Shown here one piece after another: positions 1 through 41,481 of a stretch of DNA of 41,481 nucleotides. The translations under genes were made by a program, and so were the position numbers. This DNA is from Atopococcus tabaci DSM 17538 (GTDB taxonomy: Bacteria; Bacillota; Bacilli; Lactobacillales; Carnobacteriaceae_A). Location of the stretch: positions 1-41,481 of the forward strand of contig NZ_AUCD01000013.1 of the NCBI RefSeq assembly GCF_000429585.1. Reading direction: 5' to 3'. The notes under the pieces were generated by a model that did no database searches, was not told where the DNA came from, and worked only from the letters and a program-made list of their open reading frames with translations. Position 1 is the stretch's first letter. Every line of letters begins with the position of its first letter.

Positions 1-300
1 ATTTTTGATTGCGGGAAAGAATTTTCAAACTGGAAAAACATCAGCAATCAACAGGATATCGACATTTATTTTGCAGACCCAGGCACGCCCTCTCAAAGAG
101 CTCTAAATGAAAATTCAAATGGGTTACTACGAAAAACCGGTCTACCAAAAGAAATGGATTTCAATTCAGTTACACAAGAGTACATTTCAAGCGTTTCTTC
201 TAGAAGAAACAACATTCCAAGAAAGTCATTAAATTATCGAACACCACTTGAGTGTTTCTTAGATCATGTAGACAATGATATTTTGTCTCGCTTAATTTGA
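1..300 (+). CDS. IS30-family transposase, C-terminal part (5' truncated by window edge)
   Basis: This is the last 99 codons of a DDE transposase, open from the first base and ending in TGA at 298-300. The motif FDCGKEFSNW near residue 2 matches the segment around the second catalytic aspartate of IS30 transposases. LNENSNGLLR around residue 37 carries the catalytic glutamate. The tail RKSLNYRTPLECF is also typical of the family. The N-terminal helix-turn-helix part lies outside the window. The element points towards the ABC exporter gene on the other strand and has cut it. The family assignment is by motif recognition and is strong; the exact IS name cannot be given from this fragment. Confidence 0.9.
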   Translation: MFDCGKEFSNWKNISNQQDIDIYFADPGTPSQRALNENSNGLLRKTGLPKEMDFNSVTQEYISSVSSRRNNIPRKSLNYRTPLECFLDHVDNDILSRLI

Positions 301-318
301 CAAATCAAAATTCCATAA
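1..318 (+). mobile_element. IS30-family element, 3' end
   Basis: The transposase stop at 300 is followed by about 16-18 bp before sequence that clearly codes for the ABC exporter on the minus strand resumes, at about 316-320. The right terminal inverted repeat should therefore lie near 300-318. I cannot fix its outer base, because the other end of the IS and the target duplication are outside the window. Confidence 0.7.
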
Positions 319-1019
319 AATTTTTGGTTGCCGGATTCGAATTTATCGATTTCTTCTTTTTCGTTGGCAAAACTTTTGACCACGCGGATTCCAGAGATGC
401 TGTCTTCAACGCCGGCATTCAGACGCCCGATTTGACGGCGTTGGTTCAGCTGTGCCTCTGCCATGCGCTTGCGGAAGTGGGTAGAGACGAACAACATAAT
501 CGGTAACATAATGAAAATCGTAATGGTCAATGGAAGGTTGATGAAACTCAGTACCAAGAATGAAACAACCAACTGAATCGTAAAAATAAAGTACTCTTCA
601 GGGGCATGGTGGGTAAACTCTGTGATGTCAAACAAATCATTGGTCACCCGGGTCATGACTTCACCGACTTTGTTCTCGTTATAATAAGTGTCATCGAGTG
701 TCATCAGATGCCCAAAAATGTCCCGCCGCATATCCGTTTCTATCATTGCCCCCATGCGGTGGCCGATATTCGTCATGTAATACCTGGCGATGACTTCGAT
801 GGATTTCAAGATGATGAATACTCCTGCAAGATACGCAATCACACGAGCAGTCAGATCTCCAGACGCTCCGTAATCGGTCAATTGCTGCAAAATGATCGGC
901 AGGAAGAACATAGCTACAGTCGTTAAGGCTGAAGCGATAAGATCAATGGTCAGAATTTTCCAATATTTCTTAAAATAGGGTGCAATTACCTTAAGTAACG
1001 CAGTTGTCGATAACACCAA
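264..1019 (-). pseudogene. ABC exporter (fused permease-ATPase type), N-terminal membrane half, disrupted by IS30
   Basis: The first roughly 237 residues are a type-1 ABC exporter transmembrane domain (ABC_membrane fold). It has several hydrophobic helices and the conserved segment around YYNENKVGEVMTRVTND, the coupling region seen in BmrA/LmrA-like half transporters. A full protein of this type has about 580 residues and ends in a nucleotide-binding domain with Walker A, LSGGQ and Walker B. None of that is present: after NQKFYG the frame runs into the IS30 end and stops 14 codons later. The start is TTG at 1017-1019, supported by GGAG about 6 bases upstream; no ATG fits. The substrate is unknown, and a drug or lipid is only a family-level guess. 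The fragment is probably non-functional unless the ATPase half is restored elsewhere. Confidence 0.75.
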
Positions 1020-1120
1020 ATCAGCTCCAAAAAATAATGATAACGTAACTCATAATGGTTATTATAGCGAACTAGAGGGACTGTCACAAATGGAATAGGA
1101 AACAGGCGGGGATTCTGCTC

Positions 1121-1149
1121 AACGCTTCCCAGTAGCGGAGGTGTTTTTT
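1121..1149 (+). terminator. orphan intrinsic terminator-like hairpin
   Basis: AACGCTTCC at 1121-1129 can pair with GGAGGTGTT at 1137-1145 (two G-U pairs) and is followed by a run of six T. No plus-strand gene is visible upstream. The rest of 1020-1200 holds no ORF or RNA family that I recognise. Confidence 0.4.
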
Positions 1150-1201
1150 GTTTATGCACAAACGATTAAAGAGAAGATGTCACCATAAATTCCAATCGGG
1201 G

Positions 1202-1230
1202 TTGTAACAGTTTCCAAAAGCTGTTATAGT
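1202..1230 (+). promoter_or_regulatory. sigma-A type promoter of the ykoFEDC operon
   Basis: A -35 TTGTAA at 1202-1207 and a -10 TATAGT at 1225-1230 are separated by exactly 17 bp, with an upstream TG giving an extended -10. It lies about 30 bp before the TPP riboswitch. Confidence 0.7.
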
Positions 1231-1257
1231 CAAGATGTACAAAAAATTAAATACGGA

Positions 1258-1350
1258 AGATCCTGGGAGTCTCGAATTGGAGGCTGAGAGTGATGTATAT
1301 CAGACCAGTAACCTGATCAGCGTAATGGCTGCGTAGGGAGATCGACTTTA
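1258..1350 (+). ncRNA. TPP riboswitch (THI element)
   Basis: The segment contains the two conserved sensor blocks of the thiamine pyrophosphate riboswitch. GGCTGAGAG at about 1283 is the pyrimidine-sensor arm. AACCTGATC at about 1310, followed by GCGTAGGGA at about 1331, is the pyrophosphate-sensor arm. It sits immediately upstream of ykoF, as expected for thiamine-precursor uptake genes. I see no clear terminator between the aptamer and the start codon. A pyrimidine-rich stretch at about 1361-1370 could instead mask the AAGGAGGGG ribosome site near 1385, so control is probably at translation initiation; this is inference. Confidence 0.9.
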
Positions 1351-1400
1351 TATACTGAGGCTCTTTCCTATGGATTTTTTTCGTAAGGAGGGGTTTTTTT

Positions 1401-2033
1401 ATGGAAAAAAACTATGTCAGCTACGGAAATTGTTCAGTTGGAAAGCCTGGTTCCACGATGGGAATCACAGGCGCACGTTTCAATCTTTCACCGATGAGTG
1501 ATGATTTCGAAAATATCATCCTCGGGGCAATCAAACAAGTCGACCTGTCCAAAGTATGGGCAGAAACCGACCATATTTCCACGGTTTACCGCGGGAAAGA
1601 GGAAGCGGTGTTCGATGCGTTGAAAGCAGCGTATGTCTACGCGTACACAGAAGGCGTACATATGTCTTTGGAAGCCACGATTTCAAAAGGCTGCCCTGGA
1701 GACAGCGACAGCGACTACACGTTGGCATTCGACAATCCGCGAGTTAACCGAGCAGAGACAAGCCAGATTGACTTCCCGGTCATCGGAAAATACGCGTTGT
1801 ATCCGATGGGGTCAGACGATTACATGGCGACCATCGCAGAAGTGGTCAATGAAGGAATCGACCGCGAAGTGGTGACCGGTTCGGGGCATTACGGCACCAA
1901 TTTGGGCGGTTCGGTGCAGGACGTGTTTGACTACTTGGAATATGTCTCGAACACCGTCGGAAAAACCGTCAGCCATTACGTCATTCAGTTCACGCTTCAC
2001 TGCAACGTTCCGGAGACCGATATCCATGAATAG
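1401..2033 (+). CDS. ykoF: YkoF-like thiamine/HMP-binding protein
   Basis: A 210-residue soluble protein with the YkoF signature, including the N-terminal NLSPMSDDFENIILGAI segment and KVWAETDHISTVYRG. B. subtilis YkoF has two tandem ferredoxin-like (ACT-like) subdomains and binds thiamine and hydroxymethylpyrimidine; the internal duplication is visible as two similar halves of about 90 residues. There is no signal peptide or membrane helix, so it should be cytoplasmic and probably delivers or senses the pyrimidine imported by YkoEDC. The start is well supported by AAGGAGGGG about 8 bases upstream. It is the first gene of the operon behind the TPP riboswitch, and its end overlaps the ykoE start by 8 bases. 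Assignment is strong from sequence plus context; the exact ligand is inferred. Confidence 0.9.
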   Translation: MEKNYVSYGNCSVGKPGSTMGITGARFNLSPMSDDFENIILGAIKQVDLSKVWAETDHISTVYRGKEEAVFDALKAAYVYAYTEGVHMSLEATISKGCPGDSDSDYTLAFDNPRVNRAETSQIDFPVIGKYALYPMGSDDYMATIAEVVNEGIDREVVTGSGHYGTNLGGSVQDVFDYLEYVSNTVGKTVSHYVIQFTLHCNVPETDIHE

Positions 2034-2610
2034 AGAAAAATTGACCTTACGCGATTATTTGTTGATGGCGCTGATTTCTGTGGTGTTTGGTGTGTTTTAT
2101 CTCTTGGCGGTGTATGCCGGAACGGCGTTGTCGACGCTGTTGACGCCTTTTGGTTTGGGTGTGTTGGGGTACGAACCGTTTTATGGCGTATGGTTTATGG
2201 CGGCCATCATCACCACCTACTTGATCCGCAAACCGGTCGTCGGCATCATTACCGAAGTGATCGCCGCGTTGATTGAAGTGATGCTCGGGAACATGTTCGG
2301 CGTTATTGTGATGCTGAGTGCGTTCATTCAAGGGTTGGGGGTCGAGTTGCCGTTTGCGTTCACGAAGTACGAAAAATACTCCTACAAAGTAACGATGACG
2401 GCGGCTGTATCGGCAACGGTGGTCACCTTCTTGTGGACCGGATTCCGGAGCAACTACCTGGCCATGGACTGGCGCATTGTGGCGGCCATTTTCGTCATCC
2501 GTCTGTTGAGTTCGCTGTTCTTCACGGGTTACTTGTCCAAACGCATTTGCGACAAACTGGACGAAGCGGGTATTTTAACCTATTTGAACCCGGGTGGAGC
2601 AAATGAGTGA
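2026..2610 (+). CDS. ykoE: YkoE, membrane (substrate-binding) component of the HMP/thiamine ECF-like transporter
   Basis: A 194-residue integral membrane protein with about five or six hydrophobic helices, matching YkoE-family proteins. These take the S-component role in the YkoEDC energy-coupling transporter for hydroxymethylpyrimidine or thiamine. The ATG at 2026 lies inside the 3' end of ykoF (overlap 2026-2033), which implies translational coupling; the longer open frame upstream is out of phase with ykoF and has no ribosome site. The stop overlaps the ykoD start by 8 bases. The motif FYLLAVYAGTALSTLLTPFG near the N-terminus and the conserved glutamates at about 83-90 are typical. Expression should fall when TPP is abundant, through the riboswitch upstream of ykoF. 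Confidence 0.9.
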   Translation: MNREKLTLRDYLLMALISVVFGVFYLLAVYAGTALSTLLTPFGLGVLGYEPFYGVWFMAAIITTYLIRKPVVGIITEVIAALIEVMLGNMFGVIVMLSAFIQGLGVELPFAFTKYEKYSYKVTMTAAVSATVVTFLWTGFRSNYLAMDWRIVAAIFVIRLLSSLFFTGYLSKRICDKLDEAGILTYLNPGGANE

Positions 2611-4069
2611 CCGTGGCTTGTCGGTTTCCGGTTTGACGTTTCAAATTGGGGGCCGGACACTGTTTGAAGAAATTGATTTTGACATCGCACCCGGTGAGAT
2701 GGTGCTGCTGTGCGGCCAGAGTGGAAATGGAAAGAGTTCGCTGGCTAACGTGCTGAACGGGTATTTCCCAGAAAACGGCGGGAACGTGCAGGTCCGACAC
2801 ATCAAGTTGGGCGGGAAAGAGCTGCAACACCTTTCTGTGCAGGAACGCTCCTGGTATGTGCGGACGATTTTTCAACATGCGCGGTTGTCTTTCAGCATGA
2901 AAACGCTGCGGGAAGAGATGGTGTTCTGTTTGGAAAACGCGCAGGTTGCACCCGATGAGATGGACGCACAGATTGAAGAAAAAGCGCGCCATTTTCAGCT
3001 CACCTATCTACTGGACCGTCCGTTCGATGAATTGTCCGGCGGGGAACTCCAACGCGCAGCATTTGTGTGTGCGGATTTGGTAGATGCGCCGCTGTACATT
3101 TTAGACGAACCGTTTGCCAATCTCGATGAAGAAACCAGTCGTATCTATATGGATTATATAAAGAAACTGCTGCAGAGAGGGAAAGCGATGGTGGTGATCG
3201 ATCACCGGTTGGACCGCTGGGAATGGGCGGAGCGTTGGCTGCTGTTGGACAAACAGGGGTGTCTGCACGACTTGTCGTTGTTCTCTCCAGAGAAAAAGAA
3301 AGAGCTGCTGCAGGCAGAAGGCGTACTCGTGGAGACACCTTCCGTGGAGAGACGCCGGAACAACGAATCGCAAGAAACCGTGTTGGAGCTGGAAGGGGTT
3401 CACATTGCCCACACAGACGTGAAGAAGCGGTCATTTTTCAGAAAAAAGCGGGAAACGATGCCGCTGCTGGACGACGTGTCGTTTTCTTTGAAGAAAGGAA
3501 CGCTTGCGGCGTTGATCGGTCCGAGCGGGAAAGGAAAGACGACGCTGTTCAAATCCATTTTGAACGCCATGCCGTATCAGGGGACCATCCGCATCGGCGG
3601 GGAGGACATCCGGAATTTGAAGCCGGCCGACCTCTATTCCAAAGTAGGCATTGTCTTTCAAGACCCGTCCCTCCAGTTTGTGCAAACAAAGGTGTTGGAT
3701 GAGATGGTCTTGAGTGTGAGGGCGTGGAAAAGCGCAGAAGAGGGACGGGAAGAAGCGGCGGCACGCGAGTTGCTGCTGGAACATCAATTTGAAGAGCAGT
3801 TGACCAAATCTCCTTGGTTGCTGAGCCAGGGACAGCAAAGACGGCTGGCGGTGTTGTGCATGACCGTTGGAAAGCAGCGACTCTTACTGGTGGATGAGCC
3901 GACATACGGGCAAGATGCGCAGAACGCCAAAAACATTATGGCCAAACTAAAGGAGCTGTGCCAAGCAGGCATCACGTGTTTGTTTACGAGTCATGACGAA
4001 GGATTGGTGGAGGCGTATGCGGATGAGATATACCAACTTAAAGACAGAAAGGTCAGGAAACAGCGATGA
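2603..4069 (+). CDS. ykoD: YkoD, duplicated ATPase of the HMP/thiamine ECF-like transporter
   Basis: A 488-residue protein with two ABC ATPase domains in one chain. Domain 1 has Walker A GQSGNGKSS at about 38-46, signature LSGGE at about 144 and Walker B LYILDEP at about 164. Domain 2 has Walker A GPSGKGKTT at about 306, signature LSQGQ and Walker B LLLVDEP. This double architecture matches YkoD and other fused ECF A/A' subunits. ATG 2603 is preferred over GTG 2594 because GGTGGAG sits 4-6 bases before it. The gene overlaps ykoE by 8 bases and ykoC by 4 (ATGA), so the operon is tightly coupled. The second domain has the degenerate signature Q for G, common in fused asymmetric ATPases. It should power uptake of the thiamine pyrimidine precursor. 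Confidence 0.9.
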   Translation: MSDRGLSVSGLTFQIGGRTLFEEIDFDIAPGEMVLLCGQSGNGKSSLANVLNGYFPENGGNVQVRHIKLGGKELQHLSVQERSWYVRTIFQHARLSFSMKTLREEMVFCLENAQVAPDEMDAQIEEKARHFQLTYLLDRPFDELSGGELQRAAFVCADLVDAPLYILDEPFANLDEETSRIYMDYIKKLLQRGKAMVVIDHRLDRWEWAERWLLLDKQGCLHDLSLFSPEKKKELLQAEGVLVETPSVERRRNNESQETVLELEGVHIAHTDVKKRSFFRKKRETMPLLDDVSFSLKKGTLAALIGPSGKGKTTLFKSILNAMPYQGTIRIGGEDIRNLKPADLYSKVGIVFQDPSLQFVQTKVLDEMVLSVRAWKSAEEGREEAAARELLLEHQFEEQLTKSPWLLSQGQQRRLAVLCMTVGKQRLLLVDEPTYGQDAQNAKNIMAKLKELCQAGITCLFTSHDEGLVEAYADEIYQLKDRKVRKQR

Positions 4070-4776
4070 TTGATGCCATTAACCCTACCGCTAAAACCAT
4101 CGGCCTGTTGGTTGGATCTATTTTATTGGGAGTGACCTTTCAGTGGCAGACCAACGTGTTGCTTGCTCTAATTGGCTTCTTGTTTCTGCTCACATCCAAT
4201 AGAACCAGTCTGAATCAGTTGGCCCGGTTTTTACTGCCGATTCTTCTGATTTCAGCCAGCTATTTCTTTACCGGCTGGCTGTTCCATTCCGAAGAAAATC
4301 TGTTGAGTATGGCGGTGGACACCATGACCGCTGCGGAAAATCCGGCACTGCTGAACGGCGTGACGTTAAGCACGAGGCTGTTGGCGTTTGCGATGTTGGG
4401 ATTGAGTTTCAGTTTGACGACCGACTCGAACGAACTCGTCTACAGTTTCATCCAACAAGCGAAGATGCCGATGAAGATGGGGTACGCCATCTTGACGGCG
4501 TTGAATTTGACGTCACTGATTTCTCAAGAATACAAAAAATCTAAGCTGGCGCTCCAAGTCCGGAATTTGCCGGTCAGACCGTTCGATACCAAACCGTTGT
4601 TCACGATGATGGTCCGAATGGTCCGGTGGTCCGATCGGTTGTCGTTGGCGATGGAATCCAAAGGGTTCAGCGAACAACGGACGATGAAACAACAGATGAA
4701 AGTGCGTCCTCAAGATATCGTCTTCATGATTGGTTTTCCGTTAGCGATTGTAGGGTTGAACCTATTGTTCAGCTGA
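4066..4776 (+). CDS. ykoC: YkoC, transmembrane T-component of the HMP/thiamine ECF-like transporter
   Basis: A 236-residue membrane protein of the CbiQ/EcfT family. It has hydrophobic helices in the first 130 residues, then a cytoplasmic coupling segment with the family-type A-R-G-like motifs (LAMESKGFSEQRTM near 187-200), which contacts the ATPase. The ATG overlaps the ykoD stop (ATGA at 4066-4069). It completes the YkoFEDC set: binding protein, S-like component, double ATPase and T-component. A strong terminator follows directly, so this is the operon end. Confidence 0.9.
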   Translation: MIDAINPTAKTIGLLVGSILLGVTFQWQTNVLLALIGFLFLLTSNRTSLNQLARFLLPILLISASYFFTGWLFHSEENLLSMAVDTMTAAENPALLNGVTLSTRLLAFAMLGLSFSLTTDSNELVYSFIQQAKMPMKMGYAILTALNLTSLISQEYKKSKLALQVRNLPVRPFDTKPLFTMMVRMVRWSDRLSLAMESKGFSEQRTMKQQMKVRPQDIVFMIGFPLAIVGLNLLFS

Positions 4777-4782
4777 AACGGT

Positions 4783-4814
4783 AAAGGCACTTCCTCAGCG
4801 GGGAAGTGCCTTTT
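4783..4814 (+). terminator. intrinsic terminator of ykoFEDC
   Basis: AAAGGCACTTCC and GGAAGTGCCTTTT form a 10-12 bp stem followed by T residues, 7 bp after the ykoC stop. Confidence 0.85.
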
Positions 4815-4818
4815 GTGG

Positions 4819-5673
4819 TTACTGGATGGATGCGGAATATTGTTGGATCTCTTTTTGAATTTCTTTTTTCAAGTCGTCGTTCTGCATGACATCGAGCAAA
4901 AACTCCCCTTTTTCATACCACGCGGCGGCCCCTTCTCTCCCGAGCAAATCGAGCAGCAGCCCTTTGCGCGAATAACAGAGAGCCAGGTGAAGGTAAAGAT
5001 TCTTCTGGATGCATGCGTCCATCAACCGCTCGACTTCTGCCAATGCGGTTTCATAGCGTTTGTGTTGAATCAGTAGCAACACCAAGTTCATCTGCATGTT
5101 CGCGGATAAATTGTTGATACCGCGGAGGTTCTTGTATTTTTTCAATTGCTTTAAGGCCAGCGACACGATGGAAACGGCGGTGTCGATTGGAAAAAGATAT
5201 AAGATGTTATTGAGCAGTTGAATATCGTATAAGTACCATGTGTCGTGTTTTTCCAGACGCTGCCAAATCGGTTCGACCTTTTGCTTGGCTGTTTCATAGT
5301 CGTTTTGGTCGGCGATAAGGATTAACGCATCGTAAATGGCAGCCAATTCCTATTCTCGAGTCGTCATCGTTGACTGGGAGACCAATTCTTTTTTATATTG
5401 GACAAGTCGTTCTTTGTCATTGTACTTCAACCGGCTCAACCGCAGCAGATGATTGGTGGATTGTTGGGAATAGTGGTTATGTACATATAAAAACTCCTCG
5501 ACGGACATGCCGAGCTTTTCGAGCAGGGCAATCATTTTAGAAAAAGGGACGTCGATTTCGCCTTTTTCCATCTTTGAGTAATTTGATTGAGTCATGATGC
5601 CTGCGGAAAGTTGCGATTGAGTCAATGACAAGCTGGTGCGGATCATTTTCAATGTTTCTCCCATATGTGGCAA
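4819..5673 (-). pseudogene. RRNPP/Rgg-PlcR-like transcription regulator, interrupted by an in-frame TAG
   Basis: Reading from TTG 5671-5673 (AGGAGG 8 bases upstream), the first 107 codons hold an HTH_3 DNA-binding domain. It includes the segment SLTQSQLSAGIMTQSNYSKM and the core MEKGEIDVPFSKMIALLEKLG. They stop at TAG 5350-5352. The next codons are in the same frame, with no shift, and read ELAAIYDALILIADQ onward for about 176 residues of helical, TPR-like sequence ending at 4819. Joined, the two parts give about 283 residues, the normal length of Rgg/PlcR-type regulators that bind a re-imported peptide through the C-terminal TPR domain. The lesion is a single nonsense codon (ancestor CAG, AAG or GAG). 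TTG 5344-5346 could restart the second half but has no good ribosome site. A divergent secreted-peptide gene lies 87 bp away. A sequencing error is possible. Confidence 0.75.
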
Positions 5674-5760
5674 CGGGACAGCCTCCTTTTAGTCAGATAT
5701 AACTATTATACAGAATTTTTCTTTCTGCGTGGTAGTCTGATAAGGAAGGAGGAGTGGAAA
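5674..5760. promoter_or_regulatory. shared divergent promoter region of regulator and peptide genes
   Basis: 87 bp separate the regulator start (minus) from the peptide start (plus). TATAAT is read on the minus strand at 5705-5710 and TATTAT on the plus strand at 5704-5709, so the two -10 elements coincide. Two near-identical decamers, TAGTCAGATA at 5690-5699 and TAGTCTGATA at 5733-5742, flank the region with start-to-start distance 43 bp. They could be operator half-sites. Good -35 boxes are not obvious, which would fit an activated promoter. Confidence 0.45.
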
Positions 5761-5952
5761 ATGAAAAAAATTACGCTTGTATGGTCCGCTGCTTTGGGTT
5801 TGTCGGGGATGTTGGTTATGGAAAAAGAAGTAAATGTGGAAAACGAATGGAACAACCTTTACATAGGTGTTGAGGAAAACAAACAAGAACACACGGTGCA
5901 GCCGCTGGGCGTTTGGCTGCCGGGTGACTTGGAAGATGAGGTCCTGCCGTAA
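5761..5952 (+). CDS. small exported peptide precursor (63 aa), candidate signalling peptide
   Basis: The ATG at 5761 follows AAGGAGGAG at 8 bases, a strong ribosome site. The 63-residue product starts MKKITLVWSAALGLSGMLVM, a basic N-terminus plus a hydrophobic core as in Sec signal peptides, followed by an acidic, glutamate-rich middle and a C-terminus ending in DLEDEVLP. This resembles the plan of PapR-type pro-peptides, whose C-terminal residues are the active signal after secretion and processing. Its gene is divergent from an RRNPP-like regulator, the usual neighbour of such signals. I see no cysteines and no bacteriocin-type double-glycine leader. Function is inferred from layout only. 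The longer frame starting at 5665 lacks a ribosome site and was rejected. Confidence 0.65.
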   Translation: MKKITLVWSAALGLSGMLVMEKEVNVENEWNNLYIGVEENKQEHTVQPLGVWLPGDLEDEVLP

Positions 5953-5976
5953 GAAGTATGAGGGAAGTGAGGCAAA

Positions 5977-6357
5977 ATGGGCGATATGCGTGCGCTATTG
6001 AATAAATACCGAGACCGTCTGTTGGTGAGGGAAACCAGAAAAAATCCGCTGGAAATCCTTCAAAAAATGGTGGACGTTCAAGAAGTTTCGTTTGTTCAGT
6101 CGGAACACCGCTGCTACGAAGTGATTGAAAACCAAAAGAGCCGTCCATACTATGCAGCGGTTGAACAGCTTTCTGATGGGAACAAATGGGTTGTTTACTG
6201 CATGGTGGATGAATCGGATGAACTGGTTGCAACGAACTGCGACTTGTTGTTGAAGGATTATAAATTATTGACGAGCGTCACACAAAGAGACATCGATGAA
6301 AATACCGCCCATTTGCTTGATTACCTTTCTATTTTCGAAGCCTACGAAAAAAGGTAG
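5977..6357 (+). CDS. hypothetical protein, 126 aa
   Basis: I do not recognise a family. The protein is soluble and mixed charge, with no signal peptide or membrane helix, and has a central segment around VEQLSDGNKWVVYCMVDESDELVATN that looks like a compact beta-rich fold followed by helices. It begins 24 bp after the peptide gene, so both are probably on one transcript, and a terminator overlaps its stop. The ribosome site GTGAGG lies 6 bases before ATG 5977; an ATG three codons later is an alternative. Its location suggests a role linked to the regulator/peptide locus, for example immunity, processing or an output gene, but nothing in the sequence shows which. Confidence 0.65.
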   Translation: MGDMRALLNKYRDRLLVRETRKNPLEILQKMVDVQEVSFVQSEHRCYEVIENQKSRPYYAAVEQLSDGNKWVVYCMVDESDELVATNCDLLLKDYKLLTSVTQRDIDENTAHLLDYLSIFEAYEKR

Positions 6358-6371
6358 TCAGGCTTTTTTTG
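6338..6371 (+). terminator. intrinsic terminator overlapping the stop of the 126-aa gene
   Basis: AAGCCTAC at 6338-6345 pairs with GTAG (6354 onward) and GGCTT (6361-6365) with a small bulge, followed by seven T. Confidence 0.65.
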
Positions 6372-6459
6372 TATCAAAAAGCTTTCGATGGATTTTTTTA
6401 AAGGACATAGTATAAAATGAATAGTGTTGAAAACGCTTTTTGAAGAAGGAGGATCACAC

Positions 6460-7458
6460 ATGGACTATGTACGTCTGGGAAGAAGCGGGTTGGAAGTGTC
6501 GCGTCTTTGTTTGGGAGCTATGAGCTTTGGGGATCCGGAAAAGTGGATTCATTCGTGGGTGCTGCCGGAAGAAGAGAGCCGGGCCATCATCAAGCGGGCG
6601 TTGGATTTGGGCATCAACTTTTTTGACACAGCGAATGTATACAGTCTGGGTGCAAGTGAAGAAATTTTAGGTAGTGCCTTGAACGATTTGGCGGTTCGGG
6701 ATGAGATTGTGGTGGCGACCAAAGTGCATGGCCGGATGTTTGACGGACCGAACGGCAGCGGGTTGTCGCGGAAACACATTCTAGCGCAAGTCGATCAAAG
6801 CCTGGAGCGATTGGGTATGGAGTACATCGACTTGTTGATCATCCACCGTTGGGATTACGATACGCCAATTGAAGAAACGATGGAAGCGTTACACGATGTG
6901 GTGAAGTCCGGGAAAGTGCGCTACATAGGGGCGAGTGCGATGTACGCGTGGCAGTTCCAAAAAGCGCAGTACACCGCAAAAATGAACGGATGGACCCCCT
7001 TCATTTCGATGCAGAACCATTACAATTTGTTGTACCGGGAAGAAGAGCGTGAGATGAATCCATTGTGCGAAGACTTGGGCGTGGCACTCACACCATACAG
7101 TCCGTTGGCATCTGGACGCCTGAGCCGTGAGTGGGCGGCAACCACCAAGCGGTCCCAAAGCGACAACATTGCCAAACAAAAATACGGCCACACCGAGGAC
7201 ATCGATAAAGTGATCGTTGACCGCGTAGGCGAATTGGCGGAGAAAAAAGGCGTTACCCGCACACAGATCGCGCTTGCTTGGCTGCTCGCACAAAAAGCGG
7301 TGGCGGCACCGGTGATTGGAGCGACCAAAATGGTGTACTTGGATGATGCAGTCGACGCCTTGGACGTCGTCTTGACGGAAGAGGAATTGGTGTATTTGGA
7401 AGAAACCTACCAACCGCATCCTGTGGTCGGACCGAAGCCGTATCCAAAAAAAGATTAA
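6460..7458 (+). CDS. aldo/keto reductase (IolS/YghZ-like, long form)
   Basis: A 332-residue NAD(P)H-dependent oxidoreductase with the (alpha/beta)8 AKR fold. The catalytic tetrad is visible: D56 and Y61 in DTANVY, K88 in ATKVH and H129 in IIHRWD. The coenzyme-binding C-terminal part includes PVIGATK. The length and the N-terminal YVRLGRSGLEVSRLCLGAMSFG are typical of the IolS/YhdN/YghZ group (AKR9/11-like), which reduces diverse aldehydes and ketones. ATG 6460 follows GAAGGAGG by 7 bases; the frame is open further upstream but lacks a ribosome site. TATAAA at 6411-6416 is a plausible -10. It is monocistronic, with terminators on both sides. The physiological substrate is unknown. Confidence 0.88.
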   Translation: MDYVRLGRSGLEVSRLCLGAMSFGDPEKWIHSWVLPEEESRAIIKRALDLGINFFDTANVYSLGASEEILGSALNDLAVRDEIVVATKVHGRMFDGPNGSGLSRKHILAQVDQSLERLGMEYIDLLIIHRWDYDTPIEETMEALHDVVKSGKVRYIGASAMYAWQFQKAQYTAKMNGWTPFISMQNHYNLLYREEEREMNPLCEDLGVALTPYSPLASGRLSREWAATTKRSQSDNIAKQKYGHTEDIDKVIVDRVGELAEKKGVTRTQIALAWLLAQKAVAAPVIGATKMVYLDDAVDALDVVLTEEELVYLEETYQPHPVVGPKPYPKKD

Positions 7459-7462
7459 ATAA

Positions 7463-7498
7463 AACAGCCGCCTTCCAGCATAGAGAAGGGCGGCTGTT
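7463..7498. terminator. bidirectional hairpin terminator
   Basis: AACAGCCGCCTTC pairs with GAAGGGCGGCTGTT. On the minus strand it is followed by TTTTATTT and can serve the convergent membrane-protein gene as well as the aldo/keto reductase. Confidence 0.7.
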
Positions 7499-7522
7499 AT
7501 AAAATATATATTTTTGCGATGT

Positions 7523-7885
7523 TTACTCTTTTTTCCATACTCCAAGGGACTCATTTAGTAATGGAACGATTAGGATAGCGCCGATTATGGTAAGTGCCAA
7601 GAGGTTTATTCCATATGGCATCTTGAAAAGAGCGAAAACTAGCAGCAACAAGAAGTACACAAGGTCAAATACAAGGACTCTTATTCTCTTCTTGCGGGGG
7701 ACATGTTTGTTTTTTGGAGTGAGAAGTGCTAGTCCTGTAGAAAAAGTGAGCCCCCATTGCCAGAACGTCGCATCTTCTGATGGAAGATAATACCCGAAAA
7801 AGCCCACGATTGAAATAATCACCAGTATGTATCCGAAAACGGACAGGCGGACAGTTTTATCGGATGGTGCTATATTTTCTCTCAT
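7523..7885 (-). CDS. small hypothetical membrane protein (4 TM)
   Basis: A protein of about 120 residues with four predicted hydrophobic helices, in two hairpins around the basic loop PKNKHVPRKKRIR. It resembles many small uncharacterised integral membrane proteins of Bacilli and I do not recognise a named family. I place the start at ATG 7883-7885, because AAAGGA lies 8 bases before it. An upstream ATG at 7918 would add 11 residues, but its AGAGGA is only about 3 bases away. It converges with the aldo/keto reductase gene at a shared terminator. No functional partner is evident. Confidence 0.6.
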   Translation of the reverse strand: MRENIAPSDKTVRLSVFGYILVIISIVGFFGYYLPSEDATFWQWGLTFSTGLALLTPKNKHVPRKKRIRVLVFDLVYFLLLLVFALFKMPYGINLLALTIIGAILIVPLLNESLGVWKKE

Positions 7886-8047
7886 TGTCTTGATCCTTTC
7901 ATATGAATAATCAGTCATGTTCCTCTTATGTGTAAAGTGTACTAAACAGTTTAAGTATTTTAAAGAGCCCCTTATTTATGCAGAGCGTTTGCCTTCTTTA
8001 AGTTCAATGTTTTATAGGCAAAAATTAAAAGAAACGGAGTGATTTCA

Positions 8048-8761
8048 TTGAAAAAAATGACTGTGGAACAAACCTTTTGGGACCTTTTTCCGGATGGACA
8101 AATCAACGTTTTGATCGTCAAAAGCATCGACAACCGTGTGCAGGAAGAAGACAACGAGTATTTTTCCGGGCTTCTGACACAAGGAAAAGAAGCAGCCAAA
8201 GAGTTTTTGACGGAAGAACCGTTCAGCCAAAACGAAGTGATCGAAGAATGGCGGGAAGCGTTTCGGAAATTCAAAACGAAAAAAGGTGCGCGTTCCTCCA
8301 TTGAAGCATTGTTGAAGCGGGCGCACCAAGACCGGGAATTTTCCCCCATCAATCCATTGGTGGACCTCTACAACAGCGTGTCTTTGACGTGTGCAGTGCC
8401 GTGCGGGGGCGAAGACATCCAGTCCATCCAAGGCGGGTTGCGTCTAGGGAAAGCTGAAGGAGGCGAGACGTTCCGGCCGCTCGGAGCCGAAGAAGATGCA
8501 CCGGCTCTTCCGGAAGAAATTTGCTACCTGGATGATGCGGGATCGGTGTGCCGGTGTTTGAACTGGCGGGAAGCCCAGCGCACGATGTTGACGGAAGAAA
8601 CAACAGATGCGGTATTGGTCATGGAATCCATCAATAAAGAGCAGGCCAAGCGGGCGGATGAAGCGATGGAAGAGCTGAAAAAGCGGGTGGACGAGTACTT
8701 CCACACCGACAGCCAAAAAAGCGTTTTGGTACCATCCGCGCCTTCTTGTGCGTTAGGATAA
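8048..8761 (+). CDS. free-standing B3/4 (phenylalanyl-tRNA synthetase beta-like) domain protein
   Basis: A 237-residue protein that looks like the B3/B4 domain of the phenylalanyl-tRNA synthetase beta chain, with the hallmark central stretch INPLVDLYNSVSLTCAVPCGGEDI and then LRLGKAEGGETFRPLG. In the synthetase this domain is the editing site; free-standing copies are widespread but poorly studied, and a role in clearing mischarged or modified amino acids is proposed for some. The start is TTG 8048, with GGAG 8 bases upstream; GTG 8039 overlaps that site and was rejected. It is 31 bp upstream of an aldo/keto reductase on the same strand and probably co-transcribed, a link without an obvious biochemical reason. 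Confidence 0.8.
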   Translation: MKKMTVEQTFWDLFPDGQINVLIVKSIDNRVQEEDNEYFSGLLTQGKEAAKEFLTEEPFSQNEVIEEWREAFRKFKTKKGARSSIEALLKRAHQDREFSPINPLVDLYNSVSLTCAVPCGGEDIQSIQGGLRLGKAEGGETFRPLGAEEDAPALPEEICYLDDAGSVCRCLNWREAQRTMLTEETTDAVLVMESINKEQAKRADEAMEELKKRVDEYFHTDSQKSVLVPSAPSCALG

Positions 8762-8792
8762 AAGGACAACGAATTTAAGGAGGAAGACATCT

Positions 8793-9632
8793 ATGGACGC
8801 ATTTCTGTTGAACGACGGACATACGCTGCCGGCGATTGGGTTCGGTACGGTGGGTGTGCAGGGAGCCAAAGGTGTGATTGACCTCACCACGGCCATCGAC
8901 AAAGGTTACCGGTTGATCGATACATCCACCAACTACAACAATGAAGGAATGGTGGGGGAAGCCATCCGCCACAGCTCGGTGCCGCGGGAAGAACTCATCA
9001 TCAGCTCCAAACTCCCGGGACTGGCGCATGATTACGACAAAGCGTTCAAACTCATCCAAGAACAGCTGTACCGGATCGGAATTGACTATTTCGATAAATA
9101 CTTAATCCACTGGCCAAACCCGAAAGTCGGCAAATACGACCAGGCATGGCAGGCATTAGTGGACGCGCAGAAACTCGGGCTGATCAAAACCATCGGGGTG
9201 TCCAACTTCTTGGAAGAACACTTGGACCGCATCATCGACAAGACAGGCGTCACGCCGGCGACCAACCAAATCGAGCGGCACCCGTATTTCAACAACAACG
9301 AACTGGTCCAGGTAAACAATGACCGCGGCATCTTGACGGAAGCGTGGAGCCCGTTTGGCCGGAACATCGTGGACATTTTGGCGGACAACACGCTCAAAAA
9401 AATTGCAGAGAAATACGATAAAACACCGGGACAGGTGGTGTTGCGTTGGAACTTGCAAAACAATGTCCTGCCGATTGTGAAAGCTTCTTCGCCAAAACAC
9501 CAACAGGAGAACGTGGATGTGTTTGATTTTGAATTGACCGAAGAAGACATCCAAGCCATCGATGCGATGGACAAAGGAGAAGACGGCCGTGTGGAAGGCC
9601 AGCATCCGAACGAATACGAAGAGTTTGTTTAA
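8793..9632 (+). CDS. aldo/keto reductase (2,5-diketogluconate reductase / YvgN-like)
   Basis: A 279-residue AKR of the short AKR5-like group. The catalytic residues are D43 and Y48 (LIDTSTNY), K73 (ISSKL) and H106 (LIHWP), and GVSNF is present near 142. The C-terminal segment VLPIVKASSPKHQQENVDVF binds the NADPH phosphate in this family, though with KASS rather than the commoner PKS. Family members reduce methylglyoxal, diketogluconate and other carbonyls. AAGGAGG is 10 bases before the ATG. It follows the B3/4 protein gene and ends in a strong terminator. Confidence 0.87.
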   Translation: MDAFLLNDGHTLPAIGFGTVGVQGAKGVIDLTTAIDKGYRLIDTSTNYNNEGMVGEAIRHSSVPREELIISSKLPGLAHDYDKAFKLIQEQLYRIGIDYFDKYLIHWPNPKVGKYDQAWQALVDAQKLGLIKTIGVSNFLEEHLDRIIDKTGVTPATNQIERHPYFNNNELVQVNNDRGILTEAWSPFGRNIVDILADNTLKKIAEKYDKTPGQVVLRWNLQNNVLPIVKASSPKHQQENVDVFDFELTEEDIQAIDAMDKGEDGRVEGQHPNEYEEFV

Positions 9633-9657
9633 ACTCTTTCTACAAATCTAATTGTTC

Positions 9658-9690
9658 GAGGCACTTTCCTTTTTGGAAGGTGCCTCTTTT
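9658..9690 (+). terminator. intrinsic terminator
   Basis: GAGGCACTTTCC and GGAAGGTGCCTC form a long stem with a T5 loop, followed by TTTT, downstream of the second aldo/keto reductase. Confidence 0.85.
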
Positions 9691-9746
9691 GGGTAAAATA
9701 AACGAGTAAACTTTCTTTTAAAAATACAGGGAACGGGGAAACTGTT

Positions 9747-11409
9747 ATGCGCCTAAAAAACAAAAGCATTCTTTCCAAGTGCAGCGGTGGCGATTGGTCT
9801 GGCGATATTTGGCTGCGAGTCCATCACATTGGAGTCATCGCCTGAAATCGTCGAAGAAAAGCCGGCAGTGGCGGAAGTGAAAGCCGATAATACACCGAAC
9901 CGGATCATCACCACATTCCACGGAGACAGCCGGACACAGATGGGGTTTAATTGGTATACGACGGATCGTTTTGAAGACGCCAAAGTGTGGGTCAGCACCG
10001 AGGAAGATTTGAGCGAACCGTTGGTGTTTGATGCCGAAGCGTCGGAAGTGACCAACCGCTATGCAGAGCGGACGGAAGACGGCTACTTTCTTTTTATGAA
10101 TGAGGAAGGGTATTATACGGATGAAGGGCAAAAAGGACCGGAGTGGACGAACGGAGAAGAAGTGGGACGGATGGAACTGGTGAACGTCACCGAAGTATCT
10201 TATAAAGCAGTGGCGACAAAATTGTAACCGGGGACAACATACTATTATCAGGTAGGAAGCGAGGCAGGCGAAAAAAGCCCGGTTGGTACGTTCACAACCT
10301 CTGCGGAAGAAAGCGAACCGTTTACTTTCATCCAGTACACAGATACACAAAATGCCTTTTGGAACGAACATACCCGTAATGAAGCCGCGTTTGGAGCAGA
10401 CACATTGAAACAGGCGCTGGATACCGCAGATGAAGCAGCTTTTGTCCTGCATACCGGAGATTTGGTGGAAACGGAGGAAGTGGAAGACGAGTGGGTAGAT
10501 TTGTTTGAAAAGTCCGAGGAGCACTGGCTCCAGCAGCCGTTGGCGGTCGCAGCTGGCAACCACGATGATAACGTGCTGAATCATGGTGACATGCCTGTTT
10601 ACGGAAAATTCAACGAACACATCAATGTGCCGGTCACCAACGACCACATCAGCGGCGGGTCGTATTATTCGTTTGACTATAACAAGGTGCATGTCGTTGT
10701 GGCCAACACCAATGACAACCGAGAATACGGAGCACTGGGCGAACAGCAGTTGGCTTGGATGGAAGAAGACATCCGAAAGGCTCGGGAAAACGGAGCGGAA
10801 TGGATCGTTCTGGCTTATCACAAACCATTGTTTTCCAAATCGTACCATTCCCTCGGAGACAAAGACGTCCAAGCCGTGAGGGAAGACTTCATGCGGTTGA
10901 TAGACGACTTGGATGTGGACTTGGCGCTTCAAGGGCATGACCACGTGCTTTCCAGAACCAAGCCGCTCACCTTCACAGAGGAAAACGACTTCAACGCCGA
11001 AGTGGAACAGACGGAAGTGGTGTTAGGGGACGACAACGTAGAGTACTACAAAAATCCTGAAGGCACCGTGTTTGTATTGCCGAACACTGCTGGCACCAAA
11101 GCGTACGCCGACTACTACGGCCGGTCGCTCGACTTTATCCACGAAGCGCGGTCCGGGTTGGAATGGCTGGATCAACAACAGGTCGACTATTACAACAACT
11201 TGTTCGCATTCGGCGGCCAGCCGCAAAAAGACAGTGTCTTCGCCGACTCCTACAGCAACAACCGCGACTCCGCCGTGCAAAGTTTCGCTGTCTATACCGT
11301 TGACGGCAACCGGTTGGAAGTGGAAATGTATCAAGTATACGGGGAACTGCTTGAGGGCGAAGAGCGCGTGGTGGAAAAAATACACGAGTTCGGGATTATA
11401 AAAGACTAA
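9747..11409 (+). pseudogene. purple-acid-phosphatase-like metallophosphoesterase lipoprotein, decayed copy 1
   Basis: This is the upstream twin of the intact gene that follows; the two encode alignable proteins along their whole length. Two lesions are visible. First, from ATG 9747 the frame is broken within the first codons. Removing one A from the A6 run at 9755-9760 restores a lipoprotein signal peptide, MRLKTKAFFPSAAVAIG then LAIFGC. Second, TAA at 10225-10227 stands where the twin has GAG (E) in LEPDTEYYYQ, and the frame continues unchanged after it. The remaining metal-site motifs are intact: YTDTQ, HTGDLVE, AAGNHDD, YHKPL and QGHDHV. The organism may still make the 334-residue catalytic part from an internal start, but no ribosome site supports that. 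Confidence 0.8.
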
Positions 11410-11428
11410 ATGGACAATGTAAGGATGA

Positions 11429-11460
11429 ACAGAACCTTCTTTTAAGAGAGGGTTCTTTTT
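11429..11460 (+). terminator. intrinsic terminator between the twin phosphoesterases
   Basis: AGAACC(TTCT) pairs with (AGAG)GGTTCT and ends in TTTTT, 20 bp after the end of copy 1. The rest of 11461-11620 is AT-rich with no ORF and probably carries the promoter of copy 2. Confidence 0.7.
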
Positions 11461-11632
11461 CCGTTTAAAAAGAAAAATGTAAATGGAGTATTAACCATTT
11501 ATACTTAAACTTGATAATTTATTCATTATTTTTACTTCATGTTTACTGGATGTCAACTTTTCTTATGTATATTGGACTAGTGGGCGGATGTTCATACATA
11601 GTTCCGCGTATATTGTAGTAGGAGGATGTAGA

Positions 11633-13378
11633 ATGCATAAGAGAAAAAAGCGATTCGTAACGTTCACCACAATGGTGGCACTGCTCGGAGTGGGCGTGAT
11701 TGGATGCCAGGACGTATCTTCGGGATCGTCTTCCGGGTTGATGGACACCAAACCCGAAGTGGCACAAATCGCAGCGGATAATTCCCCGAACCGGATCATC
11801 ACCACGTTCAACGGGGATACGCAAACACAGATGGGCTTCAATTGGTACACGACAGATTTGTTTGAAGACGCCAAAGTATGGGTCAGCACCGAGGAAGATT
11901 TGAGTGATCCGCTGGTGTTTGAAGCGGAAGCGACAGAAGTGACGAGCCATTATGCGGAACGAACCGAAGACGGGTATTACATTTATGCGGATGTTGAATT
12001 GAGTGAAGAAGGCGACCCCGTTTTGGATGAAAACGGCGACCCGGTCATCAACGGCTATTACACGGATGAAGAGAAAGAAGGCCCGGAATGGACCAGCGGG
12101 GATGCGGTCGGGCACTTGGATTTGGTGGGTGTCACGGAGTATTCCTACAAAGCGTTGGCAACAGATTTGGAGCCGGACACGGAGTACTACTACCAAGTGG
12201 GGAGCGAATCCGGTGAAAAGAGCGAAGTGGGAACATTCGAAACGTCCGGCGAGGCTGGAGAAGCCTTTACCTTTATCCAATACACCGACACGCAGAACGC
12301 TTACTGGAATGAACACGTACGCAATGAAGCGGCTTTCGCTGCTGACACAATCAACCAGGCATTGGAAACAGCTGATGAAGCAGCGTTTGTGCTGCACACG
12401 GGAGATTTGGTCGAAACCGCGGAGGTGGAAGACGAGTGGGTGGACTTATTTGAACAGTCCGAAGACGCGTGGATGCAGCAGCCGTTGGCAGTGGCCGCCG
12501 GTAACCATGACGAATACGCGCTGAAGTACGGAGACGATCCGTTGACGGAAAAATTCAACGAGCACCTCAACGTACCGGTCACCAATGAAAAAGTCAGCGG
12601 AGGGTCGTATTATTCGTTTGACTACAACGGCGTGCACTTTGTTGTCGCCAACACGAACGACAATAAAGAGTCAGAAGACAACCCGGAAGGCAAGGCATTG
12701 GGGGAAGAACAGCTGGCGTGGATCCGGAAAGACATCCAGCAGGCACGGGACAACGGCGCGCAATGGGTCGTGTTGACCTACCACAAGCCGCTCTTTTCCA
12801 AATCGTACCACTCGCTTGAAGACGAAGATGTTCAAAAAGTGAGAGAAGCATTCATGCAGACCATCGACGAATTGGATGTTGACTTGGTTCTTCAAGGACA
12901 CGACCACGTCGTCTCGCGCACGAAACCACTGGTGTTTGTGCCGACTGAAGAAAACTTCTCCAACGCGACCGTCGATCAACCGGAAGTAGTGTTGGGAGAA
13001 GACAATGTGGAATACTACAAGAACCCGGAAGGCACCGTGTTTGTGCTGCCGAATACCGGCGGAACAAAAGAATACGACGACTTGTACAGCAAGTCGTTGG
13101 AACACTTGCATAAGATGCGGCCGGATTTGAGTTGGCTGACGCAGGAAGACAAAGATTACTACAACAATTTGTTTGCGTTCGGCAGCCAGCCGCAGAAGTC
13201 GTCCGTTTTTGCGGAGTCCCATTCCAACAATCGAGACTCTTCGGTGCAAAACTTTGCCGTCTACAATGTAGATGGAAACAAATTGAATGTGGAAATCTAC
13301 CAAGTGTTCGGCGACTTGTTGGAAGGTGAAGAACGCACGGTGGAAAAAGTCCACGAATTTGGAATCGTGAAAGACTAG
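11633..13378 (+). CDS. purple-acid-phosphatase-like metallophosphoesterase lipoprotein, intact copy 2
   Basis: A 581-residue secreted lipoprotein. Residues 1-25 form a signal peptide with lipobox VIGC (C25 is the lipidated residue). Residues of about 45-200 form an N-terminal fibronectin-like purple acid phosphatase domain starting NRIITTFNGDTQTQMGFNWYTT. Residues of about 215-520 form a calcineurin-type phosphoesterase with all five metal motifs: QYTDTQ, HTGDLVE, AAGNHDE, LTYHKPL and LQGHDHV. It should hydrolyse phosphate esters outside the cell, possibly for phosphate scavenging; the true substrate is unknown. The start is ATG 11633 with GGAGG 7 bases upstream; the 15 extra codons of the longer frame lack a ribosome site. 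The protein carries a short insert DVELSEEGDPVLDENGDPVI (about 120-140) that is absent from copy 1. Confidence 0.88.
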   Translation: MHKRKKRFVTFTTMVALLGVGVIGCQDVSSGSSSGLMDTKPEVAQIAADNSPNRIITTFNGDTQTQMGFNWYTTDLFEDAKVWVSTEEDLSDPLVFEAEATEVTSHYAERTEDGYYIYADVELSEEGDPVLDENGDPVINGYYTDEEKEGPEWTSGDAVGHLDLVGVTEYSYKALATDLEPDTEYYYQVGSESGEKSEVGTFETSGEAGEAFTFIQYTDTQNAYWNEHVRNEAAFAADTINQALETADEAAFVLHTGDLVETAEVEDEWVDLFEQSEDAWMQQPLAVAAGNHDEYALKYGDDPLTEKFNEHLNVPVTNEKVSGGSYYSFDYNGVHFVVANTNDNKESEDNPEGKALGEEQLAWIRKDIQQARDNGAQWVVLTYHKPLFSKSYHSLEDEDVQKVREAFMQTIDELDVDLVLQGHDHVVSRTKPLVFVPTEENFSNATVDQPEVVLGEDNVEYYKNPEGTVFVLPNTGGTKEYDDLYSKSLEHLHKMRPDLSWLTQEDKDYYNNLFAFGSQPQKSSVFAESHSNNRDSSVQNFAVYNVDGNKLNVEIYQVFGDLLEGEERTVEKVHEFGIVKD

Positions 13379-13389
13379 GATACAAAGAC

Positions 13390-13533
13390 GCACTTTTTCA
13401 TGAAAGAAGGTCTCATGGAAAAGTGGGTGCAACAAGTTGGCCCACTCTTTCGTGAATAGGCTTGTCATAAAAAAGTGAGCGCAAAAAGCAGGCTTACTCT
13501 TACGTGAACCAGCTTGTCACGTAAAAGTGAGCC
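13390..13533. repeat. array of three hairpin repeats, 50-bp period
   Basis: Three imperfect inverted repeats of about 41-44 bp begin at 13390, 13440 and 13490. Each has a left arm of the type CACTnTTnCGTGA and a right arm of the type TCACGnAAAAGTGAG, around a loop that usually contains GCTTG. They fill the space between the phosphoesterase and a terminator. Related units occur at 33747-33836 and, with a different core, at 30691-30784. Confidence 0.75.
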
Positions 13534-13546
13534 CTATACATAAAGA

Positions 13547-13578
13547 AGAGGCCGGGAATTCACTCCCGGCCTCTCTTT
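13547..13578. terminator. bidirectional terminator between convergent genes
   Basis: AGAGGCCGGGA and TCCCGGCCTCT form an 11-bp perfect stem, with T-rich flanks on both strands, immediately after the ATP-grasp gene stop. Confidence 0.8.
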
Positions 13579-13579
13579 G

Positions 13580-14521
13580 TTAGGCTTCCTGTTTGACTGC
13601 CACTTTTTCCAACTCAGCTTTCAAATACTGCGCCAGTTCAAGCATGGCGTATTTTCCGGCGCGGGCTTCCGCATCCGCGTTGTAGTTTGTGTTTGTGTTG
13701 ACGTCATACGTGTAGACGTCGCCTTTTTCATCGATGATGAACTCCAATGCCGCCACGTCGACGCGTTGGTCTTTCAAGAACGCTTCGGAACGGGCGATTT
13801 GGTCTTCCGGCAGTCGGTCGATGATTTCAAACTTGTTTGCTTCCGGAATTTCTTCGCCGTTCGGACCGAGTTGGCACGCATCCGCCGGGCACAATTCGAA
13901 ACCGTCACTGGAATCGACTTTCACCGCGTAGAAGTACTTCCCGCCGATAAACTCTGAACGGATGATGTGGCCGTCCACAGATTGGATGTACTGTTGAATC
14001 AGACTGATGCCGTCCACGGAGTCTTCAAATTCCGGTCCGTTCACGTAGTCTTCCAATTCTTTCATGGAATAAAGCAGGCGGACGCCCAAACCTTTTCCAG
14101 CGCGGTTATGTTTGATGATGAACGGAAATTCGTTCAATTTTTCTGCAGCTTTCAAAATGTTTTCTTTCCCGACCGCCCCAATCGTTTTCGGCGTTTGGAT
14201 GCCGTGAGCCTGCAGAGCCAAGTATTGCTTGAGCTTGCTGACTTCAAGGTTGATGGCGCCGGTGCCGTTGATGACGCGGGCGCCTTTTTGTTCAAGCCAT
14301 GTCAACACTTGATCCGTCAGCTCCGGTGCGTACCGGTTGCCGCGGGTGTGGGAAGAGGCGCTCATACGGTTGTAGTACACGCCGTCTGCCGGCAGAGACT
14401 GGATGTCCAGAAGCCCATCAGACAAATTCCATTCTTCATAAGGAACATCCAATTCTTCCAACCGGTCGATCAAGTGTTGCGTCCATTCCATGTTTTCGTG
14501 CAGGATGTGTACTTTTGTCAT
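13580..14521 (-). CDS. ATP-grasp ligase, RimK/glutamate-ligase-like
   Basis: A 313-residue ATP-grasp protein. The N-terminal half (1-100) is a pre-ATP-grasp domain with VYYNRMSASSHTRGNRYAPE, and PKTIGAV follows near 130. The lysine-bearing strand FIIKHNRAGKGLGVRL (around 153-168) and the Mg-binding end with VAALEFIIDEKGDVYTYDVNTNTNYN (around 258-283) are the nucleotide and metal sites. Family enzymes ligate an amino acid or peptide to a carboxylate using ATP, through an acyl phosphate. This subgroup (YNRMSxSSHTRG) has no assigned product that I know of. GGAGAAGG precedes the ATG by 5 bases. It lies 26 bp downstream of a DAACS symporter, in a unit headed by a cysteine-rich leader peptide, so its substrate may be imported by that symporter or contain cysteine; this is inference. 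Confidence 0.82.
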   Translation of the reverse strand: MTKVHILHENMEWTQHLIDRLEELDVPYEEWNLSDGLLDIQSLPADGVYYNRMSASSHTRGNRYAPELTDQVLTWLEQKGARVINGTGAINLEVSKLKQYLALQAHGIQTPKTIGAVGKENILKAAEKLNEFPFIIKHNRAGKGLGVRLLYSMKELEDYVNGPEFEDSVDGISLIQQYIQSVDGHIIRSEFIGGKYFYAVKVDSSDGFELCPADACQLGPNGEEIPEANKFEIIDRLPEDQIARSEAFLKDQRVDVAALEFIIDEKGDVYTYDVNTNTNYNADAEARAGKYAMLELAQYLKAELEKVAVKQEA

Positions 14522-14547
14522 ATTAACCTTCTCCTTTGAATGTATGA

Positions 14548-15786
14548 TTAAGCTTTTGTGACGGAACGTTGAGCAGTTTTTGAAAAATTGACGCCTTCCG
14601 ATTTGGCAACGACAGCCGGTGCCAACGCGTTTCCGACGACATTGACAGCGGTCCGTCCGGCATTGGCGAAGAAATCAACCGAAACCAACAAAGCCACGCC
14701 TTCAGCCGGCAGACCAAGTTGACCGGCGACGGCCAACAAAACGACCAGAGCACCGGAAGGAACCGCCGCGATGCCTTTTGTGATCACCGTCAAGAATACG
14801 ACCAAGGTCAAGATTTGTCCCCAGCTCATCGGTGAGCCATACAAATTGGCGACGAACATCACCGACAAGCTGACGTACAGGCAGGCGCCGGTGAGGTTGA
14901 ACGAATAACCGAGCGGAACAACGAATGAAGCGATGGAAGACGGAACACCAAATTTCTCCAACCGTTCAATCAATGTCGGCATCACGACGCTGGAACTGCC
15001 GGTGGTGAACGCCAAAAATGCGGGTCCTTTGATGTGTTTCAACAACTCCATATACGGCACCCCGAACAAGGCGGCAATGATTGGAAAGACCACAACGACG
15101 GCTCCGAGGTACAGCCCGAAGAGAAGCAGGACGAACTGCCCGAGTGAAACCAACTGTCCAAGGCCGCCTTCCGCCATGTCGCTGGCCAATACACCGAACA
15201 CCCCGATTGGCGCAAAAGCGATGGAGTAATCGACGATTTTGTACATCGCTTTAGACCACGAACGCAGCACGTCCACGACTGGTTGGCCGGTATCTCCGAT
15301 GGCAACCAAGGCAAATCCCAACAACACACCGAAGAAGAGAACCGGCAGCAAGTCGCCGGATGCCATCGCGGATACTATGTTGTTTGGGACGATGCTTAAG
15401 AAAAAGTCTTCGAAATTGATATTGGACGCAACGCCTTCGATGGCTCCGATGCCCGCTGTGCCGGCTTGCACCGCTTGGCCTATGCCTGTTAAACGGCCGA
15501 TGACAAGTCCGGGAAAAATCAGGACGGTCGTCACCAAGAAAAAGAAGAGGAAGCCTTTGACGGCGACACCGCCGAACCGTTTGGCGTCTTTAATGTCTAC
15601 AATGGCCAATACAACCAACGGGAAAATCAATGGAACAATGACCATTTGAATCAAATTCAAGAACAGCGATCCGAGAATTTCCATTCGGCTTCCAATTGCA
15701 GGAAAGAAATAGCCCATCAGAATCCCTGCGAGAGCGCCGATTAAGACCTGCACCAGCAAGCTGGGGCGTTTCAATGCATTTCTCAT
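14548..15786 (-). CDS. DAACS-family cation symporter (DctA/GltP fold) with unusual ion-site residues
   Basis: A 412-residue secondary transporter of the dicarboxylate/amino acid:cation symporter family, with eight helices and two hairpin loops. The HP1 serine motif is TTGSSSVVMP (261-270). The TM7 motif normally NxD reads NLTG (297-300), and the TM8 segment reads DFFANAGRTAVNVVGN (371-386). Aligned by motif to the archaeal GltPh, D312 becomes T299, D394 becomes N375 and D405 becomes N386, while D390, R397 and N401 are kept (D371, R378, N382). Loss of the amino-group ligand D394 and of D405 also occurs in DctA-type C4-dicarboxylate carriers. I take ATG 15784-15786, with AAGGTGGA 6-7 bases upstream; the longer frame starts inside the attenuator. 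The substrate is unknown, but sulfur-containing compounds deserve testing because of the leader. Confidence 0.88.
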   Translation of the reverse strand: MRNALKRPSLLVQVLIGALAGILMGYFFPAIGSRMEILGSLFLNLIQMVIVPLIFPLVVLAIVDIKDAKRFGGVAVKGFLFFFLVTTVLIFPGLVIGRLTGIGQAVQAGTAGIGAIEGVASNINFEDFFLSIVPNNIVSAMASGDLLPVLFFGVLLGFALVAIGDTGQPVVDVLRSWSKAMYKIVDYSIAFAPIGVFGVLASDMAEGGLGQLVSLGQFVLLLFGLYLGAVVVVFPIIAALFGVPYMELLKHIKGPAFLAFTTGSSSVVMPTLIERLEKFGVPSSIASFVVPLGYSFNLTGACLYVSLSVMFVANLYGSPMSWGQILTLVVFLTVITKGIAAVPSGALVVLLAVAGQLGLPAEGVALLVSVDFFANAGRTAVNVVGNALAPAVVAKSEGVNFSKTAQRSVTKA

Positions 15787-15812
15787 GTATGATTCCACCT
15801 TTTTTGGGAAAT

Positions 15813-15852
15813 AAAAAACGTGCACAAACAGCGAAAAGGCTGTTCATGCACG
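15813..15852 (-). terminator. attenuator terminator in front of the DAACS symporter
   Basis: On the minus strand, CGTGCA-TG-AACAGC pairs with GCTGTT-TG-TGCACG (one 2x2 mismatch) and is followed by six T. It lies 27 bp before the symporter start and 57 bp after the end of the cysteine-rich leader ORF, so it ends transcription before the structural genes. Its 5' arm contains GCATGAA, complementary to TTCATGC inside the leader ORF (see findings). Confidence 0.85.
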
Positions 15853-15909
15853 TTGTAAATTCATCTTTTTTTGGTTCTTTTTACGTGAAAATGGTTACAA
15901 TACGACCAT

Positions 15910-16044
15910 TTAAAGCACGCAGAAAGAATGTGTCTGAGGAAGAGTCTCAGACGAAAGAGATGAATGTACGCAGCATGAAGAACCCTTTGTTGGACAACAA
16001 GGGCAGCAACAACATACTGTCTGTACACACATCTGTTTTTTCAT
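15910..16044 (-). CDS. cysteine-rich leader peptide (44 aa) of the symporter/ATP-grasp operon
   Basis: ATG 16042-16044 follows a perfect AAAGGAGG by 9-10 bases. The ORF has 44 codons, 10 of them cysteine: positions 6, 11-14, 16, 17, 24, 25 and 42, with the cluster CCCCPCCP at 11-18. It has no signal peptide and looks like a regulatory leader rather than a working protein, because it sits between a good promoter and an intrinsic terminator that precedes a transporter gene. Hairpins inside or just after it are CCCTTGTTG/CAACAAAGGG (within codons 15-21), GTCTGAG/CTCAGAC (codons 31-38) and AAATGGT/ACCATTT (after the stop). Slow translation of the Cys codons when charged tRNA-Cys is scarce should decide whether the terminator forms. 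A small cysteine-rich metal-binding protein is a less likely alternative. Confidence 0.8.
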   Translation of the reverse strand: MKKQMCVQTVCCCCPCCPTKGSSCCVHSSLSSETLPQTHSFCVL

Positions 16045-16091
16045 CGGTGACTCCTCCTTTTTTTGAGATTGCTTTCATTTTTCTTTACAGA

Positions 16092-16103
16092 TTGAGGCCT
16101 CAA
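16092..16103. promoter_or_regulatory. 12-bp perfect palindrome in the leader 5' UTR
   Basis: TTGAGGCCTCAA lies between the predicted transcription start (about 16114) and the ribosome site of the cysteine leader. It could be an operator for a repressor. I do not recognise the site. Confidence 0.35.
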
Positions 16104-16120
16104 ATCCATAAAGTAACGAC

Positions 16121-16149
16121 AGTCTACCACGAAACGAAAACACCGTCAA
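16121..16149 (-). promoter_or_regulatory. promoter of the cysteine-leader operon
   Basis: On the minus strand there is a -35 TTGACG (16144-16149) and a -10 TAGACT (16121-16126) with a 17-bp spacer. It is the only good match upstream of the leader ORF. Confidence 0.6.
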
Positions 16150-16196
16150 ACATTTTTTGATTCACATACATGTTTTCTTTTTCCAGAGAAAAGGGG

Positions 16197-16202
16197 TATA
16201 AT
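16197..16202 (+). promoter_or_regulatory. -10 box of the fluoride riboswitch transcript
   Basis: A consensus TATAAT lies 7 bp before the aptamer. The matching -35 is weak (T-rich). Confidence 0.55.
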
Positions 16203-16207
16203 GAACG

Positions 16208-16310
16208 AAGGGAATGAAGTTCTCCCTTGGCGCGAGCCTAAACCGCTGAAAAGCTGATGACTTCTGGATAAGAACGGAACCCGTCTGTCCAGAAGTCATC
16301 GGCTTTTTTA
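16208..16310 (+). ncRNA. fluoride riboswitch (crcB motif) with terminator platform
   Basis: The aptamer shows the crcB pattern: GGGAATGAAGTTCTCCC (16210-16226), a variable hairpin, TAAACCGC (16239-16246) and GCTGATGACTTCT (16254-16266), with ATGAAGT complementary to ACTTC in the pseudoknot strands. Downstream, GATGACTTCTGGA pairs perfectly with TCCAGAAGTCATC, followed by GGCTTTTTT, a terminator sharing the 3' aptamer strand. Fluoride binding should hold that strand in the aptamer and allow read-through into the antiporter gene. Confidence 0.9.
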
Positions 16311-16337
16311 TTATTTTATGAGTGAAGGAGCAGGAGG

Positions 16338-17531
16338 ATGCTGACGAGTATTGCGTTGATTTTTTTAACGGGGATGTGTTTAGGGGCTGTGTTCAAGCGG
16401 ATCGGTCTGCCGAGCTTGGTGGGGATGATACTGACCGGAATTTTGTTGGGGCCGTCTGTTTTGGACGTACTGGATGAATCGCTTTTGGCCGTGTCGACGG
16501 ATTTGCGTCAGGTGGCATTGGTCATCATTTTGTTTCGGGCAGGTTTGTCTTTAAGTGTAGAAGACTTGAAAAAAATCGGGCTTCCTGCAGTTTTGATGAG
16601 CTTTGTGCCCGCGGTGTTGGAGATTATCGGCATCGTGCTGCTGGCGCCTCTTTTGTTCGGCATTTCTGTGGTGGATGCCGCAGTGATGGGAGCGGTGGTT
16701 GCGGCGGTCTCCCCGGCAGTGGTGGTGCCGGCGATGCTTCATATTATGGAACAAGGATACGGTCAGAAGCGGCGGGTTCCGCAGCTCGTGCTGGCGGGAG
16801 CATCGATGGACGATGTGTTTGTGATTGTCTTGTTCTCTTCTTTTTTGGCACTGTCGTTAGGAGGAGAAATCACTGTTTCCGGATTTCTGGAAGTCCCGGT
16901 GGCGATTGTGACGGGCGTTGTCGTCGGCGCTCTTTCCGGTTGGCTGCTGCAAAAGGTTTACCGGTCGTTTCATATGCGCGACACAGCCAAAATCATGATG
17001 CTTTTAAGCGTTTCTTTTCTGCTGTTGGAAGCCGAAACGCTGTTCAGCGGGTTCCTTCCGATGTCCGGATTGCTGGCCATCATGGCAATGGGGCTCGCGC
17101 TCAACCAATTTTACCCGGAGCTCGCCGCGCGCCTTTCGGGGAAGTACAACAAACTGTGGGCTGCCGCACAAATCTTGTTATTTGTGCTGGTGGGAGCATC
17201 GGTTGATGTGGCGTATGCCCTTCAAGCAGGAGAAGCAGTGATTGTGTTGATACTAGGCGCACTGGTGTTCCGTGTGGCCGGTGTTTTGTTGAGCCTGTGG
17301 CCGTCTTCATTGAACAAAAAAGAAAAAATGTTTGCGGCCATCAGTTATATGCCGAAAGCCACCGTTCAAGCCGCCATCGGTGCTGTGCCGCTTTCCGAGG
17401 GATTGGCGAGCGGCCAACTCATACTGACCGCAGCTGTCGCAGCCATCTTGCTTACCGCACCTTTGGGAAGCTTTTTAATTGAAAAGACTTACAAAAAATT
17501 ATTGGATTCTCCCAAAGATATAACCGGGTAA
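16338..17531 (+). CDS. cation/proton antiporter (CPA superfamily), fluoride-riboswitch controlled
   Basis: A 397-residue membrane protein with about 12 helices and the Na_H_Exchanger fold. Diagnostic segments are AVSPAVVVPAML (around 118-130) and GASMDDVFVIV (around 154-164), whose Asp-Asp pair matches the ion-binding DD of CPA2-type antiporters. AAGGAG lies 8 bases before the ATG. Because it sits alone behind a fluoride riboswitch, it probably helps cells under fluoride stress, either by moving fluoride or HF or by restoring pH and cation balance; antiporters are known among riboswitch-linked genes besides crcB and CLC-F. The transported ion cannot be read from sequence. Confidence 0.85.
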   Translation: MLTSIALIFLTGMCLGAVFKRIGLPSLVGMILTGILLGPSVLDVLDESLLAVSTDLRQVALVIILFRAGLSLSVEDLKKIGLPAVLMSFVPAVLEIIGIVLLAPLLFGISVVDAAVMGAVVAAVSPAVVVPAMLHIMEQGYGQKRRVPQLVLAGASMDDVFVIVLFSSFLALSLGGEITVSGFLEVPVAIVTGVVVGALSGWLLQKVYRSFHMRDTAKIMMLLSVSFLLLEAETLFSGFLPMSGLLAIMAMGLALNQFYPELAARLSGKYNKLWAAAQILLFVLVGASVDVAYALQAGEAVIVLILGALVFRVAGVLLSLWPSSLNKKEKMFAAISYMPKATVQAAIGAVPLSEGLASGQLILTAAVAAILLTAPLGSFLIEKTYKKLLDSPKDITG

Positions 17532-17535
17532 ATTG

Positions 17536-17544
17536 TGATATAGT
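17536..17544 (+). promoter_or_regulatory. extended -10 promoter element before pyc
   Basis: TGATATAGT (TGn plus TATAGT) lies about 57 bp before the pyc start. No -35 is evident, as is usual for extended -10 promoters. Confidence 0.4.
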
Positions 17545-17600
17545 GGGGAGATAAGAGAGAATAAAGAAGAGCTTGTTGAATTGAAGTAAGGAGGAGAAAC

Positions 17601-20600
17601 ATGAAAAAAGTTCTCGTTGCAAACCGAGGAGAAATCGCCATCCGGATTTTCCGGGCGCTCACAGAATTGGACATCGCGACAGTCGGGGTCTACGCGCAGG
17701 AAGATGCCGGTTCGCTGCACCGATTCAAAGCGGATGAAGCCTACTTGATCGGAGAAGGCAAGAAGCCGATTGAAGCGTACTTAGATATTGAAGGTCTCAT
17801 TGAAATCGCCAAAGATGCCGGAGCGGATGCCATCCATCCTGGGTACGGATTCTTGTCGGAGAACATCGATTTTGCCCGTCGCTGCCAAGAAGAAGGCATC
17901 ACGTTCATCGGGCCGGAATTGAAACACCTGGACATATTCGGGGACAAAATAAAAGCTAAAACGGCAGCCAAAGACGCTGGCATTCCATCCATCCCAGGAT
18001 CGGACGGACCGGTTGATTCAATGGAAGACGTGGTTGCATTCGGCGAAACACACGGTTACCCGATCATGATCAAAGCGGCTCTCGGAGGAGGCGGACGCGG
18101 AATGCGTGTGGCCCACGATGAAGCGGAAGCCAAAGAAGGGTTTGAACGTGCCCGCAGTGAAGCCATTTCCGCTTTCGGCAGCGGAGAAGTGTATGTGGAA
18201 AAATACATCCAAGACCCGAAACACATCGAAGTGCAAATTCTAGGTGACACCCACGGCAACATCGTTCACTTGTATGAACGGGACTGCTCCGTGCAGCGCC
18301 GTCACCAAAAAGTGGTGGAAGTCGCACCGTGTGTCAGCATGTCGGATGATTTCCGCGAACGCATCTGTGGCGCGGCGCTTCAATTGATGGAGCATGTCGG
18401 CTATGTGAATGCCGGCACCGTGGAATTCTTGGTGGAAGGGGATCAGTTCTATTTCATCGAGGTTAACCCGCGTGTCCAAGTGGAACACACCATCACGGAA
18501 ATGATCACAGGAATTGACATCGTGCAGGCACAGATTCAAATCGCGCAAGGCAAGGACCTGCACAAAGACATCGGCATTCCGCAGCAGGCGGACATTCCGT
18601 TGATCGGCGCAGCCATCCAGTCCCGGATCACCACAGAAGATCCGTTGAACAACTTCTTCCCGGATACCGGAAAGATCAATACATACCGTTCACCGGGCGG
18701 ATTCGGCGTGCGTTTGGACGTCGGAAACGGGTTCCAGGGCACCACCGTCACGCCGTTCTTTGACTCCCTACTGGTGAAAGCTTCCGTGCATGCGATGACG
18801 TTTGAGCAGGCCATCCGCAAAATGAAACGGGTATTGGTGGAATTCCGGATCCGGGGTGTGAAAACAAACATCCCGTTCTTATCGAATGTGGTGCAGCATC
18901 CGCAATTTGTGTCCGGAGAAGCCAAAACAACGTTCATCGATTCCACACCGGAATTGTTCCAGTTTCCAAAAACATTGAACCGCGGAAACAAAACGTTGGC
19001 CTATTTAGGAAACATCACAGTCAACGGGTTCCCGGGGATTGAGCGTGGAGAAAAGGACTTTTATGAAAAACCACGTATGCCGGAACACTTGGAATTACCG
19101 GCAGAACCGGTCGTTTCAGCGAAGACGATTTTGGATGAACAAGGAGCCGATGCCGTCAGCAAATGGGTGACGGATCAAAAACGGGTCTTGTTGACGGATA
19201 CCACATTCCGCGACGCGCACCAAAGCTTGTTGGCGACACGTGTCCGGACGCGGGATTTGGCGGAAATCGCACAAGCCACACAACAAGGCATGCCACATCT
19301 GTTTTCCAATGAAGTATGGGGCGGTGCGACGTTTGACGTGGCGTACCGTTTCTTGAGCGAAGACCCATGGGAACGACTCCAGAAATTGCGCGAGCTGATG
19401 CCGAACACGTTGTTCCAAATGTTGTTCCGCGGCTCAAACGGTGTCGGATACCAAAACTACCCGGACAACGGGCTGGAACGCTTCATCCAAGCGGCCGCCA
19501 AAAACGGCGTCGATGTCTTCCGGATTTTCGACAGCTTGAACTGGACAAAACAGCTTGAAAAGAGCATCCAATTTGTCCGTGACACCGGAAAAATCGCGGA
19601 AGCGGCAATCTGCTACACCGGAGACATCAATGATCCGGCGCAGACGAAGTATACCGTGCAGTACTACAAAGATATGGCGAAAGAATTGGAACACTTGGGT
19701 GCACACATCATCGCCATCAAAGACATGGCCGGCCTCTTGAAGCCGCAAGCTGCGTACCGGTTGGTCAGCGAGTTGAAAGCCACGACCGACTTGCCAATCC
19801 ATCTGCACACACACGACACAAGCGGCAACGGCATTTTGACCCTCTCAGAAGCCACCCGCGCCGGCGTGGATATTGTGGACGTGGCGCAGAGCGCGATGAG
19901 CGGCACCACCAGCCAACCGGCGATGAGCAGTTTGTACTATGCATTGGAAGGAACCGAACGCCAGCCGGAGTTGAACATTTCTAACGTGCACCAGATCAAC
20001 CATTATTGGGAAGATGCGCGGAAATATTACGACGTCTTCGAAACCGGCGTACAGACCACTTCAACGGAAGTCTACCAGCACCAGATGCCGGGCGGCCAGT
20101 ACACCAACTTGCAGCAACAGGCAAAAGCGGTGGGATTGGGCGACCGCTGGGACGACGTGAAAGACATGTACGCCCGCGTCAACCAACTGTTCGGCGACAT
20201 CGTCAAAGTGACGCCGTCTTCCAAAGTGGTCGGCGACATGGCTTTGTTCATGATTCAAAACGAGTTGACGGAAGAAGACATTTACGAACGCGGCGAAAGC
20301 CTAGATTTCCCAGAATCCGTTGTCAGCTTCTTCCGGGGTGATTTGGGACAGCCGACCGGCGGGTTCCCGGAAAAACTCCAACAAATCGTCTTGAAAGGCA
20401 CCGAACCGTTGACCGAACGGCCGGGCAGCCTGCGCGAACCGATTGATTTTGATGCCTTGAGCCAAGAGCTGGCTGAACAAATCAAACGCCAACCGACGGA
20501 AGAAGAACTGTTGAGTTATATGATGTATCCGGAAGTCTTCTTGGAATACGTCGAGAAGCACGACCGGTTCGGAGACGTCACGAAACTCGATACACCGTCG

Positions 20601-21032
20601 TTCTTCCACGGCATGCGCACCGGCGAGCAGATTGAAGTGGTGATTCAAAAAGGGAAAACCTTGATCATCAAATTGAATCAAATCGGCGAAACGGACTCGG
20701 AAGGAAACCGCGTCTTGTACTTTGAATTGAACGGACAAGGCCGTCAGATTCAAGTGAAAGACGCCAGCATCACCAGCACGAAAGCCATCCGCAGAAAAGC
20801 GGAGCCGACCAACAAAGAACACGTCAGCTCCACGATGCCGGGCTCGGTGTTGGACGTCTTGGTTAAAAAAGGCGACCGCGTCCAGCAGGGCGATCCGGTT
20901 GTCATCACGGAAGCCATGAAGATGGAAACCACCATCCGGGCCGCCATGGACGGCGTTGTAGGCCAGATTTATGTCATCAACGGCGACCAGATCGATTCCG
21001 GCGATTTGCTGATTGAAATCAAACCGAAATAA
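17601..21032 (+). CDS. pyc: pyruvate carboxylase
   Basis: A 1143-residue single-chain pyruvate carboxylase, the usual bacterial length. It makes oxaloacetate from pyruvate, bicarbonate and ATP with biotin as carrier. Domain order: biotin carboxylase with ATP-grasp (1-450; LVANRGEIAIRIFRA at the N-terminus, GGGGRGMRVAH glycine loop near 160, EVNPRVQVEHTITE near 285-300); carboxyltransferase (about 530-830; LLTDTTFRDAHQSLLATRVR, metal and pyruvate site); PC allosteric/linker region; biotin carrier domain at the C-terminus, with biotinylated K1107 in EAMKMETT. AAGGAGGAG lies 6 bases before the ATG. It replenishes the citrate-cycle and aspartate pool that feeds argininosuccinate synthase encoded elsewhere in the window. 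No lesion is seen. Confidence 0.97.
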   Translation: MKKVLVANRGEIAIRIFRALTELDIATVGVYAQEDAGSLHRFKADEAYLIGEGKKPIEAYLDIEGLIEIAKDAGADAIHPGYGFLSENIDFARRCQEEGITFIGPELKHLDIFGDKIKAKTAAKDAGIPSIPGSDGPVDSMEDVVAFGETHGYPIMIKAALGGGGRGMRVAHDEAEAKEGFERARSEAISAFGSGEVYVEKYIQDPKHIEVQILGDTHGNIVHLYERDCSVQRRHQKVVEVAPCVSMSDDFRERICGAALQLMEHVGYVNAGTVEFLVEGDQFYFIEVNPRVQVEHTITEMITGIDIVQAQIQIAQGKDLHKDIGIPQQADIPLIGAAIQSRITTEDPLNNFFPDTGKINTYRSPGGFGVRLDVGNGFQGTTVTPFFDSLLVKASVHAMTFEQAIRKMKRVLVEFRIRGVKTNIPFLSNVVQHPQFVSGEAKTTFIDSTPELFQFPKTLNRGNKTLAYLGNITVNGFPGIERGEKDFYEKPRMPEHLELPAEPVVSAKTILDEQGADAVSKWVTDQKRVLLTDTTFRDAHQSLLATRVRTRDLAEIAQATQQGMPHLFSNEVWGGATFDVAYRFLSEDPWERLQKLRELMPNTLFQMLFRGSNGVGYQNYPDNGLERFIQAAAKNGVDVFRIFDSLNWTKQLEKSIQFVRDTGKIAEAAICYTGDINDPAQTKYTVQYYKDMAKELEHLGAHIIAIKDMAGLLKPQAAYRLVSELKATTDLPIHLHTHDTSGNGILTLSEATRAGVDIVDVAQSAMSGTTSQPAMSSLYYALEGTERQPELNISNVHQINHYWEDARKYYDVFETGVQTTSTEVYQHQMPGGQYTNLQQQAKAVGLGDRWDDVKDMYARVNQLFGDIVKVTPSSKVVGDMALFMIQNELTEEDIYERGESLDFPESVVSFFRGDLGQPTGGFPEKLQQIVLKGTEPLTERPGSLREPIDFDALSQELAEQIKRQPTEEELLSYMMYPEVFLEYVEKHDRFGDVTKLDTPSFFHGMRTGEQIEVVIQKGKTLIIKLNQIGETDSEGNRVLYFELNGQGRQIQVKDASITSTKAIRRKAEPTNKEHVSSTMPGSVLDVLVKKGDRVQQGDPVVITEAMKMETTIRAAMDGVVGQIYVINGDQIDSGDLLIEIKPK

Positions 21033-21037
21033 GCGGA

Positions 21038-21073
21038 AAGCTGTCTGCTCGAATGAGAGCAGGCGGCTTTTTT
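21038..21073 (+). terminator. intrinsic terminator of pyc
   Basis: AGCTGTCTGCTC pairs with GAGCAGGCGGCT (G-U pairs allowed), followed by TTTTTT. Confidence 0.8.
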
Positions 21074-21107
21074 GTTTTATCGTTCCCAAAAGAGAGCAGC
21101 TGGGTGG

Positions 21108-21142
21108 TTTCGCATCGATAAATGAGCTTTATCGATGCGAAA
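21108..21142. repeat. perfect 15-bp inverted repeat, 5-nt loop
   Basis: TTTCGCATCGATAAA at 21108-21122 and its exact complement at 21128-21142 surround TGAGC. There is no T-run after it on either strand, so it is not a typical terminator; pyc and the dehydrogenase already have their own. Nothing else is recognised in 21143-21250, and a 61-codon ORF there has no ribosome site. Confidence 0.8.
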
Positions 21143-21250
21143 GGCAATGTAAATAAACAGCGCACATCGACAAAAGCAGTGTATCAATCGAAAAAGCGCC
21201 AAGACACTCTTTTCAAATCGTACAGTCTGGAAGCAACGGCGCAGGACATC

Positions 21251-21284
21251 AAAAAAGCTGTCCACCTTTTGAGTGGACAGCTTC
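21251..21284 (-). terminator. intrinsic terminator of the dehydrogenase/BASS operon
   Basis: On the minus strand AAGCTGTCCAC pairs with GTGGACAGCTT, followed by TTTTT. It lies 30 bp after the dehydrogenase stop. Confidence 0.8.
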
Positions 21285-21313
21285 TTATTCATGAGGATGA
21301 CAGTTGATGGCTT

Positions 21314-22408
21314 TTATCCCTGGATTCCTACGGCGTTTTTTCCCGAAAGGGACTCCACTGCATTCATGGCGTCATACACATTTCTTGCGGTCACCTCTGG
21401 AACTGCCAGCTTGAATGTTTCTGAATCAGACGCAGCGAAAGCAGCAATTTTCTCCGCTTTTTCGCGTTTGTTTTCTTTCACTCCGAAATCTTCCAGCCGA
21501 TGAGGAAATTGGTTCTCTTCGAAGAACGGCAGAAGGCGGTGAACTTCTTCTTCGTCTCCTGAAGCCCATAATTGGACCAGCACACCATAGGCAACTTTGA
21601 CGCCGTGTTCAAAAGGATGGGTTTCCGGAACGAGAGACATGCCGTTGTGGACAGCGTGCGCCCCGGCCATCCGACCGTATTCTCCCGCGAAGCCGCCGAC
21701 GGTTCCCGCAATGGCGACCACCGCTTCAGCCACTCGTTGGAAAGCGGGAGAGACCACACGGCGGTCCATGCTGTCCAACGCATCCTTGCTGTCTTCCAAG
21801 AGAATCTGCTGGGTGACTTTCGCGGTTTGAAGCCCGACTTTCACCATCGCCGGCAGTTGGCCGTCGACGTGCCGTGTGATGCCTTCTGCTTCGTACCATT
21901 TGGCCAGTGTATCCCCGATGCCGCCCATAAAATACTTTTTAGGCGATTCGACCAGCAAATCCAAGTCCATCAAGCAAAGCAGCGCTGCTTTTTCATAGTA
22001 ATCCACGACTTTGAACGTATGATCGGGATGGTAAACCGCCGAAAGAGGAGTGTAAGCCGCGCACGTTCCCAAGACAGTGGGGATTGTCACGTATTCCACT
22101 TGCAGCAGTTCGGCTGTCCCTTTTGCCGTGTCCAGTACCCGGCCGCCGCCGATGCCGACGATACAGTCGGTTCCTTCGACAAGGGAAGACAAACGTTCCA
22201 TGTCTTCATGAGAAGCTGTTCCGTCATAACGATAGACCGGCAAATTGAGCGATCCTGTGTAATATTTCTGAAAAGCTTCGTAGGATTTTTCTCCTGTGAT
22301 GATGACTGGATGAGTGAACGAAGCCACTTTCTGGTCCAGGTATTTTAAGGCTCCCGGTTCACATAAGAACTGCCCGGGACCTGGGCGGACCACTTGACTT
22401 AAACGCAT
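21314..22408 (-). CDS. iron-type alcohol dehydrogenase family, HcxA/YbdH-like
   Basis: A 364-residue group III metal-dependent dehydrogenase. The N-terminal nucleotide domain has GIGGGRVLDTAKG (around 85-97). The C-terminal helical domain carries likely metal ligands in IGDTLAKW (D, around 164), AGAHAVHNG (H, around 249) and HPFEHG (H, around 265). Overall it most resembles the E. coli YbdH/HcxA branch, reported to reduce 2-oxo acids such as 2-oxobutyrate, rather than glycerol dehydrogenase. AGAAGG lies 7-9 bases before the ATG. It is 18 bp downstream of a BASS transporter and shares its isoleucine-run leader, which makes a branched or C4 2-oxo/2-hydroxy acid an attractive substrate; that is inference. 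Confidence 0.8.
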   Translation of the reverse strand: MRLSQVVRPGPGQFLCEPGALKYLDQKVASFTHPVIITGEKSYEAFQKYYTGSLNLPVYRYDGTASHEDMERLSSLVEGTDCIVGIGGGRVLDTAKGTAELLQVEYVTIPTVLGTCAAYTPLSAVYHPDHTFKVVDYYEKAALLCLMDLDLLVESPKKYFMGGIGDTLAKWYEAEGITRHVDGQLPAMVKVGLQTAKVTQQILLEDSKDALDSMDRRVVSPAFQRVAEAVVAIAGTVGGFAGEYGRMAGAHAVHNGMSLVPETHPFEHGVKVAYGVLVQLWASGDEEEVHRLLPFFEENQFPHRLEDFGVKENKREKAEKIAAFAASDSETFKLAVPEVTARNVYDAMNAVESLSGKNAVGIQG

Positions 22409-22426
22409 AATGCATACCTTCTTTCT

Positions 22427-23407
22427 TTAATAATTAGACGAAGTAGTGGATGCAACGGTCGACATGCCGCTTTTTTTGTTTGAAAGGTCTTTGCGGCTGC
22501 AGAAGCTGGCATAGATGGTTCCAAACAATGTGTGGACAATCGTGCCGGCTGCGCCCGCTAAAGCTGTGGCCGGACTGAAGTGGGTCAAGCCCAGGCTTCC
22601 TGCCAATCCGGTGTTTTGAACGCCGGTTTCAAGTGCCATGGCCCGGGTGGTAGGGAGATCGATTTTGAATGCTTTACAAACTCCGTAAGCAAGGGCGTAT
22701 CCGGAAAGGTTGTGTATCCACACAATTAAGAACATGACCATGCCGGTTCCAAGAAGCGTTTCTGAATTGACCGCGACCGTTCCACCTAAAACCAACAATA
22801 CAGCTGTAGCGGAAAGGGAGGGCAGGGCAGCTTCCACTTTTTTGAGATGGCGCCCGAAGAAGTAATTCAAGACGAGGCCGCTCACAATCGGCAGCATCAC
22901 GACTTGGATGATGGACCAGAACATGCGCCAAAAGTTGATCTCCAAGTATGCCCCGCCATAAAAGGACAACAACAAAGGCGTCAAGACCGGCGCCAACAAC
23001 GTTGAGACGGAAGTGGCTGCCACGGACACTGCCACGTTGCCGTTTACTAAGTAGGTCAACACGTTGGAAGAAGTGCCGCCTGGAACCGAACCGACCAAAA
23101 TGAGACCGAGAGCGACTTCATCCGGCAACCGGAACAGTTTAGCCAATAGAAAGGCGAAAAGCGGCATAAACGTGTATTGCATGAATGTGACCAGTACCAC
23201 ATGGCCGGGTTTTTTGAAAACGGCGGTAAAATCGCCGGCCTTCATCGTCAGTCCCATCGTAAACATGACAATCTGCAAGAACAGCGTTGTGTGACTGCTG
23301 GCCCATAGAAAAGTGCGGGGTACAAAAAGCGCTGCGGCTGCTACACCGACCACCACAAAAGCCAAGTATCGGTTATAAAAATGATTGAATGTGTTAAATA
23401 AGTTCAT
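22427..23407 (-). CDS. bile acid:sodium symporter (BASS) family transporter, PanS/YocS-like
   Basis: A 326-residue protein with about nine or ten hydrophobic helices and BASS motifs: TMGLTMKAGDF (around 51-61), GSVPGGTSSNVLTYLVNGNVAVSV (around 106-129) and ALETGVQNTGLAGSL (around 254-268), the sodium-site regions crossing in the fold. The bacterial group moves small organic anions such as pantoate or keto acids rather than bile acids. AGGAGG lies 8-9 bases before the ATG. It is the first structural gene after the isoleucine leader and attenuator and is followed by the 2-oxo-acid-type dehydrogenase. Together they could scavenge a precursor of isoleucine (for example 2-oxobutyrate or its hydroxy acid) when isoleucine is short; the substrate is not shown by sequence. 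Confidence 0.87.
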   Translation of the reverse strand: MNLFNTFNHFYNRYLAFVVVGVAAAALFVPRTFLWASSHTTLFLQIVMFTMGLTMKAGDFTAVFKKPGHVVLVTFMQYTFMPLFAFLLAKLFRLPDEVALGLILVGSVPGGTSSNVLTYLVNGNVAVSVAATSVSTLLAPVLTPLLLSFYGGAYLEINFWRMFWSIIQVVMLPIVSGLVLNYFFGRHLKKVEAALPSLSATAVLLVLGGTVAVNSETLLGTGMVMFLIVWIHNLSGYALAYGVCKAFKIDLPTTRAMALETGVQNTGLAGSLGLTHFSPATALAGAAGTIVHTLFGTIYASFCSRKDLSNKKSGMSTVASTTSSNY

Positions 23408-23436
23408 AAAAAGTCCTCCTGATAGTTTAGGTGATA

Positions 23437-23466
23437 TTACGGCAGAGCAAAAATCTCACTTTCCAT
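23437..23466 (-). CDS. possible 9-codon ORF after the attenuator
   Basis: MESEIFALP followed by TAA, with a good ribosome site (AAAGGAG about 9 bases before ATG). It lies between the terminator and the BASS gene start, 29 bp upstream of the latter. It may be translated and tune coupling, or the site may be chance. Confidence 0.3.
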   Translation of the reverse strand: MESEIFALP

Positions 23467-23489
23467 GGCGGTCACTCCTTTCAACATAC

Positions 23490-23526
23490 AAAAAAGCCAT
23501 CCATTCAATAACTGAATGGATGGCTT
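23490..23526 (-). terminator. attenuator terminator in front of the BASS operon
   Basis: On the minus strand GCCATCCATTCA pairs perfectly with TGAATGGATGGC around a 5-nt loop, followed by TTTTTT. It sits between the isoleucine leader and the BASS gene. Upstream segment 23533-23548 reads GCTTGATTGGCTGAATG and can pair either with the leader segment at 23624-23639 or, through CTGAATGG, with the terminator 5' arm CCATTCAG. Confidence 0.88.
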
Positions 23527-23592
23527 CGGTCCCATTCAGCCAATCAAGCACGAATAGGACTTAAACAATCTGTTAAAAATTGCAAACAGAGT

Positions 23593-23649
23593 TTAAATCC
23601 TGGACCTAATAATAATGATGATTGCTTGTGGGCTGAATGAGAGTGTCAT
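23593..23649 (-). CDS. isoleucine leader peptide (18 aa) of the BASS/dehydrogenase operon
   Basis: ATG 23647-23649 follows AAAGGAA by 8 bases. The peptide is MTLSFSPQA, then five Ile codons in a row (ATC ATC ATT ATT ATT), then RSRI and a stop. It lies between a sigma-A promoter and an attenuator terminator. The bases just before the Ile run (CATTCAGCC and CAAGC) are complementary to a segment that also competes with the terminator, so a ribosome waiting for Ile-tRNA would mask them and favour antitermination. The design matches ribosome-mediated attenuation of amino-acid operons. I see no T-box here. Confidence 0.8.
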   Translation of the reverse strand: MTLSFSPQAIIIIIRSRI

Positions 23650-23686
23650 AGACGTGGTTCCTTTCTTGTTTGAAGCGATTGGAAAA

Positions 23687-23716
23687 AGTGTAACATCAGC
23701 AAATGAATAAAGTCAA
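23687..23716 (-). promoter_or_regulatory. promoter of the isoleucine-leader operon
   Basis: On the minus strand there is a -35 TTGACT (23711-23716), 18 bp, and a -10 TACACT (23687-23692) preceded by TGT (extended -10). Confidence 0.6.
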
Positions 23717-23870
23717 CCTGTTTCCTCATATTAATTTCATTTTATATTAATGAAGCCGGCGTTTTTTTGTTTTCGCACTCCCGACAGACGGCCCTCGTTT
23801 TCTGTTCCAATTTATTTTTGCTACAATGAGAAGGGAGTTTTACAAAAAAAACGGAAGGAAGGCGACGAGT

Positions 23871-24146
23871 ATGATGGAGAAAGAAACGTACGCGAACGGC
23901 CAAAAAGTGTATGAACTACAAGATGGGAAGCTGACTTATTTCTTTAAGGACGGGAAAGTAAAATCGGAAGGTCCTTTTGAAAAGGATCAAATGGAAGGCG
24001 AGTGGACATTTTACCGCGCCACGGGTCAATTGTGGCAGGTAGGAAATTTCAAAAATGGCGTCAAACACGGGCGCTGGGTCCGGTACGATAAGGAAGACCA
24101 GCTGGAGTACGACGAAGTATTTGAAGAGGGAAAAATCAAAAAATAG
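23871..24146 (+). CDS. MORN-variant protein, YwqK antitoxin family-like
   Basis: A 91-residue soluble protein made of short beta-hairpin repeats with the aromatic-glycine pattern of MORN variants: LTYFFKDGKVKSEGPF, MEGEWTFYRATGQLWQVGNFKNG and KHGRWVRYDKEDQ. In Bacilli this resembles YwqK-type proteins annotated as antitoxins, but no toxin gene is adjacent here. The start is ATG 23871, 8 bases after AAGGAAGG (a second ATG follows directly). The longer frame from 23826 begins in the -10 TACAAT and is rejected. The gene ends 16 bp before an aldo/keto reductase, so co-transcription is likely. Confidence 0.65.
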   Translation: MMEKETYANGQKVYELQDGKLTYFFKDGKVKSEGPFEKDQMEGEWTFYRATGQLWQVGNFKNGVKHGRWVRYDKEDQLEYDEVFEEGKIKK

Positions 24147-24162
24147 GTTGAGGGGGAGAACG

Positions 24163-25017
24163 ATGGATACATACACTTTATCAAACGGCGTGAAAATGCC
24201 GGTTTTGGGGTACGGAATGTGGCGCAACAAAAATCCGAAAGAAGCGGTGCAGGGCGTCATCGATGCGATTAGCGTTGGGTTCCGACACATCGACGGGGCA
24301 GCGGCTTACCAGAACGAAGAACTGGTGGGACAGGGCATCAAAGAAAGCGGCATCGCCCGTGAAGAGCTGTTCTTGACCAGCAAGCTGAAAAATGACGCAC
24401 ACGGATACGACAACGTCCGCCGAGAAGTCCAAAAAACGTTGGACCAGCTGGGGACGGATTACTTGGATTTGTATCTGATCCATTGGCCGGTGGTGCACGG
24501 ACACGGCGACGACTGGCAAACAGACAACTTGGAAACGTGGCAGGCGTTTGAAGAGCTGTATGATGAAGGCGTGTTGAAAGCCATCGGGGTCAGCAACTTC
24601 TCCGTCGAGCACCTGGAAAACTTGGTGAACCACGCACGCATCAAGCCGATGGTCAACCAGTTGCTGGTTCATCCCGGCGTGCTGCAGACAGAAACCCGCG
24701 ACTATTGCACCAAACACGGCATCCTCGTCCAGGCGTATTCGCCGCTGAAACCATTAAGTGTGTTGAAAGAAGAGGCACGCGTGCAGAAGATGTTGGAGAA
24801 ATACGACAAATCCATCGCCCAGCTGTTACTGCGGTTCGATTTGCAGGTCGGCGTCGTTCCGTTGACGAAATCCGTCCACCGCGAACGGATCGAGGAGAAC
24901 TTCGACATTTTTGATTTTGAAATCGACGACGAAGACATGCAGTACTTGAAAGAGTGGAGCCATCCGGAATTCACCGAACCGGACAACAAAAACGAACGTC
25001 CGCCGCAAGTGAGCTGA
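24163..25017 (+). CDS. aldo/keto reductase (short AKR5-like), third copy
   Basis: A 284-residue AKR related to the one at 8793-9632. The catalytic tetrad is D44 and Y49 (HIDGAAAY, with GAAA instead of the usual TAA), K74 (LTSKL) and H107 (LIHWP); GVSNF and VVPLTKSVHRERIEEN (cofactor phosphate site) are present. It reduces small carbonyl compounds with NADPH in related proteins. GAGGGGGAG lies 5-6 bases before ATG 24163. The gene follows the MORN-like gene and has no clear terminator before the next promoter. Confidence 0.87.
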   Translation: MDTYTLSNGVKMPVLGYGMWRNKNPKEAVQGVIDAISVGFRHIDGAAAYQNEELVGQGIKESGIAREELFLTSKLKNDAHGYDNVRREVQKTLDQLGTDYLDLYLIHWPVVHGHGDDWQTDNLETWQAFEELYDEGVLKAIGVSNFSVEHLENLVNHARIKPMVNQLLVHPGVLQTETRDYCTKHGILVQAYSPLKPLSVLKEEARVQKMLEKYDKSIAQLLLRFDLQVGVVPLTKSVHRERIEENFDIFDFEIDDEDMQYLKEWSHPEFTEPDNKNERPPQVS

Positions 25018-25117
25018 ATCGTTCAAAATCAGTACTGGGACCGATGCCCGAAAGAAAAAGTTCTCCTATAATGAATGTATACTAAGGAACGGAAACATTT
25101 AAAGGAGACGACCGATT

Positions 25118-25483
25118 ATGAGAACGGCAGGAAATGTTTTATGGTTTGTGCTGGGCGGGTTCATCAGCTGGTTTACGTGGGGTGTGTTGGGTGTCTTATG
25201 GAGCCTGACAATTATCGGCATCCCGATCGGCAGATTGTGTTTCAACTTTGCGAAAATGTCCGCCGCGCCGTTTGGAAAAGACATCCAGTTTGACGACAGC
25301 GGATTTTCGCTTTTATTGAATGTGGTGTGGTTGGTGTTGGGCGGTTTCGTGGTTGTCCTGGAAGAACTGACGTTGGGCGCCATCTTTTGTTTGACCATTG
25401 TGGGCATTCCATTCGGCCTGCAGCACTTCAAGCACGCCAAGCTGGCACTGTTGCCGTTTGGCGCAACCATTTATCGAGTATAA
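25118..25483 (+). CDS. YccF-family inner membrane protein
   Basis: A 121-residue integral membrane protein with two copies of the YccF pattern: a hydrophobic helix, then TIIGIPIGRLCFNFAKMSAAPFG (about 30-52), and a second repeat ending TIVGIPFGLQHFKHAKLALLPFG (about 92-114). This duplicated motif is diagnostic of the family (DUF307), whose function is not known to me. AAAGGAGACG precedes the ATG by about 9 bases, and TATAAT at 25067-25072 is a likely -10. It is monocistronic with a terminator right after the stop. Confidence 0.85.
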   Translation: MRTAGNVLWFVLGGFISWFTWGVLGVLWSLTIIGIPIGRLCFNFAKMSAAPFGKDIQFDDSGFSLLLNVVWLVLGGFVVVLEELTLGAIFCLTIVGIPFGLQHFKHAKLALLPFGATIYRV

Positions 25484-25489
25484 CCGTGT

Positions 25490-25519
25490 GAAGCTGTCTG
25501 ACCAGGCAGCTTCTTTTTT
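25490..25519 (+). terminator. intrinsic terminator of the YccF gene
   Basis: GAAGCTG(TC) pairs with (GG)CAGCTTC, followed by six T. Confidence 0.8.
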
Positions 25520-25606
25520 GAATGAAGTGGGGAAAAGAATTGCCTCACTCCATCCAAACCTCCTTTCTTTGAATGGAGTGGGCAGAAAAAGGCCGTGCAC
25601 TCCACG
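25520..25606. repeat. two direct/inverted repeat units, 51-bp period
   Basis: GAATGAAGTGGGG at 25520 and GAATGGAGTGGGC at 25571 start two related units of about 36 bp, each ending in CACTCCA. Arms AGTGG and CACT can fold within each unit, and CACTCCAT with ATGGAGTG across them. Spacing resembles the hairpin arrays at 13390, 30691 and 33747. Confidence 0.55.
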
Positions 25607-25610
25607 AAAG

Positions 25611-25643
25611 AAAAAAGACCGCCTTTTTTAAGGCGGTCTTTTG
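25611..25643. terminator. bidirectional terminator
   Basis: AAAAGACCGCCTT pairs with AAGGCGGTCTTTT, with T-runs on both strands. It serves the minus-strand importer operon. Confidence 0.85.
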
Positions 25644-25647
25644 TGCG

Positions 25648-26493
25648 TTATTCAGCCGGGTTTTCAAAAGCCGGTTCCAAGTGGCCGATTTCGGATAATT
25701 CGTCCAGGTAGTCGTAAACTTCTTGTGACGTGAAGGCCTCCAGAAGTGCTTGAATTTCCGGGGAGTCCTGGTTGTCTTCTCGGGCGATGAGCTGCAGGGC
25801 AAACGTGAAATCATCGTCGTCTTCCAGGAACAACGCATCTTCGGTCTTCAAACCGATTTTGTCGATGTACGTCGGGTAGTTGAACACCAACGGCACGCCG
25901 TCTTCGTAGGCACTGGTCAAGTTCAACAGATCGATGTGGGTGAACGTGAAGCTGTAGGGGTTATCCACAATGTCGTCCACAGTCACTTGAGTTGGGTTCA
26001 CTTCCGGATCCAAGGTGAGCAGATCATAGTCCGCCATAATCATCAATGCGCGGGCTTCGTTGGTCGCATCACTTGGAATCGCGACTTCAGCGCCTTCTTC
26101 GATGTCCTCAATCGAGTCATACACCGGGGAATAGAAACCGACGATTGGATTATAAATGGTTTGGAGAGCAACCAAGTTGCCGTCGCGTTCTTCGTTGAAC
26201 TGTTCCATGAACGGGGCGTGCTGCGCAAAGTTGGCATCCACTTCGTCGTTCAACAACGCTTCGTTGTATTGGATATTGTCGGACACTTCCACCAATTCCA
26301 CCGAATACGGTTCTGCGATGACGTCTCCTGCAATTTCCACAATATCGGTCATCGGCGGCAGGTGGGAAGCCACTTTGATGACGGTGTCTTCTTGGGTTGC
26401 GGCTTCGTTGCTTGTTTCGCCTTCGTTTCCGCCGGCTCCGCATGCGGCAAGCAACAACGCTGCGCCGCTCAATAATAGTGTTTGTTTCTTCAT
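25648..26493 (-). CDS. NlpA/MetQ-family substrate-binding lipoprotein (second importer)
   Basis: A 281-residue lipoprotein of the MetQ family, with signal peptide and lipobox LAAC (C about 18). The mature part starts acidic and then reads VIKVASHLPPMTDIVEIAGDVI. Family landmarks include NEALLNDEVDANFAQHAPFME and VAIPSDATNEARALMIM. The region normally IGIYS is VGFYSP, and the Asn/Tyr ligand area NYPTYIDKIGL differs from the two MetQ proteins at 36881-38536, so it may bind something other than methionine. The start is ATG three codons into the open frame, because GGAG is 8 bases from it and only 2 from the first ATG. It forms an operon with the permease and ATPase upstream. Confidence 0.82.
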   Translation of the reverse strand: MKKQTLLLSGAALLLAACGAGGNEGETSNEAATQEDTVIKVASHLPPMTDIVEIAGDVIAEPYSVELVEVSDNIQYNEALLNDEVDANFAQHAPFMEQFNEERDGNLVALQTIYNPIVGFYSPVYDSIEDIEEGAEVAIPSDATNEARALMIMADYDLLTLDPEVNPTQVTVDDIVDNPYSFTFTHIDLLNLTSAYEDGVPLVFNYPTYIDKIGLKTEDALFLEDDDDFTFALQLIAREDNQDSPEIQALLEAFTSQEVYDYLDELSEIGHLEPAFENPAE

Positions 26494-26515
26494 TTTCATT
26501 TCTCCTTCAACGGGT

Positions 26516-27202
26516 TTATCGTTTGTCTATCTTCCGTGCAAGTTTCAGCCCCAGCCATTGGACCACTTCCACAAATACAATGATGACAATGATGGCTGTG
26601 TACATAATATCGTTTTCGTATCGTTGGTAACCGTAACGGATGGCGAAGTCGCCGATTCCGCCGCCTCCCACCACACCCATGACGGTGGAGTAGGAGATAA
26701 AGCTGACAAATGCCGTGGTGAAACCGATGAGAAGTGAGCTGCGCGCTTCCACATACAAAAACTTCCAGACAAGCTGAGGGATGGTCGCTCCCATCGACTG
26801 CGCCGTTTCAAGCACGCCTTTTGGCACATCGAGTAAAGATTGTTCGACAAAACGGGCATACAGGGCGATAGCGATGACCATCATCGGGAAAGAAGCCGCA
26901 ATCGGGTCTCCTGTCGCCCGTCCATAGAAATAGCGGATAGCCGGCTGCATCGCGATCACCAGCAGCAAGAAAGGAAATGACCGCACAATGTTGACGAATG
27001 CGTTGGACAACGTGTAGAGAAATTTGTTTTCCATTGGCCGTCCGTTCGCTGTCAAAAAAAGAAGGGTCCCTAATGGAAGTCCTAAAAGAATTGCTGCCAT
27101 CGAGGCGAACCCCAACATGATGCCGGATTCAGTCAAACTCTCTGCCAGACGCGGCGCATATTCAACCACTCGTTCCAGGTATATATTGAGGGTCTCAGGC
27201 AT
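26516..27202 (-). CDS. MetI-like ABC permease (second importer)
   Basis: A 228-residue permease with five or six helices, PF00528 fold. The cytoplasmic EAA-like loop is SLLDVPKGVLETAQSMGATIPQLVWKF (about 125-150), with the Gly that contacts the ATPase. AGVVGGGGIGDFAIRYGYQR-type sequence near the C-terminus is characteristic of MetI. The ATG overlaps the end of the ATPase gene (the ATPase stop lies within the first codons), with GGAGG 9 bases upstream. It is less like the first MetI than expected for a recent duplicate. Confidence 0.85.
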   Translation of the reverse strand: MPETLNIYLERVVEYAPRLAESLTESGIMLGFASMAAILLGLPLGTLLFLTANGRPMENKFLYTLSNAFVNIVRSFPFLLLVIAMQPAIRYFYGRATGDPIAASFPMMVIAIALYARFVEQSLLDVPKGVLETAQSMGATIPQLVWKFLYVEARSSLLIGFTTAFVSFISYSTVMGVVGGGGIGDFAIRYGYQRYENDIMYTAIIVIIVFVEVVQWLGLKLARKIDKR

Positions 27203-27932
27203 CTCGCAACACCTCCAAGGCTCGTTCATGGTAGGTCCGGAATTCTTCATGAACATCTGCACGGGCCACATCGATGACATCGACCAGTTTCCCTTTTTCC
27301 ATCACCGCTGCACGGGTGCACAGCGCTTTGATAACGTCCAACTCATGGGTCACAATGACAATCGTCATGCCGAAGTTTTCGTGAGCTTTTTTCAATACAT
27401 CCACGATTTCCGTTGTGGTGCCCAAATCAAGTGCAGAAGTCGGTTCGTCGCACAACAAAATTTTTGGCCGGGTGATGAGTGCGCGGGCGATGCCGACCCG
27501 CTGTTTTTGCCCGCCGGAAAGTTCGGAGGGGTAGCTGGTGCGTTTGTCGCTTAAGCCGACAAAATCCAACACGCGGTCCAATTCGATGGATTCTTTGTAA
27601 GGGTACAATTCCAACGGCATCCGGATGTTTTCTTCCACCGTTTTGTTGTTCAATAGATTGAATTGTTGGAAAATCATGCCAATCTGTTTTTGGTGCAGCC
27701 GCAACGCTTGTTTATCCAATTTGTGGACATTGATGCCGTCCACCACCACTTCACCGCTGTCGGGCGTTTCGAGTGCATTGATAAAACGAAGCAGCGTGGA
27801 TTTGCCGGCGCCGCTTTCGCCGATCACTCCAAAAAGTTCGTTTTCTTCGATATGCAAATTGATGTCGTCTACAGCTTTAAACGGTCCATTCTGTCCACTG
27901 AAGGTCTTTGATACATTTTTTAGATCAATCAC
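27195..27932 (-). CDS. MetN-like ABC ATPase lacking the NIL sensor domain (second importer)
   Basis: A 245-residue ATPase with Walker A GESGAGKST, Q-loop MIFQQFNLL, signature [15 protein letters not shown], Walker B ILLCDEPTSALD and switch histidine in VTHELDV. MetN proteins normally have about 340 residues, with a C-terminal NIL domain of about 80 residues that binds methionine and inhibits transport; here it is absent. I choose GTG 27930-27932, which aligns with the usual MIxLKNV start; GTG 27945-27947 is the alternative and has no ribosome site. Together with the downstream permease and lipoprotein it makes a complete importer. Confidence 0.82.
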   Translation of the reverse strand: MIDLKNVSKTFSGQNGPFKAVDDINLHIEENELFGVIGESGAGKSTLLRFINALETPDSGEVVVDGINVHKLDKQALRLHQKQIGMIFQQFNLLNNKTVEENIRMPLELYPYKESIELDRVLDFVGLSDKRTSYPSELSGGQKQRVGIARALITRPKILLCDEPTSALDLGTTTEIVDVLKKAHENFGMTIVIVTHELDVIKALCTRAAVMEKGKLVDVIDVARADVHEEFRTYHERALEVLRDA

Positions 27933-27995
27933 CTGAGGACCACTCACTTTCTTTTAACAAAATAAATATTGAAAGGGGATTTTTAAGACTACTCG

Positions 27996-28024
27996 ATTAT
28001 AGTTTTTCGGAATGTAGGAAGCAA
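27996..28024 (-). promoter_or_regulatory. promoter of the second MetNIQ-like operon
   Basis: On the minus strand, TTGCTT (28019-28024), 17 bp, and TATAAT (27996-28001). The leader of about 55 nt holds no riboswitch or T-box that I can see. Confidence 0.6.
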
Positions 28025-28226
28025 TGAAACAAAGAAACTTTCATAATTTGAAAGAGGGTAACAGCGAAAGAGGAGGAGGAAAAACGCCGGAACAACAGCG
28101 ATGAAACGGTTTCTTAAGTTAAAAACAAAAACGTACATAAATACAATGTTGTTTTTAAAAGGTTTCGAAGCGATTTTCCCCGTTCCGCATAGTGATAGTT
28201 AAATTAAAATAAAATTAAAATTAGGG
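28025..28226. other. intergenic stretch without recognised gene
   Basis: The region is AT-rich, with a purine-rich GAGGAGGAGG at about 28069. A 33-codon plus-strand ORF starts at ATG 28101, but it is 20 or more bases from that site and is probably not translated. Confidence 0.4.
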
Positions 28227-28255
28227 TTGCCTTTTTTAATCAGACCTAGTACAAT
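28227..28255 (+). promoter_or_regulatory. promoter of the leader-EIIC-ilvE operon
   Basis: TTGCCT (28227-28232), 17 bp, TACAAT (28250-28255), about 30 bp before the leader ORF. Confidence 0.65.
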
Positions 28256-28290
28256 GAACAGCATACTAAAGAAAAGGGAGGCAGATGAAC

Positions 28291-28374
28291 ATGACGCATA
28301 TGAATACTTGCACTTATACTCAAACTACAAACCGTTCGTCTGCTTCCGTACAAGTCATTTTAATTATTACGTAG
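28291..28374 (+). CDS. Val/Ile/Leu/Thr leader peptide (27 aa) of the EIIC-ilvE operon
   Basis: ATG 28291 follows GGGAGG by 9 bases (ATG 28285 is only 3 bases from it). The 27-residue peptide is Thr-rich (T at 2, 6, 8, 10, 12, 13 and 27) and ends V20-Q-V-I-L-I-I-T27 just before TAG. These are the end products and the precursor (threonine) of branched-chain amino acid synthesis, and the operon contains ilvE. A hairpin, a candidate antiterminator and a strong terminator follow within 105 bp. The control codons lie right before the stop, so a stalled ribosome would cover the bases after the stop, which are complementary to the antiterminator strand. Confidence 0.78.
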   Translation: MTHMNTCTYTQTTNRSSASVQVILIIT

Positions 28375-28478
28375 CCAGGATTCTTGCCTAATGCGAGAGT
28401 CCTATTTCTGATGGAAATCGGGCTCGTAATACCAAGCAAGCCCGTATATCCTTTACCGGATACCGGGCTTGCTTTTTT
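28375..28478 (+). promoter_or_regulatory. attenuator: alternative hairpins and terminator after the BCAA leader
   Basis: The terminator is GCAAGCCCGTATATCC with GGATACCGGGCTTGC (28436-28472), followed by six T. CGGGCT at about 28419-28424 can pair with AGCCCG of the terminator 5' arm, forming an antiterminator. AGCC-AG-GATT (28373-28382) can pair with AATC-G-GGCT (28416-28424) and would block that. GGATTCTTGC with GCGAGAGTCC is an intervening hairpin. Confidence 0.8.
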
Positions 28479-28534
28479 GTTTTCTTTAGTGGTGTCGTCG
28501 CTACTCGGTCAGCAAAAATTAGGGGGAAAAAGAA

Positions 28535-29560
28535 ATGGGAAACAATATGAAGGAATATCTTAAGAGGAATTCGTTGAAGGTCTCTTCCGGTGTCGCTAAT
28601 GCTGTGTTTGTCACAGTCGGGGTAGGGTACCTATTAGAAATTATTGGCGACATGCTGGGACTGCAGATGTTGGTACTCGTAGGACAAGTTGCAAAAGTTT
28701 TGTTGGCGCCTGCTCTTGGAGCGGGGATCGCGGTCATGATGCAAGCCAACACTTTGACGATTTTCAGTGCCATGGCAGCATCGACACTCGGTGGAGGAGC
28801 CATCCAAATAGCGGAAGGTGGAATGACCATCATCGGAGGGGAACCGATCGGCGCTTTGCTTGCTGGAACCATCGCCACCTGGGTCGGGAAAAAAGTGACA
28901 GGGAAAACCCCGTTTGACATGATGGCCATTCCAGTGTCAGCTTTGGTTGTTGGCGGTGTGGCTGGGGTCGCCTTGTCACAAGTGATGACACCATTGTTGA
29001 CGACAATCAGTGCAGCGATTTCCAGTGCTGTTTCCGGAAATCCAGTCGTCGGTTCAGCAGTTTTGGCGGTCGTGTTCGGGTTGTTGTTGATGTCTCCAGC
29101 TTCATCTGCGGCGCTTTCCGTTGCGTTGGCATTGGATCCGATGTCCAATGGTGCGATGTTGATTGGGACGACCGCTCAATACTTTGCATTTTCCATCCTG
29201 TCGATGCGCGAAAACGACTTGGGCGGCTACATCGCACAAGGGCTGTGCACGCCGAAGGTTCAGTTGCCGAACATCATCAAAAATCCGGCAATCTTAATCG
29301 GCCCGACACTGGCTTCTGCCATTTGTGGACCGTTGGCGACGGTGGTGTTTGGATTCGAAACCATCCCCGCTATGGGAGGAATGGGCTTTGCAGCGATGGT
29401 TGCGCCTCTATATGTTTTCAACAATAATCCGTTGGCTACATTCGGCATTTACTTGTTCTGTGGAGCCGTACTTCCAATCGCGATCACTTATGGAGTGAAC
29501 AAAGTATTGTACACACGCAAGAAAATTAAAGCCGGCGATATGGCGTTGACAGTCAGCTAA
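28535..29560 (+). CDS. PTS_EIIC_2-type membrane protein, probable transporter linked to BCAA metabolism
   Basis: A 341-residue integral membrane protein with about nine or ten helices, glycine- and alanine-rich, containing LLAPALGAGIAVMMQ and SLSVALALDPMSNGAMLIGTTAQYFAFSI-type segments. It matches the PTS_EIIC_2 family, often annotated as a PTS sugar IIC component, but no IIA, IIB or phosphorylation-site cysteine domain accompanies it. Its operon partner is ilvE and both sit behind a branched-chain/threonine leader peptide. That argues for transport of an amino acid or keto acid rather than a sugar; this is inference. AGGGGG lies 8 bases before the ATG. It is 43 bp upstream of ilvE. Confidence 0.78.
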   Translation: MGNNMKEYLKRNSLKVSSGVANAVFVTVGVGYLLEIIGDMLGLQMLVLVGQVAKVLLAPALGAGIAVMMQANTLTIFSAMAASTLGGGAIQIAEGGMTIIGGEPIGALLAGTIATWVGKKVTGKTPFDMMAIPVSALVVGGVAGVALSQVMTPLLTTISAAISSAVSGNPVVGSAVLAVVFGLLLMSPASSAALSVALALDPMSNGAMLIGTTAQYFAFSILSMRENDLGGYIAQGLCTPKVQLPNIIKNPAILIGPTLASAICGPLATVVFGFETIPAMGGMGFAAMVAPLYVFNNNPLATFGIYLFCGAVLPIAITYGVNKVLYTRKKIKAGDMALTVS

Positions 29561-29603
29561 TAAATAGAACCAAACAAACTTTTAATGAATGGGAGCAATC
29601 AAC

Positions 29604-30641
29604 ATGATGAACACAGAAGCCGTCACTCCGGAAACATTGGATTGGGAGAACCTTGGTTTTTCCTATATCAAAACTGATTACCGTTACGTTTCTTATTGGA
29701 AAGATGGGGAATGGGACGAGGGCGAATTGACCCGGGACAATCAAGTCCATATCAGCGAAGGGTCCACTGCGCTGCATTACGGCCAGTCCTGCTTTGAAGG
29801 AATGAAAGCATACCGTGCCGCAGACGGAAGCATCAATCTGTTCCGTCCGTATGAGAATGCAGAACGAATGAAACGAAGCTGCGAGCGCTTGTTGATGCCG
29901 GCGTTTCCAGTTGAACGCTTTGTGGAAGCCGTCAGAGAAACGGTCGAGGCCAACGAACAATGGGTACCGCCTTATGGAACAGGCAGCACATTGTACATCC
30001 GTCCGTATATGATCGGTGTCGGCGACAACATCGGTGTGAGAGCTGCACCGGAATACTTGTTTGCGATTTTCGTGACACCGGTGGGCCCTTACTTCAAAGG
30101 CGGCTTGACGCCGTCCGACTTTGTGGTGACGCAATATGACCGTGCCGCACCATATGGAACCGGCGCTTCCAAAGTCGGCGGAAACTACGGCGGCAGTTTG
30201 CTTCCGGGAACAGAAGCAAAAAAACGCAATTTCAGTGATGCGATTTACCTAGATCCGGCAACCCACACCAAGATTGAAGAAGTGGGGTCGGCCAACTTTT
30301 TCGGTATCACGCATGATGACAAATTCATTACGCCGAAGTCGCCGTCCATTCTTCCGAGCATCACGAAGTATTCGTTGATGTATTTGGCGGAACACCGTCT
30401 GGGCTTGACGGTCGAAGAAGGCGACGTATACGTGGACCAGTTGGACCGCTTCAAAGAAGCCGGAGCGTGTGGAACCGCAGCTGTCATTTCTCCAATCGGC
30501 GGCATTCAGTACGGCGATGATTTCCATGTGTTTTATTCGGAAACCGAAGTCGGACCGGTGACCAAGCGCTTGTATAACGAACTGATCGGGATTCAGTACG
30601 GAGACATTGCAGCGCCTGAGAATTGGGTTGTTAAAGTATAA
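29604..30641 (+). CDS. ilvE: branched-chain amino acid aminotransferase
   Basis: A 345-residue class IV PLP aminotransferase that interconverts Leu, Ile and Val with their 2-oxo acids. The Schiff-base lysine is K190 in GASKVGGNYGGSL. Other family segments are LHYGQSCFEGMKAYR (around 58-71), YIRPYMIG (131-138), EEVGSANFFGI (around 222) and TGTAAVISPIG-type GACGTAAVISPIGGIQYG. The start is ATG 29604, because GGGAG is 8 bases upstream; the ATG at 29589 overlaps that site. It ends the leader-controlled operon and is followed by a terminator, so its expression should respond to branched-chain amino acid or threonine supply through the attenuator. Confidence 0.95.
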   Translation: MMNTEAVTPETLDWENLGFSYIKTDYRYVSYWKDGEWDEGELTRDNQVHISEGSTALHYGQSCFEGMKAYRAADGSINLFRPYENAERMKRSCERLLMPAFPVERFVEAVRETVEANEQWVPPYGTGSTLYIRPYMIGVGDNIGVRAAPEYLFAIFVTPVGPYFKGGLTPSDFVVTQYDRAAPYGTGASKVGGNYGGSLLPGTEAKKRNFSDAIYLDPATHTKIEEVGSANFFGITHDDKFITPKSPSILPSITKYSLMYLAEHRLGLTVEEGDVYVDQLDRFKEAGACGTAAVISPIGGIQYGDDFHVFYSETEVGPVTKRLYNELIGIQYGDIAAPENWVVKV

Positions 30642-30652
30642 GATTCTGATGG

Positions 30653-30689
30653 GATACCCCGCCGCGGTATGCGTTCGGGGTATTTTTTG
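30653..30689 (+). terminator. intrinsic terminator of ilvE
   Basis: GATACCCCG pairs with CGGGGTAT(T), followed by TTTTT. Confidence 0.8.
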
Positions 30690-30690
30690 T

Positions 30691-30784
30691 GTCCACTTGT
30701 CCGTAGAGAGCCGGACCATGGACAAGTGAGAGTATTTTGACGTGTGGTTTGTCCGTAAATCAGCCGCTTACGGACAAGTGGCGC
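30691..30784. repeat. two hairpin repeats with TTGTCCGTAA core, 52-bp period
   Basis: Unit 1 (30691-30732) has arms CACTTGTCC and GGACAAGTG. Unit 2 (30743-30784) has arms TTTGTCCGTAA and TTACGGACAAG. Size and spacing match the other arrays in the window, with a different inner sequence. Confidence 0.7.
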
Positions 30785-30835
30785 CAACATTCACATAAAC
30801 AAGTTTACGTAATTAAAAATGAGCGAATGAAACTC

Positions 30836-30864
30836 TTGACTTTTTAACCTCTTTCTAATATACT
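30836..30864 (+). promoter_or_regulatory. promoter of argGH
   Basis: TTGACT (30836-30841), 17 bp, TATACT (30859-30864), upstream of the T-box leader. Confidence 0.75.
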
Positions 30865-30892
30865 CCTTTTATACAAAAAACTGTATACTACA

Positions 30893-31143
30893 ACATCCAT
30901 GATGAAGAGAGTAGATTGGAATTGTTTCTCAAAGCGAGTCGGGGAAGGTGGGAGCCCGGCAGGAACTTTCGATTGAAACGCACTTCATCGATGAAAGAGT
31001 GAACGAACAGTAGCTTTTTCCGCAGATCAGGCGTTAACAGAATGAGGTGGATATGCCTGTGCGCATGTCAACTAGAGTGGTACCGCGGATGATAGTCAAA
31101 TCAACCCGTCTCTTGTATAAACATACAAGGGGTGGGTTTTTCT
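30893..31143 (+). ncRNA. T-box leader, probable arginine (CGC) specifier
   Basis: Stem I is closed by GATGAAG (30901-30907) and CTTCATC (30983-30989). The likely specifier triplet CGC lies at 30979-30981, followed by A, as is usual in T-box specifier loops. The conserved T-box is AGAGTGGTACCGCGG at 31074-31088. The terminator AACCCGTCTCTTGTAT with ATACAAGGGGTGGGTT plus T5 ends at 31142. Uncharged tRNA-Arg should stabilise the antiterminator and switch on argGH. Confidence 0.9.
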
Positions 31144-31170
31144 GTGTCTCAAAAATAAGGAGGATGCACC

Positions 31171-32418
31171 ATGAAGAAAGAAAAAATCGTATTGGCTTAT
31201 TCAGGTGGATTGGATACATCGATTGTGATTCCTTGGCTCAAGGAGAATTATGACAGTGAAATCATTGCAGTATGCGTGGACGTCGGACAGCAGGAAGATT
31301 GGGAGGCTGTAGAGAAAAAAGCATTGGCTTCCGGAGCCGGAAAATTTTATTGCCCGCATGTGGCGGATGAATTTGCCTCCGATTTTATTTACCCGGCTGT
31401 CTCAGCCCATGCCAAGTACCAAGGCACCTACTTGCTTGGAACTGCGCTGGCCCGCCCTTTGATTGCCAAAAAACTGGTGGAAATCGCCCACCAAGAAGGC
31501 GCATCCGCCATCTGTCACGGCTGCACCGGAAAAGGGAACGACCAAGTCCGTTTTGAAATGGGCATCGCGGCGTTTGACGCAGAAATGAAAGTGATTGCCC
31601 CGTGGCGTGAATGGGACATCAAATCCCGTGAAGATGCGTTGGAGTACGCAGCGGAAAAAGGGGTGCCGGTCACATCCACCAAAGAAAAGATTTATTCAGA
31701 AGATGAAAACTTGATGCATGTCAGTCACGAAGGTGGCGACATCGAAAGCCCCGGCAACGCGGTGAACTATGAGACGTTCTTGCAGCTGATCAACCCGTTG
31801 GAAAACACACTCGACAAAGCGGAAACCGTGAGCGTCACATTCCAGAACGGGCGTGCAACGGCGGTCAATGACATCCCGTTGGAGCCGGCTGAGGTGGTGG
31901 AGATGCTAAACCGGATTGGAGGGGTGCACGGCGTGGGCATGCTGGATTGGATTGAAGACCGCACCATCGGAATGAAATCCCGCGGTGTATATGAAAATCC
32001 GGGCGCAGCCATTTTGATGGCGGCCCACGAACGGCTGGAAAGTTTGACGTTGACGAAAGAGACCATTAAGTTGAAGCATACGCTGTCGATGGAATTTGCT
32101 GACTTGGTGTACAGCGGCCAATGGTATTCACAGGCGGTGCAGTCGATTCTCCGCTTTGTGGAACACACTCAGCAATATGTCAACGGTGAGGTTCAATTGA
32201 AACTCTACAAAGGCAATCTGCTTCCGCAGAGCGTCACGAGCCCGAATGCGCTGTTCGACGAGGACGTATCCGGCTTCGGGGAAGACGACTTGTTCGACCA
32301 TCATGATGCGGAAGGGTACATCAATGTGGCCACATTGGCGACGAAAATCCAACAAAAGAAAGGGATGTTCCAACATGGGCACACTGTGGGGCGGCCGGTT
32401 CCAGGCTACAACATCTGA
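31171..32418 (+). CDS. argG: argininosuccinate synthase
   Basis: A 415-residue enzyme that joins citrulline and aspartate with ATP to give argininosuccinate in arginine synthesis. The N-terminal ATP pyrophosphatase P-loop is LAYSGGLDTS (8-17). Citrulline- and aspartate-binding segments are HGCTGKGNDQVRFE (around 112-125) and the downstream SREDALEYA-type region. AAGGAGG lies 7 bases before the ATG. The 3' end overlaps argH by 44 bp in another frame, so the two are translated from one message. Control is by the arginine T-box upstream. The length is near normal (about 400), with a short C-terminal extension. Confidence 0.96.
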   Translation: MKKEKIVLAYSGGLDTSIVIPWLKENYDSEIIAVCVDVGQQEDWEAVEKKALASGAGKFYCPHVADEFASDFIYPAVSAHAKYQGTYLLGTALARPLIAKKLVEIAHQEGASAICHGCTGKGNDQVRFEMGIAAFDAEMKVIAPWREWDIKSREDALEYAAEKGVPVTSTKEKIYSEDENLMHVSHEGGDIESPGNAVNYETFLQLINPLENTLDKAETVSVTFQNGRATAVNDIPLEPAEVVEMLNRIGGVHGVGMLDWIEDRTIGMKSRGVYENPGAAILMAAHERLESLTLTKETIKLKHTLSMEFADLVYSGQWYSQAVQSILRFVEHTQQYVNGEVQLKLYKGNLLPQSVTSPNALFDEDVSGFGEDDLFDHHDAEGYINVATLATKIQQKKGMFQHGHTVGRPVPGYNI

Positions 32419-33721
32419 ATTGATGCAGGAATTCAATGAATCCTTTTCGCTTGATAAGCGCATTTGGTACGAAGACATCACCGCCAGCATCGCACACGTC
32501 ACCATGTTGGGCGACTGCGGCATTTTAAGTAAAAAGGAAAGCAGACTCCTGCAAAACGAACTCGCGGGGTTGCGCGCGGAGATTGCAGAAAACCCTGATA
32601 TGTTGAGCGGAGAGTATGAGGATATCCATAGTTTCGTTGAAAGCAAGATGATTGAGCGCTGCGGGGACGTGGGGAAGAAAATGCACGCCGCCCGGAGCCG
32701 AAACGATCAAGTGGCCGTAGACATGAAACTGTATGTAAAAGAAAGTTTGCATGTGTTAAATGCACGGATCGAGGAGATGATTCAAACGTTTCAGGAAAAA
32801 GGGCAGACCATAGAGGCCTTGATGCCGGCGTATACGCATCTGCAGCGCGCCCAGATTGTCCCGTTCTCGTACGTATTGGATGCCTATGTCGCCATGTTTG
32901 AACGTGACACTCAACGAATCAAGGACGCCATCGACAGAATGGATGAAAGTCCGTTGGGCGCTGGAGCGCTGGCCGGGACCACTTATGCTATTGACCGCGA
33001 ACAAACCGCCCGGATGTTGGGATTCAAAGGTGTCCAGCGCAACACACTGGACGCGGTCAGCAGCCGGGACTTCATTCTTGACGCTCTTCATTGTTTCGCC
33101 GGTTTGATGACGAATATGAGCCGGTTTGCGGAAGACTTCATCATCTATTCCAGTTATGAATTCAATTTTGTGGAGCTGTCGGATGGGTTTGCGACCGGCA
33201 GCAGCATGATGCCGCAAAAGAAAAACCCTGATTCCTTGGAACTGATTCGCGGGAAAGCGGCGAAAGTCATCGGGTTGTTGAATGCGATGTACGTGACGAT
33301 GAAAGGTCTGCCGCTCAGTTACAACAAAGACATGCAGGAAGACAAAGCGATTTACTTTGAAGGACTGGATACGACAACCGCCTGCGTGCAAATTTTAACC
33401 AGGGTGGTCGGCGAGCTGAAAGTGAACGAAGAACACCTCGCACAGACCATCCAAAAAGGCTATTTGAACGCCACGGAACTCGCGGATTATTTGGTGCGTA
33501 AAGGGATGTCCTTCCGGGAGGCGCACGGTGTGGTAGGGGAAATGGTCTTGTATGCGATTGAAGAAGGAGTGCAGCTTCATGAGTTGGAGTTTGAGGAGAT
33601 GAGAAAGTTTTCTGATGGGATCTCCGAAGATGTGTACGACTCGCTGAATCCGGAGATGATTTTGCAACAAGGCACCAAAAAAGAGATGCTGCTGAAAACA
33701 AACAAGCCGCTTTTCCAGTAA
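32375..33721 (+). CDS. argH: argininosuccinate lyase
   Basis: A 448-residue member of the fumarase/aspartase superfamily that splits argininosuccinate into arginine and fumarate. It starts MGTLWGGRF, as in ArgH proteins. It has the HTHLQRAQ-type segment YTHLQRAQIVPFSY (around 157-170) and the superfamily signature GSSMMPQKKNPD (around 278-289), whose serine is catalytic. ATG 32375 is inside argG, with AAAGGGA 8-9 bases upstream; the earlier frame has no ribosome site and lies deep in argG. It is the last gene of the T-box-controlled unit. It is slightly shorter than E. coli ArgH (457) but complete. Confidence 0.96.
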   Translation: MGTLWGGRFQATTSELMQEFNESFSLDKRIWYEDITASIAHVTMLGDCGILSKKESRLLQNELAGLRAEIAENPDMLSGEYEDIHSFVESKMIERCGDVGKKMHAARSRNDQVAVDMKLYVKESLHVLNARIEEMIQTFQEKGQTIEALMPAYTHLQRAQIVPFSYVLDAYVAMFERDTQRIKDAIDRMDESPLGAGALAGTTYAIDREQTARMLGFKGVQRNTLDAVSSRDFILDALHCFAGLMTNMSRFAEDFIIYSSYEFNFVELSDGFATGSSMMPQKKNPDSLELIRGKAAKVIGLLNAMYVTMKGLPLSYNKDMQEDKAIYFEGLDTTTACVQILTRVVGELKVNEEHLAQTIQKGYLNATELADYLVRKGMSFREAHGVVGEMVLYAIEEGVQLHELEFEEMRKFSDGISEDVYDSLNPEMILQQGTKKEMLLKTNKPLFQ

Positions 33722-33742
33722 ATGGAAAGCGGCTTGTTTTTC
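33701..33742 (+). terminator. intrinsic terminator of argGH
   Basis: AACAAGCCGCTTTTCCA and TGGAAAGCGGCTTGTT form a long stem overlapping the argH stop, followed by T5. Confidence 0.88.
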
Positions 33743-33746
33743 TGTG

Positions 33747-33836
33747 GTCCACTTTTACGTGAAACTTGTTTGACGAAAGAGTGAGTGTTTCCGCGCTCAC
33801 TGTTCCATGAAGGCAGTCTTCACGAAAAAGTAGACG
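33747..33836. repeat. two hairpin repeats of the CACTnTTnCGTGA type
   Basis: Unit 1 (33747-33787) reads CCACTTTTACGTGAA, then TTTGACGAAAGAGTGAG. Unit 2 (33793-33836) reads CTCACTGTTCCATGAA, then CTTCACGAAAAAGTAG. They match the three units at 13390-13533 and fill the gap between argH and the convergent oppA-like gene. Confidence 0.7.
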
Positions 33837-33847
33837 GTATTTTACTC

Positions 33848-35503
33848 TTATTCAGTGACATACGCACTTCTGAAGTGGAAGTAGTCACCGTATAAGTGGT
33901 ATTCAATTCCTTCGACTTGTGGATTCACCAAGAAATTGGAGGCACTTTGATACAAAGGAACTTGAGCGGCATCTTCTTCCAAAAGAATGCGTTCGGCTTC
34001 TTTGTAGTTTTCGAACTGTTGATCAATATCGTTCGCTAACACCGTTTTGGCGTCTTTGACTAGACGATCAAAATCGTCGTTCGCGTAGCTGCCGTAGTTG
34101 TAAGCAGAATCGCTTTCATACAAGTTGAAGTAGTAGCCAAGGTTGCTGTCTCCGGCGATCCATCCGGAAATGGACATCTCGTAATTGGAATCGGTCCGAG
34201 ACTGGTTGACGTTGTTTTTCGGCTGCTTGTTGATGGTGACTGTCACTCCGTCCAACGTTTCTTGGATTTGACTTTGGACGTATTCTCCGACGCGGCTGCT
34301 GGTGGTGTCTTCGGCAACAAGGAGAGAAAGTTCCACTGAATCGCCCAATTCTTCTTGAGCCAACGCCCATTCTTCCTGGGCTTTTTCTACGTTGTGGACC
34401 GCGTAATCGCCGCTGTATTTTCTGAAGTCTTCATTCGTTTCCGGGTTTTGATAAAGGTTATTCGGAATCAAACCATTCAGCGCAACGGCACCGTCGTTCA
34501 ACACCACGTCGACTAGATTTTCTTTGTCAATGGCATAGGCAATGGCTCGGCGCAAATGCACATTTGCCAAAGGAGTGCCGGGTTCTTTGTTGAAATCGAT
34601 GAACTGGTTGGCGATGTCGCTGTTGGAGACGAACCCTTCATCGTTTTTGAATTGTGCAACATACTGTCCGCTGATACGCGCGAGGTCCAATTGCCCCGAC
34701 TGGTACAAATTGATGCCGGTTTGTTCTTCTTTGATGGTGGTGAAATCAATTTTCGTCAGATGGACATCTTCTGCAGCGTAGTAATGCTCGTTCTTCTCCA
34801 GTGTCCATGTTTCTCCGCCCTGCTCCCAGTTGCTCAAAGTGAACGGTCCGCTGTAAAGGCCGGTGTCATCGGAAGTGGCGTATTCTTCTCCTAAATCCTC
34901 CACGTACGCTTCGTTTTTAGGCGCCAGCCAAACGATGGAAACCAGAGTCAAGAAGGAGGGAAGAGGGTTGACCAGTTCCACTTGGAATTCCTTGTCGGAT
35001 AAAGCTGTGACAGCCAGTTCCGATGGCTCCAGCTGACCGGTACGAGCTTCATACCCATTAACCACGCTGTCCAACAGGTAGGCGTTCGGTGCGGCAGATT
35101 CCGGATCGACCAATTCCGTCCAGGCGTATACAAAGTCATGGGCAGTGACTGGGTCACCGTTGCTCCATGCGGCATCTTCTTTCAATGTGAATGTATAGAC
35201 GCGTCCGTCTTCGCTGACGTCCACTTTTTCAGCGAGACCGGGAACCGGCTGGCTGTTTTCATCCAAACGGAAAAGACCTTCATAGAGGTGCTGGATCACT
35301 GTAAACGTGTTTTTATCCGTCGTATAAGTAGTGTCAATCGTTGTGATACTTGCCGGCAGACTGGCGGTGATTTCCTGTTTTTCGGCTAATCCATTGTTGT
35401 CGCTGTCACCCGTGTTCTGCTCCGATGAACTGACTTGTCCGCAGGCGCTTAAAAAGAGAGCGGAGGCGAGGGAGAAAAAGAGGGTTTTTTTGAATTTGTT
35501 CAT
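33848..35503 (-). CDS. oligopeptide ABC transporter substrate-binding lipoprotein, OppA-like
   Basis: A 551-residue extracellular solute-binding protein (SBP_bac_5). The signal peptide ends at lipobox LSAC (C around 20). Family landmarks are ITTIDTTYTTDKNTFTVIQHLYEGLFRL, YTFTLKEDAAWSNGDPVTAHDFVYAW and LRRAIAYAIDKENLV. The size and these motifs match OppA/MppA-type peptide receptors. No permease or ATPase gene is adjacent, so it must use a transporter encoded elsewhere or be an orphan receptor. This type also imports signalling peptides in RRNPP systems, one of which is suggested at 4819-5952, but nothing links the two directly. The start is ATG 35503 with AGGAG 7 bases upstream. Confidence 0.9.
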   Translation of the reverse strand: MNKFKKTLFFSLASALFLSACGQVSSSEQNTGDSDNNGLAEKQEITASLPASITTIDTTYTTDKNTFTVIQHLYEGLFRLDENSQPVPGLAEKVDVSEDGRVYTFTLKEDAAWSNGDPVTAHDFVYAWTELVDPESAAPNAYLLDSVVNGYEARTGQLEPSELAVTALSDKEFQVELVNPLPSFLTLVSIVWLAPKNEAYVEDLGEEYATSDDTGLYSGPFTLSNWEQGGETWTLEKNEHYYAAEDVHLTKIDFTTIKEEQTGINLYQSGQLDLARISGQYVAQFKNDEGFVSNSDIANQFIDFNKEPGTPLANVHLRRAIAYAIDKENLVDVVLNDGAVALNGLIPNNLYQNPETNEDFRKYSGDYAVHNVEKAQEEWALAQEELGDSVELSLLVAEDTTSSRVGEYVQSQIQETLDGVTVTINKQPKNNVNQSRTDSNYEMSISGWIAGDSNLGYYFNLYESDSAYNYGSYANDDFDRLVKDAKTVLANDIDQQFENYKEAERILLEEDAAQVPLYQSASNFLVNPQVEGIEYHLYGDYFHFRSAYVTE

Positions 35504-35535
35504 GCGTATTCTCCTGACTGTAAAGTAGTTTAAAT

Positions 35536-35576
35536 AAAAACCATGCAGGTAGCTTGGGGGTGCCGCCTGCATGGTC
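35536..35576 (-). terminator. intrinsic terminator between the amidohydrolase and oppA-like gene
   Basis: On the minus strand ACCATGCAGG pairs with CCTGCATGGT around a loop of about 16 nt, followed by TTTTATTT. Confidence 0.75.
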
Positions 35577-35632
35577 TTCCAATTTCAATGTCTGCTCTCC
35601 CATCAGAAACGCAAAAGCAGACAGATACAAGC

Positions 35633-36826
35633 TTACTCGTTCAAATAATCCAATGCGTACCGGACATGAAGTTCCGTTGCGTGGGCCAGACCGCCTTCGT
35701 CGATGTCGAAGTTCTCGTGGTGGTGGCCGTACCAAGTGTCTGGATTGTTCAAGTTGCGGGTGCCGACACGGGCGTACACACCCGGCGCTTCCGCCAAGAA
35801 ATCAGCGAAATCGTCTGCGCCCATGCTTTTCGGATTGGTTGTCCGCACATTGTCTTCACCGACAATTTCGGCGGCCACTTTAGCGGCGCGGGCAGCAGGC
35901 TCTGCCTCATTGATCAGCGGTGCGGCGGCATCATAGTTTTCAAACTCCACCGTGCAGCGGTGAGAGTTCGCCACATCCCGGGCAATGCGTTCCACGGCTT
36001 CCAGGACGAATCGGCGGGTTTCATGGCTGAACGTGCGCACCGTTCCTTCCAACACGGCATGGTTGGCCACAATGTTGTAGCGGGTGCCGGCGTTCAGTTT
36101 GCCGATTGCCACCACCACGTTATCCAGCGGGCTGACTTCACGGCCGACGATGCTTTGCAGTTCCACCGTAATGGCAGCTGCTGCAAGCAGGGCATCCACC
36201 CCTTCATGCGGACGGCCGACGTGCGCGCTTTTTCCATGGACTTGGATGGTGAAGATGTCACATGAAGCGTTGGTTGCGCCCGGAACCGATAAGATTTGTC
36301 CGACCGGTACACTGGAATCCAGATGCAGTCCGAAAACTTGGTCGACGCCTTGGACAAATCCGCCTTGGACAAATTGACGGGCTCCGGCGCCGATTTCTTC
36401 GGCTTGCTGGAACGCCAACTTGATGGTGCCGGCAAACTCGTTCTCACGAGCTTTCAAAATTTTGGCTGCTCCCAAGAGAGCGGCTGTATGTCCGTCGTGT
36501 CCGCAGGCGTGGTGAAGACCGGCGTACTTGGATTTGTACGGCTTGTCTTTGGCATCTTCCAGCTCCAACGCATCAATGTCAGCACGCAGCAGGATGGTTT
36601 TTCCCGGACCTTTTTTGCCTTTGATGGTTCCGATGGCGCCTGTTTCTCCAACCGATTCGTATGGAATGTTGAGTTGCTCCAGTTCTTGTTTGATGCGTTT
36701 GATCGTTTCGTATTCTTTCAAGCTTGGTTCCGGGTGCTGGTGGAAGTGACGGCGGAGCTCGATGACTTTTTTGGCACCGGCGGCAACTTCTTCTCGAATC
36801 GATACGTTGGTTTGTACGTTAGTCAT
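35633..36826 (-). CDS. M20-family amidohydrolase (N-acyl-L-amino acid hydrolase-like)
   Basis: A 397-residue zinc peptidase/amidohydrolase. The metal site is HACGHDGHTA (around 109-118), with further ligands in QQAEEIGAGA (around 139-148) and the C-terminal WYGHHHENFDIDE; ELRRHFHQHPEPSLKEYET marks the N-terminus. Family enzymes remove acyl groups from amino acids or conjugates. It follows the two metQ genes in the met operon, so a methionine derivative (for example N-acetyl- or N-formyl-methionine) is a reasonable guess. The ribosome site is AGAAAGGA about 7 bases before the ATG. No signal peptide is present, so it acts in the cytoplasm on imported compounds. Confidence 0.88.
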   Translation of the reverse strand: MTNVQTNVSIREEVAAGAKKVIELRRHFHQHPEPSLKEYETIKRIKQELEQLNIPYESVGETGAIGTIKGKKGPGKTILLRADIDALELEDAKDKPYKSKYAGLHHACGHDGHTAALLGAAKILKARENEFAGTIKLAFQQAEEIGAGARQFVQGGFVQGVDQVFGLHLDSSVPVGQILSVPGATNASCDIFTIQVHGKSAHVGRPHEGVDALLAAAAITVELQSIVGREVSPLDNVVVAIGKLNAGTRYNIVANHAVLEGTVRTFSHETRRFVLEAVERIARDVANSHRCTVEFENYDAAAPLINEAEPAARAAKVAAEIVGEDNVRTTNPKSMGADDFADFLAEAPGVYARVGTRNLNNPDTWYGHHHENFDIDEGGLAHATELHVRYALDYLNE

Positions 36827-36880
36827 TGGACAAAATCCTTTCTATATTAAAATAAGTGGGCGGCGGACAGGTGGTTCTGT

Positions 36881-37696
36881 TTACTTCCAGGCAGGGATGG
36901 AAGCCCCTTTGGATGTTTCTTTGATGACTTCAATGGTGTCATCGGCTTGATACGCTTCGACGATGGTTTGGTATGTTTCGTTGTCCGCATCTTCCGCACG
37001 GGCAGCGATGATGTTGATGTACGGGTCAGAGTTGCCGTCAACCGGCTCCAAGAAAATTGCATCTTCTGTCGGGATAAAGCCAGCATCCACCGCCATCCCT
37101 GAGTTGATCAAGGAAGCGTCCACGTCCTGCAGCGCACGGGCTGTTTGGGAAGCATCCAATTCTTGAATATCCAAGTTCAATGGGTTGGACGTGATGTCAT
37201 TGACAGTAGGAGTGACGCCCGCTTCCGGGTCGACTTCGATCAAACCGGCAGTCTGCAGCAGAAGAAGGGCGCGGCCTCCGTTGGTGACGTCATTTGGAAT
37301 CGCAACCGATGCATTTTCCTGAAGTTCTTCTACGGAAGAAAGTTTGTCGGAATAGATGCCTAAAGGTGCGATATTCGTGTCGGCGATGGAGACAATGTCT
37401 GTTCCGTGGTCTGCGTTATAAGATTCCAAGAACAACTTGTGTTGGAAGGAGTTCAAATCGATTTCTCCGTCTGCCAACGCTTTATTCGGTTGGGCGTAGT
37501 CGGTGAATTTGACGAGTTCAACATCGATGCCTTCTTCTTTTTCCACTTTTTCGATCACAAAATCCCACACATCGGTGTCTTCGCCGACCACTCCGATTTT
37601 CACCGTGTCGCTTTCAGCGGAAGCCCCGCAAGCTGCCAACAAAGAAACAGAAGCAGTCAATCCCAATGTAAGTACCAATTTTTTCAATGATTTCAT
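36881..37696 (-). CDS. metQ: MetQ methionine-binding lipoprotein, copy 2
   Basis: A 271-residue NlpA-family receptor. The lipobox LAAC gives the lipidated Cys around 23, followed by VKIGVVGEDTDVWDFVIEKVEKEEG. Family motifs are VKFTDYAQPNKALADGEIDLNSFQHKLFLE and IGIYS-like LGIYSDKLSS. The start is the ATG three codons inside the frame, with GGAG 10 bases away. It is 15 bp downstream of a closely related metQ, so this is a tandem duplication within the met operon; the two may differ in affinity or in D/L or sulfoxide preference. Confidence 0.9.
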   Translation of the reverse strand: MKSLKKLVLTLGLTASVSLLAACGASAESDTVKIGVVGEDTDVWDFVIEKVEKEEGIDVELVKFTDYAQPNKALADGEIDLNSFQHKLFLESYNADHGTDIVSIADTNIAPLGIYSDKLSSVEELQENASVAIPNDVTNGGRALLLLQTAGLIEVDPEAGVTPTVNDITSNPLNLDIQELDASQTARALQDVDASLINSGMAVDAGFIPTEDAIFLEPVDGNSDPYINIIAARAEDADNETYQTIVEAYQADDTIEVIKETSKGASIPAWK

Positions 37697-37711
37697 GTTT
37701 GTCATTCTCCT

Positions 37712-38536
37712 TTAATTTTTATTATCCCAAACTGGAATGGACGATCCTTTGGATGATTCTTCGATGACTTTTTTCGTACCGTCTGTCTGGTATGCCTCGA
37801 CGATTTGGTTGTACAATTCATTGTCTTTGTCTTCTTCGCGGACAACGATGGCGTTGACGTATGGAGCGGAGTCGTCGTTGACCGGTTCCAGGAAGATGGC
37901 GTCTTCAGTCGGGATGAAACCGGCGTCCACTGCCATGCCGCTGTTGACGACGGATGCGGTCACATCGTCCAATGCACGTGCCGTTTGCGAGGAATCAAGC
38001 GGTTCAATCTTTAAGTTCAATGGATTGGATGTGATGTCGGCAGTGGTTGGTTTGTATCCTTTCGACGGATCCACTTCAATCAATCCGGCTGTTTGAAGCA
38101 GGCGCAGTGCCCGGCCTTCGTTGGAAGCATCGTTTGGAACAGCGATGGTGTCGCCTTCTTTGATTTCACTGACGTCGCCGATTTTATTGGAATAAATCCC
38201 TAAAGGCGCAATCACCGTATCTCCAATTGGCGTCAAGTTGTTGCCGGTGTCTTCATTGAAGTCTTCCATGAAAATTTTCGTTTGGAAGGAGTTCATGTCG
38301 ATTTCACCGTCCGCTAACGCCCGGTTCGGGGTCGCATAATCCGTAAACTTCACCAATTCAATCTTGATGCCGTCAGAAGCCAGCTGATCTTTCACATATT
38401 CCCACGGCTCATTGATTTCGCCGACTACGCCGATTTTGACGGCTTCCGCTTCTTCAGAGGAAGCCGATCCGCATGCGGTCAGAACAAACAACGATGCTGC
38501 AGCAACAAACCCTAAGATTGATTTTTTAAGTTTCAT
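37712..38536 (-). CDS. metQ: MetQ methionine-binding lipoprotein, copy 1
   Basis: A 274-residue NlpA-family receptor with lipobox LTAC (C21). The mature region starts KIGVVGEINEPWEYVKDQLASDG. VKFTDYATPNRALADGEIDMNSFQTKIFME and the central APLGIYSNKIGD are diagnostic for MetQ. It aligns end to end with copy 2, with the same C-terminal SSKGSSIPVW motif. GGAGC lies about 9 bases before the ATG. It is 18 bp after metI and shares the tandem T-box leader. Confidence 0.92.
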   Translation of the reverse strand: MKLKKSILGFVAAASLFVLTACGSASSEEAEAVKIGVVGEINEPWEYVKDQLASDGIKIELVKFTDYATPNRALADGEIDMNSFQTKIFMEDFNEDTGNNLTPIGDTVIAPLGIYSNKIGDVSEIKEGDTIAVPNDASNEGRALRLLQTAGLIEVDPSKGYKPTTADITSNPLNLKIEPLDSSQTARALDDVTASVVNSGMAVDAGFIPTEDAIFLEPVNDDSAPYVNAIVVREEDKDNELYNQIVEAYQTDGTKKVIEESSKGSSIPVWDNKN

Positions 38537-38554
38537 AGTAAACCCGCTCCTTTT

Positions 38555-39235
38555 TTAATGACTCGTTTTTTTGACTAAGTAATTTCCGATTGTTTGACTG
38601 ATGAAGACAATCACCAAGATGGCGCCGGTGGCCACAAGGGTGACATCGGTCTGGAATCGATTGTATCCTCTGGCGATGGCCAGGTTGCCCAGTCCGCCGC
38701 CTCCGATGGCACCGGCCATGGCGGTCAGCCCGATCAAGTTGATGATGGTGACGGAAGAGACGCGGATGATGGACGGCAGCCCTTCTTTCAAGTACACGCG
38801 GAAGATGATTTCCAGTGGAGAAGATCCCATCGCTTCAGCGGCTTCAATGACGCCGTGGTCCACTTCCAGCAGGGCGTTTTGAATCTGCCGGGAATAGAAG
38901 GGAACCGTTCCGACCACCAACGGCACAATTGCGGCGGATGTTCCGATGGACGTTCCGACAATCAAGCGGGTGATGGGCGCAATCAAGGCCAGCATGATGA
39001 TGAACGGAACCGAACGGAAGACGTTGACCGCATTGTCCAAGACATCATAGAGTTTCGGCTGTTCCAAGATGCCGCCCGGTCCGGTGACGACAAGGACCAC
39101 TCCTAACAGGATGCCGAGGACTCCTGCGATGCCGGCAGTGACCGCAACCATGTACAACGTTTCAAAAACACTGGCGATGACTTCATCTTGGATTTCCCAC
39201 ACATTCGGGAGATAGGTTTGTAAAAACTGATTCAT
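38555..39235 (-). CDS. metI: methionine ABC transporter permease
   Basis: A 226-residue permease with five helices (PF00528). The ATPase-contact loop is LLEVDHGVIEAAEAMGSSPLEIIFRVYLKEGLPS (about 118-151), and the C-terminal MetI hallmark is GAIGGGGLGNLAIARGYNRF. I start at the second ATG (39233-39235), since AGGAGG is 7 bases from it and 1 from the first ATG. It lies between metN and metQ in the operon. Confidence 0.93.
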   Translation of the reverse strand: MNQFLQTYLPNVWEIQDEVIASVFETLYMVAVTAGIAGVLGILLGVVLVVTGPGGILEQPKLYDVLDNAVNVFRSVPFIIMLALIAPITRLIVGTSIGTSAAIVPLVVGTVPFYSRQIQNALLEVDHGVIEAAEAMGSSPLEIIFRVYLKEGLPSIIRVSSVTIINLIGLTAMAGAIGGGGLGNLAIARGYNRFQTDVTLVATGAILVIVFISQTIGNYLVKKTSH

Positions 39236-39247
39236 TTCCATTCCTCC

Positions 39248-40318
39248 TTAGACAACTTTCTCTTTGTTGAATGCGACCACTTTTTGGTTGTGGTCCAGCA
39301 GTTTGACGGTGACGTCATTTGATTCCAAGTAAGCGATGGCTTTTTCACGCTGCGCCGGTTCGCCGGACAAGACGACAATCAAGTTGCCGATGGGTGTTTC
39401 CTGCAAAATTTCCACGTTCCCGTACAAGATGTTGGTGACCACACCGAATTGGGCATACAAGGTGGCGATCAACGGGCTGCTTGTGCTCTCGCCGACATAT
39501 GTGATGTTGGCGAGCACATCGTTTTTCGAAAGCTGAAGCAGGGTAGGGTGCTTCGCCAGTTTGTCCAATGCTTGGTCGATGTGGGTGGCGGTGTTGATGA
39601 ATTCTTTGGTCAACTGGTTTTTCGGAGCGGTGAAGATGGAGACCAAATCGCCTTTTTCCACCACTTCTCCGTTTTCCATGACCGCCACTTTGTTGCAGAT
39701 TTCTTTGACGACTTGCATTTCGTGTGTGATGATGACAATCGTCAAATTCAGTTTCTTGTTCAAATCTTTCAACAGTTCCAAAATCGAGTTCGTTGTTTTC
39801 GGATCCAAAGCGCTCGTGGCTTCGTCACAGAGCAGCACTTCCGGGTCGTTCGCCAAGGCACGCGCGATGGCAACACGTTGCTTTTGCCCGCCGGAAAGTT
39901 GGGAAGGGAAGGTGTTCTTTTTGTCCGCCAATCCAACCAGTTCCAACAACTCATCGACTTTTTGGTTGATTTCTTGTTTGGTTAAGCCTGATTTCCGGAG
40001 CGGGTAGGCCACATTTCCGGCCACTGTCCGGGAGCGCATCAAGTTGAAATGCTGGAAAATCATTCCGATTTTTTTACGGGAAGCCCGCAATTCTTTCGGC
40101 GGCAGATCGACCAGCCGTTGTCCGTGGACGATGACTTCTCCGGAAGTGGGGCGCTGCAAGAGGTTGATGGTCCGGACCAACGTACTCTTCCCGGCTCCGC
40201 TGTACCCGACGATTCCGTAAATGTCGCCTTGGTCCACTACAAGAGACACGTCTTTCACTGCCTGTACTGTCTGTGTTTTGTTTTGAAATGTCACGTCGAT
40301 GTTTTTTAACTCAATCAT
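39248..40318 (-). CDS. metN: methionine ABC transporter ATPase with NIL domain
   Basis: A 356-residue ATPase. Walker A is GYSGAGKST, the Q-loop [10 protein letters not shown], the signature [15 protein letters not shown], Walker [13 protein letters not shown] and the switch H in ITHEMQV. The C-terminal 85 or so residues ([33 protein letters not shown]) are the NIL domain, which binds methionine and inhibits transport when it is plentiful. The start is ATG 40316-40318 with AAGGAGG 6-7 bases upstream; the long N-terminal extension of the open frame is T-box leader and not protein. It heads the metN-I-Q-Q-amidohydrolase operon. Confidence 0.95.
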
Positions 40319-40341
40319 GAAAATCCTCCTTTTTTGATACA

Positions 40342-40645
40342 AAAAAATGCGCTCGTCCAAATGACCGGAAATTGCTTCCGGTTCAAAAGGACGAACGCTT
40401 ACAGTCCGTGTTACCACCTTTTTTCGAGCAGGCTTCACAGCCGGCTCCTCAGCGAGTACGAGGGGAGAACCCTGATACTCTGGCGCTGTAATGGGCGCAC
40501 CCATGATAGCCTTATGCACATTGCACTCGGTATCCTGCTCAGAGGCCATTTTCCACTCACTCAAGCAAACCTGTTCTCACCAACCCAGGCTCTCTGTTGT
40601 TGCTGTCTTGTAGAGTGTACTTTTCTCTTCATCGCTTTTGGTATA
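40342..40645 (-). ncRNA. T-box leader B (proximal to metN), probable methionine specifier
   Basis: The minus strand shows stem I with the conserved AGAGAGCCTGGGTTGGTGAGAACAGG-type distal region (about 40570-40600), a candidate ATG specifier in GGAAAATGGCC (about 40545-40555), a variant T-box AAAGGTGGTAACACGG (about 40406-40422) and a terminator GCG..CGTCC with GGACGAGCGC plus seven T (40342-40398). The T-box differs from the common GGTGGTACCGCGG but keeps the UGGU that pairs with the tRNA end. Confidence 0.82.
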
Positions 40646-40667
40646 TGAAATTGTTGATTGTAAGAAC

Positions 40668-40978
40668 AAAAAAGCCCTCGAAAAGATGCCTCTATAGGAG
40701 AGGAATCTTTTCAAGGGCGAAGGAATATCGGTTTCGCGGTACCACCTTGATTTGCAACGCCATCGCTGGCTGTTGCCTCTATCAGTACACGAGTATGGAA
40801 CCCGTAGACTGTGCCACTATAACGGGTGGACCCCGTAGCAGACTCATCGCTTGAAAGCTGACTCGTATGCTCCACTCCAAGACCATCTTCGGCTCTTTCC
40901 ATCTTGCCTGTTCCCACCAACCCAGGCTCTCTTTGAAGACTTTCAGAACGTACTCTTCTTTTCACAGTGTTTCCTTAA
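40668..40978 (-). ncRNA. T-box leader A (distal, transcribed first), probable methionine specifier
   Basis: The minus strand shows the same stem I distal motif AGAGAGCCTGGGTTGG (about 40913-40932), candidate ATG specifier in GAAGATGGTC (about 40881-40890), a canonical T-box CAAGGTGGTACCGCGAAA (about 40733-40750) and a terminator GCCCTTGAAAAGAT with ATCTTTTCGAGGGC plus T6 (40668-40718). It precedes leader B in the same transcript. Confidence 0.88.
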
Positions 40979-41008
40979 CGTTTCTTAATGTTGATTAACT
41001 TGTGGTTA

Positions 41009-41037
41009 ACTATACACAACATATTTTTGGAAGTCAA
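41009..41037 (-). promoter_or_regulatory. promoter of the metNIQQ operon
   Basis: On the minus strand, TTGACT (41032-41037), 17 bp, TATAGT (41009-41014), just before T-box A. I see no second promoter between the two T-boxes. Confidence 0.75.
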
Positions 41038-41159
41038 CCGTTTTTATAAAAAAAGTTTGAATAACAAATTTGAATTTGGCCAAATAAATAGAGAGGCCGG
41101 CCGTGATTTGGGCGAAAACGGGAAAGATGGGCCATAACCTTGTGTATATTGGAAAAAAT

Positions 41160-41481
41160 TTTGAGGTAGTCTAAATACTGGACACAGCTTTACAACCACT
41201 TTTTTAGTACAATGAGCTCAACAACTAAAAGGATGTGTGCGGGATGGGGAAACGATACGATGTGGAGTACAAAGAATACGTGTGCCGGTTGGTGGTGGAA
41301 GAAAAACGAAAAATGAGCGTGGTCTCCCGTGAACTGGAAATTCCCTACGACACCCTGGTTCGCTGGGTACGAATCTATAAAAAAACCGATCAATGGCGTA
41401 AAATCCACCGTAAGAACGAACCGCCTGTGAAAGAAAAGCCCAGCTACCGCACCCCGTCCGATTACGAGAAAGAACTGAAAC
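41160..41481 (+). mobile_element. IS3-family element, left end (cut by window edge)
   Basis: The element begins somewhere near 41160 (TGAGGTAGTC at 41162 is a candidate terminal repeat starting TG), about 80 bp before orfA. The exact end cannot be set without the right terminus. 41041-41160 holds no gene. Confidence 0.55.
41244..41481 (+). CDS. IS3-family transposase OrfA (partial, 3' end outside window)
   Basis: 79 codons of an IS3-type OrfA: KRYDVEYKEYVCRLVVEEKRKMSVVSRELEIPYDTLVRWVRIYKK is an HTH_Tnp_1 helix-turn-helix that binds the IS ends. The following basic region and PSDYEKELK lead towards the usual leucine-zipper segment, cut by the window end. ATG 41244 follows AAAGGATGTGTGCGGG; the spacing from AAGGA is about 11. 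In complete elements OrfB with the DDE site follows by -1 frameshift. Family assignment is by motif; the group is not determined. Confidence 0.8.
   Translation, partial: MGKRYDVEYKEYVCRLVVEEKRKMSVVSRELEIPYDTLVRWVRIYKKTDQWRKIHRKNEPPVKEKPSYRTPSDYEKELK

Follow-up and report, generated by a model that had tools for sequence, protein, structure and literature searches.

Leader-peptide attenuation is a textbook mechanism in Proteobacteria. For the Bacillota, the open-access papers found report it only for histidine and leucine and do not describe a cysteine version. Cysteine leaders have been described in Actinobacteria, where the Cys run lies near the stop codon and no conserved terminator hairpin was found (PMC1262725). 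In L. paracasei, expression of an operon for cysteine synthesis in cysteine-deficient medium exceeds that in methionine-deficient medium about 8-fold (log2 about 3), and the 5'-UTR of the operon shows a read pile-up and a Rho-independent terminator but no T-box (PMC6004538). Premature termination was proposed, by a mechanism "yet to be discovered" (PMC6004538).

We analysed a window of 41,481 nucleotides from Atopococcus tabaci DSM 17538 (contig NZ_AUCD01000013.1), in which the original prediction had placed a cysteine-responsive leader-peptide attenuator in front of a symporter gene and an ATP-grasp ligase gene. Conservation, covariation, gene context and folding support this reading, and the element is very probably a transcription attenuator of the trp/his type that responds to cysteine through the translating ribosome. 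Its parts and the genes that follow, all on the minus strand, are these:

16121..16149 (-), candidate promoter TTGACG-N17-TAGACT, with TG preceding the second hexamer; not above chance statistically
16051..16060 (-), ribosome-binding site AAAGGAGGAG of the leader ORF; GGAGG/GGAAG is kept in Carnobacteriaceae relatives
15910..16044 (-), leader ORF MKKQMCVQTVCCCCPCCPTKGSSCCVHSSLSSETLPQTHSFCVL, 44 codons with 10 Cys
16013..16034 (-), predicted protector strand in the early leader codons, which would hold the antiterminator strand when the leader is untranslated
15994..16014 (-), Cys cluster CCCCPCC at codons 11-17, the predicted stall site; CC.CC in 8/8 relatives found by symporter
15973..15979 (-), antiterminator strand TTCATGC, complementary to GCATGAA in the 5' arm of the terminator, with which it pairs
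15958..15965 (-), second antiterminator segment ATTCATCT, from leader-terminator complementarity
15859..15866 (-), AGATGAAT, the partner of the second segment, from the same complementarity
15817..15854 (-), intrinsic terminator stem-loop of 16 pairs (7 G-C), with a U-run to about 15811
14548..15786 (-), SDF/DAACS symporter of 412 aa (PF00375, E 5e-102)
13580..14521 (-), RimK-like ATP-grasp ligase of 313 aa, 26 bp after the symporter

The leader ORF with its ten Cys codons, the CCCCPCCP run at codons 11-18 and the ribosome site at 16060-16051 were all found as claimed, and six of the Cys codons fall inside CCCCPCC. No other ORF in the window is linked to a ribosome site, is 15-60 codons long and has at least 5 Cys; 60 Markov-shuffled windows produced 14 such ORFs altogether, with a maximum of 6 Cys. 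The leader matched no family in an Rfam scan of 15786-16149, and no DNA match to it was found in plasmids and phages. The promoter hexamers are present (9/12 match), but the claim of a promoter lacked statistical support, with 3 found against 4.2 expected; at the equivalent position in C. jeotgali (L028) we found TTGACA..TACAAT. Between leader and symporter a strong terminator with a U-run (-24.2 kcal/mol) is present as proposed; 30 bp separate the end of its stem from the start of the symporter gene, where 27 had been given. Divergent from the attenuator, the window carries a fluoride riboswitch (16201-16273, +; RF01734, 44 bits) followed by a gene for an antiporter of the Na+/H+-exchanger family (16338-17531, +). 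Two neighbouring ORFs at 10405-11409 and 11588-13378 (+) encode similar metallophosphoesterase-like proteins (GNHDD/GNHDE motifs), apparently the product of a duplication.

Three complementarities had been proposed between the leader and the sequence that follows it, TTCATGC with GCATGAA, ATTCATC with GATGAAT upstream of the terminator and GGTTCTT with AAGAACC, and all three are real. The longest complementary run was not significant in the window sequence alone (p 0.2), nor singly in other sequences. The whole leader-to-terminator duplex of the window has an energy of -36.3 kcal/mol, whereas shuffled leaders give -15.4 +/- 3.2 (z -6.6). We compared this with 15 Carnobacteriaceae copies of the element, and in all 16 sequences the duplex was better than in shuffled leaders (z -2.3 to -6.6). 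In every one, the terminator 5' arm finds its partner in leader bases that start 9-15 nt past the Cys cluster, and the segment immediately upstream of the terminator pairs with leader bases further on. Helix 1 is 94.4% paired in the alignment of the 16 sequences, which is poor in helix 3, and when the partner strand was slid along, paired cells dropped from 83% to 27-60%. Seven pairs have been altered on both sides, a number reached by none of 500 shuffles, although these counts are not independent events because the sequences are related. One column shared by leader and terminator also covaries with the terminator 3' arm, as T-A-T in the window and C-G-C elsewhere.

Conservation of the Cys codons and of the complementary segments in relatives had been set beforehand as the test on which the original prediction would stand or fall. 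Relatives were sought with the symporter protein alone in 395 genomes of Lactobacillales. All eight symporter homologues in Carnobacteriaceae, six from one genus and two from another and including C. jeotgali and Desemzia incerta, are preceded by a Cys-run leader and a terminator with the same leader-terminator pairing and compensatory changes, so the prediction passed. The leaders of these relatives begin, for example, MKKMNCLNMLCCPCCMNHSCYQ... and MLMFNCCCSCCIKNSCNQ... The motif CC.CC or longer is found in 17/17 collected leaders, 8 of which came from symporter homology alone. We also looked for a Cys leader before the symporter homologues of Aerococcus, Streptococcus, Loigolactobacillus and Lacticaseibacillus, and found none.

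Equilibrium folding of the full-length RNA with ribosome masks favoured the terminator in every state and was hence uninformative. Such a preference can be expected of a kinetic attenuator, and the attenuator model therefore needs the usual kinetic argument. We accordingly folded RNA that ended just before the terminator 3' arm, with ribosome positions masked. For the window, the predicted probability of the antiterminator in this cut transcript was 0.00 with no ribosome and 0.00 with a ribosome at the stop codon, and rose to 1.00 when the A-site was placed on one of the first five Cys codons of the cluster, whichever it was. Masked folding thus supports a three-state attenuator in the window, in line with the proposal that a stall in the Cys cluster would free the antiterminator bases. 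The antiterminator is made from leader bases and is exclusive with the terminator; its probability in the stalled state was at least 0.8 in 12/16 sequences. The remaining four, all relatives (L006, L007, L008 and L164), gave a stalled state without the antiterminator in this simple model, and several relatives formed it even with the ribosome at the stop codon, which suggests that details differ or that the model is too simple. After synonymous recoding past the cluster (60 variants for each of four leaders), 0-6 variants retained a stall-minus-naked gain of 0.8.

The third complementarity, GGTTCTT with AAGAACC, had been suggested as the competing state, but its predicted probability was 0.00 in all states tested. 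We replaced it as the competitor with a pairing of the antiterminator strand to earlier leader codons. Without a ribosome, the antiterminator strand is predicted to pair with upstream leader at 0.80 in the window and at 0.68-0.80 in 12/15 relatives, so that on these folding predictions the early codons are a classical protector.

On this model, when cysteinyl-tRNA is plentiful the ribosome would pass the Cys cluster and cover codons 22-29, the terminator would form and transcription would stop. When cysteinyl-tRNA is short, the ribosome would stall at codons 11-17 and release codons 22-29 from the earlier codons. The freed codons could then capture the 5' arm of the terminator while the 3' arm has yet to be transcribed, and the symporter and ligase genes would be transcribed. 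If the leader were not translated, the protector pairing would hold the antiterminator strand and transcription would again stop. Translation of the leader, stalling and a response to cysteine in A. tabaci are what we infer from these parts.

The same element is reused before genes that supply cysteine, the amino acid that it would sense. A pattern search of the order (GGAGG, then Cys-Cys-x-Cys-Cys codons) found it before other genes, and a second search, by terminator sequence alone and with no Cys codons, gave four more copies. Six Carnobacteriaceae genomes carry it upstream of an operon of cysK and cystathionine lyase, four of them found by the terminator pattern, and five of the six (G062, G076, G090, G103 and G137) also carry the symporter copy. 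These operons contain genes for a cysteine synthase/cystathionine beta-synthase-like protein, a cystathionine lyase/synthase and a methyltransferase, with luxS added in one. No Cys leader was seen upstream of the cysK of A. tabaci itself (L196). A further copy (L167, G048:C1) is followed directly by a group II intron-like reverse transcriptase ORF and then by an oppA-like gene. In a Lactobacillaceae genome (L165, G333:C4, reverse), a diverged Cys leader, MKKNATQMMMCCPCCESDNMAICVELQASLVQQN, and a terminator precede an OppA-like lipoprotein gene; no convincing antiterminator was found there in the duplex test against shuffled leaders. A class-wide pattern search for Cys leaders outside Lactobacillales gave mostly noise, and one candidate outside the order (G699, L191) proved on close reading to be unlike a leader with a terminator.

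Other families of the order have leaders of their own before the equivalent operon. Plasmids were searched with the cystathionine lyase protein, and MTQSMFNAINCCCRTTRFWRCSAC, with one variable residue, was found upstream of cysK on plasmids of L. paracasei and L. casei; it occurs in 32 plasmid records of Lacticaseibacillus. In E. faecalis the leader is MTKKQASPFLETESCCCMVQNSAAYSFVMGKTSVISEKLPNTIPL, which the annotation lists as a hypothetical protein; that of L. fermentum (Limosilactobacillus) is MTNVFTKQAVCCCGARQLRGSTLWRSLKRG. A terminator follows each of these CCC leaders. The antiterminator duplex reached z -5.8 in L. fermentum and -25.8 kcal/mol (z -1.7 to -2.0) in L. paracasei; a convincing one was not found for the E. 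faecalis leader in this test. In the cysK-cgl operon of a Priestia plasmid (Bacillales), used as a negative control, no Cys-rich ORF was present in the 500 bp upstream, and the published L. paracasei terminator motif, used as a genome pattern, gave no match. The expectation that cysteine leader peptides are rare was thus contradicted, for Lactobacillales, by their presence before cysteine-synthesis operons in Carnobacterium, Lacticaseibacillus, Enterococcus and Limosilactobacillus. Judged by sequence, the MTQSMFNAINCCCRTTRFWRCSAC leader is a candidate answer to how L. paracasei controls its operon by cysteine.

These copies also bear on what the leader senses. Cys/Pro-rich copper-responsive leader peptides have been proposed to act as metal sensors, and a Cys-rich peptide might likewise sense metal or redox state, with ligand binding arresting the ribosome ahead of the same RNA switch. 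As far as sequence goes, the stall could be due to the nascent peptide or to a metal instead of uncharged tRNA. Both CC.CC and CCCCPCC are possible metal-binding motifs, and the Cys content of the peptide exceeds the strict need for stalling. Yet the same element stands before cysK-cystathionine lyase operons, and the unrelated leaders that precede the equivalent operon in other families have CCC only, so that the leaders share the codon rather than a metal site. Omission of cysteine, moreover, elicits a response of the L. paracasei operon (PMC6004538). We regard metal or redox sensing as improbable. More improbable again is that the product of the ORF is a small protein with a function of its own, resembling a metallothionein or a bacteriocin, and that the terminator is incidental: the good ribosome site and the annotation of the E. 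faecalis counterpart as a hypothetical protein would fit this, but from family to family the peptide changes in length and in the residues beyond its Cys run, and the leader-terminator complementarity stays.

Our preferred reading, a cysteine attenuator that works through the translating ribosome, has to be set beside the T-boxes of the same bacteria. The T-box covariance model (RF00230) gave no match at 15786-16149 and matched three T-boxes elsewhere in the window; the A. tabaci genome has 19 matches. Specifiers were read by the rule "GAA, one base, specifier codon", which was checked on the T-boxes of the window. These are an Arg (CGC) T-box at 30890-31116, before argGH, and at 40974-40384 (-) a tandem pair, each reading AUG (Met), that precedes an operon for a MetNIQ-type transporter. 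Another T-box of A. tabaci (L149, G000:C4:58539-58769, -), with the Cys specifier UGC, precedes cysE-cysS. The background assumption that Bacilli usually sense amino acids by T-box thus holds for cysteine in this genome, but only in part, since the Cys leader supplements T-box control, which should give the cell two separate means of sensing tRNA-Cys. That a T-box or another metabolite-sensing RNA controls the operon and the ORF is there by chance is the least probable reading, despite the 19 T-box matches, one of them for Cys, and an orthologous gene pair behind a Met T-box in lactobacilli, given a leader that matches no Rfam family and a Cys leader conserved at 8/8 Carnobacteriaceae symporter loci.

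In Loigolactobacillus and Lacticaseibacillus the symporter-ligase operon lies behind a T-box with an AUG (Met) specifier; these T-boxes score below the Rfam threshold (81-85 bits against 93, E 1e-16 to 1e-18). Two different sensors of sulphur amino acids therefore converge on the symporter-ligase pair. The Met T-boxes tie the pair independently to sulphur amino acids, and so support, indirectly, a link to cysteine/sulphur supply. At four loci (L031-L034), the 250 bp ahead of the symporter start hold a conserved short ORF (M...WLxLWRGSSxSDTAMCxL), placed between the symporter and the Met T-box or a DsbA-like gene. Its last Met-Cys codons are one arm of a hairpin that adjoins the symporter ribosome site and may add a layer of control at translation.

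Wherever the ligase gene was found, in the window and at 26 further distinct loci, it comes directly after the symporter gene. All close homologues in the symporter clade have Asn at the position of GltPh Asp394 and keep Arg397. We take Asp394 of GltPh to bind the substrate amino group and Arg397 to be the residue that binds the side chain; judged by sequence, Asn at the first position possibly indicates a substrate without a free alpha-amino group. A search of the PDB by sequence with the ATP-grasp protein found nothing; by fold comparison it has the ArgX/LysX/RimK fold, and it has two invariant cysteines in LCPADxC. ArgX, LysX and RimK join glutamate or aminoadipate to an amino group, or the reverse. 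The pair may serve uptake and ATP-dependent ligation of a compound. A cysteine-starvation regulon of Lactobacillales, with leader-peptide attenuators alongside Cys T-boxes, might through the symporter and the RimK/LysX-like ligase include a new route for uptake and ATP-dependent processing of a sulphur compound, a suggestion that we put forward tentatively. Through its regulation, the attenuator gives a clue to a transporter-ligase pair that is still uncharacterised and occurs in Streptococcus, Aerococcus, Carnobacterium and lactobacilli.

Compared with the trp and his attenuators of Proteobacteria, the element has the same run of sensed codons, protector, antiterminator and intrinsic terminator. 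It differs in that it would sense cysteine, occurs in Lactobacillales and has a long multi-part antiterminator helix that encloses more than 100 nt. The uORFC-8-2 before cysS in Rhodobacterales is likewise a short ORF with tandem Cys codons, a terminator and presumed stalling, but it has two Cys codons, at positions 14-15, and belongs to another phylum and another gene (PMC8632094). The mycobacterial polycysteine leaderless sORFs and the Actinobacteria cys leaders share a Cys run before cysteine-supply genes (PMC1262725; Canestrari 2020 via PMC13236596); here the leader has a ribosome site, a terminator and an antiterminator, and its ribosome site and terminator place it outside the leaderless class. 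Within Bacillota, the leucine-rich attenuator peptide of S. aureus ilv-leu (PMC5794164) and the His leader before hisS/hisZ in bacilli (PMC2965389) are also leader-peptide attenuation where relatives use T-boxes, and differ in the sensed amino acid and the target genes. The 5'-UTR of L. paracasei cysK2-ctl1-cysE2 shares a Cys-run ORF (found here), a terminator and published cysteine-dependent expression (PMC6004538). It shows no evident similarity in leader sequence, its terminator is GGGCGCGA..TCGCGCCC, and the copies analysed are plasmid-borne. The cysteine version of leader-peptide attenuation is thus reused before several cysteine-supply operons in several families of Lactobacillales, and offers a testable answer to the published question of how L. 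paracasei switches on the conversion of methionine to cysteine, which is relevant to cheese flavour.
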